Of a DNA stretch of 64,000 nucleotides, positions 1 through 64,000 are shown piece by piece. This DNA is from Haloprofundus salilacus (GTDB lineage Archaea; Halobacteriota; Halobacteria; Halobacteriales; Haloferacaceae), in NCBI RefSeq assembly GCF_020150815.1, contig NZ_CP083723.1, positions 2,666,001 to 2,730,000 of the forward strand. The letters are read 5' to 3'. The stretch's first letter is position 1, and every line of letters starts with the position of its first letter. Both the position numbers and the translations under genes were made by a program. The notes beneath the pieces are model-generated. The model was given only the letters and a program-made list of their open reading frames with translations. It had not been told where the DNA came from and did not search any database.

Positions 1-1
1 C

Positions 2-730
2 CGCGGCGGACGGTACGCCAACAGCAACGTCGTACAGGTTCGGACGGGTGGCCCGAACGCGCTGGTCGAGAACGTGGACGTGGCGCTGGACGACCTCGCA
101 GCGGTTCCCACCGAGCGGACGACGCGCGGAATCTGGGCGCGCGAAGGCGAGTGCACCCGCGTCGTCGACTGCGACGTCGTCGTCGCCGAGTCGTTCGGCG
201 TCGTCGAAAGCGACGTCGAATCGGGCAGCAAATCGGACGAGGTGCCGAGCGTATCGGGCGCAATCGTCCACGGCGCGAAGGCGGGATGCCTCCGCATAGA
301 AGAGACGAGCATCGTCGTCGACGCCGACGGTGTAAACGCGGTGCGGTCGCTCGCAGCGAAGGGCGATCCGTTCTACGCGCCGTCGATGGTCGAACACGGG
401 GAGACGGTCGACCCGACGACGCTCGACCGGCGACTCGAACTCCTCGACGCGACGATTCGCGGCGACGCCGACGGCGTCGGAACGTACGGCCGGATGGCGG
501 TCGACGTCCGAAACCGCCGACACGACTCGACGGTTCGAGAGTGTGAGATTCGACAGTCGGGGCGCGAGCGCGACGGCGTGCGCGTCGTCGCCGCCGACCG
601 GGTCAGCGTCGTCGATTCCATCGTCGACGTGACTGGCGTGCAGTTCGACGTGGACGAGCGGAGCGCGGAGACGTTCGTGCGGTCGGGAGTGAGCGACGGC
701 AGCGGTTCAGACACGGTATCTCGAACGTGA
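2..730 (+). CDS. right-handed parallel beta-helix protein, 5' end outside window
   Basis: The reading frame is open from base 2 to a TGA at 728-730, so about 242 residues of the C-terminal part are seen and the start lies upstream. The protein is acidic, with repeated short strands of alternating hydrophobic residues followed by Asn/Asp/Gly turns (for example NALVENVDV, VREC, VDSIVDVTG). This is the texture of a parallel beta-helix (pectate-lyase-like) fold. No catalytic motif can be assigned from this fragment. In haloarchaea such proteins are often secreted or surface-associated, but the signal peptide would be in the missing part. The fold call is inference from repeat texture. Confidence 0.55.
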   Translation, partial: RGGRYANSNVVQVRTGGPNALVENVDVALDDLAAVPTERTTRGIWAREGECTRVVDCDVVVAESFGVVESDVESGSKSDEVPSVSGAIVHGAKAGCLRIEETSIVVDADGVNAVRSLAAKGDPFYAPSMVEHGETVDPTTLDRRLELLDATIRGDADGVGTYGRMAVDVRNRRHDSTVRECEIRQSGRERDGVRVVAADRVSVVDSIVDVTGVQFDVDERSAETFVRSGVSDGSGSDTVSRT

Positions 731-799
731 CGTACAGGCGATGGAACTGATTACTCGTCTGACGAATGATTAAGTACCACGAGGTCCCAAATCCAGAAT

Positions 800-1216
800 A
801 TGGGCAACAAAAACAAGACTATCTCGTTCCGCGTCAACGAGGACGCGTTCGAGACGCTCCGCGAGATCGCCGAGGAGCGGGACATCTCGCTGTCGGCGGT
901 GTTTCGCGACTACGTGGACACGCTCGTTGCCCACGACGGTCAGGTACGAGTCGTCCCCGAAGACGAGTTAGAACGGAGTTACGACGACGGCGCAACGGGG
1001 TTCCCGCCGACCGTCGAGGTTCCGAAAAGTTTCATCCGCGAGCACGAGCGCCTCGAACTGGAGACCGAACACCTCCGCGAGCAACTGGAGGAGCACAAGC
1101 GCTACGTCAACTACCTCCGCGAGCAACTCGAAGAACTCGACGGCGACGACGAGGACGTCATTCAACTCGAGGAGTTGGACGGCGAACGCGACGACCAGCC
1201 GTTCCGTCTGGGCTGA
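800..1216 (+). CDS. ribbon-helix-helix (CopG-like) protein with C-terminal coiled coil
   Basis: The 138-residue protein begins with the strand motif KTISFRVNEDAFETLREIAEE, followed by helices ending near SLSAVFRDYVDTL (residues 5-45). That is a classic ribbon-helix-helix DNA-binding domain. Residues 75-115 form a heptad-rich coiled coil (HERLELETEHLREQLEEHK) and the tail is acidic. The ATG at 800 is preceded by a TATA-like TTAAGTAC at 770-777, so a leaderless transcript fits. It probably acts as a dimeric transcription regulator with a long dimerisation helix. No target or operon partner is evident, and the next gene is convergent. Confidence 0.85.
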   Translation: MGNKNKTISFRVNEDAFETLREIAEERDISLSAVFRDYVDTLVAHDGQVRVVPEDELERSYDDGATGFPPTVEVPKSFIREHERLELETEHLREQLEEHKRYVNYLREQLEELDGDDEDVIQLEELDGERDDQPFRLG

Positions 1217-1241
1217 CGGTCGTTCTCCTCCGGTTCCGTCG

Positions 1242-1697
1242 TTACCGCGTCAGCGACTGCTTCGCTTCGGCAGACTTCTGTTGCATCTCCCGGTTGCCGT
1301 CGACGGCGGCGAGCGATTCGACCGCTTCGAGCGTCCGCACCGACTGGTCGAGAAACGAGAGCACGTCGCCGGGGTAGGCGTACAGCATATAGTCGTCGGT
1401 CATCACGTCGACGATGGCGTCGGGACCGAGACCCTGCGCGCGGAGGTCCAGCAGGTAGCTGACGAACTTGCGCTCGGGGTGGCCGCAGTACGGGTTGGTG
1501 TCGCAGTCGCAGTCGAGGAAATCCTGCGCGAAGTCCAGCACCCGCTCGCGAGTCGCCTCGTCGAGTTTTTCGAGACCGTCGCCCGTGTAGAGCACGTCCA
1601 GCGTCGCGCCCTTGAACGCGCCCTTCGGGATGCTCGTCTCCAGTTGAGAGGCGATCTGACGGTGGTTCTTCAGATAGATTTTGTCCGTGATGGCCAC
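1242..1697 (-). CDS. conserved haloarchaeal protein of unknown function with Cys/His cluster
   Basis: This encodes 151 residues from a GTG start (reading VAITDKIYLKNHRQ). An open frame continues upstream, but that part runs into the tRNA-His region and looks non-coding. The middle holds CDCDTNPYCGHPERKF, a C-x-C-x5-C-x-H cluster that could bind a metal. The N-terminal third resembles a small beta/alpha domain and the C-terminal third is a charged helix. I recognise it as a family conserved across haloarchaea (possibly DUF5814, not verified) but know no function. It is convergent with the RHH gene upstream. Confidence 0.75.
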   Translation of the reverse strand: MAITDKIYLKNHRQIASQLETSIPKGAFKGATLDVLYTGDGLEKLDEATRERVLDFAQDFLDCDCDTNPYCGHPERKFVSYLLDLRAQGLGPDAIVDVMTDDYMLYAYPGDVLSFLDQSVRTLEAVESLAAVDGNREMQQKSAEAKQSLTR

Positions 1698-1875
1698 TGT
1701 TGAACGGTGATAGACGGGTCGGCCCCAAAAGCGTCTCGCCTCTCCACTCTGCTGGTCGCAATTCATTGAACGGCGAGCGGTGGTCGCGCGGCCGTGAGCG
1801 TGTGCCCTGTCGCCGGATAGCGAATGCACAGTAAGTCGTAACGTATTTGAATCGCAGAAGAGTACGATTGGATGT

Positions 1876-1949
1876 GTCCGGGTTGGGGTAGTGGACCATC
1901 CTTCAGCCTTGTGGAGGCTGAGACGCGGGTTCGATTCTCGCACCTGGAC
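1876..1949 (+). tRNA. tRNA-His (anticodon GTG)
   Basis: A full cloverleaf can be drawn. The encoded G-1 at 1876 pairs with C73 at 1949. The acceptor stem is TCCGGGT/ACCTGGA, and the anticodon stem CAGCC/GGCTG carries loop TTGTGGA with anticodon GTG. The T-arm contains GGGTTCGATTCTCG. The extra G-1 typical of tRNA-His is present. No intron or encoded CCA is seen. A TATA-like element (CGTATTTGAA) lies about 26-30 bases upstream, and a T-rich stretch (TGTTTTTC) starting at 1951 may terminate transcription. The accessory region of about 4 kb begins directly downstream. Confidence 0.97.
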
Positions 1950-2095
1950 CTGTTTTTCTATTGATAATTTGTGGGCCTATAACCATCGTTAAGCAGATCT
2001 ACACCAACGTCTGAAACTTGTGAACTTTACAATAGATTGATAGAACCTTCTCATTGGGGCGATTTACTATTTCAGAGATGCTTGGGCGTCGGTCG

Positions 2096-2371
2096 CTATG
2101 AATCGAACACGGGATCTTCCACACCGATGAGTGACCACAGTTCGTCTCGGGTGATCTTCCCGAAGTCGGCTTTCCGGTGACAGCGAATACAGAGCGAAAT
2201 CACGTTTTCGAGGAAGTGAGCGTCCTCTTTTTGATGTTCACCCGAGTTGGTGAACCACCGAACAGGGACAATGTGGTGGACATCCGGTTTTCGATCGAGT
2301 TCATCGCGCGTACTGCCACACCGAGACTGTATGTTTAGAAAAGCTGAATTCCCGGGGTTCTGTTGAAACTC
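2096..2371 (-). pseudogene. HNH endonuclease, C-terminal remnant
   Basis: Reading the minus strand down to a TAG at 2096-2098 gives CGSTRDEL, then RKPDVHHIVPVRWF, then NVISLCIRCHRKADF. This is the zinc-binding core of an HNH nuclease (His-His, Asn, and the C-x2-C-H pair). The first zinc cysteine pair is incomplete and no start codon precedes it. The upstream frame runs into IS-like sequence and a stop at 2372-2374. It is therefore a 5'-truncated remnant, apparently broken where the IS-like end begins. HNH homing or restriction nucleases are common near tRNA-associated islands. Confidence 0.7.
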
Positions 2372-2426
2372 TCAATCAGGGATAGGTTGGCGAGGCCGTG
2401 CTGAATACAGAGAATCTATTCAGCAC
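2355..2426. mobile_element. possible solitary insertion-sequence end
   Basis: The stretch starts GGGGTTCTGTTGAAACTC, similar in style to the GGTTCTGTTG terminal repeats I remember for IS6-like haloarchaeal elements. It ends in a perfect 9-bp inverted repeat, GTGCTGAAT (2398-2406) and ATTCAGCAC (2418-2426). It abuts the truncated HNH frame. No transposase frame is intact in the surrounding 600 bp. I infer a leftover IS end or a small non-autonomous element; the family assignment is from memory only. Confidence 0.35.
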
Positions 2427-2595
2427 TGCGGTCCCGACAGCGGTATCTTTAGCAGAAATACATATGAAAAGAGATGTTTGGGTAAACCTCGGAACGAGGG
2501 AGTAACCTGCCGTCTCCTGGAATCTAGTCCAAAGTGGAGCCTGACGCGGTCGGTACACACTGAACTTATCCACTTTGATGGCTACCATTATTTGT

Positions 2596-4941
2596 ATGAG
2601 CGATCAGGCAGGGAGTGCTGGAGATAGATTCTGGGGGGACGCTGCCGATGAGCGCGCGCTTGATCGCTACGCCGCGCTCGTCAACATGGTCAACGACGGT
2701 ATTTACCAGCTTGACGCCGAGGGGCGGTTCGTGGCGGTCAACGACACCATCGTTGAATTGGCCGGCTACTCCCGGGAGGAACTCCTCGACGAACAGGCGT
2801 CACTTATGCTCGACGACGAGGACGTACATCGCATCCAGAGCGAGATCTATCGGCGTCTCACTCACGGCGACCGCGGGGACGACCCCATCGAGTTCACGGC
2901 CCAGACGGCCGAGGGCGACTCGATATCGTGCGAGCTGGAGCTGCACCTACTCGTTGAGGACGGCACGTTCGAGGGGACCATCGGGGTCGTACGCGACATC
3001 ACCTGCCAGAGACAGACGCAGCGAAAACTCCGCCGGTGCAAGCGCGAACTCCAGCAGAAAGAGCGCCAGTACGAGGCCGTCTTCGAGGACCCGAATATCC
3101 TCGTGGGTCTGTTAGAGTCGGACGGAACAGTGTTGGACATCAACCAGACGGCCATGGAGTATATTGAGGCTGATCTTGAGGCGGTAATAGGCGAGTCGTT
3201 CTGGGAGACGCCCTGGTGGGGCGATGACGACGGGATTCAGGACGACGTCTGCGAGTGGACCGGGCGGGCGTCCGCCGGCGAGTACGTCGACTTTGAGGCC
3301 GATCTTACCCGCCCGGACGGTGAGCCGTACACACTCAGTGGCTACTTCCGGCCGGTCACCAACGACGACGGTGAGGTCGTCTCTATCATCGTCTCCGATC
3401 GGGACATCACCGACCGCAAGCGCCGCGAACGCGAACTTAAGGAGTCCGAGCGCCGCTACCGAACGCTCACCAACGACGTCCTCGACACCTCCGACGTCGG
3501 CACGTTCATCCTTGATTCGAACTTCGAGGTCGTCTGGATTAACCAGGCCACAGAGCAGTACTTCGGGCTCGACCGTGAGGCGGTCGTCGGCCGAGACAAG
3601 CGCCGGCTCATCGAGGAGGAGATTGCCCCGATCTTAGAGGCGCCCGATCGCTTCACCGAGCGGGTGACCGCAACCTACGACGATAACACCTACACCGAGG
3701 AGTTCGAGTGTCACGTCCTCGGGGACGACGCACGCGAGGAGCGATGGCTCAACCACTGGAGTCAGCCCATCGAGTCGGGCCTCTACGCCGGCGGCCGCAT
3801 CGAGCACTACACCAACATCACTGAGCAGATCAAACGCGAGCGCGAACTCGAACGGGCGCTCGACCTGCTCGAGCACACCAAGCGCATCGCGGACGTCGGC
3901 GGCTGGGAGATCGACCCGGAGACCCAGGAGGTATTCTGGACCGAGCACCTCTTTGAGGTCCTCGAGGTGGACGCGGACGAGGAACCGCCGCTGGACGAGG
4001 CCCTCGCCGTCTACCACGAGGACGACCGGTCGGTCGTCGAGGACGCCGTCCAGAAAGCGCTCGACTCGGGCGACCCCTTCGACGTCGAGGCTCGGTTCCA
4101 GACCTCCAGCGATGAGGTACGCTGGCTCCGGGTTCAGGGGGCCCCGACCACCGTCGACGGCGACGTCGTCTCCCTCCGCGGGGCGGCCCAGGACGTTACC
4201 GACCGCAAACAGCGCGAGCGGCGGCTTGAAGAGCTGATCGACCGGTTAGAGGAGTCCAATGAGCGGCTCGAACAGTTCGCGTACGCGGCCTCACACGACC
4301 TACGGGAGCCCCTGCGGATGATTTCGAGCTACCTGCAGTTACTTGAGCGTCGGTACGCTGACGTCCTCGACGAGGACGGCGAGGAGTTCATCGAGTTCGC
4401 CGTCGACGGTGCCGAGCGGATGAAGGCGATGATAGAGGGCCTGCTCGAGTACTCTCGCGTCGACACGAGAGGCGACCCCTTCGAGCCCGTGGAGCTGGAT
4501 GCCGTCGTTGCGGACGTCTGCGATGATCTCCAGGTTCGGATTAAGGAGACCGACGCCGAAATCACTACTGACTCACTACCTCGCATCGACGGTGACGAGG
4601 AGCAGTTGCGCCAAGTGTTCCAGAACCTGCTGGACAATGCCATCGAGTACAGTGGCGATGAACCTCCCAGGGTGTATATTTCGGCCGACCGACAGGGTGC
4701 TGAGTGGGTCGTCTCGGTCAGCGATGAGGGAATCGGTATCGAGCCGGATGACACCGACCGCGTTTTCGAGGTGTTCCAGAGCCTTCACACCACCGACGAC
4801 CATGCAGGGTCGGGGATCGGGCTTGCGTTGTGCCAGCGCATCGTTGAGCGCCACGGTGGCGACATCTGGGTCGACTCCGAGCCTGGCGAGGGGACGACGT
4901 TCTCGCTTACACTCCCTGCGGCGAGTGAACACGAGAGGTAG
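2596..4941 (+). CDS. PAS-domain sensor histidine kinase (four PAS)
   Basis: A 781-residue soluble sensor kinase. Four PAS modules lie at about residues 25-140, 155-285, 290-420 and 425-545, each ending in the usual D-I-T-D/E-R PAC signature. They are followed by a HisKA dimerisation helix with phospho-accepting His567 (ASHDLREPL) and an ATPase domain with N-box (NLLDNAIEY), G1 (DEGIGIEP) and G2 (GSGIGLAL). There are no transmembrane segments, so it senses cytoplasmic cues such as redox state or ligands, probably as a one-protein sensor without an adjacent receiver. An earlier in-frame ATG exists at 2575. The ATG at 2596 is preferred because CTTATCC lies about 27 bases upstream. Codon use (more GAG, TAT, CTT) differs somewhat from flanking genes, consistent with accessory DNA. 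Confidence 0.92.
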   Translation: MSDQAGSAGDRFWGDAADERALDRYAALVNMVNDGIYQLDAEGRFVAVNDTIVELAGYSREELLDEQASLMLDDEDVHRIQSEIYRRLTHGDRGDDPIEFTAQTAEGDSISCELELHLLVEDGTFEGTIGVVRDITCQRQTQRKLRRCKRELQQKERQYEAVFEDPNILVGLLESDGTVLDINQTAMEYIEADLEAVIGESFWETPWWGDDDGIQDDVCEWTGRASAGEYVDFEADLTRPDGEPYTLSGYFRPVTNDDGEVVSIIVSDRDITDRKRRERELKESERRYRTLTNDVLDTSDVGTFILDSNFEVVWINQATEQYFGLDREAVVGRDKRRLIEEEIAPILEAPDRFTERVTATYDDNTYTEEFECHVLGDDAREERWLNHWSQPIESGLYAGGRIEHYTNITEQIKRERELERALDLLEHTKRIADVGGWEIDPETQEVFWTEHLFEVLEVDADEEPPLDEALAVYHEDDRSVVEDAVQKALDSGDPFDVEARFQTSSDEVRWLRVQGAPTTVDGDVVSLRGAAQDVTDRKQRERRLEELIDRLEESNERLEQFAYAASHDLREPLRMISSYLQLLERRYADVLDEDGEEFIEFAVDGAERMKAMIEGLLEYSRVDTRGDPFEPVELDAVVADVCDDLQVRIKETDAEITTDSLPRIDGDEEQLRQVFQNLLDNAIEYSGDEPPRVYISADRQGAEWVVSVSDEGIGIEPDDTDRVFEVFQSLHTTDDHAGSGIGLALCQRIVERHGGDIWVDSEPGEGTTFSLTLPAASEHER

Positions 4942-5907
4942 ACTACCTATCCCAACCCATTTTTCTGATCTGGTGATACCGCACGGAATCATGAGTACGT
5001 ACGCTGAATTCAGCACAACATTTCTATCACGTTCTGGAGGGTTTCAACCGAGTCGTTTCTAGGGGATAGGAGAGATAACTCCCGAAGACAGGAGAGATTC
5101 GTACTGTAATGTCGGATGTGCGTAACTGAGTCTCATAATCGGCTTCGAGTAGTCTCTGGACACAGGCGTCCTTCTAGGGCGGTCAGCGTTCGCCAGCGAA
5201 GGTTCATAATCGGGGAAACTCCCCGCAAGAAGAGCAGTAGAGGTCTGCGGTGATTCGCTAGGAACGATAGATGAAGATCGAACGAGGGGTTTGGTGTGGT
5301 TGACGAACGGTTGCGTGTCCGTTACCCTCCGTCGGTCGGAATGGGGCGTCGTAGATGAGAGAGAAACACCGGTAGTTGCGCCTCGGAGACAGTACAAAAC
5401 CGAGAGACCGGAACCGATTATGAACGTTCGACTCGTGATTTACTCGGGCGCCGAGACGCAGTTCCCAAGAGAGTACCCTTGTCGAAGCAGCGTATTCACA
5501 CTGTTTCAGTCGAATTTGGCTCACCTCCGGAGACGACGAGGCGTTCATAATCGGGTTCCCACAGCGTCTAAGACGTATTTACCGGAATTCAACTCCGATC
5601 ATGAATACTTGCGAAGTCCCTGAGAGTAGGTAGAGCGATTCAAGCCTTCTCTCCGGTCTCGAAGCCGATTATGAGTAAACGTTGGGTATCTGATAAACGC
5701 CCTAACAACTATTTCTGGAATTGCTCACAAGTACGCACGTTAGCTAAGCAAACCACGTACGCTCTCGTCAGTCGTTCGCCTGAATTTCGTAGGGTCGGCG
5801 GAACACTTGCGTCGGGAATCAGGGTTCGACGCAGCTCAACACCAGAGACCGAAGCGTCGCACTCGGGCACCCCTTCGAGTGGGGAGAGTCATCGAATCGA
5901 GCGAGAG
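4942..5907. other. long gene-free region of atypical composition
   Basis: About 960 bases lie between the histidine kinase and the small zinc protein, both transcribed toward it. I find no reading frame with haloarchaeal codon bias or recognisable similarity on either strand. The base composition is more AT-rich than the neighbours. It carries the TTCATAATCGG repeat cluster listed separately. It could be decayed mobile DNA, a non-coding RNA locus or an array of binding sites. Confidence 0.6.
5133..5674. repeat. cluster of six TTCATAATCGG-type motifs in both orientations
   Basis: Copies occur at 5133-5142, 5203-5213 and 5544-5554 on the plus strand. They occur at 5414-5424, 5595-5605 (one mismatch, CCGATCATGAA) and 5665-5674 on the minus strand. 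The outermost pair forms an exact 17-bp inverted repeat, TCATAATCGGCTTCGAG at 5133-5149 against 5658-5674. The first two and last two copies are each 70 bp apart. No known repeat family comes to mind. The spacers are unrelated, so this is not a CRISPR array. Confidence 0.6.
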
Positions 5908-6099
5908 CTAATACCCGCCCGCGTCGTCGAAACAGCGCCCACACCGCGACGCGTCGCCCTCGTCGACGGCGTCCGCTACATCGACGGAGACCGTCGACTC
6001 GGCGGAGACGTGAAACAGCGCGCCACAGGCAGCGAGTCTGTGAGTTTGGTCGGTGGACTTGTGAACGGTCTTCGTCTGTTCGTTGAGCACTCCGCGCAT
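5908..6099 (-). CDS. small haloarchaeal CxxC protein
   Basis: A 63-residue protein from ATG (6097-6099) to TAG (5908-5910). It reads MRGVLNEQTKTVHK, then CGALFHVS, and ends SRCGRCFDDAGGY. The conserved Cys in CGAL together with the C-x2-C near the end suggests a small zinc-binding fold. I recall many short haloarchaeal proteins with this pattern and ending, all of unknown function. Much longer overlapping frames exist here but lack family character. It is transcribed in the same direction as the methyltransferase, whose stop lies about 100 bp upstream. Confidence 0.7.
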   Translation of the reverse strand: MRGVLNEQTKTVHKSTDQTHRLAACGALFHVSAESTVSVDVADAVDEGDASRCGRCFDDAGGY

Positions 6100-6200
6100 A
6101 GTCTTTAGCGAGGGGATGTAGACAGTAAAAGGCAGTACCAACTCACTACGGTGAAGTGGCGTACGAGAGACACGTTTGGTGGCGAATGCCCCACCAGAGG

Positions 6201-6860
6201 TTACGCGCTCGTCTGTCTCGCCACCACTGCGTAGAACGGGTCCCGTCCCGCTTCGGTCTCCGGAACCACCCGAATCTCGTCGAACTCGCCGGCCGCCTCG
6301 AAGTACCGTCGAACTAACGCTGCCCGTTCGTCCATCGACGCCGTCCGCCACGCACGAATCGCTTTCCGGACGAACATCCGATTCGAGAAGGAGACGACGC
6401 AGACGCCGCCGGGACGGAGTACGCGCCGAATCTCGTCGAACACGGTACCCGGATACTGGAGATACTGGACGGAGACAGCAATCAGTACCGCGTCGACGGA
6501 TGCGTTCTCCATCGGAAGCGAAGGGGTCTCGTTGAGATCGCTCACGAAAAACTCGTCGAGCCGCGGATTTTCGGCCAACTCCGCTCGGTTGAGACCGTGG
6601 CCGACGACGCGTTCGTACTCGACGTCGTCGGGGAGATGCGACACCCAACTGCTCATCAGGTCGAGGACGACGCCGTCGGGTCGGAGTGTTTCCCAATACA
6701 GTTCCGTCAGTGTCGTCCGAAACGCCGCGTCGACGTGATGGACGAATCTGGGCGAGTCGTAAAACCGGGTGTCGTCGCCGGCGTCGAGTTTCGAGCGCTC
6801 GGTCGGAGAGAGGAGGGTTGGCGCGTCCGCTTCGACCCGCGTCTCGGAGCCGTCGGTCAC
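6201..6860 (-). CDS. class I SAM-dependent methyltransferase
   Basis: A 219-residue protein with a Rossmann-like methyltransferase domain. Motif I is VVLDLMSSWVSHLP (about residues 63-76), then acidic motif II-like VGHGLN, motif III LPMENASVDAVL (about 115-126) and LRPGGVCVVSFSNR (about 148-161). The motif I glycines are replaced by MSS, as in the FkbM/UbiE-like relatives found near haloarchaeal membrane genes. The GTG start at 6858-6860 lies one base after the stop of the upstream M50 protease gene, so the two are almost certainly cotranscribed. The substrate is unknown. Confidence 0.85.
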   Translation of the reverse strand: MTDGSETRVEADAPTLLSPTERSKLDAGDDTRFYDSPRFVHHVDAAFRTTLTELYWETLRPDGVVLDLMSSWVSHLPDDVEYERVVGHGLNRAELAENPRLDEFFVSDLNETPSLPMENASVDAVLIAVSVQYLQYPGTVFDEIRRVLRPGGVCVVSFSNRMFVRKAIRAWRTASMDERAALVRRYFEAAGEFDEIRVVPETEAGRDPFYAVVARQTSA

Positions 6861-6861
6861 C

Positions 6862-8037
6862 TCAGAGTGACTCCGGTGGGTTCGAGGAGCGAAGCGAGCG
6901 AATCGCTTCGGAAGAGCCGCTAGTCTGGATGATGTCGAACGCCGTCATGAGGTCCGTCCGCGAGACGATGCCGACGATCTCGCCGTTGGCGTCGATGACG
7001 GGGAGTCGGCCGACGCCGCGCTCTTGCATCGTCTGCAGTGCCTCCATCGCGTCGAGGTCGGGCGTGACGCTCGCGATGTCGCGCGACATCACGTCCTCGA
7101 CGCGGTAGGCGTCGCGTTCGACCTCGTTGACCGACCGGGCGTCGTTCAGCGTCACCATGCCGACGAGGCGACCGTCGCGCATCACCGGGTAGCCGGTGTG
7201 TCGCTCGCTGAACATCCGGTTCATCAGTTCGGCGATGCTGGTGTCCTTGTCGACGGTGTGAAGGTCCTCCTTGCCGGTCATGATGTCCCGGACGGTCACG
7301 TCCTGGAACGCCGCCTTCATGACGGTCTGTTGGGCCTCGCTGGAGGCGCCGATGTAGATGAAGAAGGCGAGCGCGACGAGCCAGAGGTTCGCGAACAGGC
7401 CGAAGATGCCGAGCAACAGCGCGAACCCTTTGCCGACTTCGGCCGCGATTTTGGTCGCTCGGGCGTACGACCGGTCGCGGGCCAGTAGCGCCCGGAGGAC
7501 ACGGCCGCCGTCCATCGGAAAGCCCGGGAGCATGTTGAACACCGCGAGCAGGATGTTCGTCAACGCGAGATAGCCGAGAACGAACTTGAGGGCGTCGAAA
7601 CTCGACGGGAGGGCGAAAAACGCGAGGTACGAGAGGACGCCGAGGGCGACGCTGACGACAGGACCGGCGAGGGCGACGTTGAGTTCCTGCTTCCAGTTTT
7701 CGGGCATCTCGGTGAACCGGGCGACGCCGCCGAACAGCCACAGCGTGATGGATTCGATCTCGAAGCCGTAGCGGAGCGCGACGAGCGAGTGGCCGAACTC
7801 GTGGAGGAGAACGCAGGCGAACAGACCGATGGCGGCGGCGCTGCCGAGAATCCACGGCATCACGCCCGTCGTCAGCGCATCGGAGTCGAGCGACGACCCG
7901 AACAGATCGTTGACCGTCCCCGCGAGCGATCCGACGTCGAGACCGATGAGATAGGCGAAAAGCGGCAGCACCAACAGGAACGTGAAATCTAATCGGATGG
8001 GGATGCCGAAGGCGCTACCGATTCGAATACCTCGCAT
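6862..8037 (-). CDS. site-2-type metalloprotease (M50) with CBS pair
   Basis: A 391-residue integral membrane zinc protease. Transmembrane helices fill residues 1-230. The zinc motif HEFGH is at 79-83, and the second metal ligand region NMLPGFPMDGGR is typical of archaeal S2P/SpoIVFB-like enzymes. Residues 250-375 form two CBS domains that likely bind an adenosine nucleotide and gate activity. These enzymes cut transmembrane substrates inside the membrane, for example anti-regulators. The ATG at 8037 follows a TATA-like region. The gene heads a two-gene operon with the methyltransferase, from which it is separated by one base. Confidence 0.92.
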   Translation of the reverse strand: MRGIRIGSAFGIPIRLDFTFLLVLPLFAYLIGLDVGSLAGTVNDLFGSSLDSDALTTGVMPWILGSAAAIGLFACVLLHEFGHSLVALRYGFEIESITLWLFGGVARFTEMPENWKQELNVALAGPVVSVALGVLSYLAFFALPSSFDALKFVLGYLALTNILLAVFNMLPGFPMDGGRVLRALLARDRSYARATKIAAEVGKGFALLLGIFGLFANLWLVALAFFIYIGASSEAQQTVMKAAFQDVTVRDIMTGKEDLHTVDKDTSIAELMNRMFSERHTGYPVMRDGRLVGMVTLNDARSVNEVERDAYRVEDVMSRDIASVTPDLDAMEALQTMQERGVGRLPVIDANGEIVGIVSRTDLMTAFDIIQTSGSSEAIRSLRSSNPPESL

Positions 8038-8207
8038 ACCCCGAGTTAGGAACCGGGCCTTCTTAAACTCGGGCGTGGTTCGACGGTGGCGTTCGGTTAC
8101 GGAGACCCACCGTCGCCTCGTCGGTCTCTCGCGTTCGTCGGCCTCTCACGCTCGTCGGTGCCGAACGCGGGAGCAACGTTTACGCCCCGGAAGTCGTAGA
8201 CGTGAGT

Positions 8208-8597
8208 ATGGAATCCAGCGAATCCCGAGACGGCGGTGCGGTCGTCAAACGCGAGTCGGACATCGAGTACAAATCGGTCGGCGCGGCCGACGGGATGCGG
8301 AAAGGCGTGCTCCTGAGCGACGCCGACGGCGCGCCACACTTCGCGATTCGGCGCTTCACCCTCAACCCCGGAGCGTCGGTGCCGAAGCACACTAACGAAG
8401 TCGAACACGAGCAGTACGTCCTCGACGGCGAGTACACCGTCGGCGTCGGCGACGAGGAGTACGAGGTGTCCGCGGGCGACTCGCTTCTCATTCCTGCGGG
8501 CGTCGTCCACTGGTACCGAAACGAGGGCGAGGAGGCAGGCGCGTTCCTCTGTGCGGTGCCGAACGGCGACGACAGCATCGAACTCGTCGAGGAGTAG
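8208..8597 (+). CDS. cupin domain protein
   Basis: A 129-residue single-domain cupin. The two cupin motifs are visible as KHTNEVEHEQYVLDGEYTV (about residues 62-80) and DSLLIPAGVVHWYRNEG (about 92-108), giving His/His/Glu and His metal ligands. Metal-binding cupins of this size include small dioxygenases, isomerases and sugar-binding proteins, so the activity cannot be named. A GTG six bases upstream (8202) is an alternative start. The ATG at 8208 is chosen for its distance from TTTACG at 8179-8184. Confidence 0.82.
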   Translation: MESSESRDGGAVVKRESDIEYKSVGAADGMRKGVLLSDADGAPHFAIRRFTLNPGASVPKHTNEVEHEQYVLDGEYTVGVGDEEYEVSAGDSLLIPAGVVHWYRNEGEEAGAFLCAVPNGDDSIELVEE

Positions 8598-8733
8598 CCG
8601 AGTAGCCGAGAGTCGAGTCGTCGAGAACCAAGACAGAGTCATTCCGGAGCCGGCGGCCGGATCGAGCGTTGCTTCGGGGTCGTCGCTCCCGAGAGTCGAA
8701 TCCCTGAAATACCTCGTTCTCGTACCACGCGAC

Positions 8734-10794
8734 GTGTCTCAGCAGGTCGCCCAGGTCGACACGCTGTTCCTCCACGAGAGCGGCGGCCGCGACGACTACA
8801 CCGTCGTCGCCACCCGCGACGGCGAGCGCCTCTTCCGGGGGCGGCTCGACCTCAAGGAGACGAACGCCGGACCCCGCCCCGGGAAGTTCCGTATCGTCAA
8901 CGGCTCCAGCGAGGAGCCGCGTAGCCCCGACCAGTTCGTCGAACTGGCCCGCCGAGCGTTGCGCATCCGCATCTCCCAACAGACCTCGCGGAGTGGCCGG
9001 AGCGAGCTACAGGAGATGCTCGACGGCTACCAACTCGACGCACTCGTCGTCCGGACCTGTCGGTTCTGCGCCTCCGGCGGTCGCTACTCGCCCATCACCG
9101 ATGAGACGGCCATCAAGATGGACAAGGAGTACATCTGTCCCGACTGCGCGATTCGCGAACTGGAGCGCGAACTCTCGTTCAAAGGTAACCTGACGGCGGC
9201 GGCGCAGGACCGCCTCGAAGAGCTGCTGTTGGACGTTCAGGACCTCGATCGCATCACGAACCTGCTGCAAGGGAATCTCGACCCCGACCTGACGAAGTTC
9301 GACGAGATAAGCGCCACCGTCGAGGACGTCGACCCGGTGCCGACGAGCAGTCTCGACCTGCACCCGAAGCTGCAAGGGATGACCGAAGAGCGGTTCGACA
9401 ACCTCCTGCCGGTCCAGAGCCTCTCGGTCAAAAACGGTCTGCTCGACGGGCAGGACCAACTCGTCGTGAGCGCGACGGCGACGGGGAAGACGCTCGTCGG
9501 CGAACTCGCCGGGCTGAACCGCGTGCTGGAGGGCAAAGGGAAACTGCTGTTTCTCGTCCCGCTCGTCGCGCTGGCGAACCAGAAGTACGAGGACTTCCAG
9601 GAGCGCTACGGCCACCTCGCGAACGTCACCATCCGCGTCGGCGCGTCGCGAATCAACGACGACGGCAACCGCTTCGACCCGAACGCCGATATCATCGTCG
9701 GCACGTACGAGGGTATCGACCACGCGCTGCGGACGGGAAAGGACCTCGGCGACATCGGCAGCGTCGTCATCGACGAGGTCCATACCTTGAAAGAAGACGA
9801 ACGCGGCCACCGCCTCGACGGTCTCATCTCGCGGCTGAAGTATTACTGTGAGGACCGCGCGGAGCGACGGGAGAAGTACGAAGGCGCACAGTGGATCTAC
9901 CTCTCTGCGACCGTCGGCAACCCCGAGTGGCTGGCACGGCGACTCGAGGCGACGCTCATCGAGTTCGAGGAGCGACCCGTCCCAATCGAGCGCCACCTCA
10001 CCTTCGCTAACGGCCAGGAGAAGGTCAGAATCGAGAACAAACTCGTGCGCCGTGAGTTCGACACCAAATCCTCGAAGGGGTACCGCGGCCAGACCATCAT
10101 CTTCACTAATTCGCGGCGGCGCTGTCACGAGATATCGCGGAAACTTGAGTACGACGCTGCGCCGTACCACGCCGGGCTCGATTACAGGCGGCGAAAGAAA
10201 GTCGAGCGGATGTTCGCCAACCAGGATCTGGCGGCCGTCGTTACGACGGCGGCGCTGGCGGCGGGCGTCGACTTCCCCGCCTCGCAGGTCGTCTTCGACT
10301 CGCTGGCGATGGGTATCGAGTGGCTCTCCGTACAGGAATTCAGCCAGATGCTCGGCCGCGCGGGGCGACCGGACTACCACGACAAGGGGAAGGTGTACAT
10401 GCTGGTCGAACCCGACGCCGCCTACCACGGGTCGATGGAGATGAGCGAGGACGAAGTCGCGTTCATGCTCCTGAAAGGCGAGATGGAGGACGTCTCGACA
10501 CTGTACGACGAGTCCGCCGCCGTCGAGGAGACGCTGGCGAACATCACAGTCGCGGGCAAGCGCGCTAAGCGACTGAACGACCGAATGCTCGGCGAGATTC
10601 CGACGAAACACGCCGTCGGCAAGCTGTTGGAGTGGAACTTCATCGACGGCTTCGAGCCCACGCCGCTGGGCCGAGCGATCACGCGACATTTCCTCGCACC
10701 CGACGAGGCGTTCCGCATCCTCGACGGAGTGCGAAACGGTCTCGATCCGTATGCCATCGTCGCGGAGATGGAACTGGCCGACGACGACTACTGA
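8734..10794 (+). CDS. Ski2/Hel308-like DEAD/DEAH-box helicase with N-terminal zinc module
   Basis: A 686-residue superfamily 2 helicase. After a haloarchaea-specific N-terminal domain comes a four-Cys zinc module (Cys109, 112, 135, 138). Walker A is SATATGKT (Lys252), motif II is DEVH at 347-350, motif III is LSATVG. Motifs IV-VI include TIIFTNSRR, YHAGLDYRRR, TTAALAAGVD and QMLGRAGR (538-545). The C-terminal part resembles the winged-helix/ratchet region of Hel308. It probably unwinds DNA or RNA at stalled forks or in repair. The open frame extends 5' to 8551, overlapping the cupin gene. The GTG at 8734 is preferred because the upstream stretch lacks protein character and GAAATACC lies about 27 bases before it. 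Confidence 0.88.
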   Translation: MSQQVAQVDTLFLHESGGRDDYTVVATRDGERLFRGRLDLKETNAGPRPGKFRIVNGSSEEPRSPDQFVELARRALRIRISQQTSRSGRSELQEMLDGYQLDALVVRTCRFCASGGRYSPITDETAIKMDKEYICPDCAIRELERELSFKGNLTAAAQDRLEELLLDVQDLDRITNLLQGNLDPDLTKFDEISATVEDVDPVPTSSLDLHPKLQGMTEERFDNLLPVQSLSVKNGLLDGQDQLVVSATATGKTLVGELAGLNRVLEGKGKLLFLVPLVALANQKYEDFQERYGHLANVTIRVGASRINDDGNRFDPNADIIVGTYEGIDHALRTGKDLGDIGSVVIDEVHTLKEDERGHRLDGLISRLKYYCEDRAERREKYEGAQWIYLSATVGNPEWLARRLEATLIEFEERPVPIERHLTFANGQEKVRIENKLVRREFDTKSSKGYRGQTIIFTNSRRRCHEISRKLEYDAAPYHAGLDYRRRKKVERMFANQDLAAVVTTAALAAGVDFPASQVVFDSLAMGIEWLSVQEFSQMLGRAGRPDYHDKGKVYMLVEPDAAYHGSMEMSEDEVAFMLLKGEMEDVSTLYDESAAVEETLANITVAGKRAKRLNDRMLGEIPTKHAVGKLLEWNFIDGFEPTPLGRAITRHFLAPDEAFRILDGVRNGLDPYAIVAEMELADDDY

Positions 10795-10860
10795 ATCCGA
10801 GACGGTTGCCGAGTCTGACGACAACTACTGAGGCCGAGACGAGTACCGAGTCCGACGACC
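10787..10860. repeat. 37-bp imperfect tandem duplication across a stop codon
   Basis: Two adjacent units of 37 bp, each beginning ACTACTGA and containing CCGAGACG and CCGAGTC-GACGAC, occupy 10787-10823 and 10824-10860. The first contains the last codons and stop of the helicase gene. The second repeats the stop in non-coding DNA. This looks like a local replication-slippage duplication. Confidence 0.6.
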
Positions 10861-10977
10861 GACTCTCGCCGAGCGGTCGACCGCCGACCGCTGGGTAGCC
10901 GACTCGACACCGCCGCAGTCGCCGCGCCGTCTTGCGGATGCCGCACTCTTTTGCCGGGGGAGAGCGTCTGGCCGCCC

Positions 10978-12828
10978 GTGGCAGCGATAACACCGGGGGT
11001 CGTCTTCGTCTCTCTCGTCATCCTCGCCGCGCTCGTTCTTTTCGCGACGGAGCCGGTGCCGGTCGACATCACCGCGCTCGGGGTGATGGTGACGCTGATG
11101 CTCGTGCAACCGGTGACGGAGACGCTTGCGTCGGTCGGGCTGCTCGCCGCGCCGATTCGGATGATCTCGGTCGACCAGGGGCTGTCGGGGTTTGCGAGCC
11201 AAGCGACGCTCACCGTGTTGGCGATGTTCATCCTCAGCGAGGGCGTCCAGCGAACCGGCGTCGTGCAGATACTCGGCGCGAAGATCGCGGCGGTCACCCG
11301 TGAGAGCGAGAGTCGCCAACTGGGTGCTGTCATCGGTGTCGTCGCACCGATTTCGGGTTTTATCAACAACACGGCGGCCGTCGCGATTTTACTGCCGATG
11401 GTGACCGACCTCGCCGAGCGGGGGCGGAGTTCGCCGTCGAAACTGCTGTTGCCGCTATCGTACGCGTCGATGTTCGGCGGGACGCTCACGCTCATCGGCA
11501 CCTCCACTAACATCCTCGCCAGCGACATCTTCGACCGCCTCGGTTACGAGCCGTTTTCGATGTTTGAGTTCACGGGGCTGGGTATCGTGGTGGCGCTCGT
11601 CGGGACGGCGTACCTGCTCACGATCGGCCGGTATCTTACGCCGGCGCGAATCAGACCGCAGTCGGACCTCACCGAGGAGTTCGAGATGGGCGAGTATCTC
11701 ACCGAGGTGCTGGTCCGAGAGGACTCCCCGCTCGTCGGCCAGCGCGTCCAAGACGCGCTCGTCGAGACCGCGCTCGACGTCGACTTGCTGCAACTGATTC
11801 GAGGCGGCGACGTGTTCCTCGAACCGCTCGGGCCGAAGGAGATACAGGGCGGCGACGTGTTCGCCGTCCGGACCGACCGCGACACGCTCGTCGAACTGCT
11901 GGACGTCGAGGGGCTCGACTTGGTCCCGGTGCGCGTCGACGAGGAGACGCTCGAAGCCGGCGGTTCCGGACAGAATCTCGTGGAAGTCGTCGTCGCGCCG
12001 CGGTCGGCGCTCGTCGGTGAGTCGCTCTCGTCTCTCGGGTTTCGGCAGCGCTACGACGCCACCGTGTTGGCACTGCGTCGCGGCGGCGAACTCATCCGCC
12101 GACGGATGGACGACGTGGCGCTACAGGTCGGCGACACACTGCTCGTGCAGGCGTCGACCGGGAGCATCGAGCGTCTCGACCGCAACCGCGACTTCATCGT
12201 CGCCCAAGAGATAGAGCGCCACGACTTCCGCGAGTCGAAGATTCCCGTCGCCGTCGGCATCGTCGCGCTCGTCGTCGCCGTCGCAGCGATCGACTTCGTC
12301 CCCATCGTCGTCTCGGCGCTGGCGGGCGCGCTGGCGATGATAGCGACGCGGTGTCTGAAGCCGAGCGAGATCTACGAAGCCGTGCAGTGGGACGTCATCT
12401 TCCTGCTCGCGGGGGTCATCCCGCTCGGCATCGCGATGCAGGAAACGGGAGCTGACCAGTTGCTCGCCGACACCGTCGTCGCCAGCGCCACGGCGCTGCC
12501 CATGCTGGGGGTCCTCGCGCTGTTCTACGTCGTGACGGCGCTGCTGACGAACGTCATCTCGAACAACGCGAGCGTCGTACTCATGGTGCCGGTGGCAGTC
12601 GAGGCAGCGACCCAAATTGGGGCGAACCCGCTTTCGTTCGTCATCGCGGTCACGTTCGCGGCGTCGACGGCGTTCATGACGCCCGTCGGCTACCAGACGA
12701 ACCTGTTCGTCTACGGTCCCGGCGGCTACAAGTTCACCGACTACGTCCGCGTCGGCGCGCCGCTGCAGTTGTTGTTCGCCGTCGTTACGACGCTCGGTAT
12801 CACGGTGTTTTTCCCTATCACAGGGTGA
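10978..12828 (+). CDS. SLC13-family permease with two TrkA-C domains
   Basis: A 616-residue membrane transporter. The N-terminal half (about residues 5-210) has five to six helices including NNTAAVAILLPM. A soluble pair of TrkA-C domains (about 215-400; VREDSPLVGQ and VAPRSALVGESL mark their starts) follows. A second membrane half contains the mirrored NNASVVLMVPVAVEAA. This layout is that of sodium-coupled SLC13/DASS anion or dicarboxylate carriers in archaea and bacteria. The TrkA-C domains probably bind a nucleotide and regulate transport. The GTG at 10978 is preceded by CTCTTTTGC at about -27. The substrate cannot be told from sequence. Confidence 0.88.
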   Translation: MAAITPGVVFVSLVILAALVLFATEPVPVDITALGVMVTLMLVQPVTETLASVGLLAAPIRMISVDQGLSGFASQATLTVLAMFILSEGVQRTGVVQILGAKIAAVTRESESRQLGAVIGVVAPISGFINNTAAVAILLPMVTDLAERGRSSPSKLLLPLSYASMFGGTLTLIGTSTNILASDIFDRLGYEPFSMFEFTGLGIVVALVGTAYLLTIGRYLTPARIRPQSDLTEEFEMGEYLTEVLVREDSPLVGQRVQDALVETALDVDLLQLIRGGDVFLEPLGPKEIQGGDVFAVRTDRDTLVELLDVEGLDLVPVRVDEETLEAGGSGQNLVEVVVAPRSALVGESLSSLGFRQRYDATVLALRRGGELIRRRMDDVALQVGDTLLVQASTGSIERLDRNRDFIVAQEIERHDFRESKIPVAVGIVALVVAVAAIDFVPIVVSALAGALAMIATRCLKPSEIYEAVQWDVIFLLAGVIPLGIAMQETGADQLLADTVVASATALPMLGVLALFYVVTALLTNVISNNASVVLMVPVAVEAATQIGANPLSFVIAVTFAASTAFMTPVGYQTNLFVYGPGGYKFTDYVRVGAPLQLLFAVVTTLGITVFFPITG

Positions 12829-12878
12829 GGGCCACGGAACGAAACGCTTTACACTGGATGTCGATTTAGTACTGACGC

Positions 12879-12951
12879 GGGACCGTGGGTTAGCCTGGTA
12901 TACTTCGGGCCTTGGGTGCCCGTGACCCCGGTTCAAATCCGGGCGGTCCCA
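12879..12951 (+). tRNA. tRNA-Pro (anticodon TGG)
   Basis: The acceptor stem is GGGACCG/CGGTCCC with discriminator A at 12951. The anticodon stem CGGGC/GCCCG carries loop CTTGGGT with anticodon TGG. The T-arm reads CCGGTTCAAATCCGG. TTTAGTAC at about -13 to -20 gives a TATA-like promoter. No CCA is encoded and no intron is seen. A near-copy of the 3' end lies about 150 bp downstream. Confidence 0.97.
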
Positions 12952-13079
12952 CTTCTGACGCGAGTCACACTCGGAGCACCACCGAGCGTCAGCGAGGCGT
13001 GTGCGGCAGATTCCGACTCGCGTCAAGGGGTCTACGGGATTTGAACCCGACGAGACCAAACGAAGTGATGGCTCAGCAC

Positions 13080-13102
13080 GGTTCACAATCCGGGCGGTCC
13101 CA
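13080..13102 (+). repeat. partial duplicate of tRNA-Pro 3' end (attachment-site-like)
   Basis: The 23 bases reproduce 12930-12951 of tRNA-Pro with a single inserted C (GGTTCACAATCCGGGCGGTC then CCA). An 11-bp reverse-complement copy of GGTTCAAATCC also occurs near 13037-13047. Archaeal integrases use tRNA 3' ends as attachment sites and leave such duplicates. No integrase gene remains, and only about 130 bp separate the two copies. It is probably a scar of an excised or decayed element. Confidence 0.6.
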
Positions 13103-13106
13103 TCGC

Positions 13107-13245
13107 ACCTTTTTACTTCGTCGGATCGCGCTATGCGCGACCGCTCTCCGCGGGGAAGCGAGACGACCCAGTCGTCTCGCCATCCTCGTAAAAATCTGGA
13201 CCAAAGAGGGCCGCGACTCGCTTCCCTCGTCGCGGTACTGCTTGC
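13107..13245. repeat. dispersed intergenic repeat, copy 1
   Basis: This gene-free stretch starts ACCTTTTTACTTCGTCGG. It contains GCGCTATGCGCGACCG and AAAAATCTGGACCAAAGAG, and ends in TCGCGGTAC. The same order of words occurs at 49360-49480, and the AAATCTGGACCAAA core also occurs at 29694-29707. It sits in the gap between tRNA-Pro and the halocyanin gene. It looks like decayed haloarchaeal intergenic filler with terminator-like T and A runs, not coding. Confidence 0.45.
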
Positions 13246-13253
13246 TTGGTGAC

Positions 13254-14024
13254 TCAGTGCCCGCCACCGGTTTGTGCACCCACTTTGTACTCTGGGCTGA
13301 TGTCGTCCCACGCGACGCGGCCGACTTCGACGATTCGGTCGGGTCGAAGCGCCGGTGCGCGCAACACGTTCGCGCCGATATCGGTGGGCGGATACAGCGT
13401 CGCCCCGCCAATCTCCTCGGGTGGGGTGATGGGTTCTGTGCCCGGTCCGGTCGGAGCGCCGCAGACGATTCGAATGACCATGCCGAGGAACTCGTGTGGT
13501 AGGCACATCAGATCGTACACGCCCTCGTGTTCGAACGTGTAGAGGAAGTACGTCTCCGGCCAGAGGACCGGCGACGAAATCACCGGCTCGGCCCGTGGCG
13601 TGCGGAGTTTGTACCCGAAGACCGGGTGATACGACGACACCGTGTGAATCTCTCGTTCGACGGTGAACCGAACCGTCTCTCCCGGTTGGATGAACAGGCC
13701 GGTCGGGTCGAAGAACCACTCGCCCTGCGTGAACGTCTCCGAGGGGGCGCGAATCGTCAAGACGACTTCGTGGTCGGGGTCGACGGGCGGACTCTTGCTG
13801 GCGAGGTCAGCGTATCCGAAACCCGGTCGAACGGGGGACGAATCGCCTTCAGTCGATTGGGCGAAGGCGGAGTCGCTCGTCGCTGCAAACACGGTTCCAG
13901 CACCCAAGAGTTTCATCAGAGTGCGTCGGTTCACCGGAGACAGATGATACGCTGTCCGCTCGTCTCCGTCGTGTGATTCCTGCGTATCGTGGGAGAACGG
14001 TAGCTGACTGATGGATGATGTCAT
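13254..14024 (-). CDS. halocyanin-type blue copper protein, Tat-exported
   Basis: A 256-residue exported cupredoxin. Residues 33-55 contain the twin-arginine signal NRRTLMKLLGAGTVFAA. The plastocyanin-like domain supplies the type-1 copper ligands: a His in REIHTVSSYHP and Cys/His/Met in CLPHEFLGM. Pathway knowledge: halocyanins are membrane-anchored or periplasm-facing electron carriers. Here no lipobox Cys is seen after the signal, so the protein may be free outside the membrane. The tail after the copper loop (about 75 residues) is longer than in simple halocyanins. ATG at 14022-14024 is used; a TTG lies one codon earlier. Confidence 0.85.
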   Translation of the reverse strand: MTSSISQLPFSHDTQESHDGDERTAYHLSPVNRRTLMKLLGAGTVFAATSDSAFAQSTEGDSSPVRPGFGYADLASKSPPVDPDHEVVLTIRAPSETFTQGEWFFDPTGLFIQPGETVRFTVEREIHTVSSYHPVFGYKLRTPRAEPVISSPVLWPETYFLYTFEHEGVYDLMCLPHEFLGMVIRIVCGAPTGPGTEPITPPEEIGGATLYPPTDIGANVLRAPALRPDRIVEVGRVAWDDISPEYKVGAQTGGGH

Positions 14025-14072
14025 CAAGTATCTGATATGGGTGGGAACGGAGATATTCGTTTCTGCACTCTG

Positions 14073-14298
14073 TCATGAGGGTCCGATTTCCGCTACAGTA
14101 GGGGCCGTCGTACTGTCAACCGACACGGAGGCGACCACCGATTCCACGCCGCGATTCAGTCCGGCGATGGTCTCGTAGTTGTCCGGTTTTTCCGGCGCAC
14201 TGGTAGCTCTCTTCCGGTCGAGTGTCGACCAAGAGATACTCGCCTTCGCCGTCGTCCTGCTTTTCGGCTAATCCGTAGGCGGTAATCTGGGTGAACAT
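14073..14298 (-). pseudogene. possible frameshifted small gene
   Basis: From ATG at 14298 the minus strand reads MFTQITAYGLAEKQDDGEGE, then YLLVDTRPEESYQ, and stops at 14116 after a basic tail. Near 14200 a shift of one base would continue into SAPEKPDNYETIAGLNRGVE and on to a TGA at 14073-14075, which has better protein character. I read this as a small gene with one frameshift, or a 60-residue gene in the first frame alone (14116-14298). LLVDTRPEE is faintly rhodanese-like, but I do not assign a function. It lies in the gap between the halocyanin gene and mcm. Confidence 0.3.
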
Positions 14299-14427
14299 AA
14301 GCGTGTGGTTGTGTTCCGTCTTGTAACTACTGGGCAGTATCTCTACGTCGGCGGAGGCCGCGGAGAGCGGCACTACTTTCGCTCCAAGGCGATACTTCTT
14401 ACACGGGGAGGGTCTAACCGTGTGTCA

Positions 14428-16533
14428 ATGGCGCAGGCATCGAATCAGGAGTTGACCGAGCGGTTCATCCAGTTCTACCGCAACTACTATCGAGACCGCA
14501 TCGGCCAGCTCGCCCAGAACTACCCCAACGAGCAACGCTCGCTCTTCATCGACTACGACGACCTCTACACGTTCGACCCGGATCTCGCCGACGACTACCT
14601 GTCGCACCCAGAGCAGATGCAGGAGTACGCCGAGGAAGCCCTCCGCCTCTACGACCTCCCCGCGGACGTGAGCCTCGGACAGGCGCACGTTCGCCTCGAG
14701 AATCTGCCCGAGAGCATCCCGATTCGCGGCATCCGCGTCCACGACGACCACGTCGGCAAGATGGTGAGCGTGCAGGGAATCGTCCGGAAGGCGACCGACG
14801 TCCGACCGAAAGTGACGCAGGCGGCCTTCGAGTGCCAGCGCTGCGGCACGATGACGCACATCCCGCAGTCGGACGGCAGTTTCCAGGAACCGCACGAGTG
14901 CCAGGGCTGTGAACGCCAAGGCCCCTTCAGAGTGAACTTCGACCAGTCGGAGTTCATCGACTCCCAGAAGCTCCGCGTCCAGGAGAGTCCCGAGGGACTC
15001 CGCGGCGGCGAGACGCCTCAGAGCATCGACATTAACGTCGAAGACGACATCACCGGGAGGGTAACTGCGGGCGACCACGTCACCATGGCGGGCGTTCTCC
15101 ACATCGAACAGATGAAGAACGGTCAGGAGAAGTCGCCCATCTTCGACCTCTACATGGACGGCGTATCGGTGACCATCGAAGACGAGGAGTTCGAAGATAT
15201 GGACATCACCGAGGAGGACAAGGAGAAAATCGTCGAACTCTCGTCGCACCCGAACATCTACGACGAGATGGTCGCCTCCGTCGCGCCCGCCATCTACGGC
15301 TACGAGAAGGAGAAGCTCGCGATGATTCTCCAACTGTTCTCGGGCGTCACGAAGCATCTACCCGACGGCTCCCGCATCCGCGGCGACCTCCACATGCTCC
15401 TGATAGGGGACCCTGGTACTGGCAAATCGCAGATGCTTTCATATATTCAAAATATTGCACCAAGGTCAGTCTACACCTCCGGCAAAGGGTCGTCCTCAGC
15501 GGGTCTCACTGCCGCCGCCGTCCGCGACGACTTCGGCGACGGCCAGCAGTGGACACTCGAAGCGGGCGCGCTCGTGCTGGCGGACAAAGGCATCGCGGCG
15601 GTGGACGAACTGGACAAGATGCGGCCGGAGGACCGCTCCGCGATGCACGAGGCGCTCGAACAGCAGAAGATCTCGGTGTCGAAGGCGGGCATCAACGCGA
15701 CGCTCAAATCCCGATGTTCGCTGCTCGGCGCAGCGAACCCCAAGTACGGCCGGTTCGACCAGTACGAACCCATCGGCGAGCAGATAAACCTCGAGCCGGC
15801 GCTCATCTCCCGGTTCGACCTCATCTTCACCGTCACCGACCAACCCGACCCCGAGCACGACGGCAAACTGGCCGACCACATCCTACAGACGAACTACGCG
15901 GGGGAGTTGAACACCCAGCGGACGAACCTCACCACCTCGAACTTCACCCAGCAGGAAGTCGACGACGTGACCCAAGAGGTCGCCCCCGAAATCGACGCGG
16001 ACCTGCTCCGAAAGTACATCGCCTACTCGAAGCGCAACTGCTTCCCGACGATGACCGACGTGGCGATGGCGACGATTCGGGAGTTCTACGTCAACCTCCG
16101 GGCGAAAGGGGCCGACGAGGACGCGCCCGTCCCGGTCACCGCCAGAAAACTGGAGGCGCTCGTACGCCTCGCGGAGGCGAGCGCGCGCATCCGCCTCTCC
16201 GACACCGTCGACGAGGAGGACGCAGACCGGGCGGTCGAACTCGCGCGTTCGACCCTCCAAGATATCGGCGTCGACCCCGAGACGGGACAGTTCGACGCCG
16301 ACGTGGTCGAAACGGGGCAGTCGAAGACCCAGCGCGACCGGAAGATGAACCTCCGCAAACTCATCAGCGACATCGAGGGCGAGTACGACGGCGGCGCGCC
16401 GGTGGAGGTCATCCTCGAAGAGGCCGAGGAGAAACTCGGCATCAGCGAGCAGAAAGCCGAGAAGGAGATAGAGGGCCTCAAACGGAAGGGCGAACTGTAC
16501 GAACCGACGCAGGGGCACCTCAGAACGACGTAA
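14428..16533 (+). CDS. mcm: replicative minichromosome maintenance helicase MCM
   Basis: A 701-residue MCM, the hexameric 3'-5' replicative helicase that works with GINS and Cdc45/RecJ. The N-terminal domain has the zinc finger Cys136/139/158/161. The AAA+ core has Walker A GDPGTGKS (Lys333), Walker B AAVDELDK (about 392-397) and arginine finger SRFDLIF. A winged helix follows from about residue 620. The ATG at 14428 is leaderless, with TACTTCTTA about 27 bases upstream. The gene is intein-free, but codons 326-347 over the Walker A region use strikingly AT-rich, atypical codons, discussed in the findings. An IS200/IS605-like hairpin lies 3' of the stop. Confidence 0.97.
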   Translation: MAQASNQELTERFIQFYRNYYRDRIGQLAQNYPNEQRSLFIDYDDLYTFDPDLADDYLSHPEQMQEYAEEALRLYDLPADVSLGQAHVRLENLPESIPIRGIRVHDDHVGKMVSVQGIVRKATDVRPKVTQAAFECQRCGTMTHIPQSDGSFQEPHECQGCERQGPFRVNFDQSEFIDSQKLRVQESPEGLRGGETPQSIDINVEDDITGRVTAGDHVTMAGVLHIEQMKNGQEKSPIFDLYMDGVSVTIEDEEFEDMDITEEDKEKIVELSSHPNIYDEMVASVAPAIYGYEKEKLAMILQLFSGVTKHLPDGSRIRGDLHMLLIGDPGTGKSQMLSYIQNIAPRSVYTSGKGSSSAGLTAAAVRDDFGDGQQWTLEAGALVLADKGIAAVDELDKMRPEDRSAMHEALEQQKISVSKAGINATLKSRCSLLGAANPKYGRFDQYEPIGEQINLEPALISRFDLIFTVTDQPDPEHDGKLADHILQTNYAGELNTQRTNLTTSNFTQQEVDDVTQEVAPEIDADLLRKYIAYSKRNCFPTMTDVAMATIREFYVNLRAKGADEDAPVPVTARKLEALVRLAEASARIRLSDTVDEEDADRAVELARSTLQDIGVDPETGQFDADVVETGQSKTQRDRKMNLRKLISDIEGEYDGGAPVEVILEEAEEKLGISEQKAEKEIEGLKRKGELYEPTQGHLRTT

Positions 16534-16536
16534 GGT

Positions 16537-16575
16537 GACATCCTCCCCACCGTAAACGGCGGGGCTTCCCCTATG
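16537..16575. mobile_element. IS200/IS605-type terminal hairpin remnant
   Basis: GACATCCTCCCCACCG is followed by TAAA and CGGCGGGGCTTCCC. CCCCACCG (16545-16552) pairs with CGGCGGGG (16557-16564) with one mismatch. The GACATCC...CTTCCC frame around a G/C hairpin is what I remember for ends of haloarchaeal TnpB-carrying elements. No transposase follows directly. A TnpB-like fragment lies 1.1 kb downstream. The hairpin may also help terminate mcm transcription. Confidence 0.5.
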
Positions 16576-16705
16576 AAAGGAATCCGGCCCGACCGCGTGA
16601 GGCGCACGACGGTGAGAACGGCTCGCGAATGCGTCACTGATGCGCAAACACTTTAGTCACACGAACAGATAAGTAACCTGAGTAACCATATCGAGGACGA
16701 CTGTT

Positions 16706-17350
16706 GTGACAAGAGACGAAACGACGATGGAGACGGTGTTCGACGAGGCGTCGAGTGTCCTCCTTCTGTCTCCGTCGCTCGACGAGGGCGAGAGCGAGGC
16801 CTGCATCGACCTGCTGCAGCCGGACGACGCCGAGAAGAACGCGCTCTGGGTGTCATACACAAAGTCGCCCGACGCGCAACTGCGTCGATGGCGAAAACAC
16901 AGCGAGCGGCGTCCGGCGAACGTGGGCGTCGTCAGCGTCGGCGACTCGATGCGGTCGGTGAGTGCGGCGAAAGCGTCGGCGGCGAGCGACGCACCCGGAC
17001 GAGCAGGGACCGAAAACGGACTCGACCCGGGCATCGAAACCGTCGCCAATCCGAACGACCTCACCGGACTCGGCATCAGCATCACCGAACATCTGAACCG
17101 GTGGCAGGACAACTACGCGCGAACCGTCGTCTGCGTCGACTCGCTGACGGCGATGCTGCAGTACGTCGAACTCCAGACTGCCTACGAGTTCCTCCACGTC
17201 CTCATCGGTCGACTGTACGCTGCCGACGCCGTCGCGCACTTCCACATGGACCCCGGTGCGCACGACGATCAGACCGTCGAGAGCATCGTCTCGCTCTGCG
17301 ACGCCGTCGTCGAACTCCGCGACGGCGAGCGACACATCAGGTGTCGCTAA
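16706..17350 (+). CDS. haloarchaeal RecA-like protein of the DUF7504 type
   Basis: A 214-residue protein with the pattern of a degenerate RecA/KaiC fold: SSVLLLSPSLDEGESEACID at the N-terminus, NALWVSYTKSPDAQLRRWR, a central low-complexity stretch, then TVVCVDSLTAMLQYVELQTA as a Walker-B-like strand. No Walker A lysine motif is visible, so ATP binding is doubtful. I recall this as a family widespread in haloarchaea, often near signalling or regulator genes, with no proven role. GTG at 16706 is used; the ATG at 16727 is an alternative start. Confidence 0.75.
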   Translation: MTRDETTMETVFDEASSVLLLSPSLDEGESEACIDLLQPDDAEKNALWVSYTKSPDAQLRRWRKHSERRPANVGVVSVGDSMRSVSAAKASAASDAPGRAGTENGLDPGIETVANPNDLTGLGISITEHLNRWQDNYARTVVCVDSLTAMLQYVELQTAYEFLHVLIGRLYAADAVAHFHMDPGAHDDQTVESIVSLCDAVVELRDGERHIRCR

Positions 17351-17521
17351 CTCCGAAGGTTTTAATTTTTAGTCGAATTACTCTGCTAAGCCCTCTGAGG
17401 TAGAGTCAAAACCACGAGAAGAGAGGGGATACCGCGCCACACAGTTTTCGTACACTGATTATGGCTGGTTTACCGGCACACCGTAGTCCGCTGAAGTAAT
17501 TATACGCATGCTGTGTATACT

Positions 17522-17650
17522 GTGCACTACATAAAACGGAAGACAATCACTATTCGAGAGGATCAAGATCAGCGGATTGAGGACCAACACCTCAACCTCT
17601 CGTCGTTCGTCCGCGAGAAGTTGGACAAGCTTATCGAGAAGCGAGAGTAA
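17522..17650 (+). CDS. mini ribbon-helix-helix protein (43 aa)
   Basis: A short gene from GTG 17522 to TAA 17648-17650. It reads VHYIKRKTITIREDQDQRIE, then DQHLNLSSFVREKLDKLIEK. The strand KTITIRED and the helix pair ending SSFVREKLDKLI form a minimal RHH domain. AATTATAC lies about 22 bases upstream of the start. In haloarchaea such mini-RHH genes often precede tnpB of IS200/IS605-type elements, and here a TnpB-like start follows three bases after the stop. It is probably the regulator of a decayed element. Confidence 0.7.
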   Translation: MHYIKRKTITIREDQDQRIEDQHLNLSSFVREKLDKLIEKRE

Positions 17651-17653
17651 CAG

Positions 17654-17821
17654 ATGTACTACGCCTACAAGTATCGACTCAAGCCGTCCAACTCTCACCG
17701 AAAAGAGATCGAGGAGTTAGCCGACGCGACGGCAGTCGAACTGACGCAGGAGACGAACGCGACGGTAACGAAGCGAAACGCGCTGGCGGAGACGATGAGC
17801 GACGTCAGCGAGTTCTTCTGA
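17654..17821 (+). pseudogene. TnpB-like N-terminal fragment
   Basis: A 55-residue frame starts ATG three bases after the mini-RHH gene. Its first 16 residues, MYYAYKYRLKPSNSHR, match the start I know for haloarchaeal TnpB (RNA-guided nuclease of IS200/IS605 elements). The rest, ELADATAVELTQETNATV and on to a TGA, does not resemble TnpB and lacks the RuvC and zinc-finger parts. An internal deletion joining the 5' end to an unrelated or 3' segment is the simplest reading. Confidence 0.5.
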
Positions 17822-17826
17822 ATCGG

Positions 17827-18591
17827 TCACTCGGTCAGTCGACGGAGCGACGACGGGAGGAAGCCGTCGACGCCGTCGAGAACTCCCTTCTCTTCGAATT
17901 CGAATTCGAGTCCGAGTTCAGTTGCGAGGACAGTCTCCGCGGCGTGAGCGATCGTCGGCGCGAACTCCTCGGACGCGTCGAGCGACGCCGGAACCGGCGC
18001 GTCCGTGTCGGGGGTGAACGCGTCCGCGCCCTCGAACCGCCCACGGGTAGTGAGCGTCGCGTGCGTCTCGATTCCAAGGTCGGCGAGTCTGTCGCGCAGG
18101 CGGCGGTTCGCCTCTACGCCCCGGTCAGTGCTCGGTGCGACGGTGACGACCCGCTGGGCGGCGTCGGCGGCGGCGATGGCCTGGTTGGCGGCGACCGGCG
18201 GCACGTCGAGGAGGACGTGGTCGAACGTCTCGCTGGCCTCGACGACGCGCGTCTCGAACCGGCGAGCGGCCTCGGCGGTCTTCGCACGGGCGAGACGCTC
18301 GAACGGCGCTCTGGCGGGAACGCAGGCGACGCGGCCTCCCACTCGGTCGGGGAGCGAGAACTCGACGAGTCCGGCGTCCAGCGGCGTCTCCGGTTCGACC
18401 AAAAGCGTCGTCATGTCGATGTCGAGTCGGCCGTTGAGGTAGTCGGCCAACCCTTGCGTCGCGAACGCGGCGTCGAGTATCGCCACGTCGCGTCCGTCGT
18501 TCGCGAGCGTCGCCGCCAGTTCGAGCGTCGTCCGCGTCGTTCCCGCGCCGCCGGTCGCTCCGACGAGTGCAGCGCAGACCGTGTCAGACAT
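17827..18591 (-). CDS. MinD/ParA-like P-loop ATPase
   Basis: A 254-residue deviant-Walker ATPase. Residues 8-18 read LVGATGGAGTT, where the canonical GKGGxGKT lysines are replaced by Thr/Ala, so the signature is weakened. Later come VAILDAAFATQGLADYLNG (switch I-like) and FDHVLLDVPPVAANQAI (Walker B and switch II). Relatives position cellular machinery such as archaella or chemosensory arrays. The loss of both signature Lys suggests altered nucleotide handling. ATG at 18591 is chosen. It is convergent with the RHH/TnpB-like remnant. Confidence 0.8.
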   Translation of the reverse strand: MSDTVCAALVGATGGAGTTRTTLELAATLANDGRDVAILDAAFATQGLADYLNGRLDIDMTTLLVEPETPLDAGLVEFSLPDRVGGRVACVPARAPFERLARAKTAEAARRFETRVVEASETFDHVLLDVPPVAANQAIAAADAAQRVVTVAPSTDRGVEANRRLRDRLADLGIETHATLTTRGRFEGADAFTPDTDAPVPASLDASEEFAPTIAHAAETVLATELGLEFEFEEKGVLDGVDGFLPSSLRRLTE

Positions 18592-18710
18592 ACGCCAAGC
18601 TGGTGCTGTCATCCGGCTAAAAATCTACGATTTTTGAACTGATTTCGCGGTTGTATGTTCTCGGATCCCCCTCGTCTGCGGGGCGTCGCTTCGTAAACGA
18701 GGACTTGCGC

Positions 18711-19130
18711 TCACTCGGCGATGTCGGCGGCGATGGCGTCAAGTTCGGCGTCCGAGAGGTCGGGGCGTTCGCCCGCGACGGCGTGAATCGGACCGCCGCC
18801 GTCGCCCTCGAAGCGCGGGACGAGGTGGACGTGGACGTGCGGCACCTCCTGCCCGGCGGCGCTGCCGTCGTTGATGCCGACGGTAACCGCGTCGGCGTCG
18901 ACGGCCGACTCGACTCGCGGCGTAAGTTCGTGGACCGCCGCGAACACGTCGGCGGCGGCGCCCGCCGAGAGGTCGTCGAGGCGCTCGGCGTGCGCTTTCG
19001 GGATGACAAGGGTGTGTCCCGACGCCAGCGGATTGGCGTCGAGGAACGCCAGCACAGAGTCGGTCTCGTAGACGGTGCGTCCAGGTATTTCGCCCGCGAC
19101 GATTTTACAGAAGATACAGTCGTCGGCCAT
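18711..19130 (-). CDS. HIT family nucleotide hydrolase/transferase
   Basis: A 139-residue histidine-triad protein. It starts MADDCIFCKIVAGEIPGRTV and has the catalytic triad PHVHVHLVPR (about residues 97-106). The N-terminal Cys pair with later His may bind zinc, as in Hint-like proteins. Members hydrolyse AMP-lysine, phosphoramidates or dinucleotides. An in-frame upstream extension to 19157 is possible but adds no conserved residues. Confidence 0.92.
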   Translation of the reverse strand: MADDCIFCKIVAGEIPGRTVYETDSVLAFLDANPLASGHTLVIPKAHAERLDDLSAGAAADVFAAVHELTPRVESAVDADAVTVGINDGSAAGQEVPHVHVHLVPRFEGDGGGPIHAVAGERPDLSDAELDAIAADIAE

Positions 19131-19203
19131 GGTGTGAGCGTCTCTCGCCGTCGGCAAGAAAGTTCGGACGGGGACGACAGTAGGCGAGCGGGCGTCGGAC
19201 GAC

Positions 19204-19821
19204 TCAGGGGAGGTGCGCGGCGATAGCCTCGCGATACCTCTCCGGCGTGTAACCCAACCGCGAGAGCCACACCTCCTGGTACGAGGGGTGCAGAAGCGGG
19301 AGGACGCGAACCTCTAGCGTTCGGGAGTCGAACGGCTCCAGCACCCGGTCGAGGAAGCCGCCGAGTATCTCTCCGTCGAACGCGAGCAGCGTCGCAGTCG
19401 CGTGTTTCCCGGTCGTGACCACGAGGTCGGGGGAGACCTGTCCGAGTTCGGTTTCGAGGTGTGTTCGGCAGCTCCGGCGCTCCTCGCGCGTCGGTTCGCG
19501 GTTCGACCCGTCGTCGCCCTCCGGAAAGCAGTTCACCGCGTTCGTGTAGTACGTCCGATCGGCGTAGCCGAGCGACTCGAACAACGAGCGGACGCGGCGA
19601 CCGGAGTGCCTCGACGTGTACGCGAAGCCGGTGTGGTTGCCGCCCTTCCACGTCTCGGCGTCGGGGTCACCCGCACCGGGCGCTTCGCCGACGACCACGA
19701 CGTCGGCGTCTACGGGTCCGTTCCCCCACGAGATGCAGGTGCGCGACTCGACGAGCGCCGGACAGCGCGAACACCCCGGTTCGAGCACGTTCTTTTCGCA
19801 CTCGTCGGGGTGGTCGGGCAT
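19204..19821 (-). CDS. uracil-DNA glycosylase superfamily protein, probable Fe-S type
   Basis: A 205-residue base-excision repair enzyme. Cysteines at the N-terminus (CEKNVLEPGCSRC and CISWG) fit a 4Fe-4S site as in family 4. Motif 1 is GEAPGAGDPD followed by NHTGFAYTSRHSG, combining the family 4 GEAPG start with a family 5-like NxTGxxxTxxxSG segment. Motif 2 is LLHPSY near residue 183. It removes uracil or other deaminated bases, important in GC-rich DNA. ATG at 19821 is two bases from the upstream gene stop, indicating cotranscription. Confidence 0.85.
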   Translation of the reverse strand: MPDHPDECEKNVLEPGCSRCPALVESRTCISWGNGPVDADVVVVGEAPGAGDPDAETWKGGNHTGFAYTSRHSGRRVRSLFESLGYADRTYYTNAVNCFPEGDDGSNREPTREERRSCRTHLETELGQVSPDLVVTTGKHATATLLAFDGEILGGFLDRVLEPFDSRTLEVRVLPLLHPSYQEVWLSRLGYTPERYREAIAAHLP

Positions 19822-19823
19822 CG

Positions 19824-20054
19824 CTACTCCGTCAGCGGGAGGACGACGCCGAAGAGGAGCGGAGCGAGGAGGGCGACGGCGATGCCGAGAATCTCCATGT
19901 CGAGAAACAGCGTGTTCTGCCACCCCGGGAGCGTCCCGAACGCGGCGTGTCCGACGAGTTCGGCGAGCGCACCCGCCGCGAACAGAGTGACGCCGAGGAG
20001 GAAGGCGGATTTGGTCAATCGCGGGTAGTCGATGTTGCCGTAACGGCCGGTCAT
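19824..20054 (-). CDS. small two-helix membrane protein
   Basis: A 76-residue protein with two transmembrane helices (about residues 14-36 and 51-73), reading SAFLLGVTLFAAGALAELVG and ILGIAVALLAPLLFGVVLPL. No motif suggests a function. It is the first gene of a probable operon with the uracil-DNA glycosylase. Similar short membrane proteins sit next to repair or nucleotide genes in related genomes, but this is a loose association. Confidence 0.75.
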   Translation of the reverse strand: MTGRYGNIDYPRLTKSAFLLGVTLFAAGALAELVGHAAFGTLPGWQNTLFLDMEILGIAVALLAPLLFGVVLPLTE

Positions 20055-20150
20055 ACACCCGCTCCACGAGCGACCAGAAAAACGGTTTCGCTCTCGCCTC
20101 CGCCTCCGAGAACGAAAGAGTGAGGTGGAAGAGAAACAGAGGGAGGGGAT

Positions 20151-20405
20151 ATGCTCGAATCGGTCCTCGAACTGCTGCCGGAGTTCTTCTCGGTCCTGTT
20201 CTTCGCCAGCGGCGCCGCCGTCCTCTCGACGGCCGGCGTCTACATTGAACAGCTCGCGTTCGAAACGATGGCTGCCGGAGACACCACACTAGCGCTTTGG
20301 CTCGCCGTCATCGGTCTGATGGCGTTCTACTTCGGCCCGTATCTGATGGGGTTCACCGAAGCGCTCCCCCGCGGGCGGCGACTGCTCGCACGTCTCGGCG
20401 AATAG
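20151..20405 (+). CDS. small membrane protein of unknown function
   Basis: An 84-residue protein with two predicted transmembrane helices (about 13-35 and 46-66; for example LALWLAVIGLMAFYFGPYLM) and a basic C-terminal tail PRGRRLLARLGE facing the cytoplasm by the positive-inside rule. ATG at 20151 follows GGAGGGG, one of few Shine-Dalgarno-like starts here. It ends 9 bases before the convergent prs gene. No family recognised. Confidence 0.7.
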   Translation: MLESVLELLPEFFSVLFFASGAAVLSTAGVYIEQLAFETMAAGDTTLALWLAVIGLMAFYFGPYLMGFTEALPRGRRLLARLGE

Positions 20406-20414
20406 TCTCGGAAC

Positions 20415-21266
20415 TCAGAGCGCGTCGGCGACGACGGACGCGGCGCTGACGGCGCTCACCTCTCGTTCGACCGTGTCGGTACCGTACACTGCTTCGATTC
20501 CCGCAGCGGCGAGCTTCGTCCGTGCGTTGCCCGCGAGCACCGGGTGAACGCAGGTGGCGAAGACATCGTTCGCACCCCGGTCGGCGAGCGCGCCGACCGC
20601 CTCGCTCATCGTCGACCCGGTGGCGATGATGTCGTCGACGACGACTACGTCGCGGTTTTCGACCGACGCGTCGCTCGGTTCGACGCTCACGTCGCCGGTG
20701 TCGTAGTCGCGAGTCTTCTCGAAGTAGTCGGTGTCGCCCGCGCCGTAGACGTCGCGGACGCACTCGGCGAGGTCCTCAGCGCTCTCGTCCGGACCCAAAA
20801 ACAGCGGGTCGTCGAGGGTCTCAGGCAGTGGATCGGCGAGCAGCGGCGAGGCGTCGACCGTCTCGCAGGGAACGTCGAAAAAGTCCGCGACGCGCTTCTC
20901 GTGCGGCGTCACGAACACGACGCGGTCGGTGCCGGAACTGATTGCACGGGCGACGGCGCGCGCCGAAATCGGTTGGCCGGTCTTGAACGCGCTGTCCTGT
21001 CGGCTGTACCCCATGTACGGGAGGACGGTGACGACCTCCTCTGCGCCCGCCTCGCGCGCGGCGTCCTGTAACTGGAGCAGTTCGAGGTGGGCGTCCGAGG
21101 AGGTGGTTGCGCAGACGACGACGGCACGGTCGTCGTCGAACTCGGGAATCGACGCGAGCAGTTCGCCGTCGGGGAAGTGGTCGTACTCCGCGACGGCCAG
21201 CGGCTCGCCCGTCTCGGCGGCGAGGGCGGCCGACAGCGCCTGTGAGGTGGAACCGGAAACGATCAT
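20415..21266 (-). CDS. prs: ribose-phosphate pyrophosphokinase
   Basis: A 283-residue PRPP synthetase, which makes phosphoribosyl pyrophosphate from ribose-5-phosphate and ATP for nucleotide, His and Trp synthesis. Features are the N-terminal SGSTSQALSAALAAETG, the catalytic flexible loop region MGYSRQDSAFKTGQPISARA (about 85-104), and the PRPP-binding loop VVVVDDIIATGSTMSEA (about 210-226). The length matches the short archaeal class III enzymes. ATG at 21266. The gene overlaps none of its neighbours. Confidence 0.96.
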   Translation of the reverse strand: MIVSGSTSQALSAALAAETGEPLAVAEYDHFPDGELLASIPEFDDDRAVVVCATTSSDAHLELLQLQDAAREAGAEEVVTVLPYMGYSRQDSAFKTGQPISARAVARAISSGTDRVVFVTPHEKRVADFFDVPCETVDASPLLADPLPETLDDPLFLGPDESAEDLAECVRDVYGAGDTDYFEKTRDYDTGDVSVEPSDASVENRDVVVVDDIIATGSTMSEAVGALADRGANDVFATCVHPVLAGNARTKLAAAGIEAVYGTDTVEREVSAVSAASVVADAL

Positions 21267-21351
21267 GGTTGCGTCTCCTCGCCCCGCCCTAAACCCGTTT
21301 TCGTTACCGTTGCACCGCCGCGGTCGACCGACTACCGTCCGCCGTCTTCCG

Positions 21352-22164
21352 TCACTCCTCGACGACTCGCACGCCGACGCCCGCGATGCCGTCGAGACCG
21401 AGCGTCTGCGAGCGCCAGCCGTCGCCCGCGTCCAGCAGCAGTGTCCCCGACTCGGTGACAGCGTACGTCGCCGGGCCGTGGGTAACGTCGACGACCGGTC
21501 CGTCGACGGGCACGTCCACGCCCTCCCACCCGTCGTCCGTGCGGGAGAAGACGCGGCCGTCGCCGACGGCGTGGGCGCGTCGGCCGTCGCTGGCGACAGC
21601 GCGGAACGATCCCGAGAGCGCGTCCATCCAGCCGTTTCCGAGCGCGTACAGCCCCGAACCCGTCGCCGCCAGCGGGACGCCCGCCGTCGACACGTCGCGC
21701 GCGTCGTTTAGGCCGACGTGCGAGAGACCGTCGGCGTCGACGTGGTGGACGCCGTCGGCGGCCGCGACGAGCGGTCCGTCTATCGCCCGCGGGTGTTCGA
21801 CCTCGCCGAGGTCCGTCCACGTCGTCGACTCGTCGGCGTCTACGGGACGACGCGCGACGCGGCCGGAGTCGGCGGCGGCGAGCAACGCGTCGCCGTCGAA
21901 TCCGACGGCCACTGCCGACCCGAACCCCGTCGCATCGAACCCCTCGCCGTGGCCGTCGTCGAGGAGTACCGCCTCATCGGTGGCGACGACGATTCGACCG
22001 CCCTCGCCGGCGACGTCGAGTGCGGTACATCGGTGTTCGATGCCGAACCCGCCGATTCTGTCGTCGGAGACGTCGGCGACGACGACGCCGAGCGCCGTGG
22101 CGACGAACAGCTCCGTCTTGCCGGTTTTGTCGGCGTAGACCCGCTTTTCGTCGATTGTTGGCAT
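21352..22164 (-). CDS. HVO_0234-family beta-propeller protein
   Basis: A 270-residue soluble protein built of repeated four-strand blades with Asp/Gly turns, for example LFVATALGVVVADVSDDRIG, IVVATDEAVLLDDGHGEGF and AVGDGRVFSRTDDGWEGVDV. It matches what I know as the HVO_0234 family, conserved across haloarchaea and lacking a characterised function. A seven-bladed or smaller propeller used for protein interactions is likely. ATG at 22164. Its neighbour downstream is prs. Confidence 0.8.
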   Translation of the reverse strand: MPTIDEKRVYADKTGKTELFVATALGVVVADVSDDRIGGFGIEHRCTALDVAGEGGRIVVATDEAVLLDDGHGEGFDATGFGSAVAVGFDGDALLAAADSGRVARRPVDADESTTWTDLGEVEHPRAIDGPLVAAADGVHHVDADGLSHVGLNDARDVSTAGVPLAATGSGLYALGNGWMDALSGSFRAVASDGRRAHAVGDGRVFSRTDDGWEGVDVPVDGPVVDVTHGPATYAVTESGTLLLDAGDGWRSQTLGLDGIAGVGVRVVEE

Positions 22165-22336
22165 ACGTCCGTAATCGGCAGGGGGAAGCGAAAACGTTCC
22201 GTCTCGAAACTAGCAACTCGATTGCCGTTGAAAGGGCCTCCATTGAAGAATAGTTGAACCGTCAGGACAGTTGAGAATAGTAAGAGAATAGCACGCACTG
22301 TGTGGGTCGAGAGAACTCGCGGTCACACGGAACCAG

Positions 22337-22489
22337 ATGTCTCAGAAAGTACTCCTCGTCTGCAAGCACTGCAACCGAGCGCTCCCCGGCGAGAAGCGCG
22401 ACGACGGAACGCTGCGTCCGTACGGGGTGAAACGCTGTCCCAACTGCCAGCGCGCCGAGTTCGAGGTGCGGGGACTCGGCGACAGTTGA
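22337..22489 (+). CDS. small two-CxxC zinc-ribbon protein (50 aa)
   Basis: A short gene from ATG 22337 to TGA 22487-22489. The protein reads MSQKVLLVCKHCNRALPGEK, then GVKRCPNCQRAEFEVRGLGD. The two C-x2-C pairs (CKHC and CPNC), spaced by about 25 residues, form a rubredoxin-like zinc ribbon. Proteins of this shape occur in most haloarchaea and may act as nucleic-acid or protein adaptors. It stands alone in its orientation. Confidence 0.75.
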   Translation: MSQKVLLVCKHCNRALPGEKRDDGTLRPYGVKRCPNCQRAEFEVRGLGDS

Positions 22490-22527
22490 CCGTCGGTTCG
22501 GTGCAGTCGACCGCTCCCGGCGCGGAT

Positions 22528-22884
22528 TCAGAGGAACTCGCGGACGTCGGAGTACCACATGTCGTGGTGGTCGACGAGTTCGAGCGCGTCGGCGATGTCG
22601 ACGGCGAGCGCGTGCCAGCACCGCTGGTCGGGGTCGTCGGGGTCGAGATTGTACGAACTGTCCTTGCAGGTACAGCTCCCCTCCTCGACGACGTACTCCT
22701 CGGCGTAGCCGACGACGACGGTGAAATCCCGGTAGCGCTTGACCCGACGCTCGGAGACAGCGTCGATGGCCTGCGTCGCGCGTGTCCCGTGCGCGGAGAC
22801 GAGCGTCTCGACTACCGGCCGGGTGAGTTTGCCGGCCTCCGCGAGTGCGGCCTGCCAGTCGTCGTCGCCGTCGACGCCGTTCAC
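22528..22884 (-). CDS. SWIM zinc-finger protein
   Basis: A 118-residue protein whose C-terminal half carries the SWIM motif: CTCKDSSYNLDPDD then CWH, i.e. C-x-C, a loop of about 15, C-x-H. SWIM fingers bind DNA or proteins. In archaea, short SWIM proteins are linked by context to recombination or helicases. The N-terminal half is helical (RATQAIDAVSERRVKRYRD). Start is GTG at 22884. The next gene, 61 bases upstream, is the VOC protein, so a short operon is possible. Confidence 0.82.
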   Translation of the reverse strand: MNGVDGDDDWQAALAEAGKLTRPVVETLVSAHGTRATQAIDAVSERRVKRYRDFTVVVGYAEEYVVEEGSCTCKDSSYNLDPDDPDQRCWHALAVDIADALELVDHHDMWYSDVREFL

Positions 22885-22945
22885 GACGCCGGATTCTCAG
22901 GGACCCCACAAAACGAGTTCGGTGCGGGCGGCGGCGAGGCGGCTG

Positions 22946-23389
22946 TCACTCCGGCCCGACCACTTCGACTTTGATTCCCTCCGGGTCCTCGCAGTAGAGC
23001 GCGTAGTAGCCACCGGCGTACGGGTGCCGGTCCCCGTAGAGCAGCGTCGCATCGTCGCGTTCGCGTACGCCCGCCGCGAGTTCGTCGACCTGTTCTCGGG
23101 AGGCAGCGTGGAACGCGAGGTGGTTCAATCCTGGCGCTCGGCGGTCGAACGGCGAGGCGGAGTCGTCCGCGTGGACGAGGACGACATACGTCGGTCCGTT
23201 GACCCACGACCGGCCGCCCTCCCACTCGTCTTTCGGTTCGTAGCCGAGTTCGGTCAGCAGCCACGCCCAAAATCGGGTGGACGCGTCGAGGTCAGACGCG
23301 TACAGTTCGACGTGGTGGAGGTGTCCGGTGCAGTCGGGGTCGGCGTGGTCGTAATCGCGAGTGTCGGGGTCGGTGGAGTCGTCGTTCAC
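22946..23389 (-). CDS. VOC (glyoxalase/bleomycin resistance) superfamily protein
   Basis: A 147-residue single-domain VOC metalloenzyme candidate. Metal-ligand-like residues are the His of [15 protein letters not shown], the His of GLNHLAFHA and the Glu of PEGIKVEVV. Members include glyoxalase I, dioxygenases and epimerases; the substrate is unknown. Two GTG codons compete as start (23389 and 23401). The nearer is chosen because upstream residues are not conserved-looking. It is divergent from trm1. Confidence 0.8.
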
Positions 23390-23493
23390 GGACCGACACA
23401 CGGCGGGTTGCGAGAAAACATCTGCCGTGTTCGAGGCGGCCGCGACCGCCCTCGGACCGCGTCACTTTTCGCCGCCGCCGGGCGACTCGGGGT

Positions 23494-24618
23494 ATGCAGA
23501 TACGCGAAGGTGGCGTCGACATCGACGTGGCCGACTCCCGCGATGGGGCGAGCGAGGGGGCAGGCGACGGGGTGTTCTTCAACCCGACGCAGGAGCTGAA
23601 CCGGGACGTGACAGTAGCGGCGCTCCGCGCGTATGAGGAACGAGAGCCACGCGCGGAGACGTACCTCGACGCGATGACCGCCAGCGGGATTCGTGCCGTG
23701 CGCGCCGCCGCCGACGGCTGGCGCGTCACCGGCGCGGACATCGATTCGGAGGCGGTCGAACTCGCGCGGGCGAACCTGGAGCGGAACGATCTGGCGGGCG
23801 AGGTACTCGAACGCAACGTCAACGCCCTCCTCTACGAAGACCGCGAGGTGTACGACGTGGTCGACATCGACCCGTTCGGCACGCCCATCCCCTTCGCGGA
23901 CGCGGCGCTGTCGAACGCGCGAAATCTGGTCTGCGTCACCGCCACCGACACCGCGCCACTGTGCGGAGCGCACCAGAACAGCGGCATCCGGAAGTACTCG
24001 ACGCTCCCGCAGAACACCGACTTCCACGCCGAGATGGGGCTTCGCGTCCTCCTGTCGGCGCTGATTCGCACTGCGGCGCGCTACGATATCGCCGCGAAGC
24101 CGATTCTTTCGCACGTGTCGCGCCACTACGCGCGGACGTACCTCGAACTCGACCACCGCGCGACCAGCGCCGACGCGCTCGTCGAGGAGTTGGGCTACGT
24201 CCACAGCTGCGAGGACTGTCTCACACGAAGCCACGAGTTCGGCCTGCTGTCGCACCCGCCGGAGGAGTGCCCCGCTTGCGGGAGCAATCGACTCCTCTCG
24301 GCTGGGCCGATATGGCTCGGACCGACGGCAGACAGCGAGTTCGCGCTGTCGGTTCGGTCGCACCTCGACGACGAGATGGGGACAAAGAAGCGCGCGACGC
24401 GGATGCTGTCGACCATCGCCGAGGAACTCGACGAACCGACCCACTACGACCAGCACCGACTCTGCAAGCAGTGGAACCGCTCGGCGAACGCGATGGACGA
24501 GTTCCTCTCGGACCTCCGGGTGGCGGGCTTCGAGGCGTCGCACGCGCACTACAGCGGGACGGCGTTCAAGACTAACGCGAGCGTCGCCGAGATGCGCGAG
24601 GCGACGCGGCCGGAGTGA
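23494..24618 (+). CDS. trm1: tRNA (guanine26-N2)-dimethyltransferase
   Basis: A 374-residue archaeal Trm1, which makes m2,2G at position 26 of tRNAs using SAM. It starts with REGGVDIDV and has NPTQELNRD, the SAM-binding strand [16 protein letters not shown] (about 57-72), the catalytic VDIDPFGTP (about 125-133), and a zinc-like Cys set CEDC...CPACG in the C-terminal domain (about 239-266). Length and order match other archaeal Trm1. ATG at 23494. Confidence 0.95.
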
Positions 24619-24715
24619 GCCGGTCGGGTGATGGATCTGTTCGGAACCAGAGACGCAGTTTCGCGCCGTGAGACGGCCCATGGGTTACTTGTCGCAGTTT
24701 ATCGACTAGTGAGAC

Positions 24716-25975
24716 GTGTCATCGGTATCTCCCAACTCGACTGGCGGGTTCGTCGGCACCACGCGAACCGTTTTAGCAGAGGTACAGGAGCGCGAAGTGA
24801 CGTTTCTGGCCGCGAGCATCTCCTACTACGCGTTCGTCTCGCTGATTCCGCTGTTGGTGCTCGCCGTCGTCCTCGCGGGTCTCGTGGGTGGCGCGGCGCT
24901 GGAGGAGGAGGTCAGATCGCTGGCCGAGCAGTATCTCGTCCCGTCAGCGCAGGGCGCAATCGACAGAGCGCTGGAAGACCAGACGTCGCAAGGAGGTATC
25001 GGAGTGGTCAGTCTCCTGCTCACGACGTGGGGTGCGCTCAAACTGTTCCGCGGCGTCGACACCGCGTTCTCGCGGGTGTACGGCTCCGAGGCCGGCGGAA
25101 TCACCGACCAACTGAAGGACGGTCTCATCGTCGTCGGCGCCATCGGCGCGGGCGTCGTCGGCGTGTTCGCCGTCGGAGCAGCAGTCGCGCTGCTGCCGAT
25201 TCCCTACATCGGCCTCATCAGTCCGATTCTGTTGTTCTTGACGCTCTGTGCGGCCTTCTTCCCGTTGTACTACGTCTTTCCCGACGTGGGCGTCACGCCG
25301 CGAGAGGTAGTTCCCGGAACGGTGCTCGCCGCCGTCGGGTGGTCGATTCTCGGCGCGGTGTTCGGAATCTACGCCGCGGCGTCCAGCGGCGTCGGGGGAC
25401 TCCTCGGCGGGATTCTGCTCCTCCTCACCTGGTTTTACTTCGGCGGCACCATCATCCTCGTCGGCGCGGTGGTGAATGCCGTTCTCTCGAACCGTCTCAC
25501 GGACCGGCAGGTACAACAGGAAGGGGACCGACAGAGAAAACCGAGCGACATGTCCGAGGAGGAGGCACGACGAGACGAAGACGTAGAACCGAGCGGCGCG
25601 CCTGACATCTCCGAACTGTCGCGTCGGGTCGAGGAACTACAGGCGGAACTCGACTCCTTTGAGTCGGACGTAAAGGAGCGAACGGTCGAGAAACCGGAGC
25701 TCGAAGCGGAGTTGAAACGCTACGTTCGCGGGCGGATGCGCCGCGGGAAAGCCCGGGGTTGGGGACCGTACCTCGTGCTGCTCTACGGGACGGTGCTGAC
25801 GCTCGGCGCGTTCTACTACCTCGGCGAGGCGCCGCTGGTCGCCGTGCTGGCGATGCTCATCATCTTCCTGTCGACGCTCGGGCTCTACGTCATCTTCGTC
25901 GTCGTCGGCGTCGGTCTCAACGCGCTGGGCGTCCCGGGCCGGGCCGCAGACTGGGTCCGCAAGCGACGCTCCTAA
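24716..25975 (+). CDS. YihY/BrkB-family membrane protein with coiled-coil insert
   Basis: A 419-residue integral membrane protein. Residues 20-265 form the six-helix BrkB (YihY, once RNase BN) domain with AASISYYAFVSLIPLLVLAV, VYGSEAGG and the final helix LLTWFYFGGTIILVGAVVNA. The family probably acts as a transporter or channel in the cytoplasmic membrane. Residues 265-345 are charged and coiled-coil-like. Two more helices close the protein (LVLLYGTVLTLGAFYYL and AVLAMLIIFLSTLGL). This C-terminal extension is specific to some haloarchaea. Start GTG 24716. Confidence 0.87.
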   Translation: MSSVSPNSTGGFVGTTRTVLAEVQEREVTFLAASISYYAFVSLIPLLVLAVVLAGLVGGAALEEEVRSLAEQYLVPSAQGAIDRALEDQTSQGGIGVVSLLLTTWGALKLFRGVDTAFSRVYGSEAGGITDQLKDGLIVVGAIGAGVVGVFAVGAAVALLPIPYIGLISPILLFLTLCAAFFPLYYVFPDVGVTPREVVPGTVLAAVGWSILGAVFGIYAAASSGVGGLLGGILLLLTWFYFGGTIILVGAVVNAVLSNRLTDRQVQQEGDRQRKPSDMSEEEARRDEDVEPSGAPDISELSRRVEELQAELDSFESDVKERTVEKPELEAELKRYVRGRMRRGKARGWGPYLVLLYGTVLTLGAFYYLGEAPLVAVLAMLIIFLSTLGLYVIFVVVGVGLNALGVPGRAADWVRKRRS

Positions 25976-26000
25976 GCGAGTCGCGCCGTAACTGCGACCA

Positions 26001-26918
26001 ATGCGTGGATTGGGATTCACCGAGACGCTCTCGAACCTTCCGGACCCGGTCGTCGCCGCGTTCGCGCTCGTCACACAGCTCGGCGACGTGTGGTTTCTCT
26101 TCGCTACGTTCGGTCTCCTGTACCTGCTCGCCGGTGAGCGACTCGCCCGCGACCCGCGCCGGGCCGGGGCGCTGCTGGTGGCGCTCTCTATCGGCGCGTT
26201 AGCGATGACGCTCGCACTGAAGGCGCTGTTCGCGTTCCCACGGCCCCCAGACGCCGGGACGGCGTCTATCCCGCCGTGGCTGCCGCCGGCGCTGGATGCG
26301 GTGTATCTCAACGTCGCCACGGGCAGTGGTTTCGGCTTCCCGAGCGGACACGCCATCGGAACGACCGTCGCCTACGGCAGCGCGGCGGCGGTGCTCGACG
26401 TGTGGAACCGGCGGAAGCGGACGCTCGCGGCGGGGACGTTGGTCGGTCTCGTCTGTCTCGCGCGACTCGTCCTCGGCGTCCACTACCTCGTGGACGTGGC
26501 CGTCGGCGTCGCCGTCGGCGTCGCCTATCTCGCGGTAGCGCTCCGCGTCGCCAACGGCGACCCCGCCCGCGCGTTCGGCGTCGCCGCGGTCGCCGCCGCG
26601 GTCGGACTCGCGGCGGTTGTGTACAGCGGCGTTCCGTCGGAACTCGGACCGGTCGCGACGGCGCTGGGAGCGGCGATAGCCGGTGGCGTCGTGTGGCGGC
26701 GTCTCGACGCCTTCCGAACGACCGTCTCACTTCCCGTCGCCGTCGTCGGCGTCGTCCTCTCTGGGGTACCGTGGGTGGGCGCGTACCTCACGGAACCGGG
26801 ACTAGTCGTCTCGTTCGTCGCGGGGGCGGCGGGCATCTCAGTTCTCGTCGCACTCCCGGCGGTCGTAGCGCGTATCGACAGCGAAAAAAGCGGCGATGGA
26901 ACGTCTGGGACGGCCTGA
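26001..26918 (+). CDS. PAP2-family membrane phosphatase
   Basis: A 305-residue polytopic protein with the three phosphatase motifs: KALFAFPRP (motif C1, Lys and Arg), FPSGHA (C2) and ARLVLGVHYLVD (C3). They span about residues 72-160. The final domain is four to five further helices. Members dephosphorylate lipid phosphates such as undecaprenyl/dolichyl pyrophosphate or phosphatidic-acid-like molecules. The usual Ser of motif C3 is Ala here. It starts 25 bases after the BrkB gene, in the same direction, so both may be cotranscribed. Confidence 0.88.
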   Translation: MRGLGFTETLSNLPDPVVAAFALVTQLGDVWFLFATFGLLYLLAGERLARDPRRAGALLVALSIGALAMTLALKALFAFPRPPDAGTASIPPWLPPALDAVYLNVATGSGFGFPSGHAIGTTVAYGSAAAVLDVWNRRKRTLAAGTLVGLVCLARLVLGVHYLVDVAVGVAVGVAYLAVALRVANGDPARAFGVAAVAAAVGLAAVVYSGVPSELGPVATALGAAIAGGVVWRRLDAFRTTVSLPVAVVGVVLSGVPWVGAYLTEPGLVVSFVAGAAGISVLVALPAVVARIDSEKSGDGTSGTA

Positions 26919-26933
26919 TTCGACCGTCGGCGT

Positions 26934-28304
26934 TCAGAACGTTTCGAGGTAGCGGTCGAGTTCCCACTGGGAGACGTCGATGCGGTACTCGTCGTACTCC
27001 TGTTTCTTCGCCTCGATGAACTTCTCGCAGATGTGGTCGCCGAGCGCGCTCTGGATGACTTCGTTCGCCTCGAGTGCGGCGACGGCCTCGCCGAGGTTCG
27101 ACGGGAGCGTCTCGATGCCGTACTCCTCGCGTTTGACCTCGTCGAACTCGTAGATGTTCTCGCGGACGGGTTCGGGCGCTTCGAGACCCTTCTCGATGCC
27201 GTCGAGACCGGCGTGGATGAGTGCGGCGAACGCGAGGTACGGGTTACACGACGGGTCGGGGAAGCGCGCCTCGATGCGACTCGCCGCCGGGATGCGCGCG
27301 GCCGGCTTGCGGATGAGTGCCGAGCGGTTGCGGTCGGACCACGCCACGTAGACGGGCGCTTCGTAGCCGGGGACGAGGCGCTTGTAGCTGTTGACAGTCG
27401 GGTTGCAGATGGCGGTGATGGCGGGTGCGTGTTCGAGGATACCCTGGAGGAACTGCTTGGCCGTCTCGGAGAGGTTGAACTCGTCGTCGTCGTCGTGGAA
27501 CGCGTTCTCGCCGTCTTCGAACAGCGAGAGGTGGATGTGCATCCCCGAGCCGTTGATTTTCGCGATGGGCTTAGGCATGAACGTCGCGTGGAGGTCGTGT
27601 TCGGCGGCGATGGCGCGAACGACCGTGCGGAACGTTCCGACGTTGTCGGCCGTCGTCAACGCGTCGTCGTACTCGAAGTTGATCTCGTGCTGACCTTCGG
27701 CGACTTCGTGGTGGCTGGCTTCGATCTCGAAGCCCATCGACTCGAGACCGTAGATGATGTCACGACGGACGTCGGAGGCGAGATCTTTCGGCGCGAGGTC
27801 GAAGTAGCCGCCGGCGTCGTTGGTCTTCGTCGTCGCGCGGCCCTCCTCATCCTCCTCGAAGAGGAAGAACTCGGGTTCGGGGGCGGCGTTGATCTCGTAG
27901 CCCATCTCCTCGGCGCGGGCGATGGCCCTTTTGAGGACGTGGCGAGGGTCGCCTTCGAACGGTTCGCCCGTGGAAGTGTTAATGACGTCGCAGATGAGGC
28001 GGGCCGACGCGCCGCCCTCGTGTTGCCGCCACGGCAGAATCGCGAACGTCGTCGGGTCCGGCTTGAGACGCATGTCGGACTCCTGGATGCGGACGAACCC
28101 TTCGATGCTCGACCCGTCGAAGTAGATGCCTTCGGTGAACGCCTTCTCGGCCTGCGTGGCCGGGACGGCGACGTTCTTCACCGTACCGAGAATATCAGTG
28201 AACTGGAGGCGGAGGAAATCGACGTTCTTCGACTCGATTTCGTCGATGACATGCTGTGCCTCGGTGCTCAACCCTCCGTCTGGAGATGCGTTTTCGTCCG
28301 TCAT
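26934..28304 (-). CDS. glnA: glutamine synthetase, type I
   Basis: A 456-residue GlnA that condenses ammonia with glutamate in nitrogen assimilation. The beta-grasp domain has [16 protein letters not shown]. The catalytic domain has metal and substrate motifs such as [11 protein letters not shown] and [12 protein letters not shown], then NRSALIRKP. Length fits the class I-alpha archaeal form. ATG at 28304. A TATA-like TTTATAC is about 32-38 bases upstream on the minus strand. It is divergent from an Lrp/AsnC regulator across 126 bp, an arrangement conserved as HVO_0239/HVO_0240 in Haloferax (from memory). GlnK-type control is expected but not shown here. Confidence 0.97.
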
Positions 28305-28430
28305 GTTTCTGGACAGGCTATGCGTGTACACCCAGTATAAAGACGTTATCGCTTACCGCAAAACACCCGCCATCGAGCTATAATTGGATATTCGTTAAAT
28401 TCTAATGTCCCCAGTGTGTGCGTGGGTGTA
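28305..28430. promoter_or_regulatory. divergent glnA-lrp promoter region
   Basis: The 126-bp gap contains TTTATAC (minus strand, about 28335-28342) for glnA and GTTAAATTC (about 28394-28402) for lrp, each 27-38 bases before its start codon. Between them, ATAATTGGATATTCG is AT-rich and could bind the Lrp dimer. Shared control of the two genes is inferred from the arrangement. Confidence 0.6.
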
Positions 28431-28889
28431 ATGACGTACGAAAACCTCGACGCAAAACTCATCAATGCACTGCTCGGCGACGGACGCGCGAGCCTCCGCA
28501 GTCTCGCCGAAGAACTCGACGTATCGGTGACGACCATCTCGAATCACCTCCGTGACCTGGAGGCGGAGGGCGTCGTCGAAGGCTACACGCCCGTCGTCAA
28601 CTACGACGCGCTGGGGTACGACGTGACGGCGGTCATCCAGTTGAAAGTCGAAGGGAGCGCGCTCCCCGACATCACCGAGCGCCTGCAGGAACAGAAGCAG
28701 ATGATCTCGGTGTACGAAGTGACGGGCGACTACGACGTCATCGCCATCGGCAAGTTCACCGACACCGACGGCATGAACAGGCAGATCAAGGAGTTGCTCA
28801 CCGACACCGACATCCGCGAGTCGAACACGAGCGTCGTGCTCAACGCCGTCGTCGAGAACCAGCAGTTCGAACTCGACGTCGACGAGTAG
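28431..28889 (+). CDS. lrp: Lrp/AsnC-family transcription regulator
   Basis: A 152-residue regulator. The winged HTH at residues 5-60 reads [20 protein letters not shown] and [17 protein letters not shown]. The RAM (ligand-binding) domain spans 70-145 with [16 protein letters not shown]. Lrp-type proteins form octamers that respond to amino acids, often glutamine. The divergent arrangement suggests it controls glnA and itself. ATG at 28431 is 30 bases after a TTAAAT box. Confidence 0.93.
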
Positions 28890-29052
28890 GCGCGACTCCT
28901 TCTTCGGCGCAAATACCGCGTACACTACGTCGAGCGTGAGCGACGGGAGACACCCGCGAGTCCGCAGACAGCCTGTGCGAACGCGGCACGCCGAGTGTGT
29001 GGGCGAACTCCGCGAAGAGCTATCTCGTCGCGGCACTAATTCGTATGTTCGT

Positions 29053-29574
29053 ATGACATACGCAGAATCAGCGAGAGAGACGAACACGAGCCGCTTCGAG
29101 CGAATCGTCGGCGAGGTCTGGTCCGGCGACTTCTCAGCGTACAACGATCTGTTCGCCGCCGACGCGGTAGTCCACACCCCGTTCGGCACGTTCGAAGGGC
29201 GCACCGCCTACCGGACGTACCTCGAAGAGAGTCTCGGGGTCGTCCCAGACTTCGAGGCCGACCTCGACGAGGTGTTCGAAGCCGGTGAAACGGTCGCCGG
29301 ACGGTTCACCCAGCGTGGAACGCAGACCGGGGCGGCCGCGAGCGCGGGACTTCCCGCGACCGGTAACTCCTTCGAGCTACCGGGGTCGAACTTCGCCCAG
29401 TTCGAGGACGGTCGGTGCGTCGAGATGTGGACTATCTGGGACCGCATGGAGTTTCTCGACCAGCTCGGGCTCTTTCCCGACTCACCCCGAGCGTTCGCCC
29501 GTCTCCTGGGACTGCGGCTACGCTCTCGTCTCGGGAGTCGACGAAGTGACCGCTCTCGTCACGGAGCCGCGTAA
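29053..29574 (+). CDS. SnoaL-like/NTF2-fold protein
   Basis: A 173-residue protein with the NTF2-like cone: ERIVGEVWSGDFSAYNDLFA and DAVVHTPFGTFEGRTAYRTY at the N-terminus, then ETVAGRFTQRGTQTG, and FAQFEDGRCVEMWTIWDRME. This is the profile of SnoaL-type ester cyclases and related small-molecule enzymes or binding proteins. The tail is Arg-rich. The start codon lies inside a 13-bp palindrome (29050-29062). Function is unknown. Confidence 0.72.
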   Translation: MTYAESARETNTSRFERIVGEVWSGDFSAYNDLFAADAVVHTPFGTFEGRTAYRTYLEESLGVVPDFEADLDEVFEAGETVAGRFTQRGTQTGAAASAGLPATGNSFELPGSNFAQFEDGRCVEMWTIWDRMEFLDQLGLFPDSPRAFARLLGLRLRSRLGSRRSDRSRHGAA

Positions 29575-29676
29575 TCTCGCGACGGACCGCGTTTCGTTCC
29601 CCGAGCCCGTTCCGAGACGGACGCCGTCACCGGGAGGCGCGCGAGTCGATTCTACCAGTTCCTCCTTTTACCCGCT

Positions 29677-29712
29677 CACTAGCGTTCGCTCGTGAAATCT
29701 GGACCAAAAACA
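29677..29712. repeat. dispersed intergenic repeat, partial copy
   Basis: The gap between two convergent genes carries CTAGCGTTCGCTCGTG followed by AAATCTGGACCAAAAAC. The 14-bp AAATCTGGACCAAA is identical to part of the repeat at 13107-13245. It is non-coding. Confidence 0.4.
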
Positions 29713-29720
29713 GCGTGGCC

Positions 29721-30806
29721 CTACTCGAAGTCGTCCTCGAAGACGAAGGTGCCGTTGCGCTGGACGACTTCGCCGTCGACTTCGATGGTCGAGTTCTCGC
29801 TCATGTCGACGATCATGTCGACGTGCTCGGCAGATTCGTTGAGGTCGTTCTCCTCGCCGACACACTCCTCGTAAGCGCTGCCGACGGCCATGTGGACCGA
29901 GTCGCCCATCTTCTCGTCGAACAGCATGTTGTAGGTGAACTGGTCGATGGCGCGGTTCATCCCGATGCCGAGTTCGCCGAGGTAGCGCGACCCCTCGTCG
30001 GTGTCGAGGATGCTCGTCAACAGCTCCTCGTTGCGCTCGGCGCTGTGGGAGACGACTTTGCCCTCTTCGAATTTCAGGCGCGCGCCCTCGATTTCGCGGC
30101 CGTAGCGGTACAGCGGCATGTCGAAGTGGACGTCGCCCTCGACGCTGTCTTTGACGGGTGCAGTAAACACCTCGCCGCCGGGGAGGTTCGCCTCGCCGTA
30201 GTCGTTGATGGTCTCGTTGCCCGCCAGACTCATCGTGAGATCCGTCTCCTCGCCCGAGCGGATGTGCACCTCGTCGGCGTCGTTCATGATGTCGACCATC
30301 TGCTGTTGGAACTCCCGCTGGGCGTCCCAGTCGAGCGTGACGGCGTCCCAGACGAAGTTCTCGTAGCCCTCGGTGCTCATCCCCGCGAGCTGGGCGTGGC
30401 CGGCCGTCGGGTACTGCGTGAGACACCACGTCTTCGAGAGTCGCTCGTGGAGTACCTCCTGTTCGGCCCGCCGGAACGCGGCGTTCGTCTCGGGGTCCAC
30501 GTCGGCTTTCTCGGAGACGTTGCCGCCGCTTCGCGCGACGATGTAGACGTCCATCTCTTCGTAGAGGGCGAGTTTGTGCGCGGGGGTGTCGAAGTCGTCC
30601 TCGCGCGCGCGGATGAACGCGCGCTCGGCGCGGTCGGAGTTCGCGAGGTAGATGGGGTTCGCGCCGCGGTCGCCGATGAGTTCGTGGAGCGCGACGGCGA
30701 GGTCCTCGGCCTCGCTCGGCATGTGGACGACGACGTCGTCGCCTGCCTGGATGTCCGTCGAGTGGTCGACGATGGTCTGTGCGTGTTCGCGGATGCGCGG
30801 GTCCAT
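29721..30806 (-). CDS. M29-family aminopeptidase
   Basis: A 361-residue metallo-aminopeptidase of the thermophilic (AmpS/PepS) M29 family. Metal-site and family motifs include EGARLKFEEGKVVSHSAERN (about 230-250), LGELGIGMNRAI and DEKMGDSVHMAVGSAYEECV with later HVDMIVDM. These enzymes form dimers and trim N-terminal residues from peptides in the cytoplasm. Start ATG is at 30804-30806; upstream in-frame sequence to 30962 lacks protein character. It is divergent from the aldolase gene. Confidence 0.9.
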   Translation of the reverse strand: MDPRIREHAQTIVDHSTDIQAGDDVVVHMPSEAEDLAVALHELIGDRGANPIYLANSDRAERAFIRAREDDFDTPAHKLALYEEMDVYIVARSGGNVSEKADVDPETNAAFRRAEQEVLHERLSKTWCLTQYPTAGHAQLAGMSTEGYENFVWDAVTLDWDAQREFQQQMVDIMNDADEVHIRSGEETDLTMSLAGNETINDYGEANLPGGEVFTAPVKDSVEGDVHFDMPLYRYGREIEGARLKFEEGKVVSHSAERNEELLTSILDTDEGSRYLGELGIGMNRAIDQFTYNMLFDEKMGDSVHMAVGSAYEECVGEENDLNESAEHVDMIVDMSENSTIEVDGEVVQRNGTFVFEDDFE

Positions 30807-31062
30807 GGCTCGGGGGTTCTTCTGGCGGGTGGATACGGTTTTCGGAGTTGTCGCATTGGTTTCGTGATTCTTCTGAAGTGAGTGGGCAATGGAGAGACGA
30901 CACGACGGAACCCAGGAGTGGGAATGCTGATTCCTGCTGCCAGGCGCACCGAGAGACCGCACAGCACCGCACCACGTCCACCCCAGCCGATTCGCTCGTC
31001 GTTTTCACTCCCCCGTTTCCGCCACCACCGACTATTTCTCTGTGCGCGGGTATCGCCGACAC

Positions 31063-32088
31063 GTGATAGACCTCCGCAGCGACACAGTCACGAAGCCGAG
31101 CGAGGAGATGCGCGAGGCTGCCCGCGACGCCGACGTCGGCGACGACGTCTACCGCGACGACCCGACCGTCAACGAACTCGAACGCCGCGCCGCCGACCTC
31201 GTCGACAAGGAGGCGGCCCTGTACGTCCCTTCGGGAACGATGGGCAACCAGATAGCCATCCGCGTCCACACCGAGCGCGGCCAGGAACTGCTCTGCGACG
31301 AGGAGGCCCACGTCGTCAAGTGGGAACTCGGCGGCATCGCTCAGTTGTCACATTTGCAAGTCCGGACCATCGACTGCGGCGAGCGCTGCGTTCCGACGCC
31401 CGAGCAAATCCGCGAGCGCTACGTCGAAGAGGACCTCCACCGACCCGGTACTGGCCTGTTGACGCTCGAAAACACGCACAACAGTCGCGGCGGAGTCGCC
31501 GTTTCCAAAGAGGATATCGACGCTACGGCGGAAGCCGCCCACGACCTCGGTGTGCCGGTCCACCTCGACGGCGCGCGCGTGTTCAACGCCGCCGTCTCCC
31601 TCGACGAGGACCCGACGGCACTCGTCGAAAACGTCGACAGCGTGATGTTCTGTCTCTCGAAGGGACTCGGCGCGCCCGTCGGGTCGATACTCGCCGGCGA
31701 CGAGGAGTACATCGACCGCGCCCGACGAACGAGAAAGCTGCTCGGCGGCGGCATGCGGCAGGCGGGTATCATCGCCGCACCCGGCCTTTTGGCGCTCGAA
31801 AACGTCGATCGCCTCGCCGAGGACCACGAGAACGCCAGAACGCTCGCGTCAGAACTCGATGCCCTCGACGGACTCAGCGCGCCGACGCCCGACTCGAACA
31901 TCGTCGTCGTCGACGTGGGCGGAGCGGGACTCACCGCGAACAAGTTCGTCGACGCTTGCGTCGACGAGGGCGTCGCCTGCGGCGCGTTCGGGGAGACGAC
32001 CGTCCGACTCTGCACGAACTGGGACGTCTCGGCCGCCGACGTGGACGAGGCGGTCGACCGCATCGCCGCAGCGGTCGAGTCGGCGTAA
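31063..32088 (+). CDS. PLP-dependent threonine aldolase/beta-eliminating lyase
   Basis: A 341-residue fold-type I PLP enzyme. It begins VIDLRSDTVTKPSEEMREA, has EAALYVPSGTMGNQIAIRVH (about 50-69), HLDGARVFNA (aspartate contacting PLP, about 165-174) and FCLSKGLGAPVGSILAG with Schiff-base Lys (about 199). It matches low-specificity L-threonine aldolases that split threonine or allo-threonine into glycine and acetaldehyde. Start is GTG 31063. The intergenic region upstream is 256 bp and holds no gene I can support. Confidence 0.93.
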   Translation: MIDLRSDTVTKPSEEMREAARDADVGDDVYRDDPTVNELERRAADLVDKEAALYVPSGTMGNQIAIRVHTERGQELLCDEEAHVVKWELGGIAQLSHLQVRTIDCGERCVPTPEQIRERYVEEDLHRPGTGLLTLENTHNSRGGVAVSKEDIDATAEAAHDLGVPVHLDGARVFNAAVSLDEDPTALVENVDSVMFCLSKGLGAPVGSILAGDEEYIDRARRTRKLLGGGMRQAGIIAAPGLLALENVDRLAEDHENARTLASELDALDGLSAPTPDSNIVVVDVGGAGLTANKFVDACVDEGVACGAFGETTVRLCTNWDVSAADVDEAVDRIAAAVESA

Positions 32089-32114
32089 AATCGGGGGGGA
32101 GAGGCGCTTTCTGT

Positions 32115-34472
32115 TCAGAGTTCGTCGGCGTCCTCGCCCGTATCGTCGGTGACGAAGTGGAAGCACGCCCCACCTTCCGAGCTCTCGCAGACGGTGACCG
32201 ACCAGTCGTGCGCCTCGGCGACGGTCCGGACGATGTAGAGACCGACGCCGATGCCGTCGCCGCCGGTCGAAAAGCCCTGCTCGAAGACGCGTTCGCGGTC
32301 GGCGGCGGCGACGCCGGGACCGTCGTCGGCGACGAAGAAGCCGTCGTTGACGGAGCCGACGGTGACGGAGACCGCCTCCCCGGCGTGTTCGACCGCGTTG
32401 CGAAAGAGGTTCTCGAACAGTTCTCGCAGTCGGCTCTCGTCGGCGTCGACCGGTATCGCCTCGTCGACGCGAAGCGTAGCGTCGGCGGTGTCGACGCCGC
32501 TCCACGCGGTTCGGGCGACGGTGGCGGCGTCGAGCGGCGTGCGTTCTTCGACGGTTCGGCCCGCCCGCGCCAGCGACAGCAGGTCGTCGATGAGATCGTC
32601 CATCCGGCCGAGTGAGCGCTCGACCGCATCGAACGACTCCTCCGAACCGCTCTCGCGCAGAAGCGAGAGGTGGCCGACGGCGACCGACAGCGGATTGCGG
32701 AGGTCGTGCGAGACGATGTGAGCGAACTCCTCTAACTGCTCGTTCTGTCTGGCGAGGCGCTTCTCGCGACGGGTCCGCTCGGTGATGTCGGTGTAGATGG
32801 CGAACCCGGCGACGTTCGTCTCGCCGATAGCGAGCGGAACGACGTGCAGGAGGAACTCGCGCGGCCCATCGCTTGTGAGACGCCGACACTCGCTGCGGAG
32901 GCTCTCGCCGTCCTGAAGCCGCTGGTTGAGCCGCGAGGCGGAGTTACGGTCCCGCTCGTCGTCGGCGACGAGGTACTCGTCGACGTTCTCGCCGACGATG
33001 GCCTCGGCGTCGTAGCCGAACGTCTCCTCGAACGCCGAGTTGACGCGGCGGACGATGGGGTCGCCGTCGACGAACTCGTAGGCGACGGCGGCGTCGGGGA
33101 CGTTCTCGAACAACGCGCTGAACCGGTCCCGCTCGGCGGTGAGTTCCCGCTCTCGCGCGCGAAGCGCCCGTTCGGAGGCGATTCGCGACTGCGTCGTGCG
33201 GACGTACGAGACCAGAATCTCGGCGAACTCCAGGTCCTGTTCGTCGAACGCGCCGGGCGTCGCCGACAGCGCCTGAAACACGCCCGCGTCGCCGATGGGG
33301 ATGCTGAGCGCCGCGCGGTAGCCGTTGTCGACGGGGTCGGCTCGCTCGTCGTCTAACAGGTCTTCGACGAGAAACGACCGGCTTTCGAGCAGCGTTCGAC
33401 CGGTGATACCGTGGTCGGAGGGGATGGAAGCGACGTCCCACGGCGGCGTGCGTTCGGACTCCGCGCGAACGACGAACCGGTCGTTTTCGACCGTTCGGAC
33501 GTAACACGAGTCGAGCGAGAGGACGTTTTCGGCGGTCGCAATCGTGCGTCGATACAGTTCGTCTTCGTCCGCACACCCGACGAGTTCCGTCGTCGCCTCG
33601 TGGAGTCGGGTGATATCTTCACGCCGTTGTCGCAGCGCCTCCTCCGAGCGGATACGCGACAGCGTCTCCGTCGCGTACGTCACCAACAACTCGGCGAGGT
33701 TGAGGTCCGTCTCGTCGAACGCATTGGTCTGTGTCGCGATCGCCTGAAAGACGGCGTCGTCGCCGAGGGCGACGCTGAGGCCCGACCGGTACGTCGGTTC
33801 CGACGGTTCGGCCAGCGGGTGCGACTGCAGGTCGTCGACGATGAACGAGTTGCCGGTCCGGTACGTCTCGCCGGCGATACCCCGCGACAGCGGGAGCACG
33901 TCGACGTGCGCCGACGGCGGCTGTATCGCCTTCGGGACGACGGCGTCGGTGTTGCCGTCGGCGGCAACGCCGGGTTCCGACGGTTCGGTCGGCAAATCGG
34001 GTTCGACGACGCCGACGTAGCAGGTGTCGAACGCTAGAATCCGGCGCGCGATGTCGACTGTCGATTCGTACAGTTCGTTGGCGGTACGGGCGGCGATGAG
34101 CGACGCCGCTCCGTTGTGCAACTGCGCGATTCGGCGACGTTCGCTGCCGCTGTTTCGGCGCATCGCCCACCGAATCTGCGTCGGGAGCGTCGTCGGATCG
34201 GACGCGGAGACGAACGCATCGTATCGGTGGGGGCTGTCGACATTCTCCGGCGGGTCGTCCGTACAGAGCACGGTCGGGACCGAACGCGCAGCGTGTGGGG
34301 AGTCGAACGCGCCGACGAAAACGAGACAGTCGACGTCGGCGAGATTCGCACCGGTGTCGTCGGGGGTAGAGCGTCGAACCGTGAGCGTGTCGTCGGCGTC
34401 GAGAACTGTTTCGATGTCCTCGACGACGGTGTCTCCCACGAGGAGTACCCGAACCGACGAGTTTGGAACCAT
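32115..34472 (-). CDS. sensor histidine kinase with pseudo-receiver, two GAF and one PAS domain
   Basis: A 785-residue soluble kinase. Residues 5-105 resemble a receiver fold (VRVLLVGDTVVEDIETVLDA) without a clear phospho-acceptor Asp. Two GAF domains follow (about 115-285 and 290-440, each with a DTCYV or DSCYV core and GIAGETYRTG / GITGRTLLES). A PAS domain covers about 450-570 and ends DITERTRREK. HisKA has His589 (AHIVSHDLRNPLS). The ATPase domain has NLFRNAVEHAG and FVADDGPGV. The duplicated GAF pair suggests ligand, light or redox sensing. It is convergent with the aldolase gene, 26 bp away. Confidence 0.92.
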   Translation of the reverse strand: MVPNSSVRVLLVGDTVVEDIETVLDADDTLTVRRSTPDDTGANLADVDCLVFVGAFDSPHAARSVPTVLCTDDPPENVDSPHRYDAFVSASDPTTLPTQIRWAMRRNSGSERRRIAQLHNGAASLIAARTANELYESTVDIARRILAFDTCYVGVVEPDLPTEPSEPGVAADGNTDAVVPKAIQPPSAHVDVLPLSRGIAGETYRTGNSFIVDDLQSHPLAEPSEPTYRSGLSVALGDDAVFQAIATQTNAFDETDLNLAELLVTYATETLSRIRSEEALRQRREDITRLHEATTELVGCADEDELYRRTIATAENVLSLDSCYVRTVENDRFVVRAESERTPPWDVASIPSDHGITGRTLLESRSFLVEDLLDDERADPVDNGYRAALSIPIGDAGVFQALSATPGAFDEQDLEFAEILVSYVRTTQSRIASERALRARERELTAERDRFSALFENVPDAAVAYEFVDGDPIVRRVNSAFEETFGYDAEAIVGENVDEYLVADDERDRNSASRLNQRLQDGESLRSECRRLTSDGPREFLLHVVPLAIGETNVAGFAIYTDITERTRREKRLARQNEQLEEFAHIVSHDLRNPLSVAVGHLSLLRESGSEESFDAVERSLGRMDDLIDDLLSLARAGRTVEERTPLDAATVARTAWSGVDTADATLRVDEAIPVDADESRLRELFENLFRNAVEHAGEAVSVTVGSVNDGFFVADDGPGVAAADRERVFEQGFSTGGDGIGVGLYIVRTVAEAHDWSVTVCESSEGGACFHFVTDDTGEDADEL

Positions 34473-34637
34473 ATGAAATCGTATTAGCTGTGCGTGTCTC
34501 AGCACCAATATAACAATTCCGAATAATATCAGGGGTACGAGAAATACTCATAGAAGGGAGCTCGTACAGAGAGAACGACGTTTACAGCCGTTAGAAGGCG
34601 CAAAATCGACAATCAGGCGCGGTGTTTGGCGGGCGGG

Positions 34638-35156
34638 TCACCCCACTGCGACGAACGACGCGTTCAGTCGCCAAATCTCGAAGTTGAGGACGGCCGCGAA
34701 CGACGCCCAAAGGAGATACGGGACGAGAAGCGCCGCCGCGCGGCGGTCGACGCGGGCGAACAGTGCAACGGTGACAGCGAGAGCGACCCAGAGCGCGACG
34801 ATGACGCCGAGCGCGACCAGCGGCATCTGAAGCGTGAAGAACGCGGGCGTCCACGCGAGATTGAGCACGAACTGCCCGGCGAAGGCGGCGTAGGCGGCGC
34901 GGACGTTCGAGGAGCGACGGCGCTCCCACAGCAGCCAGAGGGCGATCCCCTGCAGCGTGAACAGCGCCGTCCAGACGACGGCAAAGGTTACAGAAGGCGG
35001 GTAGAACCACGGTTTTTCGAGCGACGCGAACCACGCCGTGTCCGGGCCGGCGAACAGCGCCGGCGCCGCGCCGACGACGTTGACGAGGACGACGAACCCG
35101 AGCGCCGTGGCGAGCGAGCGTCCGTCCGGAAGCGTTCGGATCTGTGTGCTCTCCAT
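34638..35156 (-). CDS. tspO: TspO/MBR family membrane protein
   Basis: A 172-residue protein with five transmembrane helices. Family signatures are PALFAGPDTAWFASLEKP, PPSVTFAVVWTALFTLQG, LNLAWTPAFFTLQ and LVPYLLWASFAAVLNFEIW. TspO proteins bind porphyrins and sterol-like ligands and act in stress and tetrapyrrole control. Here the WxPxF-type tryptophans are kept. ATG at 35156. It is divergent from alaS with 110 bp between them. Confidence 0.92.
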   Translation of the reverse strand: MESTQIRTLPDGRSLATALGFVVLVNVVGAAPALFAGPDTAWFASLEKPWFYPPSVTFAVVWTALFTLQGIALWLLWERRRSSNVRAAYAAFAGQFVLNLAWTPAFFTLQMPLVALGVIVALWVALAVTVALFARVDRRAAALLVPYLLWASFAAVLNFEIWRLNASFVAVG

Positions 35157-35266
35157 AGTCGCTGTGATGCGCGCCGGAGCCCTAACGTTTCTCCCGACAA
35201 ATCGGCGGCAAGAGACCGCCAGTCGTTCCCGAACCCTTTTAGCCGGTCATGGGCCAAACAGAACCA

Positions 35267-38035
35267 ATGAGCAGTCTCGAATCGGAGTATCGCCTCGACT
35301 ATTTCGAGGAGAACGACTTCGAGCGCAAGGAGTGCGTCTCCTGCGGTGCCCACTTCTGGACGCGGGACCACGACCGCGAGACGTGCGGCGAACCGCCGTG
35401 CGACGAGTATAGTTTCATCGGTGACCCCGGTTTCGCCGAGTCGCACACGATGGAGGAGATGCGCGAGGAGTTCCTCTCCTTCTTCGAGGAGAACGGCCAC
35501 ACGCGCATCGAACCGTACCCGGTCGCGGCGAACCGCTGGCGCGACGACGTGTTGTTGACGCAGGCGTCCATCTACGACTTCCAACCACTCGTCACCTCGG
35601 GCGAGACGCCGCCGCCGGCGAACCCGCTCTGCATCAGCCAGCCCTGCATCCGGATGCAGGACATCGACAACGTCGGCAAGACGGGCCGCCACACCATGGC
35701 GTTCGAGATGATGGCCCACCACGCGTTCAACGCCCGCAAGGAGGTAGGCGACGAGTACGCCTACGAGGGAGAGGTGTACTGGAAGGACGAGACGGTCAAG
35801 TACTGCGACGAGTTCTTCGAGAGCCTCGGCGCGAACATCGAGGAGATAACGTACATCGAGGACCCGTGGGTCGGCGGCGGCAACGCCGGACCCGCGATCG
35901 AAGTCATCTACAAGGGCGCGGAGCTGGCGACGCTCGTCTTCATGTCGATGGAACAGGATCCCGACGGCGAGTACGAACTCAAAGACGGAAATCGCTACTC
36001 GCCGATGGACACGTACATCGTCGACACCGGGTACGGTCTCGAGCGCTGGACGTGGATGAGTCAGGGGACGCCGACGGTGTACGAGGCCGTCTACCCCGAC
36101 ATGATTCGGTTCCTGAAGGAGAACGCGGGCATCGACCACACCGACGAGGAGGAGGAACTCGTCCACCGCGCCGCCAAACTGGCGGGCGCCATGGACATCG
36201 ACGAGGCCGAAGACATGAAGACGGCGCGCTCGGACATCGCGACCCGACTCGACGTCGACGCCGCGGAACTGACGACGCTGATGCGCCCGCTCGAAGATAT
36301 CTACGCCATCGCCGACCACTGTCGGACGCTCGCGTACATGTTCGGCGACGGCATCGTCCCCTCGAACGTCGGGACGGGCTACCTCTCGCGGATGGTGCTG
36401 CGCCGGACCAAACGGCTCGTCGACAACGTCGGCGTCGACGCGCCGCTCGACGAACTCGTCGACATGCAGGCCAAGCGCCTCGGCTACGAGAACCGCGACA
36501 CGATTCGCGACATCGTCCGGACCGAGGAGCGCAAGTACAGGGAGACGCTCGACCGCGGCGGCCGACGCGTCCGGCAGTTGGCCGAGGAGTTCGCCGAGAC
36601 GGGCGAGCAGATTCCGACGCACGAACTCATCGAACTGTACGACAGCCACGGCATCCAGCCCGACATGGTGCGGGAGATAGCCGACGAGCGGGACGTCGAC
36701 GTGGATATTCCCGACAACTTCTACTCGCTTGTCGCCGCGCGCCACGACACGCCCCAGCAGAACGAGGAGGCGACCGAACGCGACGAACGGCTCGCGGACC
36801 TCCCGGAAACGGAGCGACTCTACTACGACGACCAAGAGCGGTCGGAGTTCGAAGCTGTCGTCCTCGACGTGTTCGAGCGCGAGGACGGCTACGACGTGGT
36901 GTTGGACCAGACGATGTTCTACCCCGAGGGCGGCGGGCAGCCCGCCGACCACGGCATCATCACCTCCGAAGACGGCTCCGTCGACGTGACCGACGTGCAA
37001 CGTCGCGACGGCGTCATCCTCCACCGGACCGACGCGGACCCCGGCAAGGGCGAGTTCGTCCGCGGACAGGTCGACATGGAGCGTCGCCGCAGTCTAATGC
37101 AGCACCACACCGCGACGCACATCGTCGGCTACGCGGCCCGAGAGGTCGTCGGCGACCACGTCCGGCAGGCGGGCGCGCAAAAAGGCGTCGACAGGTCGCG
37201 CTTCGACATCACCCACTACGAGCGTCTCACGCGCGAGCAGGTCGAGGAGATAGAGCGCGTCGCCAACAGCCTCGTTCGGGACAACATCCCGGTGAAACAG
37301 GAGTGGCCCGACCGCAACGACGCCCAGGAGAAGTACGGCTTCGACCTCTACCAGGGCGGCATCCCGCCGGGTGAGCAGATTCGGCTCATCCAGGTCGCCG
37401 ACGACATACAGGCCTGCGGCGGCACCCACGTCAAGCGGACCGGCGACATCGGCACCATCAAAATCCTCTCGACGGAACCGGTGCAGGACGGCGTCGAGCG
37501 AATCGTCTTCGCCGCGGGCGACGCCGCGATTCGCGCGACGCAGGAGACGGAGAACTCGCTGTACGACGCGGCCGAGGAGCTCGACGTAAACCCCGAGGAT
37601 GTTCCCGAGACGGCCGAGCGGTTCTTCACCGAGTGGAAGGAGCGCGGCAAGCAGATAAACCGCCTCAAGGAGGAGCTCGCCGAGGCGCGCGCCGCGGCCG
37701 ACGCCGAGGAGATAGACGTCGGCGGGACTCCGGCCGTCGTCCAGCGGCTCGACGGCGACACCGACGAGCTCCGCGCGACGGCCAACGCGCTCTCCGAGGA
37801 CGGGAAAGTCGCCGTGCTCGGCAGCGGCGCGGGCGGCAGCGCCCAGTTCGTCGTGAGCGTCCCCGACGGCGTCGGCATCAACGCCGGCGAAGTCGTCGGC
37901 GAACTCGCCGGGATGGTCGGCGGCGGCGGCGGCGGCCCAGCCAACTTCGCACAAGGCGGCGGCCCGAATACCGGCGAACTCGACGAGGCGCTCGAAAAAG
38001 CGCCGGACGTGCTTCGGAACGTCCTGAACGCGTAG
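35267..38035 (+). CDS. alaS: alanyl-tRNA synthetase, archaeal type
   Basis: A 922-residue class II synthetase. The archaeal N-terminal extension has a [12 protein letters not shown] zinc motif. The aminoacylation core follows ([28 protein letters not shown]-like DTGYGLERW). The editing domain has [10 protein letters not shown] and [11 protein letters not shown]. The C-terminal DHHA1 domain ends in a Gly-rich loop [15 protein letters not shown]. It charges tRNA-Ala and clears mischarged Ser/Gly. The ATG at 35267 is about 27 bases after CTTTTAGCC, so a leaderless start is preferred over the ATG at 35249. Confidence 0.97.
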
Positions 38036-38111
38036 GCGAACGGAACGGACGTTCCGTCTTCGACGGTTCGCAGACGCAACGCTGACGGTGTCGACGACCA
38101 AGGAGTCGACA

Positions 38112-38900
38112 ATGGCTACTGCAACGAACGGCGGCGTCTCGCTCTACTACGACACCGACGGCGAGGGAGAAACGGTCGCCTTCGTTGGCGACGCGGGCTA
38201 CGGCGCGTGGCAGTGGGGCTGGCAACACGCCGTCGTCGCCGGCCCCTTCGAGAGTCTCGTCTACGATCAGCGCGGCGTCGGACGGTCGGACACACCCGAC
38301 GGCCCGTACACCGTCGGCGAACTGGCGCAGGACCTCGAAGTCGTCCTCGCAGACCGCGGCGTCCGGAAGGCGCACCTCGTCGGCGCGGGGTTGGGCGGGA
38401 TGGTCGCGCTCCAGGCGGCGCTCTCGTCGAACCGCGTCGCGAGTCTGACGCTTCTGGCCACCGCCGCGGCGGGTGCGGACCTCGAGTTGGGGACACTGTA
38501 CGGGGACCCGACGGATCGCGACGACCTCCGGCGTGTGACGGAAGCGGCGCTCTCCGAGGAGTTCGTGAGCGAGCAACCGGAGGTCGTCGACCAGATCGCA
38601 GCGTGGCGCGCCGACGACGACGCGTCGCCGCGCGCGTGGGAAGCGCAGGCGGCCGCGGTCGATCAGTTCGACGTGAGCGACCGACTGTACGAGGTGACGA
38701 CACCGGCGCTCGTGCTGCACGGGACGGCAGATTCGACGTGGCCGATCGAACGGGGACGAAAACTCGCCGACGGTCTCCCGCACGGCACGTTCGGCGCCGT
38801 CGACGGCACGGGCCACCTCGTCGGCGTCGAAGCGTCGAAGGACGTGAACGACCAACTGCTGGCGTTTCTTGAGGAGCAGGCCGACGCGGAGTACCTGTAG
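38112..38900 (+). CDS. alpha/beta-fold hydrolase lacking the nucleophile Ser
   Basis: A 262-residue alpha/beta-hydrolase fold. SLVYDQRGVGRSDTPDGPYT is the oxyanion and cap entry region. The nucleophile elbow reads VGAGLGGMVAL where GxSxG is expected, so the catalytic Ser is Gly. The acid VLHGTADSTWP and base GTGHLVG are present. Without a nucleophile it may be a non-hydrolytic member such as a cofactor-free oxygenase or lyase, or a binding protein. ATG at 38112; a GTG lies at 38088. Confidence 0.8.
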   Translation: MATATNGGVSLYYDTDGEGETVAFVGDAGYGAWQWGWQHAVVAGPFESLVYDQRGVGRSDTPDGPYTVGELAQDLEVVLADRGVRKAHLVGAGLGGMVALQAALSSNRVASLTLLATAAAGADLELGTLYGDPTDRDDLRRVTEAALSEEFVSEQPEVVDQIAAWRADDDASPRAWEAQAAAVDQFDVSDRLYEVTTPALVLHGTADSTWPIERGRKLADGLPHGTFGAVDGTGHLVGVEASKDVNDQLLAFLEEQADAEYL

Positions 38901-38972
38901 CTGGAGACGACAGACGGCGGCAGGATTCGCCCCGACGCAACGCCTTTCACCCCCGAGGAACTGATTTCCAGC

Positions 38973-39683
38973 ATGAGCGGACTTCGCTTCGCGCTTCTCG
39001 ACGCCTCTCACGGCACCGGTAGTACCAGACGGAACTTCAGACGCGAACTCAACGCGGACCTCGTCGAGTTCGCCGCCAGCGAGGGCGAACTCCCCGACGA
39101 TTACGAGTACGACGGTGTCGTCGTCACCGGCTCTCGGGCCTCCGTCTACTGGGACGAGGCGTGGATTCCGCCGCTCGTCGACTACGTCGCCGACGCCGCG
39201 GAGCGGGGAGTTCCGGTTCTCGGCGTCTGCTACGGCCACCAGGTGCTCGCGGAGGCACTCGGCGGCCGCGTCGGCGGGATGGACGAGTTCGAGATCGGCT
39301 ACAACGAGGTCGAACACCTCGAGAACGACCCGCTGTTCGACGGCATCGAAGAGCGCTTCACCGTCTTCACGACTCACGGCGACGCCGTCCTCGAACTGCC
39401 GCCGGGTGCGGAACTGCTGGCGAAAAACGAGTTCGGCGTCCACGCCTTCCGGAAGGGCAACAGCTACGGCGTGCAGTTCCACCCCGAGTACGACGTGGAA
39501 ACGGCCCGCGAAGTGACCGACGGCAAGCGCGAACGCCTCGGCGACGACCGGGTCGACGAGGTGCTCGCGAACATCACGACTGAGCAGTTCGACGCCGCCT
39601 GCGAAGCCAAGCAGTTGTTCGACAACTTCGTCGCGCACGCCGAGCGCGTCCGCGAGGAGCGGGCGCGGTCGGTGGAAGTCTGA
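38973..39683 (+). CDS. class I glutamine amidotransferase-like protein
   Basis: A 236-residue triad-type amidotransferase. The nucleophile elbow is VPVLGVCYGHQVLAEALGG with Cys at about residue 85; the triad His/Glu lies in VQFHPEYDVETAR (about 168-173). It resembles the GATase half of GMP synthase and carbamoyl-phosphate synthase but stands alone. Substrate is unknown; such proteins can hydrolyse glutamine or gamma-glutamyl compounds. ATG at 38973. It follows the hydrolase gene in the same direction. Confidence 0.88.
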   Translation: MSGLRFALLDASHGTGSTRRNFRRELNADLVEFAASEGELPDDYEYDGVVVTGSRASVYWDEAWIPPLVDYVADAAERGVPVLGVCYGHQVLAEALGGRVGGMDEFEIGYNEVEHLENDPLFDGIEERFTVFTTHGDAVLELPPGAELLAKNEFGVHAFRKGNSYGVQFHPEYDVETAREVTDGKRERLGDDRVDEVLANITTEQFDAACEAKQLFDNFVAHAERVREERARSVEV

Positions 39684-39690
39684 GTGGCGA

Positions 39691-39750
39691 ACTGAAGCCA
39701 GATTCGGCGAGTTGATGCCGTACTCGGGGATTTGATGCCAGATTCGGCAC
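39691..39750. repeat. three 20-bp degenerate tandem repeats
   Basis: Units at 39691-39710, 39711-39730 and 39731-39750 share the pattern (a/t)(c/t)TTGA(A/T)GCC-(A/G)-(GATTCGG or TACTCGG). The first and third units match over GCCAGATTCGGC. The block lies just 3' of the amidotransferase stop. Confidence 0.55.
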
Positions 39751-39849
39751 CGAATCGTCGGTCGTGCGAACCGTATACTCTCCCCATTCGCCACGTCAAC
39801 AGGCAACACTTGCGAACGCTTTTTCACACGACGCCGCGCAGAGTTGTAC

Positions 39850-41013
39850 ATGCTCGATTACGTGGATTTAGAGGCCGACCTCGAGGAGGAGGAGCGGATG
39901 ATTCGCGACACCGCCCGCCGGTTTGTCGAAGAGAAGGTGAAACCGGAGATCGGCGACCACTACGAGGCGGGGACGTTCCCCGAGGAACTCATCCCCGAGA
40001 TGGGCGAGTTGGGCTTCTACGCGCCGAACCTCGACGGCTACGGTCTCCCGAACGTGGGCGAGCGCGCCTACGGTCTCCTGATGCAGGAGTTGGAGGCCGG
40101 CGACGCGGGCATCCGGTCGATGGCGAGCGTGCAGGGCGCGCTCGTCATGTATCCGATTCACGCCTACGGCTCAGAGGAGCAGAAGGAGCGCTGGCTGCCG
40201 AACCTCGGGACGGGCGAGGCCGTCGGCTGTTTCGGTCTCACGGAACCGAACCACGGCTCCGATCCCAGCGGGATGGAAACGCGCGCGGAGGCTGACGGCG
40301 ACGAGTACGTCCTCAACGGCTCGAAGACGTGGATCACGAACTCGCCCATCGCGGACGTGGCCGTGGTCTGGGCGCGCGACAGTTCGGCCGAAGACGCGCC
40401 GGTTCGCGGCTTCCTCGTCGAAACCGACCGCGACGGCGTGACGACGAACAAAATCGAGGAGAAACTCTCGATGCGCGCCTCGGTCACGGGCGAGATCGGT
40501 CTCAACGACGTTCGCATCCCCGAGGAAAACGTCCTGCCGGGCGTTGAGGGGCTGAAAGGCCCGCTCTCCTGTCTGACGCAGGCGCGGTTCGGCATCGCGT
40601 GGGGCGCGGTGGGTTCGGCGCGCGACTGCTTCGAGACGGCGCGGCAGTACGCGACCGACCGAGAGCAGTTCGGCGGTCCCATCGCGCGCTTCCAGATACA
40701 ACAGCAGAAACTCGCCGAGATGGCGACGCAGATAACGACGAGCCAACTGCTCGCGTACCGCCTCGCCGACCTGAAAGAGCGCGGCGACCTGCGGCCCGAG
40801 CAGGTGTCGATGGCGAAGCGAAACAACGTCCAGATGGCTCGCGACCAGGCCCGCGTCGCCCGCGAGATGCTCGGCGGCAACGGCATCACGACCGACTATT
40901 CGCCGATGCGTCACCTCGCGAATCTGGAGACGGTGTACACCTACGAGGGGACCCACGACATCCACACGCTGGTCCTGGGGAAGGATCTGACCGGGATTTC
41001 GGCGTTCGAGTAG
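39850..41013 (+). CDS. acyl-CoA dehydrogenase, glutaryl-CoA dehydrogenase-like
   Basis: A 387-residue flavoprotein. It has the acyl-CoA dehydrogenase order: helical N-terminal domain, FGLTEPNHGSDPSGMETRA (FAD-site strand), ITNSPIADVAVVWARD, and the C-terminal catalytic segment YTYEGTHDIHTLVLGKDLTG with Glu as active base. The last segment is close to what I remember of glutaryl-CoA dehydrogenases. It would oxidise an acyl-CoA and pass electrons to electron-transfer flavoprotein. ATG at 39850. A membrane Fe-S oxidoreductase at 44324-46552 may be a downstream acceptor. Confidence 0.9.
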   Translation: MLDYVDLEADLEEEERMIRDTARRFVEEKVKPEIGDHYEAGTFPEELIPEMGELGFYAPNLDGYGLPNVGERAYGLLMQELEAGDAGIRSMASVQGALVMYPIHAYGSEEQKERWLPNLGTGEAVGCFGLTEPNHGSDPSGMETRAEADGDEYVLNGSKTWITNSPIADVAVVWARDSSAEDAPVRGFLVETDRDGVTTNKIEEKLSMRASVTGEIGLNDVRIPEENVLPGVEGLKGPLSCLTQARFGIAWGAVGSARDCFETARQYATDREQFGGPIARFQIQQQKLAEMATQITTSQLLAYRLADLKERGDLRPEQVSMAKRNNVQMARDQARVAREMLGGNGITTDYSPMRHLANLETVYTYEGTHDIHTLVLGKDLTGISAFE

Positions 41014-41260
41014 GCGTCGAAAATCACCGTAATTGCGGTGAAAAGCCGGGATTTCGGCTCTCAAGTCGGATACCACAGAGAGACATCGGTGTTCGAGCGA
41101 ACGAACAGTCTGACTAACTTACAGTCAATTTTTGAATCAGTTTTCGCAGATGGGCCATAGACGTTGGGAATCGGGCACCGTCGCCGAAGAATGATGTACG
41201 TTTCGATTGCGACACGGACGGGGAGTCTTTACCTGTTGACGACGTAGCGACGAGCGAGCC

Positions 41261-41548
41261 ATGACCACTCCAGCGTACAACGGCTCAGCCGAACTCGACC
41301 TCACGCACGCCGAGTCGTGGGTCGTCCACGCAGCCGTTCTCGCGGCCATCGAGCGCACGCTCGACACCGGCAAAAAGCCGGTACAGGAAAACGCCCTCCG
41401 CGAGAAAGTCGAAGAGGACGAAACCTTCACCGACAGCGAACTCCGCAGACTCCGACAGATGCTCGCGACGTATCTGGAGTCCGCCCCCGAGCGTGACGTC
41501 GAGCCCGGCGAAGCCGCTCTCGACTACATTCGTCGCGCGATTCAGTAA
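41261..41548 (+). CDS. conserved small haloarchaeal protein
   Basis: A 95-residue acidic helical protein reading LTHAESWVVHAAVLAAIERT, then EKVEEDETFTDSELRRLRQM, ending DYIRRAIQ. The pattern of repeated helices without Cys or obvious motif does not identify a family. I recall similar short proteins in other haloarchaea, with no known function. About 250 bp upstream hold no gene, though several AT-rich tracts there could be promoters. Confidence 0.7.
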   Translation: MTTPAYNGSAELDLTHAESWVVHAAVLAAIERTLDTGKKPVQENALREKVEEDETFTDSELRRLRQMLATYLESAPERDVEPGEAALDYIRRAIQ

Positions 41549-41609
41549 CGCCCCCTCTCGGTCCCCGCACCGGGTGGAGAACCCGACACCATTTGGTTCG
41601 GGGCCGCCG

Positions 41610-41966
41610 TCATACCGACGACCGACTCACGACGCGTCCCCAGAGCGCCCGCCGGTCGGCGGCCCACCGGTAGAGGCGCTCGCGAACCGCCGGATAAGCG
41701 GGTATCCGCCGCAGCACCGAAAACGACGCTTCGAAGAGTGGATGTAACTCCGCGAGCGCCCGCTCCGTGGCCGCTCCGCAGGAGTAAACGGTATCCTCGG
41801 TGAACAGATGCGCGCACTTCTCGTAGTCGTCGGGGAGGCGAGCGCGTTGCTCGTCGGTGAGTTCCGCGAACCCGACTACCTCGAACTCGCCGTAGCGGTC
41901 CGCGACGACGGCGCACCACGTACAGAATCCGCAGTCGTCGTCGTACACGAGGCGCGGCACGGACAT
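41610..41966 (-). CDS. DCC-family thiol-disulfide oxidoreductase-like protein
   Basis: A 118-residue DUF393/DCC protein. It begins RLVYDDDCGFCTWCAVVADR, giving the DxxCxxC family signature. The rest has the expected EVVGFAELTDEQR and RIPAYPAVRERLYRW. Members are predicted to act as small thiol-disulfide oxidoreductases or structural zinc-binding proteins; activity is unproven. ATG at 41966. Confidence 0.87.
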   Translation of the reverse strand: MSVPRLVYDDDCGFCTWCAVVADRYGEFEVVGFAELTDEQRARLPDDYEKCAHLFTEDTVYSCGAATERALAELHPLFEASFSVLRRIPAYPAVRERLYRWAADRRALWGRVVSRSSV

Positions 41967-42011
41967 ACGCTCTTCTTGGGTCGCTGTCGTCTTAGTCCTC
42001 CCAGTTCTTCT

Positions 42012-42488
42012 TCACTCGTCCCAGTAGCTGACGGAGTCGTCGCGGCGGTAGTAGCCCTCGACCGTTCGGGGGTCGTCGCTGCCGGGGGCCGACCCCGCGA
42101 AGATGCCGATCTTGCCCGACTCGGGGTAGACGCTCACGTCCGGGTCGTTCATCGTCGACACCATCAGGTAGCGCAGTGACCCGTCGGAGTCGTTGACGAC
42201 GCGGTGGCCGCCCTTCGCCCCCGCCGGAAGCGCGGCGTAATCGCCCTCGCGTATGTCTTGTTCGTCGCCGTCGAGACGAAGCGTCCCGCGACCCGAGAGC
42301 ACGTAGATGGCCTCCTCGTTGCCCGTGTGGTAGTGGTAGGGCCACGAGTTGCCGCCGGGCGGGAGTTCGTAGAGGCTGCAGCCAAGACACTCGCCGCCGG
42401 CGGCGCTGGCGAGTTTCTTTCGGCGAAAGTGGGTGTCGGCACGGTCGGTTTCGGTCCAGTCGAGGTCCGCTTCGTTGACTGGTTCCAT
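42012..42488 (-). CDS. cupin domain protein
   Basis: A 158-residue cupin. The metal site is in PYHYHTGNEEAIYVLSGRG (two His and Glu) and GDYAALPAGAKGGHRV (His). CLGCSLYELPPGG at the N-terminus resembles the SLHRLAPG-like entry of sugar or phosphomannose isomerase-type cupins. Substrate unknown. ATG at 42488. It shares no operon partner, with the DCC gene 45 bp downstream in the same direction. Confidence 0.85.
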   Translation of the reverse strand: MEPVNEADLDWTETDRADTHFRRKKLASAAGGECLGCSLYELPPGGNSWPYHYHTGNEEAIYVLSGRGTLRLDGDEQDIREGDYAALPAGAKGGHRVVNDSDGSLRYLMVSTMNDPDVSVYPESGKIGIFAGSAPGSDDPRTVEGYYRRDDSVSYWDE

Positions 42489-42582
42489 ACGCTGGATTCG
42501 TCGCCAGTAGCTATCAATCCGACTGAGACGGGCGAGCATGCGAGAGAGGCAAAAACGAGAGCGAAAAACGGGCACCCGTCGG

Positions 42583-43218
42583 TCAGACCGACGGGGAGGA
42601 CGTTTCGGCGATACGCGGGGTACGCGTCTCCTCGCGGCCGAGGAGCACCCACGCGGCGCAGAACGCGACCGCGAACACGCCGAAGAGGACATCGATTCCG
42701 GCGATGGCGACCGTCGGGCCGAGCGCCAGCGCCGCCGCGAAGACCACGGGCGCGACGATCGCCAGCGCCGCCGCGGATTTCGCGACGCCCGAGCGCCAGA
42801 GCGCGACGCCGACGACGGCGCTCCCGACGATGGCGACGAGCAGGCCGAGGAACGCGAACGGGCCCCCTGGCAGGTTCGGGGCTGCCGGGTTCGCGTCCAG
42901 GTAGTTCATCGTCCCGCCGACGGTCATCGACAGGAAGCCGAGCGCCGCCAGCGCGACGCCCGCGACGCCGAGGCGGCCGAGTGCGCCGCCGAACCGGGAG
43001 AGAGCCGCGATTGCGCCGATAGCGAGGAGTATCGCACCGACGGTCCAGGTGACGTACAGCGCCGCGTAGAGTGCGGTGCCCGGAATCTCATCGGCCTGCG
43101 GGTACACTGAGGAGGCCAGCATCGACGCGAGGAGGACGACTCCGCCGACGATGGCCGCGCCGCCGAGCATTCGAGAGCGACCGGTCGCGCTCGACGTTAA
43201 TTCGGTAGTTGATTGCAT
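42583..43218 (-). CDS. DUF998-like membrane protein
   Basis: A 211-residue protein with about six transmembrane helices (for example AAIVGGVVLLASMLASSVYP, GAILLAIGAIAALSRFGGAL and GIDVLFGVFAVAFCAAWVLL). I place it in the DUF998 type of small polytopic membrane proteins by topology and spacing, not by a motif. An in-frame ATG further upstream (43269) and even longer extensions exist. The ATG at 43218 is preferred because TATGATT lies about 27 bases before it. Confidence 0.7.
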   Translation of the reverse strand: MQSTTELTSSATGRSRMLGGAAIVGGVVLLASMLASSVYPQADEIPGTALYAALYVTWTVGAILLAIGAIAALSRFGGALGRLGVAGVALAALGFLSMTVGGTMNYLDANPAAPNLPGGPFAFLGLLVAIVGSAVVGVALWRSGVAKSAAALAIVAPVVFAAALALGPTVAIAGIDVLFGVFAVAFCAAWVLLGREETRTPRIAETSSPSV

Positions 43219-43403
43219 TGAGACCACTGATTCGGATGAATCATAGATGGTAACGTCACGTGCCGACATAAGCCGGCGTTCTGTGCAATCGGACGTTCCG
43301 CTCCCCGAGCGACTGGTCGCGAGCGGAGACGCCGTCTCTCTCCTTCGCTCGTGGCGAGCCGTCCGCTCACTCCGTTCGCGGAGACGTGCCCTTAAGTAGC
43401 TGA

Positions 43404-43742
<339 letters not shown>

Positions 43743-43841
43743 GGACCCACCTTTCTCCGCGCGTCGGTAGTCTCGAGACGAGAGTCCGCGTGAGCGACCG
43801 GTGCCCAGTTAGATAACGACGGCTGTGGCACTCACTGGTGT

Positions 43842-44303
43842 ATGACCAACGAAGAAGTCACGGACACGCTGAAGCAGGCGTACCTGGACGAGATAGAGAC
43901 GGTGATGAACTACCTGACGAACTCCATAGTTCTCGACGGTGTGAGCGCCGAGGAAGTCAAGGAGTCGCTCCGCGAGGACATCCAAGAGGAACTTAACCAC
44001 GCGGAGATGCTCGGCGAGCGCCTCAAACAGCTCGAGGAGCAGCCGCCGGGCTCCGCCGAGTTCGAGCCCCGACAGGAGACGCTCCAACCGCCGGAGGACA
44101 CGACGGACGTGTTCTCGGTCATCGACGGCGTACTCGACGCCGAGGAGGACGCCATCGAGACGTACCGCTCGCTCATCAAGCTGGCCGAGGAAGCCGGCGA
44201 CCCCGTCACCGAGGGTATCGGCGTCACCATCCTCACCGACGAAGAGGCCCACCGCACCGAGTTCCGCGGGTTCAAAAAGGAGTACAAGGGCGACCGAGCG
44301 TGA
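43842..44303 (+). CDS. ferritin-like di-iron protein
   Basis: A 153-residue four-helix bundle. Metal ligand pattern: ETVMNYL (Glu), REDIQEELNHAEMLGERL (ExxH), a third-helix Glu near DAEEDAIETYRSL, and TDEEAHRTEF (ExxH). This is the ferritin/rubrerythrin di-iron arrangement without a rubredoxin domain. Likely roles are iron handling or peroxide defence. It follows the ferredoxin gene by about 100 bp in the same direction. Confidence 0.85.
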   Translation: MTNEEVTDTLKQAYLDEIETVMNYLTNSIVLDGVSAEEVKESLREDIQEELNHAEMLGERLKQLEEQPPGSAEFEPRQETLQPPEDTTDVFSVIDGVLDAEEDAIETYRSLIKLAEEAGDPVTEGIGVTILTDEEAHRTEFRGFKKEYKGDRA

Positions 44304-44323
44304 GAGACGGCGGATAAGTCGGG

Positions 44324-46552
44324 TCAGTCGGCCGTCGCCGGACGCGTATCCTCGCCGACCGACGACGCTCGCGCTTCTTTCGCGTCGAGCGCTTCGATGA
44401 GCAGTTCGGCCACGTCAACGATTTCGATGTCGTCTTCGAAGTCGCCGGTTTTTCTCCCGTCCTCGTACATCGTCATGCACATCGGACACGCGACGACGAA
44501 CTTTTCGACTGCCGAGCCCGCCTCGGTGTCTTCGAGCGCCTCGCGGAGTCGCTCCTCGCTCGGTTTCGGTTCCTCGTCGAACTCCATCCAGAGACCGCCA
44601 CCGCCGCCGCCGCAGCAGAACGAATCGGCGCGGTTGCGCGGCATCTCGTAGAGGTCGCAGCCCGTCGCTCGGATGATGTCGCGCGGGGCCTCGTACACGT
44701 CGTTGTAGCGGCCGAGGTGGCACGGGTCGTGGTAGGTGACTGTGTAGTCGAGTTCCGTCCCGTCGAGTCCGAGGCGACCGTCGCCGACGAGCTGCTCGAC
44801 GACCTGCGACCAGTGGTACACCGGAGTTTCGCCTCCCTGGTTCCAGTAGTCGTCGTACTCGAACGGCATCACGGGGTCGTCGGCGAACTCCGCGAAGTCG
44901 ATCTCGGGGTACTCGTTCTTCATCGTGTTGTACGAGTGCGGGTCCGTGCAGACGATTTTCTCGAACTCGCAGTCCTCGAACGTCTCGACGTGGTGGCCCG
45001 CCAGTTCGAGAAAGAGGAACTCCTCGCCGACGCGGCGGATGTCGTTGCCGTCGAACTTCTCGTCGTCGAAGAGGATGCCGAAGGAGACACCTGCGCGCTC
45101 GAACAGAGTGGCGAGCGAGCGCGCGACCTTCTTGTTGCGGTCGTCGTAGCTCGGGTAGTCGCCGACGTACCAGAGGAACTCGACCTCCTCCTCACGGGCG
45201 TCCGTAAGCTCGAAGTCGAGGTCGGCGGCCCAGTCGGCGCGCTTGCGCGGCGGGTCACCGAACGTGTTCCCCTTCTGCATCAAATTCCCAAAGACGTCCT
45301 GCATGTTCGACTGCACCGCGCCCTCGTCGGTGAGCTGGCGGTTCATCCGGGTGAACGAGGCGAGGTGCTCGATTTCGACTGGACAGGCATCCATGCAGGC
45401 CATGCAGGCCATGCACGACTCCATCGTCTCGGCGGCGACGACCGACTCACCGCCGTCGGCGATAATGGGTTTCTGCTCGGTCTCGCCGGCGTCAAGCGAC
45501 TCGCGGTAGCTCTTCAGGTCGAGGATTACGTCGCGCGGGTCGAGCGGCCGACCCGACGCTTTCGCGGGACAGACCGATGAGCAGCGACCGCACTTCGTGC
45601 AGGCGTCCTGATCGAGAATCTCCTTCCAGGAGAAGTCGTCGATGGATTCGGCGTTGACGTGGTCAAGGTCGGCAGGGACGCTCGGGAGGCGCTTCCCGGC
45701 CTTCTCGTCGCGGGTGACGACGTTGGCGAACGACGAGAGCATGTGGAACGGCTTGGCGTACGGAATCCACGCGATGAACCCGAGCGCGAGGAGCGCGTGG
45801 CTCCACCAGCCGAACCAGTAGAGCGACTCGGCTTGTCCGGCGGAGATCCCCGCGCCGTCGAACACCAGCGCGAGGAAGTAGCCGACGAAGCTCACCGTCT
45901 CGAAGTCGGGGAACCCGGTGCCGACGATGCGAAGTCCTTCGATAAGGTAGCCGCCGACGCCGAGCAGAAACAGCGTCCAGATGAACGCGTCGTCCTCGAG
46001 TGAGGTGTGTTTCCCCCAGAGACGGTCGTGGCGAACGCCGTAGCGTCGGTACAGCGCCATCCCGACGCCGACGACGAACAGGAAGCCCATCGCGTCCATC
46101 ACCAGCGAGTACGAGAGGTAGAAGTCGCCGACGAAGAACGACTCCCGACCGAGGAGTTTCGTCCAGATGTCCATGTCGACGGCGAGAATCGACGTACCGA
46201 TGAACAGCGTCAGAAAGCCCCAGAGGATGAACGCGTGCATCACGCCCGCGTAGAGGTCGCGATCGAACTGTTTCTCGTTCGAGAGGACGATTCGCGCCGC
46301 CGTCGTGACTCGCTCGGGGAGGTCCGCGAGGCGGTCGACGGGGTCCTCGCTCCCGCGAGTGTAGCGGGCGAACCGCTCGTAGACGCCGTAGGCGAAGACG
46401 AGGAGTACCAGCGCCGCCAGCCAGTAGAAGACCGCCTCGCCGACGTAGCTGATGGTCCAGAACGTCTCCCGCGTCGGCATCCCCGACTGCAGGAGCGTCG
46501 CTGGAGCGCCCGGAGACGGCCCGACTGTGCCGCCCACCTGCAAATCTATCAT
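44324..46552 (-). CDS. membrane Fe-S oxidoreductase (HdrD/EtfD-like)
   Basis: A 742-residue fusion. Residues 35-300 form about six transmembrane helices of NarI/HdrE type with His ligands for haem b (VMHAFILWGF and WWSHALLALGF). Two 4Fe-4S clusters follow (CTKCGRCSSVCP and CMACMACMDACP). Two CCG-type domains complete the protein. The first has lost its CCG Cys pair (CTDPHSYNTMKNEY); the second keeps DPCHLGRYN and FCCGGGGGG. Haloarchaea lack coenzyme M, so a true heterodisulfide role is unlikely. By analogy with EtfD-type proteins it may pass electrons from electron-transfer flavoprotein or acyl-CoA dehydrogenases to quinone. ATG at 46552. Confidence 0.87.
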   Translation of the reverse strand: MIDLQVGGTVGPSPGAPATLLQSGMPTRETFWTISYVGEAVFYWLAALVLLVFAYGVYERFARYTRGSEDPVDRLADLPERVTTAARIVLSNEKQFDRDLYAGVMHAFILWGFLTLFIGTSILAVDMDIWTKLLGRESFFVGDFYLSYSLVMDAMGFLFVVGVGMALYRRYGVRHDRLWGKHTSLEDDAFIWTLFLLGVGGYLIEGLRIVGTGFPDFETVSFVGYFLALVFDGAGISAGQAESLYWFGWWSHALLALGFIAWIPYAKPFHMLSSFANVVTRDEKAGKRLPSVPADLDHVNAESIDDFSWKEILDQDACTKCGRCSSVCPAKASGRPLDPRDVILDLKSYRESLDAGETEQKPIIADGGESVVAAETMESCMACMACMDACPVEIEHLASFTRMNRQLTDEGAVQSNMQDVFGNLMQKGNTFGDPPRKRADWAADLDFELTDAREEEVEFLWYVGDYPSYDDRNKKVARSLATLFERAGVSFGILFDDEKFDGNDIRRVGEEFLFLELAGHHVETFEDCEFEKIVCTDPHSYNTMKNEYPEIDFAEFADDPVMPFEYDDYWNQGGETPVYHWSQVVEQLVGDGRLGLDGTELDYTVTYHDPCHLGRYNDVYEAPRDIIRATGCDLYEMPRNRADSFCCGGGGGGLWMEFDEEPKPSEERLREALEDTEAGSAVEKFVVACPMCMTMYEDGRKTGDFEDDIEIVDVAELLIEALDAKEARASSVGEDTRPATAD

Positions 46553-46645
46553 ACTCAATCACCGGGGTACGGACCGGTTAAATCTTGCCACCCGTTTCGC
46601 CGTGCGAGAGCGTGAAGCGAGTGGGAGCCACAGACAGCGTGGCGG

Positions 46646-47350
46646 TCAGACGAGCGCCCACGCGGCAAGAACTGCCGCGACGGCAAATCCCAGCAGGTCG
46701 AGGCGGCCGAATCGGAGCGTCGGAAGCGTCGGGTTCCACGCGAAACAGCGGGCGCGGAGCGCGAGTGAGAGTCGGTCGGCTCGATCGAACGCGCGGTTCA
46801 GTCCCGCAGTCGTCGTAAGTCGAATCCGCTCCACGACCGGGCGCTCGTCGCCGAGTCGGGCGGCCATCGCCTCGCGCGTTCGTCGCACGTCCGAGAGCAG
46901 AAGCGGAAAGAACCGAAACACTAGCGCGATACCCATTCCGAGGAACTGCCCGAGTTTGCCGGGGACGGTGCGCTGGATGGCTGCTCTCGTGTCGCGGACG
47001 GGCGTCGACCGGACGTAGGCCGCGGTGACGAAGAGGACCAACAGCGCGCGATAGCTCGCGAGGGCAGGTTCGCGAGCGTCGGCGACAACTATCCACGGCG
47101 GCCCGAGCGTCAGCGCTGAGACGAGCGGTCCGGCGACGAGATACGGGAGGACGAACCGGTACTCTCGAACCGCCGTCGGCGGTGAGAGTCCCGCCGAGGC
47201 GAGAAGCGCAGCGGTCACTGCCGAGAGCACGAGGAGACCGCGAGGCGTCTCGTGGGCGAACGCGGCGGCGACGAAGGCGAACTGGACGAGCAGTTTCGTC
47301 CGCGGGTCGAGGCGGTGGGCGAGCGACTCGTCGGGGATGTAGCTCAGCAC
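46646..47350 (-). CDS. bioN: energy-coupling factor transporter transmembrane protein (BioN/EcfT)
   Basis: A 234-residue T component of an ECF transporter with five or more helices and the coupling-helix signature. Family features include LAHRLDPRTKLLVQFAFV at the N-terminus, MGIALVFRFFPLLLSDVRRT and RADRLSLALRARCF (Ala-Arg-Gly-like coupling motif). It links the BioY substrate subunit to the ATPase in the membrane. Start is GTG at 47348-47350; it overlaps the end of bioM by 7 bases, so the operon is tightly coupled. Confidence 0.87.
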   Translation of the reverse strand: MLSYIPDESLAHRLDPRTKLLVQFAFVAAAFAHETPRGLLVLSAVTAALLASAGLSPPTAVREYRFVLPYLVAGPLVSALTLGPPWIVVADAREPALASYRALLVLFVTAAYVRSTPVRDTRAAIQRTVPGKLGQFLGMGIALVFRFFPLLLSDVRRTREAMAARLGDERPVVERIRLTTTAGLNRAFDRADRLSLALRARCFAWNPTLPTLRFGRLDLLGFAVAAVLAAWALV

Positions 47351-48063
47351 GAGTCAGCAGGCGGGACGCGCACGTCGAGTTCGGCGAGCGACTCGCGAAC
47401 CGACGACGATTCGGGGTCGTCGTCGACGACGATTCGTCCCTCGACCATCCCTACGATCCGGTCGGCGAGCGAGAACAGGTCGCGAAGGTCGTGGGTGACG
47501 ACGACGACGCTCGTTCCCTCGGCGTGGAGCGCACGGAGGCGGTCGAGCACCGAGCGCCGCGCGGGTTCGTCGAGACCGGTGAACGGTTCGTCCAGTACGA
47601 GGTGCGTCGGTTCCATCGCCAGCGCGCCTGCGACGGCGACGCGTTCGCGCTCGCCGCCCGAGAGGTCGGCGACGCGGTCGTCTGTTCTTCCCGCTAGGTT
47701 CACCGCCGCGAGCGCGGCGTCGACGCGGCGGTCGATTTCGGTCCGCGGGAGACCGAGGTTCTCCGGGCCGAACGCCACGTCCGCGCCGACGGTCGCCGCG
47801 ACGAGTTGGTCGCGCGGGTCCTGAAACACCATGCCGACGGCGGTTCGGGCAGCGACTAAATCGTCACTCACGGGCGTCCCGTCTATCGACACCTCCCCGG
47901 AGTCCGGTTTGAGTAAGCCGTTGAAGTGGCGGACGAGCGTCGTCTTCCCCGATCCGTTCGCGCCGACGAGGAGGACGAACTCGCCGTCGTCGACGGTGAG
48001 CGAGACGTCGTCGACGGCGACGGTGTCGCCGTAGCGGTGCGAGAGGTTTCGGACCCGAATCAT
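47344..48063 (-). CDS. bioM: ECF transporter ATP-binding protein (BioM/EcfA)
   Basis: A 239-residue ABC ATPase. Walker A is VGANGSGKTTL (about 33-43), Q-loop GMVFQDPRDQ, signature LSGGERERVAVAGAL (about 133-147), Walker B HLVLDEPFTG, and H-loop VVVVTHD. It is the energising subunit with BioN and BioY. ATG at 48061-48063 directly touches the bioY stop codon TAG (48064-48066), so translation of the two genes is likely linked. Confidence 0.92.
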   Translation of the reverse strand: MIRVRNLSHRYGDTVAVDDVSLTVDDGEFVLLVGANGSGKTTLVRHFNGLLKPDSGEVSIDGTPVSDDLVAARTAVGMVFQDPRDQLVAATVGADVAFGPENLGLPRTEIDRRVDAALAAVNLAGRTDDRVADLSGGERERVAVAGALAMEPTHLVLDEPFTGLDEPARRSVLDRLRALHAEGTSVVVVTHDLRDLFSLADRIVGMVEGRIVVDDDPESSSVRESLAELDVRVPPADSC

Positions 48064-48648
48064 CTACGCGGCGGCGATGGCGTCCGAACGGACGACGCCG
48101 ACGGCGGCGGCTATCTTTAGCGCCTCGGCGGGGAGGAACGCCGCCGCGCCGACGGCGAACGCCTCGCCGACGCCGACGCCGAGGACGAACATTAATCCGG
48201 CCATCCCGAAGGCGTAGATGACGACGGTTCCGGCGACCATTGCGCTGACGAGCAGCGGCGTGCTCGCCGCGCGGTAGTCTCGGAGCGCGACGCCGCGGTG
48301 GACTACGACGCCGACGAGCGCGGCCGCGACCGGGTACGACCAGAGGTAACCGAGCGTCGGGTCCGCCAGCAGCGAGCCGAACCCGGCCGAGCCGCCCTCG
48401 AACACCGGGACGCCCGCGGCACCGGCGGCGAGATACAGCACCATCGCCGCGCCGCCCCAAACGGGGCCGAGCATAATTCCGGCGAGGAAGACGCCCAGAA
48501 CCTGTAACGTGACGGGTGCTGGCGAGAACGGATTCGGGAACGAGACGTACGCGAACGCGCCCATCAGCGCCGCGAACAGCGCGGCGCGGGCGACGTTCTT
48601 CGCCGTCTCGTCGCCGACGAGTTCGACGCCATCTGTCGATGTGGCCAT
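48064..48648 (-). CDS. bioY: biotin transporter substrate-binding protein BioY
   Basis: A 194-residue S component with six transmembrane helices. The BioY signature FPNPFSPAPVTLQVLGVFLA lies near residues 42-61, and GVPVFEGGSAGFG with TLGYLWSYPVAA follows. The gene is first in the bioY-bioM-bioN order, and the promoter carries a BirA-type operator, both of which support biotin uptake. ATG at 48648. No biosynthetic bio genes are in the window, so the cell may depend on uptake. Confidence 0.93.
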   Translation of the reverse strand: MATSTDGVELVGDETAKNVARAALFAALMGAFAYVSFPNPFSPAPVTLQVLGVFLAGIMLGPVWGGAAMVLYLAAGAAGVPVFEGGSAGFGSLLADPTLGYLWSYPVAAALVGVVVHRGVALRDYRAASTPLLVSAMVAGTVVIYAFGMAGLMFVLGVGVGEAFAVGAAAFLPAEALKIAAAVGVVRSDAIAAA

Positions 48649-48660
48649 GACTCGACTGTT

Positions 48661-48692
48661 TTGTAAACCTACTTTAACGCACTGGTTTACGA
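48661..48692. promoter_or_regulatory. BirA-type biotin operator overlapping the bioY promoter
   Basis: TTGTAAACC (48661-48669) and GGTTTACGA (48684-48692) are inverted half-sites, exact over seven bases and separated by 14. The published BirA consensus as I recall is TTGTAAACC-N14/15-GGTTTACAA. The spacer holds TTAAAG (minus-strand TATA) 24-28 bases before the bioY ATG, so repressor binding would block the promoter. The operator is seen; control by a haloarchaeal BirA with HTH domain is inferred. Confidence 0.85.
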
Positions 48693-48755
48693 TATTCCGG
48701 ATCCCGTGTGATTTGGCAGTAGGCTTTTGTACGCTAGGGATGTCTCATAGCCACC

Positions 48756-49355
48756 ATGGACGAGAAGACGGCGGAACTCCGGGATATCTTCATCGATACG
48801 ACCGGTTCGGACACCGTCACGGAGAGTCAGGAGGAGGAGCGGGGGTCCCTCTCTGAAGACGAGAAGCGCGTCGAGCGGCGACTCGACGAACTCGTCACGA
48901 GGATGCGGGATCGGTACGAATTCACGAATAACCTTGAAACCGGGACGCTCGTGCGGATCGTTCGCGGATTCTACGAGGAGCAGTCGGACGAGGAACTGGC
49001 GGCGGAACTGGGTCTCGACGAGTCCGAGGTGTTCGACGCGCGGATGGATCTCCACCTCGTGAGCGAGTCGGACCGCGACGCGCCGTTCGCGCTCGACGAA
49101 CTCCGGACGCTCGTCATCGACGACGTGCCAATGCGCGACCGGGCCGCCGAACTCGACAGCGACGAGGCGACCGTTCGCCGCTACTCAGCGATCGTCGAAG
49201 CCGACCAGCGGTCGACTCGGGCGAACGACCGCTTCCGCGACGAGTTCGCCGAACTGCTTACCGACTCGGACCTCTCAGCGCGCCTCGCCGAGACCGCCCG
49301 CGAGGACGGCCTGAAAGAGGCGACCGAAGACATCGAGACGAACGTTTCCTTCTAA
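48756..49355 (+). CDS. cmi4: conditioned medium-induced protein 4 (Cmi4)
   Basis: A 199-residue acidic helical protein. It starts MDEKTAELRDIFIDTTGSDT and has VERRLDELVTRMRDRYEFTN and EEQSDEELAAELGLDESEVF, a helix-turn-helix-like arrangement that later repeats as RDRAAELDSDEATVRRYSAI. I recognise it as Cmi4, named from haloarchaeal density-response studies. Two HTH-like units suggest a nucleic-acid-binding regulator. ATG at 48756; it is divergent from bioY. Confidence 0.87.
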   Translation: MDEKTAELRDIFIDTTGSDTVTESQEEERGSLSEDEKRVERRLDELVTRMRDRYEFTNNLETGTLVRIVRGFYEEQSDEELAAELGLDESEVFDARMDLHLVSESDRDAPFALDELRTLVIDDVPMRDRAAELDSDEATVRRYSAIVEADQRSTRANDRFRDEFAELLTDSDLSARLAETAREDGLKEATEDIETNVSF

Positions 49356-49359
49356 ACCG

Positions 49360-49480
49360 ACCTTTTTCTTCGTCGGGTTTCCTCGCGTGGCTCTGCTACG
49401 CTGCGGGAACCCTCCTCGAAAAACGGCGATGAAAAAGACCGCTCGCTCGGCTTCGGGCCTCGCTCGCGGTACGACGACTT
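49360..49480. repeat. dispersed intergenic repeat, copy 2
   Basis: The stretch after cmi4 starts ACCTTTTTCTTCGTCGGG and contains TCCTCGAAAAACGGCG and AAAAAGACCGCTCGCTCG, ending CTCGCGGTAC. It follows the same word order as 13107-13245 with about half the bases conserved. No gene is present between 49356 and 49563. Confidence 0.4.
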
Positions 49481-49563
49481 GGTAGACCTCTCCGGACAGC
49501 ACTAACCCGCAGACGCCATATTCGCCCGTACATTCAAATACCGGAACGGGACCAACCAATCGC

Positions 49564-50232
49564 GTGCCGACGTTCACCGAACTCGCGCGGGTGACGTACT
49601 GCCCGTGGCAGTTGTACTACGCTCGCCGCGACGACGAGCGCGGGCCGCCGCCGGAGGTCGCTGAAATTCGGGAGCTGGCATTTCGCTACGAGGAACTGCT
49701 GGACGCCGACGACGAGGCGATTCGAGAGCTTCCCATCGCAGTCGAACCCAATGAGTACCGCGGGGCGCTCGAACTGCTCCGCGAACGCGACAAGTGGACG
49801 GGACTCTGCAATCCCGCCGAACGTGGCCGCCTGCTCCGCGGGAGGGACGCCCGCGGCACCGCGCACAAGATTCTCCCGAGTGACCCGGTGGACGACCCAC
49901 CGATACCGACGCTCGTCTCGCCCGGAAACTCCCCGGAGCATGGGGTCTGGAAACCGCAGACGGTGCGCACCGTCGCCGCGGCCAAAGCCCTATCGTGGGA
50001 GGTAGAACGCGATATTCCGCGGGCGCTCGTCGAGTATCCGGCGGTCGGCGTCGTCCTAACGGTCCGGTCGACGACCCGAACGAAGGCGGCGTACTGAACT
50101 GCGGTTCGGACGGTCCGGTCGATAGACGGCCCGCCACCGCGACTCCGCGGGAGCGACAAGTGCGCGTCGTGCGAGTATCGGTCGAAGTGCGGCGTCAAGA
50201 GCCGGTCGCTCCGGTCGCTGTTCGGGCTGTGA
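49564..50232 (+). pseudogene. Cas4/Dna2-like Fe-S nuclease with in-frame stop
   Basis: The frame starts at GTG 49564 (VPTFTELARVTYCPWQLYYA) and runs to TGA at 50095-50097 after TTRTKAAY. The same frame then continues as TAVRTVRSIDGPPPRLRGSD and CASCEYRSKCGVKSRSLRSL, ending at TGA 50230-50232. The N-terminal Cys (CPWQL) and the three C-terminal Cys are the four iron-sulfur ligands of Cas4-type RecB nucleases, so the stop removes the cluster. A CGA-to-TGA change would explain it. No CRISPR locus is nearby; stand-alone Cas4-like genes are common in haloarchaea. It may be a nonsense allele or a sequencing error. Confidence 0.8.
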
Positions 50233-50287
50233 GCGCGAGCGCCGGGTAGCCCGCCGGCGTCGCGTCATTCCCGCGTCAGCCACGTCG

Positions 50288-50875
50288 TCACTCCCGCACC
50301 AACCACGCCTCGATGTCGTCGGCGCGCGCGCCGCGGCGGTGAATCACGTTCTCGCCCACGTCGACCACTGTGCTCTCGGTGCCGGGCGTCTCGCCGTCGT
50401 CGAGAACTGCGCCGACCGCGTCTCGGATTCGGGAGTCGAGCTCGTCGACGCGGCGGACGCTCCCGGCGCCGCTCCGGTTCGCACTCGTCGCCGTCAGCGG
50501 CGTCGGCGCGAGCGCGTCGAGGAGTTCCAGCGCCAGTTCGTGGTCCGGGACGCGGATACCGACGCGTTCGCGTCCCGCGGTGAGCGCGTCGGGGACCATC
50601 TGCCGTCGGGCGGTGACGACGGTGACCGGTCCAGGGAGGAACTCGCGCATGAACCGAATCTCACGCTCGGTCGGATCGGCGTACGACAGCGCCGCGTCGA
50701 CGGACGGTACGCCGAGCGATAGGGGGTTGTCGCGGGCGCGACCTTTCAACTCGAACACCCGCTCGACGGCGTCCGCGTCGAGGGCGTTCGCGCCGAGACC
50801 GTACACCGTCTCGGTAGGGTAGACGACTGCCTCGCCGCGTTCGACGGCGACGACGGCGTCGGCGAGAGTATCCAT
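50288..50875 (-). CDS. L-threonylcarbamoyladenylate synthase (Sua5/YrdC)
   Basis: A 195-residue enzyme that makes threonylcarbamoyl-AMP for the t6A37 modification of tRNAs. The YrdC core shows GEAVVYPTETVYGLGANALD (about 12-31), ELKGRARDNPLSL (KxR...NPL) and PTPLTATSANRSGAG (SAN motif). It has no C-terminal Sua5 domain, so it is the short YrdC form. ATG at 50875, about 27 bases after a T-rich minus-strand box. Confidence 0.93.
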   Translation of the reverse strand: MDTLADAVVAVERGEAVVYPTETVYGLGANALDADAVERVFELKGRARDNPLSLGVPSVDAALSYADPTEREIRFMREFLPGPVTVVTARRQMVPDALTAGRERVGIRVPDHELALELLDALAPTPLTATSANRSGAGSVRRVDELDSRIRDAVGAVLDDGETPGTESTVVDVGENVIHRRGARADDIEAWLVRE

Positions 50876-50926
50876 ACCAGTCGATTGCGGGTCGGACAAA
50901 AAAGCGTACTGCGTCTGCGTCGCGAT

Positions 50927-51436
50927 TCAGACGAGGTCGTCGATGGCCGCCTCGACCTCGTCGTAGTCGGGGAAGTCGGGCCACTCGCTGGCGACCCACG
51001 CGTACTCGACGGTCCGGTCGTCGTCGAGCAGGAACACCGCGGGTCGCGCCTCGCTCACGCCCGCCATCCCGTCGAGGTCGTTCTCGACGCCGTACTCCCG
51101 AGCGACGTCGTTCTGCGGGTCCGAAAACAGGGAGTACGCCATCCCCCGCTCCTTGATGAGCGTCTTGTGGTCGTACGGCGAGGAGATGGAGAGTCCGACG
51201 ACGGTGAGTTTCTCACCCCACTGTCGGTCGCGCATCTCGTTCCACATGTACGTCGCCGGGAACGCACCGTCCATCGGGTAGAAGACGAGGAGGACGGGGC
51301 CGTCGTCGGTGAGGTCCGACAGAGACGCGTCCTCCCAGTACTCGGCGTTGACGAGCGGACGGGTGAACTCCGGTGCCGTGTCGCCCACGTCGACGTGGTC
51401 GGTTTCGGGCAGGTCGACGACTTCGAAGTCGACCAT
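50927..51436 (-). CDS. peroxiredoxin-like (AhpC/TSA fold) protein without cysteine
   Basis: A 169-residue thioredoxin-fold protein of the AhpC/TSA superfamily: VDVGDTAPEFTRPLVNAEYW, VLLVFYPMDGAFPATYMWNE and FSDPQNDVAREYGVEND. The peroxidatic Cys expected in the FYPMDGTPVCT-type segment is absent, and the whole protein contains no cysteine. So it cannot act as a normal peroxidase and may be a binding or regulatory relative. ATG overlaps the stop of the glutaredoxin gene by one base, indicating translational coupling. Confidence 0.85.
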   Translation of the reverse strand: MVDFEVVDLPETDHVDVGDTAPEFTRPLVNAEYWEDASLSDLTDDGPVLLVFYPMDGAFPATYMWNEMRDRQWGEKLTVVGLSISSPYDHKTLIKERGMAYSLFSDPQNDVAREYGVENDLDGMAGVSEARPAVFLLDDDRTVEYAWVASEWPDFPDYDEVEAAIDDLV

Positions 51437-51711
51437 TACGCCGCACCCCCGCTCTCGGCGTTCCCGTACGTCTTGTCGAGATACTCGACGATGTTCGCCG
51501 ACTCCGACATCGTCAGTCCGGTGTTCTCGTCGACGATAGCCGGGACGGTGCGCTTCCCGGAGATTCGCTTGACGACGTTGCGCTGAGAGTGCATTGGTTC
51601 GACGAACCGCGACCGGTAGTCGAGGTCGTACTCGTGGAGTTTGCGGACGACGCGCTCACAGTACGGACAGGCCTGCAGTCGGTACAGGGTAATCGCTGGT
51701 TCGTCGGACAT
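51436..51711 (-). CDS. glutaredoxin/GST N-terminal-like protein
   Basis: A 91-residue thioredoxin fold with active site QACPYCERV (CPYC, about residues 15-18), the cis-Pro segment KRTVPAIVDENTG and SESANIVEYLDKTYG as in glutathione S-transferase N-domains. Haloarchaea use gamma-glutamylcysteine instead of glutathione, so it may be a glutaredoxin working with that thiol. It forms a two-gene operon with the cysteine-free redoxin. Confidence 0.88.
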   Translation of the reverse strand: MSDEPAITLYRLQACPYCERVVRKLHEYDLDYRSRFVEPMHSQRNVVKRISGKRTVPAIVDENTGLTMSESANIVEYLDKTYGNAESGGAA

Positions 51712-51814
51712 ACCATCGAGTAGGGGCGTTCGGGGCCTAAGCCCTTCGCTCGCGGAACCCGTCTGCAGGGGAGGACAACTCTTAATTCGGGTCCATGATA
51801 AAGATACGTGTCAC

Positions 51815-53233
51815 ATGGGTTTGCCGCTGCTACATACGACTCATTCTCTGCCTCTTCAGTCCGCTCAAGCAATCGGTCCAGTGCCGGTTAACTCGACGAC
51901 TGTCTTCATCGGCGGCGTGGTAACCATCGGGATTCTCATCACGCTCTCGGCGTTCTTCTCGTCCTCCGAGATAGCGATGTTCTCGCTGGCGAAACACCGC
52001 ATCGACTCGCTCGTCGACGATAACGTCCCGAACGCGGAGACGGTGCAGTCGCTGAAAGAGAACCCCCACCGCCTCCTGGTGACGATTCTCGTCGGCAACA
52101 ACATCGTCAACATCGCGATGTCCTCCATAACGACCGGGCTGTTGGGATACTACCAGTTCAGCGGTCTCGAATCGGTCCTCATTTCGACGCTCGGCATCAC
52201 GACGCTCGTCCTGCTCTTCGGCGAGAGCGCGCCGAAGTCCTACGCGGTGGAAAACACCGAGTCGTGGGCGCTGCGCATCGCTCGCCCGCTGAAGTACTCC
52301 GAGTACGTGCTCTACCCGCTCGTCATCTTCTTCGACTACCTGACGCGGGTCGTCAACCGGTTCACCGGCGGACAGTCCTCCATCGAGTCGTCGTACATCA
52401 CCCGCGACGAGATTCAGGACATGATAGAGACCGGAGAGCGCGAGGGCGTCATCGAGGAGGAAGAACGCGAGATGCTCGACCGCATCTTCCGCTTCACCAG
52501 CACCATCGCCAAGGAGGTGATGACGCCGCGTCTCGACGTAACGGCCGTGCCGAAAGACGCGACCATCGACGAGGCCATCGAGACGTGTGTACAGGCCGAC
52601 CACGAGCGAATCCCCGTCTACGACGGTAACCTCGACAACATCATCGGCATCGTCAATGTGCGCGACCTCGTCCGCGAGAAGCACTACGGCGAGGGCGGTA
52701 ACAGCCTCGACAACGTAGTCAAACCGACGCTGCACGTCCCCGAGTCGAAGAACGTCGACGAGCTGCTGGCGGAGATGCAGGACAACCGCCTCCAGATGGT
52801 CGTCGTCATCGACGAGTTCGGTACTACCGAGGGCATCATCACGCTCGAAGACGTCGCCGAGGAGATCGTCGGCGACATCCTCGAAGGCGACGAGGAGGAG
52901 GCGTTCGACACCGTCGACGAGCGGACGACGCTCGTTCGCGGCGAGGTCAACATCGACGAGGTGAACGAGGTGCTCGACCTCGAACTGCCGGAGGGCGAGG
53001 AGTTCGAGACGCTCGCCGGGTTCATCTTCAACCGAGCGGGACGACTCGTCGAGGAGGGTGAGGAGATAGAGTACGACGGCGTCGTCATCCACATCGAGGA
53101 GGTCGACAACACCCGCATCATGCGGGCGCGCATCACGACGCCGGAGTCGGCCGCGAACGACGACGAAGACGGGTCGGACGAGTTCGACGAGGCCGATCAA
53201 CCGTCAGAAACCGACCAACCGTCACGAACCTAA
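51815..53233 (+). CDS. CNNM/CorC-family membrane protein (DUF21, CBS pair, CorC_HlyC)
   Basis: A 472-residue protein. DUF21 with three to four transmembrane helices (about 30-205; GESAPKSYAVENTESW is the conserved segment) is followed by two CBS domains (about 235-360; MTPRLDVTAV and DEFGTTEGIITLEDVAEEI) and a CorC/HlyC domain (about 370-455; ETLAGFIFNRAGRL). Relatives act in magnesium or cobalt efflux. The tail is Asp/Glu-rich. ATG at 51815 is preferred to the earlier in-frame start. Confidence 0.93.
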   Translation: MGLPLLHTTHSLPLQSAQAIGPVPVNSTTVFIGGVVTIGILITLSAFFSSSEIAMFSLAKHRIDSLVDDNVPNAETVQSLKENPHRLLVTILVGNNIVNIAMSSITTGLLGYYQFSGLESVLISTLGITTLVLLFGESAPKSYAVENTESWALRIARPLKYSEYVLYPLVIFFDYLTRVVNRFTGGQSSIESSYITRDEIQDMIETGEREGVIEEEEREMLDRIFRFTSTIAKEVMTPRLDVTAVPKDATIDEAIETCVQADHERIPVYDGNLDNIIGIVNVRDLVREKHYGEGGNSLDNVVKPTLHVPESKNVDELLAEMQDNRLQMVVVIDEFGTTEGIITLEDVAEEIVGDILEGDEEEAFDTVDERTTLVRGEVNIDEVNEVLDLELPEGEEFETLAGFIFNRAGRLVEEGEEIEYDGVVIHIEEVDNTRIMRARITTPESAANDDEDGSDEFDEADQPSETDQPSRT

Positions 53234-53388
53234 TACGTATCGGCGTGGAGTCGGAACAGTGAGTTCTGCCCGTCGTCGCCTCCTTACCGCCGTCGCGTTC
53301 TCGACCCATCGTACTCCGGGGACTCGCCGGATCGGATCGCTGATTGCGTCAGTTTCTCCCACCCGCGCGCCGGCGGAGAGAGAGAGAG

Positions 53389-54594
53389 TCACACCGCGGC
53401 AAACAGCCAGTCGACGGCCCAAAACAGCCCGTAGCTTAACCCGAGCGCCAGCGCCAGCGACCCGACCCACGCGAGAACTGTGTATAGCATCTTCTGACGA
53501 CTCACACCGCTGCCGCCGGCGGCGTAGCCGCTACCGATGATGGCGCTAACGATTATCTCGTTGAACGAGACGGGGATACCGAAGGCGACGGCCGCCTGCG
53601 CGATGGCGAACGAGGGGATGAGCGCCGCGATGGAACGGCGGGGGCCGAGCGAGGAGTAGTCCTGCGCGATGGCCTTTATCATCCGCGGCGCGCCGGTCCA
53701 CGACCCCGCCAGCAAGCCGAGACCGCCGCCGACGAGAACCGCGAGAAGCGGCACCGGCATCGCCGGGCCGAGCAGCGGAACCAGCGGGCCGATGGCCAGA
53801 CCGACCTGACTGCCGCCCGCCGAGAACGCGACGAGTCCGCCGAGGACGAGGAGGAACCGTCGCTGTCCGGCGGCGGCGTCGCGAACCATGTCCCGGTAGA
53901 GCAGCGCGGTGACAAGGGCGGCGACGACGAGCGTCACGAGCAGACGACCGACTGGAAGCCCCGAGACGGACGGGATCGCAGCTCCGGCGGCGACGGCGGT
54001 GGCGATGCTCGCCCCCTCACTACCCGGTCCGAGTATCGAAAACTGCACGTTCGCGACGAGCGCGCCGACGAGACCGGCGAGAAGCGGAACGGCGACGCGT
54101 TCGGCGACGCGTTCGCTCCGGAGCATCTTGGCCGTCCCGTAGGCGATGCCGCCGCCCACGAACGGCGTGAGCACCCACAGCGCCACGATCTCCTGATACT
54201 TCGCCCACGCGGGTGCGCCACCGAGCGCGAGACCCACGCCGACGACGGCCCCGGTGACGGTGAACGCCGTGGCGATGGGATACCCCGTGAAGACGCCGAC
54301 AGCGACGAGCGCGGCGGCGGTTAAGAGACCGACCGTCGCCGCGATAGCCGAGAGGTTGACGCCGACGATGAGTTCGGTGCCGACGGCTTCGGTGACGCTC
54401 GCCCCCTGGAGTACCGCGCCGGCGAAGCCGAGGATGCCGACGATGAACCCCGCTCGCATCACCGAGATGGCGTTCGCTCCGACCGCGGGAGCAAACGGCG
54501 TTGACCCCGACGACCCGGCACCGATAGCCCACGCCATGAAAAGACTGGCGAGCGCCGCTACGACGAACGTCGCGAGGGTCTCGACAGCTACCAT
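53389..54594 (-). CDS. inorganic phosphate transporter, Pit family
   Basis: A 401-residue polytopic membrane protein with about ten to twelve helices and the two internal repeats of Pit carriers: AVGANAISVMRAGFIVGILG and a second AFSAGGSQVGLAIGPLVPLL segment. These proteins take up phosphate with H+ or Na+. Signature GANDVAN is modified to GANAISV here. ATG at 54594. No regulator is adjacent. Confidence 0.87.
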   Translation of the reverse strand: MVAVETLATFVVAALASLFMAWAIGAGSSGSTPFAPAVGANAISVMRAGFIVGILGFAGAVLQGASVTEAVGTELIVGVNLSAIAATVGLLTAAALVAVGVFTGYPIATAFTVTGAVVGVGLALGGAPAWAKYQEIVALWVLTPFVGGGIAYGTAKMLRSERVAERVAVPLLAGLVGALVANVQFSILGPGSEGASIATAVAAGAAIPSVSGLPVGRLLVTLVVAALVTALLYRDMVRDAAAGQRRFLLVLGGLVAFSAGGSQVGLAIGPLVPLLGPAMPVPLLAVLVGGGLGLLAGSWTGAPRMIKAIAQDYSSLGPRRSIAALIPSFAIAQAAVAFGIPVSFNEIIVSAIIGSGYAAGGSGVSRQKMLYTVLAWVGSLALALGLSYGLFWAVDWLFAAV

Positions 54595-54721
54595 TGTCGT
54601 TTCTGCGTTCGGGAGTCACAAGTGCCTACCGGGAATCGGCAAGCCTCACGGCGATTCGGCGCGGCTTGGCGACTGTCGGTCGGCGGCGAGAGCCGTCGGT
54701 CGTCGTGGTCGAGCATCCGGG

Positions 54722-54910
54722 TCAGCGTCGGCGCCCTTCCTGATACCCCTGCTGGAGACCCGTGACCGTCCGGCGGACGAAGAGATACGCGAAGAAGACG
54801 AACAGCAGCATAGCGAGGACGAGACCGACGAACACCGGATCGTTACCGAGCGCGTCGACGACGGTATCGACGAGAGAACCCTGTGCGACGACGGGCGACG
54901 AATCGGACAT
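54722..54910 (-). CDS. small single-helix membrane protein
   Basis: A 62-residue protein with one strong transmembrane helix (FVGLVLAMLLFVFFAYLFVR, about residues 28-47) and a basic tail TGLQQGYQEGRRR predicted to face the cytoplasm. No family is recognised. It sits between the Pit transporter and the HTH membrane protein and is divergent from the latter. Confidence 0.65.
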   Translation of the reverse strand: MSDSSPVVAQGSLVDTVVDALGNDPVFVGLVLAMLLFVFFAYLFVRRTVTGLQQGYQEGRRR

Positions 54911-55000
54911 AGCGACCACTCACCGCGGCGGCCGTATAGCCGTTTCGCCCGCCGGGAGTGAAGGGAACGCTCTTGTGTGCCGCCTCGGAATCGGGGGTAG

Positions 55001-55927
55001 ATGGCCGGTCTGCTGCCCTCCACTCCGGACACCGCCAACGCCGACCCCGGCGACCCGCGCGTCATCGGTCTCGACAGCGACGCCGCCGACGAGTTGCTCT
55101 CGGCGCTCTCGTCGCGAACCGCCCGGCGCGTCCTCGCCGAACTCCACGAGGAACCGACGACGCCCGCCGAACTCGCCGACCGCGTCGACACGTCGTTACA
55201 GAACGTCCAGTACCACCTCGGCAACCTCGAAGACGCCGGTATCGTCGAAGTCGTCGGCACCGCCTACTCCGAGAAAGGCCGCGAGATGAAGGTGTACGGT
55301 CCCTCGGACCGCGCGCTCGTCGTCGTCGCGGGACGAGAGGAGGAGACGAACGGTCTCCGCGCGCTCCTGTCGCGACTCGTCGGCGGCGTCGGCGTCCTCG
55401 GAGTCGCCAGCCTCGTCGTCGACCGGCTGCTCGGCGGGCCGACCGCCGAGTTCTCACCATTCGCCATCGGATCGTCCGGCGGCGCGAAAGGACAGAGCGG
55501 CGAGAACACCTCCGGCGGCGCGGGGAGCGACGGAGACGCCGGAAGCGGGGGAGGGAGCGGAGACGACGGCGGAGCCGTCGACAGCGGTGGGGCGACGGAG
55601 ACCGCAGACAAAGCGACGGAGACCGCAGACGGAGCGGCGGATACGGCCGCCGAGACGACGATGGAGGAAGGTACGGAGTCTACCCGAACGCTGACCGACG
55701 CACCGCAGACGGCCGATTCCACCGAGGTAGCCACCGAATCGACGGCGGCCGACAGCGGGGAGACGACGCGGACGGCCGCCGACACCGCCGTCGACTTCGG
55801 CGGCGAGGTGCTGGACGCTGGCGGGCCGACGCTTCTCGACGTGCTCGTCGCCTCGCCGGGGTTCCTTTTCTTCCTCGGCGGCGTCGCGGTGCTTCTGGTC
55901 GCGCTGTTCGTCCGGTATCGGCGGTAG
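55001..55927 (+). CDS. membrane-anchored ArsR-like HTH regulator
   Basis: A 308-residue protein. A winged HTH (about 25-105; ELLSALSSRTARRVLAELHE and TSLQNVQYHLGNLEDAGIVE) is followed by a hydrophobic segment (about 120-142). A 130-residue low-complexity Gly/Ser/Thr/Asp linker with repeats of ATETAD comes next. A C-terminal helix (LVASPGFLFFLGGVAVLLVA) ends in RYRR. This layout suggests a transcription regulator tethered to the membrane that senses an envelope signal. ATG at 55001. Confidence 0.85.
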   Translation: MAGLLPSTPDTANADPGDPRVIGLDSDAADELLSALSSRTARRVLAELHEEPTTPAELADRVDTSLQNVQYHLGNLEDAGIVEVVGTAYSEKGREMKVYGPSDRALVVVAGREEETNGLRALLSRLVGGVGVLGVASLVVDRLLGGPTAEFSPFAIGSSGGAKGQSGENTSGGAGSDGDAGSGGGSGDDGGAVDSGGATETADKATETADGAADTAAETTMEEGTESTRTLTDAPQTADSTEVATESTAADSGETTRTAADTAVDFGGEVLDAGGPTLLDVLVASPGFLFFLGGVAVLLVALFVRYRR

Positions 55928-56156
55928 GTGAAACGGGCGTTTGACCTTACGGTGCGTATTTGACAACCGGGACTATAGGTGAGTACGCAACCGCCTCGCT
56001 TCGGCCCACCGCGGTCGTAGCCTCCCTTCGAAGCCGCGTCGGTCTGCGTGCTGGCCGACGGGACGAACGAGGCGGTTCACGGCCCTCCAACCCTTCGCGC
56101 CCTCCGCTGGCCCTCCTCCCCTCTCACCCGTTGCCGAAACGTCGTCCGAGCGCCCG

Positions 56157-56669
56157 CTACTTCGGGCCGATGCGGAATCTCTCGAATACGTCGCCGTCCG
56201 GCGTGCAGAGGCGTCCGCGGAGTCCGTCGCCCTCAGGTTCTAACTCGGCGTGCGCCGCCCGGTAGCCGCGCGGTTCGGCGTGGCTCCCTGGGTTCAGAAG
56301 CGCCAGCGGTCCCGTTCTGTCGAAAACCGGACGGTGACTGTGCCCGAAGATGACCGCGTCGGCGTCGCGTTCTCGACCGAACAGCGTGAGCGCCGTGTCG
56401 CCGCCGCGGCGGGTGTGGGTTACGGCGAAGCGGATACCCTCATACTCGACGGTTCGGGCGGCGGGGAGTCGATTTCGAATCTCGGCGTCGTCGTTGTTGC
56501 CGTAGACGCCGCGAAACCTCGCAGATTCGTCGACGAACGCGTTGAGCACGCGTCCGGTCATGAAGTCGCCCGCGTGGACGACCACCTCGGCGTCGCGGAC
56601 CGCTTGGAGGGTTCTGCCTCGCAGGCGGTGCGAGTCGGTAGCGTGGGTGTCGGAGACGACGGTGAGCAC
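56157..56669 (-). CDS. metallophosphoesterase (YfcE/MJ0936-like)
   Basis: A 170-residue calcineurin-like phosphoesterase. The five metal motifs are SDTHAT, HAGDF, GNND, VTHT and GHSHRP, the full bimetal set. Members hydrolyse phosphodiesters or phosphomonoesters; physiological substrate unknown. ATG at 56669. The gap to the HTH gene (55928-56156) has no recognisable gene, only GC-rich sequence with CGCCTCGCTTCGGCCC-type words. Confidence 0.88.
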   Translation of the reverse strand: MLTVVSDTHATDSHRLRGRTLQAVRDAEVVVHAGDFMTGRVLNAFVDESARFRGVYGNNDDAEIRNRLPAARTVEYEGIRFAVTHTRRGGDTALTLFGRERDADAVIFGHSHRPVFDRTGPLALLNPGSHAEPRGYRAAHAELEPEGDGLRGRLCTPDGDVFERFRIGPK

Positions 56670-56761
56670 GGCGGGGGTACGGACCGACGGGTACTGAAAC
56701 CACCCGATGAGTTGCGGGTGCGGGCGGAACGGCTTTCAGTCAGCGTCGTGACCGATTGTGC

Positions 56762-57706
56762 ATGGCAGGAAGCAAATCGGTCGTCATTGCCGCGTTGATA
56801 GCCAATGGCGCTATCGCGGTGATGAAGTTTTTCGGGTATCTGCTGACCGGCAGTCCGTCGATGCTGTCGGAGACGTACCACTCCATCTCCGACACCGGCA
56901 ACCAGGTGTTCTTGCTCGTCGGCATCCGGTACAGCGGTAAGGATCCGAGCAGACAGCATCCATTCGGCTACGGCAAGTCACAGTTTTTCTACAGCTTCCT
57001 CGTCGCGGTGATGCTGTTCGGCATCGCCGGATGGGAGAGCCTCAAACACGGCTACGAAGCCATCATGCACCCCGGTCACGGGGGCGGTGGCGACCCCGTG
57101 ACGTTCTTCGGCAGCACGTTCGACCCCGTCTGGGTGAACGTCGTCGTCCTCCTCGGTGCCATCGCCTTCGAGACGTACGCGTTCGTGAAGGCCAACGACG
57201 AACTCCAGCGACAGATAAACGAGTACGGCTGGAGCGGCATCCCCGAGGCGTTCCGGAAGACGAGCGACGTGACGACGCTAACGGCGTACACCGAGGACGC
57301 CATCGCGCTCGGCGGTGCGGCCATCGCGCTCGTCGGCATCCTCCTGTCGCACTTCCTCGACGCGCCCATCTACGACGCTATCGCGTCGCTGATCATCGGT
57401 CTGTTGCTCATGGGCTTCGCCGCCGCGCTCGCGTGGGAGAATAAACGCCTGCTCATCGGCGAGAGTCTCCCCGCCGACGTCGAGGAGAAGCTTCGGCGGG
57501 TCATCCTCGAGCATCCGGGCGTGACGGGCGTCGATAGCTTCCGCTCGGTGTACGTCGGGGCCGAGAAGACGCTCGTCACCGCGGAGGTACGGTTCGACGG
57601 CGAACTCGTCACGGGCGACATCGACACCGACATCGGACAGATAAAGTCAGAACTCGAATCGGCCGACAACCGCGTCTCCTACGTCAACATCGAGCCGGAG
57701 GTCTGA
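56762..57706 (+). CDS. cation diffusion facilitator (CDF) metal exporter
   Basis: A 314-residue CDF protein with six transmembrane helices. Zinc/iron-type site residues are in SETYHSISDTGNQVFLLVG (Hx3D), the His-rich loop MHPGHGGGGDP, and AYTEDAIALGGAAIALVGIL (Dx3). A cytoplasmic ferredoxin-like domain from about 230 ends RVSYVNIEPEV. It exports divalent metals such as Zn2+, Mn2+ or Fe2+ against H+. ATG at 56762; a TTG six bases earlier is less likely. Confidence 0.9.
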   Translation: MAGSKSVVIAALIANGAIAVMKFFGYLLTGSPSMLSETYHSISDTGNQVFLLVGIRYSGKDPSRQHPFGYGKSQFFYSFLVAVMLFGIAGWESLKHGYEAIMHPGHGGGGDPVTFFGSTFDPVWVNVVVLLGAIAFETYAFVKANDELQRQINEYGWSGIPEAFRKTSDVTTLTAYTEDAIALGGAAIALVGILLSHFLDAPIYDAIASLIIGLLLMGFAAALAWENKRLLIGESLPADVEEKLRRVILEHPGVTGVDSFRSVYVGAEKTLVTAEVRFDGELVTGDIDTDIGQIKSELESADNRVSYVNIEPEV

Positions 57707-57942
57707 ACGACACGGGAGTTTCAGAGACAGAAACTGCCCGAGCGAACTGCTCGCTTGGGTCGGAGAACCGCAGAAAACGCATCGGATGCGACAACTGTCG
57801 CACCGAGGCGTCGGTGTCCGATTGTATCGACACCACCCCGTCTTCGGATAGGCCGAGGGAACATATAGTTTCGGCGGATGTTCTCAGTTCGTGAAAACTG
57901 TCGTCGGGCGGTCGACACGACTCTGTTGTCCGGTTCGAACCG

Positions 57943-58911
57943 TCAGTCGTCGAGCGCGAGCGACGCAAGAAGCGCTTCCAACTGCACCTGTTCGTTCGCG
58001 CCCTCGGTGATGCGATAGTCGGTCTCGCCGATGCGCTCCATCAGGCGGACCGCCGCGCGGTCGTCGAGACCGAACTCCCACACCGAGCGGTGGAGCTGGT
58101 CGATGATGTCGCCGCCGGCCATCCCCACGTCGGTGAGGAGGTAGTCGAGTTTCGAGCGCGCGGCGGCGAAGTCGCCGTCGAGCGCCCGCGTCACCATCTC
58201 TTCGATGTCCTCGGGGCGGGCGGTGGCGGTGATGGCGTAGACAGCCTCCTCGTCGACGACTTCGCCGGTCGTCGCCGCTGCCTGCAGCGAGTTGATGCCG
58301 CGGCGCATGTCGCCGTTAGCCGCGTAGACGAGGGCCTCGGCCCCGTCGTCGGTCAACTCGATTCCCTCCGTCTCGGCGATGTGGCGGACCGTCTCGTCGA
58401 CGGCGTCGTCGCCCAGCGGCGAGAACCGGAAGACGGCGCACCGCGACTGGATGGGGTCGATTATCTTCGAGGAGTAGTTACACGAGAGGATGAAACGGGT
58501 GTTGTCGGAGAACTGCTCCATCGTCCTGCGCAGGGCGGATTGAGCGTCGTTCGTCAGCGAGTCGGCCTCGTCGAGAAAGATGATTCGGTAGTCGTGGCCG
58601 CCGAAGGAGGCACGCGCGAAGTTCTTGATTCGGTCGCGCACCACGTCGATGCCGCGTTCGTCGGAGGCGTTGAGTTCGAGGAAGTTGCCGCGCCAGTCGT
58701 CGCCGTACACCTCGCGGGCAATCGCGGTGGCGCAGGTGGTTTTGCCAACGCCGGCAGGACCTGCGAACAGCAGGTGCGGCAGGTCGCGCTGTTCGATGTA
58801 GCTCTGGAGGCGTTCGACGATGCGGTCTTGCCCGACGACGTCGTCGAGCGTCTGCGGGCGGTACTTCTCGATCCAGATTTCGCGACCCGGCGTTCCCTCG
58901 GCCTCGCTCAT
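57943..58911 (-). CDS. rfcS: replication factor C small subunit
   Basis: A 322-residue clamp-loader AAA+ subunit that loads PCNA. It begins [20 protein letters not shown]. Walker A is [13 protein letters not shown] (Lys57), Walker [10 protein letters not shown], sensor 1 [11 protein letters not shown] and arginine-finger SRC. The C-terminal collar domain follows ([20 protein letters not shown]). No intein is present, but codons for the Walker A loop are AT-shifted (see findings). ATG at 58911. Confidence 0.96.
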
Positions 58912-59023
58912 ACCATAGGAAGGAGTCGGTCGCCCCATAAACTCCCCGAGACGACCGCGGACGGAGACGCCGGAACCGTCCCGGGACGGAAACGCTGAAA
59001 CCGCCGGGCGACCCATCGCGGAT

Positions 59024-59230
59024 ATGGACGTGAGCGTGGAGATCGTCGGCGAGGAGCGCCGCGAGGTGGCCATCTCCGACGACGCGACGTACGCCGACCT
59101 CGTGTCGGCGGTCGACCTCAGCCCCCACGAGGTGTCGGTGCTGGTCGACGGCCGCCCGGTGCCCGAGGACCAACCCGTCGAGACGGACCGGGTGAAGGTG
59201 CTCCGACTCATCAAAGGCGGCGGTCGGTGA
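59024..59230 (+). CDS. samp2: ubiquitin-like SAMP2-type modifier with non-terminal GG
   Basis: A 68-residue beta-grasp protein reading [40 protein letters not shown] and [12 protein letters not shown]. It is close to what I remember of Haloferax SAMP2 (HVO_0202), which ends at GG. SAMP2 is conjugated to lysines and supplies sulfur for tRNA thiolation through UbaA. Here the gene runs through Gly-Gly-Gly-Arg before TGA, so the reactive C-terminus would need trimming. ATG at 59024. Confidence 0.9.
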
Positions 59231-59252
59231 CCGACCGCAACCCTGGCCGCCC

Positions 59253-59651
59253 GTGACCGACGACGGACCGACGTCGACCGTCCGCGTCGCCGCGGACGAC
59301 GAACTGGTCGACGTGATGCGCGTGCTCGACGGCGCGGTGCTGGAAATCGACGCCGAGACGGTCGAGACGCGACTCGGAACCGACGCCGTCCTCGTCGCCG
59401 AACGAGACGGACATATTATCGGGGCGCTCGTCCGCGACGGCGACCACGTCGACGCCGTCGCCGTCCGTCGCCAGCATCGGGCGGACGGCGTCGGGAGCGC
59501 CCTCGTCCGCGCTGCACTAGAGCGAACCGACCGCCTGACCGCGGATTTCGACCCGCGCGTGCGACAGTTCTACGAGTCGCTGGGCTTCGAGATAACCGAA
59601 CGCGACGGACGACTGTGGGCCGAGAAGCACAGCAGAAGCGAGGAGCGGTAG
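59253..59651 (+). CDS. GNAT-family N-acetyltransferase
   Basis: A 132-residue acetyltransferase. The acetyl-CoA loop is [20 protein letters not shown] (RxxGxG-type, about 70-89). [17 protein letters not shown] near the C-terminus is the typical GNAT motif B. Substrate unknown. Start is GTG at 59253, 22 bases after the samp2 stop, so they are likely cotranscribed and the pairing may be functional. Confidence 0.85.
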
Positions 59652-59658
59652 AACCGCT

Positions 59659-61029
59659 TCAGACGAGCGACGTGACGAGTTCTCGACCCTCGACGAGCAG
59701 GTCGGTGACGCTGTCGGCGCTGTCGGACTCGGCGTAGACGCGCATCTTCGGTTCCGTTCCCGAGGGGCGGACGAGCAGCCACGACCCGTCTTCGAGCAGG
59801 AGTTTGAAGCCGTCGAGCGTGACGACCTGCGACACCTCGCGCCCGGCCACCGTGTCGGGAATCTCGTCGGAGAGGTCGTCTAAGACGCGTGCCTTCTCGC
59901 TGTCTGGGCAGTCGACGCTCACCTTGTCGGCGTGAATCTCGCCGTGTTTGGCTTCGAGGCGGTCGACGCGCGAGTCGAACGACTCTTCGGCGGCGACGGC
60001 GGCAGCGAGAAGCGATACGAGCACGCCGTCTTTCTCGCGGATGTGGCCGCGGACGCTGAAGCCTCCCGACTCCTCGCCGCCGATGAGCGCGTCGTGTTCG
60101 CTCATCGCCTGCGCGACCCACTTGAACCCGACCGCCGTTTCGACGACGTCCTCGCCGTGGGCCTCCGCGATGCGGTCGATGAGGAACGTCGTCGAGACGG
60201 TCCGAATCGCGGGGCCGGAGTCCTCCTCCAGCAGCGCGTCGTACAGCGCGGCGAAGAAGAGGTTCTCGTCGAGGAAACCGCGCTCGGGCGTGACGACCGC
60301 GAGGCGGTCGGCGTCGCCGTCGTTGGCGATGCCGAGGTCCGCGTTGTTTTCGGCAACGGTGTCGACGAGGTCGCCGAGCAGTTCCTCGCTCGGTTCCGGC
60401 GACTCGCCGCCGAACGTCGGGTCGTCGTCGCAGCGGAGGCGGATTACTTCGGCTCCGGTGGATTCCAGTAGCGCGTCGGTGACGCCGCGGCCGCTGCCGT
60501 GCATCGCGTCGTAGACGACGGTCGTGCCAGTGAGGTCGGCGTCGACGAGATTACGCGCGTGCTCGGCGTGCTCGGAGACGAAGTCGACGCGTTCGACGTC
60601 GCCGCGGTCGTCGACGGGGTCGCGCGGTTCGGCGAGTCGCTCCTCGACGGCCGTCGTCACTTCGGGCAGCGCGGGCGCGCCGTCGTCGGGGATGAACTTC
60701 ACGCCGTTGTACTCGGGTGGGTTGTGCGAGGCCGTGACCATCAGCGCGCCCGAGAGGCCGCGCGAGACGATGTTCCACGCGAGAACGGGCGTCGGGCAAT
60801 CGCGCTCGGGCAGCAGTACGTCGAAGCCGTTGTCGGCGAGCACTTCCGCGAGGCTCTCGGCGAACCCGGGCGAGGACTCGCGGGCGTCGTAGCCGACGGC
60901 GACGGGGTCGTCGTACCCCTCGTCGCGGAGGTAGTCGGCAACGGCCTGTCCGACGACGCGGAGTCGGTCGTCGGTGAACGTGTCGAGCGTCGCTCGCCAT
61001 CCATCGGTGCCGAAGGAGATTGCATCCAT
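59659..61029 (-). CDS. phosphohexomutase (phosphoglucomutase/phosphomannomutase)
   Basis: A 456-residue alpha-D-phosphohexomutase. It starts with FGTDGWRATLD. The active serine loop is MVTASHNPPEYNGVKFIP (Ser at about 97). The metal loop is DLGIANDGDADRLAVV (DGDGDR-type). The sugar loop is GGEESGGFSVRGHI. The phosphate loop is LLVRPSGTEPKMRVYAESD. It converts hexose 1- and 6-phosphates for glycan synthesis and S-layer glycosylation. ATG at 61027-61029. It is convergent with the GNAT gene, 7 bp apart. Confidence 0.93.
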   Translation of the reverse strand: MDAISFGTDGWRATLDTFTDDRLRVVGQAVADYLRDEGYDDPVAVGYDARESSPGFAESLAEVLADNGFDVLLPERDCPTPVLAWNIVSRGLSGALMVTASHNPPEYNGVKFIPDDGAPALPEVTTAVEERLAEPRDPVDDRGDVERVDFVSEHAEHARNLVDADLTGTTVVYDAMHGSGRGVTDALLESTGAEVIRLRCDDDPTFGGESPEPSEELLGDLVDTVAENNADLGIANDGDADRLAVVTPERGFLDENLFFAALYDALLEEDSGPAIRTVSTTFLIDRIAEAHGEDVVETAVGFKWVAQAMSEHDALIGGEESGGFSVRGHIREKDGVLVSLLAAAVAAEESFDSRVDRLEAKHGEIHADKVSVDCPDSEKARVLDDLSDEIPDTVAGREVSQVVTLDGFKLLLEDGSWLLVRPSGTEPKMRVYAESDSADSVTDLLVEGRELVTSLV

Positions 61030-61196
61030 ACGGGTACTGTCCCGTGCTGTGAGCAAAAAACCACCTCCGAGACGGCGGTGCGACGGACACAGCGCGGCGG
61101 AGCGAGACCGCCGCATCGACGGGGCGAGTGTCAGCGACTAGAGAGTACCTGCGCCCCTTCAACGGCCTTTTGAGCGTTGGAACCCAATTGAAACCA

Positions 61197-61784
61197 ATGA
61201 CACGCGTCGTCGCAGTGTCCGGGAGCCGCCGTGACGGCAGTTACACCCGCGAGGCACTGAAGTACGCTCTGAACGCGGCAGCCGAGACCGGCGTCGACAC
61301 CGACTTCATCGACCTCGGTGCGGTCGACCTACCGCTGTACCACCCCGACAGAGACGAGCAGGGCGAGTCCGCCGACCTGATGCGCCGGATGCGCGAAGCC
61401 GACGGCGTCATCTTGGGTTCGCCCGTCTACCACGGGTCGTACTCCTCGACGTTCCGAAGCTTCCACGACTACTGCTCGTTCGACGAGTACGAGGACACCG
61501 TGGTCGGCCTGCTGGCGACCGCCGGCGGCGGTTCCTACGGCAGCACGCTCGAACACATGCGCAGCACGGTCCGCGGCGTCCACGGCTACGTCGTCCCGCA
61601 CCAGGTCGGCATCCGCAAAGCATACGAGAAATTCGAAGACCGAAGCGAACCCGCGACGAACGGCGAACCGGCGTACGAACTCGTCGACGAGGCTATCGAA
61701 GAACGAATCGAGAAACTCGGCCGCACGGTCGCCGAGCACGCCAAGCAAGTGAGCGCCGGAAACAGTCCGTTTGCGAGCGAGTAA
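61197..61784 (+). CDS. NADPH-dependent FMN reductase-like flavodoxin-fold protein
   Basis: A 195-residue flavodoxin-fold reductase. FMN-binding loop VAVSGSRRDGSYTREAL (about 4-20), then LGSPVYHGSYSSTFRSFHDY (about 75-94) and TAGGGSYGSTLEHMRSTVRG (about 107-126). These enzymes reduce FMN, quinones or azo compounds with NAD(P)H. ATG at 61197 is preferred, with GSRRDGSYTRE close to the expected start distance. Confidence 0.9.
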   Translation: MTRVVAVSGSRRDGSYTREALKYALNAAAETGVDTDFIDLGAVDLPLYHPDRDEQGESADLMRRMREADGVILGSPVYHGSYSSTFRSFHDYCSFDEYEDTVVGLLATAGGGSYGSTLEHMRSTVRGVHGYVVPHQVGIRKAYEKFEDRSEPATNGEPAYELVDEAIEERIEKLGRTVAEHAKQVSAGNSPFASE

Positions 61785-61907
61785 CGCGCCTGCGGTAGCG
61801 CCCCTGCGATAGTGCCCCTGTAAGTCGGGTCGTCTCGACTCGCATCGGGTTACCCTCGGTTCGCGTCGCTCCGAGTCGATCGACCCCACCGCGCTGGCGG
61901 GCGTCCG

Positions 61908-62114
61908 TCAGACGACGGTCTGCTCGTCGACGGTCCCGCAGCGTTTACACCTGCTCTTGCGACGCGGAACCTTCGAGAACTTTCGGTTCTTCTCGGACGT
62001 CGCGTCTCCGTGCCGCATCGTCTGTTCGATGGTCACTTCGTGCAGCGTGCGTTCGTCGCACGCCGAGCAGTACTCCCGTCTACCGTCGACGTGTGGCTCC
62101 GTTCTCGTACTCAT
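61908..62114 (-). CDS. small zinc beta-ribbon protein (DUF7835-like)
   Basis: A 68-residue protein: YCSACDERTLHEVTIEQTMR, then CKRCGTVDEQTVV. The C-x2-C / C-x2-C pair with His between forms a zinc beta-ribbon. I recall similar proteins in many haloarchaea (DUF7835 type), with unknown function. ATG at 62114 follows a short unassigned reading frame by 3 bases. Confidence 0.82.
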   Translation of the reverse strand: MSTRTEPHVDGRREYCSACDERTLHEVTIEQTMRHGDATSEKNRKFSKVPRRKSRCKRCGTVDEQTVV

Positions 62115-62117
62115 CTG

Positions 62118-62405
62118 TCAGCGTTCGCTGTGTCGAAGTTCGGCGAAACGGGTGTGTAGCGGGTTGCCGACGTCGTCGAGAACTCCCCCCTCGTTCTCGA
62201 CGGGGGTCGTCCGTTCGCTCGCGTACCACACCGAATGGGCCGTAAGGCGCGTCGGCAACCGTCTAAACTGCCACCGCACAGACGGATACACGAACTCCTT
62301 GTTGTGACAAGAGATACAAATTAGCTTCCGGAGGAGACGGTCGAGCGGCTGAGACGGTCGAGCGGCGAACTCGATGAGGAGACGGTCGGCGTTACTCGAC
62401 GACAC
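62118..62405 (-). CDS. doubtful small reading frame
   Basis: The frame ends three bases before the zinc-ribbon gene. Its last part, HSVWYASERTTPVENEGGVL then DDVGNPLHTRFAELRHSER, has good haloarchaeal codon use and protein character, but its first part does not. A start at GTG within HSVWY would give a peptide of about 37 residues. It may be a short leader gene, a 3' remnant, or chance. Overlap with the HTH gene at 62392-62405 argues against the full length. Confidence 0.25.
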   Translation of the reverse strand: MSSSNADRLLIEFAARPSQPLDRLLRKLICISCHNKEFVYPSVRWQFRRLPTRLTAHSVWYASERTTPVENEGGVLDDVGNPLHTRFAELRHSER

Positions 62406-62772
62406 GGGAGAGGACGTCCATCAACTCCGCGACGCCCGCGTCGACGGTGTCTTCGTCCGGACCCAGTACCTCACCGGCGTCCGGGTCGTAGTCGAGAAGC
62501 CCGACATCGTCGAGTTTCGGGAGATGCAGGTGGTGAAGCGTGGACGCGAGTTGGTCGGAGTCGTCGGTGGCCACCTCATCCGATTCGATGCATCGTTCGG
62601 CGAGTTCGTTCGTCGAGACGACTTTCCGAGACCCCGAGTAGAGATACGAGAGCACCTGGCGTCGGACGGAGTCGCCGAAGATCTCGAACAGTTCCGTTTC
62701 CGAGCAGGGAAGCGTCTCACTCTGCGTTATCTTCGGCAAATAGTCACCATCAGATAAGATCTTGTCCGACAT
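62392..62772 (-). CDS. HTH protein of the DUF7344 type
   Basis: A 126-residue winged HTH: SETELFEIFGDSVRRQVLSY and VVSTNELAERCIESDEVATD, then LASTLHHLHLPKLDDVGLLD, ending in a helix. It matches the haloarchaeal family known as DUF7344, predicted transcription regulators often found as many paralogues per genome. Target unknown. ATG at 62772. The HTH_10 genes lie upstream in the same direction. Confidence 0.85.
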   Translation of the reverse strand: MSDKILSDGDYLPKITQSETLPCSETELFEIFGDSVRRQVLSYLYSGSRKVVSTNELAERCIESDEVATDDSDQLASTLHHLHLPKLDDVGLLDYDPDAGEVLGPDEDTVDAGVAELMDVLSRVVE

Positions 62773-62855
62773 GGATGTAATTTACTCATCGAGACGGTTA
62801 GTGAGGCGGGTAGTTCCAACAAGGGACTTTTGCGCCGTCGATACGGGACGGCCGT

Positions 62856-63515
62856 CTACGGACCGTCGGCGTCCGACAGTATCTCCTCGAAGACGGCCTT
62901 CGTTCCGCGTCGAATCCGTTGCGAGAGCGCCTGTTGAGAGATTTCCAGCTGCGTCGACAGCTGTGAGAGCGTCGTCCGACTCGGGGTGTCGAAGTAGCCC
63001 TCTCGCAGCGCGAGCGAGATCGCCTCCCGCTGTTCGGCCGTGAGCGAATCGACGTTTCGACCGGAGGTTGAGTCGTCCAGGGGATAGATTCGACCAAGCG
63101 TGCAGCGAATCTCGTTGTCGAGGCAGAACTCGTGAAACGCCGACAACTCCTCGTGAGAGGGAAACAGAAGTTTCAGCCGCCACTGTCCATCGTCGCACCA
63201 CCGCGCCCGCAGCGCCACCGCGTTGGCCTCGTCGAGACCGTAGAGAAAACCGTTCGACGGCGGTTCCCACCTCACCGCGTACAGCACTCGGTCGTCGAAC
63301 CGTTCCAACGCGGTGTACTCGTCGACGGCGTCGCATCCGGCGAGTCGCCGCTCGAACCCGTCAACCTCACCGTGTCGGACCCAAAACAGCGGGCACGTCT
63401 CGTTGCCGAGCGAGACGATTCGCTCGAACTCGACGTGTAGTTCCCTCTCGTCGCTCAGCAGTTGTCCCAGAACGAAATCAGTAGATGGAAGTGAAATTTC
63501 AGCGATGACGGCCAT
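62856..63515 (-). CDS. HTH_10 (bacterio-opsin activator-like) regulator
   Basis: A 219-residue regulator with a sensory N-terminal domain (VLGQLLSDERELHVEFERIV, residues 1-155) and a C-terminal HTH_10 domain (LTAEQREAISLALREGYFDT then TLSQLSTQLEISQQALSQRI). HTH_10 proteins, such as Bat-like activators, control haloarchaeal energy and stress genes. Start ATG at 63515. The related gene at 63607 sits immediately upstream. Confidence 0.88.
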   Translation of the reverse strand: MAVIAEISLPSTDFVLGQLLSDERELHVEFERIVSLGNETCPLFWVRHGEVDGFERRLAGCDAVDEYTALERFDDRVLYAVRWEPPSNGFLYGLDEANAVALRARWCDDGQWRLKLLFPSHEELSAFHEFCLDNEIRCTLGRIYPLDDSTSGRNVDSLTAEQREAISLALREGYFDTPSRTTLSQLSTQLEISQQALSQRIRRGTKAVFEEILSDADGP

Positions 63516-63606
63516 CGGCGTAACAGATACGGGGGACCTAGATTTGCCTCAGCCTTGTTTGAACAAGAGTATTTTATCCTCGTCGGTTTGGTTTCGAAGC
63601 CGACGG

Positions 63607-64000
63607 TCAGATGGGACGTTCGCCGGCGAACAGTTCGGCGAGCAGCTGTTCGTTCCCGCGGCGGATACGCTGTGAGAGCGCCTGCTGGGTGATTCCCAGT
63701 TCGTCAGCGAGTTCCGTCAACGTCACGCGACTCGGCGAGTCGAAGTAGCCGCGCTGGTACGCCAGAAGCAGCGCCTCGCGCTGTTCCGGCGTCAGGTCGA
63801 CGCGCTCGTCGCCGAGGTTCGCCTCGACCAGCGTCTGCACGCTGCCGAGCGTGTAGGGGATGTCGTTGCTCAGGAGGAAGTCGTGAAACGACGAGAGAGA
63901 CTCGTGGGAGCGAAACAGGAGGCGGAAATTCCAACTCTGGTCGTCGGAGCCGTGCGCGCTGAGGATAACCGCGTTCGCCTTCGCCAGTCCGTCGACGAAC
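63607..64000 (-). CDS. HTH_10 regulator, 5' end outside window
   Basis: The C-terminal 130 residues are in view; the start lies beyond 64000. The visible part reads LLFRSHESLSSFHDFLLSND, then DLTPEQREALLLAYQRGYFD and ITQQALSQRIRRGNEQLLAE. It is a close paralogue of the protein at 62856-63515: the HTH parts differ at few positions (YFDSPSR versus YFDTPSR). A tandem duplication is likely. Stop TGA is at 63607-63609. Confidence 0.88.
   Translation of the reverse strand, partial: FVDGLAKANAVILSAHGSDDQSWNFRLLFRSHESLSSFHDFLLSNDIPYTLGSVQTLVEANLGDERVDLTPEQREALLLAYQRGYFDSPSRVTLTELADELGITQQALSQRIRRGNEQLLAELFAGERPI

Follow-up and report, generated by a model that had tools for sequence, protein, structure and literature searches.

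A conserved multi-site DNA element of haloarchaea, linked to a VirD4/HerA-type ATPase gene, as a candidate landing site for a DNA motor

What does a tight cluster of short motifs do in a stretch of haloarchaeal DNA that carries no visible gene? The question arises from a 64-kb window (the whole stretch of DNA analyzed, C1:2666001-2730000 of genome G000, which has 2 contigs and 3.73 Mb), in which a first-pass annotation had listed six copies of a motif, three per strand, enclosed by an exact 17-bp inverted repeat and with the first two and the last two copies each 70 bp apart. All six copies are present (plus strand, 5133, 5204, and 5545; minus strand, 5414, 5595, and 5665), the one at 5595 with a single mismatch (TCATGATCGG). 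The cluster exceeds chance by a wide margin: these six are the only matches with at most one mismatch in the window, compared to 1.51 expected and a maximum of 5 in 100 shuffles, and the chance of six copies falling within 542 bp is P ∼6e-15. The outer repeat is indeed exact and inverted but measures 18 bp (5132-5149/5658-5675, 100% complementary), and the spacing of 70 bp holds for the last two copies but is 71 bp for the first two. In agreement with the annotation, gene predictions made with a simple codon-usage script place no credible gene over the cluster, whose G+C content is 53%, compared to 65% for the window. In the following, we document a sequence family, its geometry, its linkage to one gene, the coherence of its variants within genomes, and the constraint on its sites; the region in the window is an orphan chromosomal copy of this conserved haloarchaeal element family with fixed multi-site geometry (Table 1).

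Table 1. Parts of the element copy in the window and the tRNA gene that borders its locus (window coordinates)
Feature	Position	Strand	Basis
tRNA-His, left border of the variable insert holding the element	1877..1950	+	Interval of ∼360 bp in sister genome G004, compared to 3.9 kb
Whole element, orphan copy, C+/A+/B-/D+/A-(degenerate)/C-	5132..5675		18-bp perfect terminal inverted repeat; architecture as in 47 distinct elements
Outer site C left, CTCATAATCGGCTTCGAG, 71 bp outside A	5132..5149	+	Inverted repeat; C at -71 in other elements
Site A left, TTCATAATCGG-GGAAACTCC-CCGCAAGAAG	5203..5232	+	PWM score 37.8, best match in the window; 81-site consensus
Site B, TTCATAATCGGTTCCGGTCTCTCGGTTTTGT; 210 bp to left A, 181 bp to right A	5394..5424	-	B geometry across elements
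Accessory site D, 50 bp inside right A, orientation opposite to that A	5544..5554	+	Opposite-orientation site at +50/+51 in 14 of 93 ends
Site A right, degenerate, TCATGATCGG-N9-CCGGTAAA	5578..5604	-	Weak PWM score of 10.4; placed by the 70-bp spacing to C
Outer site C right, 70 bp outside right A	5658..5675	-	Motif match and inverted repeat

The exact 10-mer TCATAATCGG occurs 16 times in G000, mostly in clusters, compared to 3 times for a reversed control, so that the motif does not show the random genome-wide density that would have spoken against the first-pass annotation; as that annotation had hoped to see, TCATAATCGG clusters recur with the same geometry in many haloarchaea. Within the genus, they are found in two sister species (G001 and G002) and are lacking in two others (G003 and G004), and across the 391 Halobacteria genomes A sites with at most two mismatches occur in 85, among the matches listed. 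We collected 47 distinct elements from many genera. The element spans ∼540 bp and consists of two mirrored ends, with an outer site C and a site A 71 bp further inward, and a central site B. Site A is bipartite and ∼27 bp long, TTCATAATCGG-N9-CCGCAAGA, the nine spacer bases having no strong preference in a position matrix of 81 sites; the two A sites of an element face one another at a distance of 358 to 481 bp, with the copies of C outside them. Site B, TCATAATCGG followed by about TCTATCGGTTTT, lies 200 to 205 bp from one A and 172 to 189 bp from the other and takes either orientation across elements. Several elements are found per genome, in G000 also on its secondary replicon, C2, and their spacings are nearly constant, while the spacer DNA is divergent. 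When 93 ends were aligned at A, a same-orientation site (C) stood at exactly -71 in 30 of them, compared to an average of 0.39 per distance; 14 ends had an opposite-orientation site at +50/+51, and 19 had B at +201/+202. Because the A matrix later described the loci on which it had been trained, the positions of C, D, and B, which played no part in the training, make the cleaner evidence. Judged from sequence, this fixed geometry is the strongest sign that the element has a function. The copy in the window follows the family plan (C 71 A 210 B 181 A 70 C, plus the accessory site), but since its right A site is degenerate, it may be decaying. That the region is a decayed coding gene, which the first-pass annotation had named as an outcome that would overturn its view, is disfavored by the lack of a credible gene and by sites in two orientations at constant spacing; its suggestion of an array of binding sites for a DNA-binding protein gains support from clusters that recur across haloarchaea with constant geometry. 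On C2 (L170 7685-9793), the copy lies near a gene for a family B DNA polymerase-like protein, as seen by eye.

A comparison of the genes around 21 element copies pointed to one family, encoding an ATPase, that directly adjoins the element in three loci from different species. We then relied on separate searches of the 391 Halobacteria for the ATPase protein and for A sites, with hand counts among the matches listed. In at least 25 genomes, compared to ∼1 expected, the ATPase gene has an A site no more than 4 kb away, often only 55 to 190 bp behind the stop codon. Complete A pairs are present at 19 loci, where the distance from the ATPase stop codon to the nearest A ranges from 55 bp to 3.6 kb and is at most 400 bp in 14; most of these 20-kb ATPase loci hold no further strong A match. 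The A pattern alone led to 11 haloarchaeal loci in a collection of named genomes, and in three of these (Halobellus rufus, Haloarcula mannanilytica, and Halovivax sp.) the ATPase gene ends just before the element, which makes the linkage independent of a gene-based choice of loci. Bacterial matches to the A pattern were unpaired and of about the number expected by chance. The two features also co-occur: with a close homologue defined by an E value of at most 1e-190 and genomes with the element by two or more A sites, a close ATPase is found in 33 of the 41 genomes with the element and in 66 of the 350 others, among the matches listed (odds ratio, 17.8; P = 4e-15, uncorrected for kinship). The genus of the window follows this pattern, G000, G001, and G002 having both a close ATPase and elements, and G003 and G004 only more distant relatives of the ATPase and no elements. 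The association has exceptions in both directions, as elements without a close ATPase occur in G083, G053, and G214, and no recognizable element was found within 10 kb of the ATPase at L248 and L267; G328 and G340 have, by eye, diverged versions. The copy in the window has no ATPase gene near it, the only match in G000, among the matches listed, being at C1:92431-96012.

The motif variants of the elements are coherent within genomes (1.31 core differences, compared to 2.07; 0 of 500 shuffles as extreme). This would be expected if one protein per genome read all copies, although shared descent also adds to the effect, since the spacers show a weaker form of it. Three species share a syntenic orphan copy at another locus, in which the motif columns are 92% identical, compared to 70% for the other columns, suggesting that purifying selection constrains orphan copies. 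Variants can also be seen at plasmid loci: (C/T)CACAATCGG...CCGGAAG is the form of both A sites in Haladaptatus plasmids, with an unchanged layout behind the ATPase gene. In G328, the first 500 bases past the ATPase stop (L252) hold a strongly diverged element with TTCAGA-type motifs and seemingly the same spacing, which may reflect a drift of the recognition sequence. A literature search on the motif returned no haloarchaeal paper, judging by the titles listed, and the element family is previously unrecognized.

The ATPase itself is ∼1200 amino acids long. The Pfam family TrwB_AAD_bind matched above its cutoff in all three proteins tested and TraG-D_C in one; together with weak CedB/TraD matches, this identifies the protein as a DNA-translocating ATPase of the VirD4/TraG/HerA type. 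The match to plasmid_TraB reached 14 bits, against a cutoff of 800, PADLOC gave a weak mad8 match alone, and the PHROGs matches were to families of unknown function. An invariant D...ExE pattern in the C terminus hints at a nuclease domain; the predicted structures of the C terminus and the motor (from 3 and 2 sequences, respectively) were of too low quality for use. The gene is carried by plasmids, megaplasmids among them, and by integrated elements, and phages and viral contigs yielded no relatives. Upstream of the ATPase gene, a divergent gene in 13 of 23 loci encodes a protein annotated elsewhere as DNA-binding or OB-fold, and TFIIB-like, SWIM-domain, toxin-antitoxin, and Orc1/Cdc6-like genes are further recurrent neighbors. 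This context fits the haloarchaeal integrated mobile elements with fusexin genes (PMC9259645). A second ATPase clade, ∼52% identical (L267 7777-11370; G003 C16:407688-411227), has no recognizable element nearby and may use another site. A second dispersed repeat of ∼29 bp, GTGCTGAATACAGGGCGCATATCGGTCAC, is present on C1 of G000 (∼55 to 92 kb) in six copies of one orientation around the only close ATPase gene of the genome (L248 1229-8299) and once just outside the 55-kb element (L173 9257).

The copy in the window lies in a variable insert of 3.9 kb (1951-5898) between tRNA-His and a conserved block, an interval that measures ∼360 bp in the sister genome G004; G001 has a similar element at the equivalent place. 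Copies of the 3′ end of tRNA-His, 24 bp long, recur downstream in other species of the genus, with three more in G002 and two, one of them imperfect, in G004 (L168 4015-4434; L166 4001-4295), which marks this tRNA gene as an integration hot spot. The insert in the window also encodes a multi-PAS histidine kinase (2575-4941), and the matching insert of G001 contains other genes, an HNH-type gene among them, by eye.

Several readings compete for these observations. A partition or chromosome-organization site, that is, a centromere-like array to which a segregation protein binds while a HerA-type ATPase segregates the DNA instead of transferring it between cells, would account for the symmetric multi-site array, the several copies per genome (the secondary replicon C2 of G000 included), the linked DNA-pumping ATPase, and the long retention of a copy at one locus. 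We nevertheless consider it rather unlikely, as the distribution is patchy across the Halobacteria, with two of the five species of the genus lacking the element, and the recurrent neighbors included no ParA/ParB-type gene that we noticed. The first-pass annotation had raised a nonautonomous element, which would here be a relic or MITE-like mobile element with complex, Mu/Tn7-like ends, its motifs serving as transposase sites and its copies spread by transposition. Copies are indeed dispersed in each genome and differ in presence between sister species, their mirrored terminal sites face inward ∼71 bp apart, and the window copy has a perfect 18-bp terminal inverted repeat, although other copies share the sites only. 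Yet we found no clean insertion boundary at two loci, nor a target duplication at the one examined in this respect, where the intergenic DNA is too diverged to trace one, no transposase is consistently adjacent, the two mirrored ends are found to the same side of the ATPase gene and do not flank it, and the syntenic copy has kept its sites above its spacers, so that this reading, too, is unlikely.

Another reading sees in the element a replication origin or a regulatory sequence of integrated elements, with an initiator of the Orc1/Cdc6 or another type bound to it. It draws on Orc1/Cdc6-like genes found, at 5 of the first 20 loci, no more than 10 kb from the element and on a region more A+T-rich than the genome; it appears improbable given that most copies, that of the window included, have no such gene close by, that several orphan copies occur per replicon, and that the motif is unlike what we take to be the haloarchaeal origin-recognition box. 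A viral origin was also considered and rejected: viral contigs hold only single pattern matches, and the one inspected, L124, resembles ordinary coding DNA, in line with the lack of viral or phage relatives of the ATPase. The position of the window copy in the tRNA-His hot spot brings to mind the attachment or arm-site region of a tyrosine integrase, lambda-type attP also having arrays of arm sites, but all six integrase-family genes of G000 are more than ∼150 kb from any element, XerC/D-like genes are near 1 of 41 loci, and most copies are not beside a tRNA, making this highly improbable. Equally hard to credit is the structured noncoding RNA that the first-pass annotation had proposed to examine by folding. 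Both strands do fold better than shuffled sequences (z = -2.4 and -3.7), as any inverted repeat would, but the 9-nucleotide spacers of mirrored A sites are no more alike within elements (2.98 of 9 matches) than between them (2.97 of 9), B occurs in either orientation, and there is no Rfam match.

The position of the element right behind the ATPase gene in many species instead suggests that it is probably a landing site for a DNA-moving motor, perhaps one that acts between cells. Our best explanation, to which we assign about an even chance, is a cis-acting loading or transfer site for the linked motor, working like the clt sites of Streptomyces. The ATPase, or a partner protein encoded beside it, would bind the inward-facing A and C sites, and the bound sites would form a symmetric nucleoprotein complex around B, on which the motor would be loaded to pump DNA, perhaps after cutting it, for transfer between cells. 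Orphan copies, including that of the window, could give this motor a starting point on the chromosome, in the way proposed for Streptomyces TraB at chromosomal clt-like sequences. Haloarchaea swap large pieces of DNA between cells, and our literature search found no described cis-acting start site for a conjugation-like process in them. Tentatively, then, the element might be an archaeal, relaxase-independent origin of transfer for a VirD4/HerA-type motor, with orphan copies from which cells would begin to exchange chromosomal genes. Being compact, conserved, and linked to a translocase gene, the element is a concrete and easily tested candidate for such a start site, and orphan copies, if active, would predict where chromosomal transfer begins.

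This proposal can be set against known transfer systems. Like a classical oriT, the sequence needed in cis for transfer, the element would be cis-acting DNA beside coupling-protein genes; a classical oriT, however, requires a relaxase and a nic site, and bacterial-type relaxases are reported to be lacking in archaea (PMC9905601). The haloarchaeal integrated elements that bear fusexin genes carry XerC/D, HerA, VirB4, and TraG/TraD/VirD4 genes and are thought to move in a conjugation-like, fusion-dependent manner (PMC9259645), but, in the part of that account considered here, no cis-acting DNA site is described. In Thermus, ICEth1 is a tRNA-located integrative element whose HerA-like TdtA drives the transfer of chromosomal genes by transjugation, together with the NurA nuclease (PMC5365140); the sections of that work drawn on here describe, as in our case, a HerA-family pump of an integrative element, but one with the nuclease encoded by a separate gene and no mention of a cis-acting site. 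The closest counterpart is found in Streptomyces, where TraB, an FtsK-like translocase, binds the 8-bp clt repeats (TRS) and chromosomal clt-like sites (PMC12857230, PMC4170104). The haloarchaeal site differs from clt in that it is bipartite (∼27 bp), mirrored, and held at fixed distances over ∼540 bp, and its ATPase, of ∼1200 amino acids and from an archaeal host, is VirD4/TraG/HerA-like and not an FtsK-like TraB. We describe the element as clt-like in layout and stop short of classing it with clt, given that its pump does not resemble TraB and that binding and transfer are inferred. Despite these differences, both systems combine clustered short sites linked to a hexameric DNA-translocase gene of plasmids or integrative elements with extra sites on the chromosome, which in haloarchaea take the form of orphan copies, several per genome.

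Follow-up and report, generated by a model that had tools for sequence, protein, structure and literature searches.

What does a ubiquitin-like modifier need before it can act, when its gene encodes residues beyond the di-glycine? The question is raised by a gene of Haloprofundus salilacus, located in the stretch of 64,000 nucleotides analysed here (the window). Its product matches the Pfam family SAMP2 over residues 1-63 (PF21965; E 7.1e-31, 106.8 bits, cut-off 27) and the solved SAMP2 chains of Haloferax volcanii (HVO_0202; 2l32/2lji and 4hrs) over residues 1-66, and the closest named relative, from Haloprofundus marisrubri, is 92% identical over the latter span. An earlier note, based on the letters alone, had described a SAMP2-like protein ending in GGGR instead of GG, with at least one residue beyond the di-glycine. 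These matches and the frame read through to its TGA bear out the description, and the alignment with H. volcanii SAMP2 adds precision to it. Residues 64-66 correspond to the KGG of 2l32 and 4hrs, and the 4hrs chain ends at the glycine aligned with G66, which places the functional di-glycine at G65-G66 and leaves an extension of exactly two residues, the whole C-terminus reading K64-G65-G66-G67-R68. As GR stands behind the di-glycine, which is then not the encoded C-terminus, we file the gene as a SAMP2 precursor and not as mature SAMP2. The H. volcanii protein belongs to the same family over residues 1-66 and has an identical end, and the named Haloferax loci share the neighbours of the window gene (Table 1); the difference is that GG is the end in most of the named Haloferax relatives and in 4hrs, whereas the window gene carries the additional GR. 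The upstream neighbour at 57943..58911 (-) encodes what we take to be the small subunit of replication factor C (RfcS). No other strong SAMP2 match is present in the genome.

Table 1. Coordinates of the SAMP2 gene, its parts and neighbours, and of related loci (positions in the window unless stated otherwise)
Feature	Position	Strand	Remarks
Presumed replication factor C small subunit, 322 aa, divergent upstream neighbour	57943..58911	-	match in 71/83 loci around SAMP2; used for the tree
SAMP2 precursor gene	59024..59230	+	68 aa; ATG start; stop TGA 59228-59230; Pfam SAMP2, PDB SAMP2 match
K64-G65-G66, di-glycine corresponding to the end of H. volcanii SAMP2; cleavage proposed behind G66	59213..59221	+	KGG position common to homologues
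Tail G67-R68 behind the functional end	59222..59227	+	congeners: RT or SR in this position in one each, no tail in two
Perfect 8-bp inverted repeat, loop = SAMP2 stop codon TGA, overlapping the tail codons	59220..59238	+	sequence
GNAT acetyltransferase, separate downstream gene	59253..59651	+	Pfam GNAT; also matched in 71/83 related SAMP2 loci; counterpart fused in frame behind SAMP2 KGG in genus g13
JAMM1 of the same genome (P0003)	contig C1:581060-581494, outside the window		HxHx7SxxD; Prok-JAB and JAB domains
SAMP2-peroxiredoxin fusion loci, at least three genera	L021, L022, L024, L025, L031, L033 (from position 2001); L106/L174; L193-L195		linker lengths differ

We propose that SAMP2 of this species is encoded as a precursor, which a cut after K-G-G, most likely by the cell's own JAMM1, would set free to function as in H. 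volcanii; on comparative sequence evidence we consider this model probable. The GR tail would block the carboxylate of Gly66 and so keep the protein closed to adenylation by the E1-like UbaA until a protease cuts behind K-G-G. By analogy with H. volcanii, the mature SAMP2-GG would then serve protein conjugation and tRNA thiolation. Cleavage, its exact site and JAMM1 as its agent are what we infer; the components themselves are encoded. The genome has one E1 (ThiF, E 1.6e-83) and two Prok-JAB proteins above cut-off. The stronger of these, P0003, the counterpart of HvJAMM1 of H. volcanii, scores 69.5 bits for Prok-JAB and 30.2 bits for JAB, matches 5ld9 and 5lda, PDB chains that bear the name JAMM1, in a sequence search (E 2e-7), and contains the segment HSHPESRARPSETD, an intact fit to HxHx7SxxD, which we take to be the JAMM1 motif. 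Maturation of this kind has counterparts in other lineages. In eukaryotes a protease removes the C-terminal extension of ubiquitin and SUMO precursors and of ubiquitin-ribosomal protein fusions, exposing GG, and the tails of the bacterial sulfur carriers QbsE and HcyS are trimmed to the same effect; in each case a modifier or carrier is made with a tail or a fused protein, as proposed here. Closer to SAMP2, PMC4443979 reports that HvJAMM1 cuts a linear SAMP1-MoaE fusion after the C-terminal glycine in vitro, that the cut in vivo is jamm1-dependent, and that SAMP1-MoaE is active only with jamm1, cleavage being undetected without GG. JAMM1 thus frees a SAMP from a linear bond directly behind Gly and yields an active product, as our model would have it, but that substrate was a laboratory-made fusion of SAMP1, whereas the extensions here are natural, belong to SAMP2 and are proposed to be cleaved. 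PMC4048286 likewise describes HvJAMM1 as hydrolysing linear linkages of SAMP1-3. In Caldiarchaeum subterraneum, genes for ubiquitin-like (Ubl) proteins also encode residues past GG, removed by Rpn11 for ubiquitin and by JAMM for the SAMPs; this is another archaeal group, and neither two-residue tails nor whole-enzyme fusions are described in what is available of that source (PMC6043591). Taken together, these accounts of HvJAMM1 and of the Caldiarchaeum JAMM suggest that natural SAMP2 extensions would most simply be JAMM1 substrates.

How common are such extensions? The comparison of SAMP2 C-termini across haloarchaea that the earlier note had suggested was made on 391 genomes from 86 genera, 383 of which have a SAMP2 match. 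Two DNA patterns, each requiring a sense codon directly behind the KGG end, matched 69 and 21 genomes; G375, with two pattern matches lacking a SAMP2 body, was removed. In-frame residues behind KGG were found by this search at 90 places, in 89 of the 391 genomes (that of H. salilacus among them) and 22 of the 86 genera; a SAMP2 without K before GG, or with a tail starting in Tyr, Cys or Trp, escapes the patterns and is tallied as untailed. The core of the patterns fits 78 of 80 named homologues; among these 80, 58 end at KGG, one ends at SGG and 21 have further residues. At the 90 places the tail is two residues long in 29 cases and 3-24 in 42, and in the other 19 it spans 128-219 residues.

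These tails were found only in genomes with JAMM1. Some Prok-JAB protein is encoded in all 391 genomes, and the matches fall into two classes; a protein search with P0003 assigned JAMM1 to 295 genomes and found none or a weak match in 96, among them 13 with weak matches only (E 9e-6 to 8e-4), scored as lacking it. By Pfam E-value alone 98 genomes would be in the weak class, and the P0003 search moved two of them, G075 and G353, to the JAMM1-positive side. Across the 383 genomes tested (the eight without a SAMP2 match were left out), tailed or fused SAMP2 occurs in 89 with JAMM1 and in none without, and untailed SAMP2 in 199 with and 95 without. The association is strong when genomes are counted singly (Fisher p 3e-13) and persists under stratification by family (CMH p 6e-5), but kinship weakens it, to an exact p of 0.002 by genus unit in the three informative families, and the units may not be independent in their losses of JAMM1. 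Families f2, f7, f8 and f10 are uninformative, because JAMM1 was lost there and tails appear in neither class. No tail was found among the 96 JAMM1-less genomes, 64 of which were read directly (all GG-stop) and 32 surveyed through the tail patterns that need K before GG. A KGG-stop pattern was met in 30 of 41 JAMM1-less genomes, and all 34 SAMP2 genes fetched from such genomes end at GG, including three which that pattern had missed. Since 199 of the 288 genomes with both JAMM1 and SAMP2 are untailed, the tail is optional; the direction of the association would fit tails that need JAMM1 and a JAMM1 that needs no tails. The earlier note's expectation of a JAMM-type protease for a precursor thus gains comparative support, tails having been found only in JAMM1 genomes and HvJAMM1 being reported to cut a linear SAMP1 fusion (PMC4443979). 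As a separate observation, JAMM1, a known desampylase type, is missing from the 96 genomes, the Haloarcula-type genus g29 included, and only a more distant Prok-JAB protein is kept there.

A further trace of processing may lie in the residue directly behind GG. In 39 genus-by-residue units it is Ser 14 times, Ala nine, Arg five, Thr and Asp three each, Gly twice, and Glu, Val and Asn once each, so that Ser, Ala or Arg account for 28 of the 39. Pro, Leu, Ile, Phe, Lys, Met, Gln and His are absent (0 against 11.7 expected from 25 ORFs of the window, p 8e-7) in a test designed post hoc, with the data already seen. The excess of Ser is confined to this first position (p 1e-8; positions 2-6, p 0.05-0.31), and the deficit of the eight residues is mild further on (p 0.005 at position 3, 0.06-0.25 elsewhere among positions 2-6). 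The Ser excess could be partly mutational, because the Ser codons TCN sit one base from stop codons; the Ser codons AGY, the Ala, and the absence of Gln, Lys and Leu are unexplained by this nearness. A constraint on the first residue is the pattern that would be expected behind a cleavage site.

In 19 genomes a whole protein stands behind the KGG of SAMP2, peroxiredoxin-like in 11 (Halorussus included) and a GNAT acetyltransferase in eight. The peroxiredoxin-like fusions occur in seven of the eight genomes of g32, the genus that contains Halorussus, in three of three of g4 and in the one sampled member of g18. Their layout is KGG, then about 11-57 residues, then the peroxiredoxin-like domain, which Pfam assigns to AhpC/TSA in the two examples scanned and whose free-standing relatives are present on haloarchaeal plasmids. 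The GNAT fusions are in frame and found in all eight genomes of g13 (L145-L152; one example scanned). Linkers differ in length and sequence, and KGG is kept in 19 of 19. An AlphaFold2 model of a Halorussus fusion to peroxiredoxin (six rows) had a mean pLDDT of 47.8 and was set aside. Natural Ubl fusions with other partners and in other lineages are on record, namely Ubl-MoaE in bacteria and Crenarchaeota (PMC4443979) and Ubl-Cgi121 in Thaumarchaeota (PMC2948915); the available portions of these two papers do not mention SAMP2 joined to a peroxiredoxin or to GNAT. The peroxiredoxin fusions are notable because the eukaryotic targets of Urm1 include 2-Cys peroxiredoxins, according to PMC7016264.

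Do the tails have a purpose, or are they merely tolerated? They may hold back activation or fix the dosage of a partner. Alternatively they are passengers without a role, the stop codons having been lost by drift wherever JAMM1 trims the product; this concerns purpose, is compatible with the precursor model, and we give it an even chance. Tails come and go, as seen on an RfcS tree of the 56 rows with a long enough RfcS alignment (12 of them tailed), where the tail state changes at least seven times, five of these changes being forced by well supported branches. Such turnover favours passengers, as do the variety of residues among congeners (GR, RT, SR or none) and the absence of tails from most JAMM1 genomes. 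Their length, however, is not random. When loss of the stop was simulated in 59 untailed named genes, read-through gave a two-residue tail in 0 of 59, with a median gap of 63 codons, whereas 21 of the 59 distinct short genus-by-tail combinations have this length (Fisher p 1e-7), so that plain read-through of a lost stop is rejected as the source of two-residue tails. Reading in the +2 frame gives this length in 0 of 59 as well and in the +1 frame in five of 59, so a one-base slip may be the origin of some tails. The long fusions also speak against mere passengers: they are kept genus-wide (7/8, 3/3 and 8/8 genomes), which suggests some benefit, for example coupled dosage.

If the tail is removed, is JAMM1 the only candidate? 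Removal by another peptidase, be it the second Prok-JAB protein, which is more distant, or a general carboxypeptidase nibbling off GR, would be open to every genome of the sample, since each has some Prok-JAB protein, and a tail of two residues is presumably within reach of a carboxypeptidase. The 96 JAMM1-less genomes, where no tails were found, argue against such a substitute, and a carboxypeptidase could hardly free fusion partners of 128-219 residues, although KGG is kept in those fusions too; we regard this alternative as unlikely. Far less probable still is that the tail stays on and leaves SAMP2 inactive in conjugation and sulfur transfer, with other SAMP-like proteins taking over. The genome does encode two more ThiS/MoaD proteins, both untailed, with VSGG and VAGG as their ends, but the body and KGG of SAMP2 are strongly conserved (witness the identity with H. 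marisrubri), and KGG is intact in all eight genomes of g13, with its GNAT fusion, and all eight of the Halorussus-type genus g32, each with a single SAMP2 match. Selection by the search does not account for this retention, because the patterns found every sampled genome of both genera. The earlier note had left open whether the form made is a precursor or inactive: the precursor is favoured by extensions placed directly behind a kept KGG and by their constrained first residue, and the inactive form is disfavoured by the kept KGG of g13 and g32. An error of sequencing or assembly in the last codons is scarcely credible, even with a perfect inverted repeat around the stop, an error-prone kind of place, as the genome is 99.66% complete in two contigs, the frame is intact, and congeners show KGG-RT and KGG-SR, tails of equal length and other residues in intact frames, besides two that end KGG-stop.

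What would a cleavable SAMP2 mean for the haloarchaea? Ubl precursors and their processing by JAMM are already known. What appears new, judging from genome comparison, are natural SAMP2 tails in 89 of the 391 haloarchaeal species sampled, the peroxiredoxin-like and GNAT fusions, and the dependence on JAMM1; a literature search whose coverage left subscription papers mostly outside returned no description of a tailed or fused haloarchaeal SAMP2, or of such a dependence. Maturation of a Ubl would then be optional and vary with the species, SAMP2 being encoded either with a short tail that can be removed or as a precursor of two proteins (with peroxiredoxin in at least three genera, with GNAT in one), and JAMM1 would be the dedicated maturase required to keep such forms; we hold this wider proposal to be evenly balanced. 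If it is true, the fusions are the archaeal counterpart of ubiquitin-ribosomal protein precursors, coupling the dosage of SAMP2 to an enzyme of oxidative stress or to an acetyltransferase. The known role of HvJAMM1 is that of a desampylase, which removes SAMPs from their targets. Should SAMP2 be widely encoded in a blocked form, JAMM1 would in those species also be required for the first step of the pathway, a part that deubiquitinases play for ubiquitin, and this would explain the apparent restriction of JAMM1 losses to genomes that encode SAMP2 in its mature form. With related species, some of them cultured, forming a natural range from no tail through two residues and 3-24 residues to whole enzymes, the evolution of Ubl maturation is open to direct tests.

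Some local features of the 3' end of SAMP2 genes deserve a record. The inverted repeat around the stop of the window gene was weighed as a possible terminator or hairpin with a regulatory role and rejected, with a fold z-score of only -1.09 and no Rfam match; it is probably incidental, because it is not seen in the sequences of the congeners. One genome, G263, has two SAMP2 copies, one with an SR tail and the other with a tail of 17 residues (L208 and L213). In G231 two KGG-stop matches lie 34 bases apart (C1:875973-876030), an arrangement that resembles a partial tandem duplication of the 3' end of SAMP2. The tails of genus g2 (L157-L173) are 5-11 residues long and contain small repeats, for example ATDGDATDGGA, as if grown by short tandem duplication.
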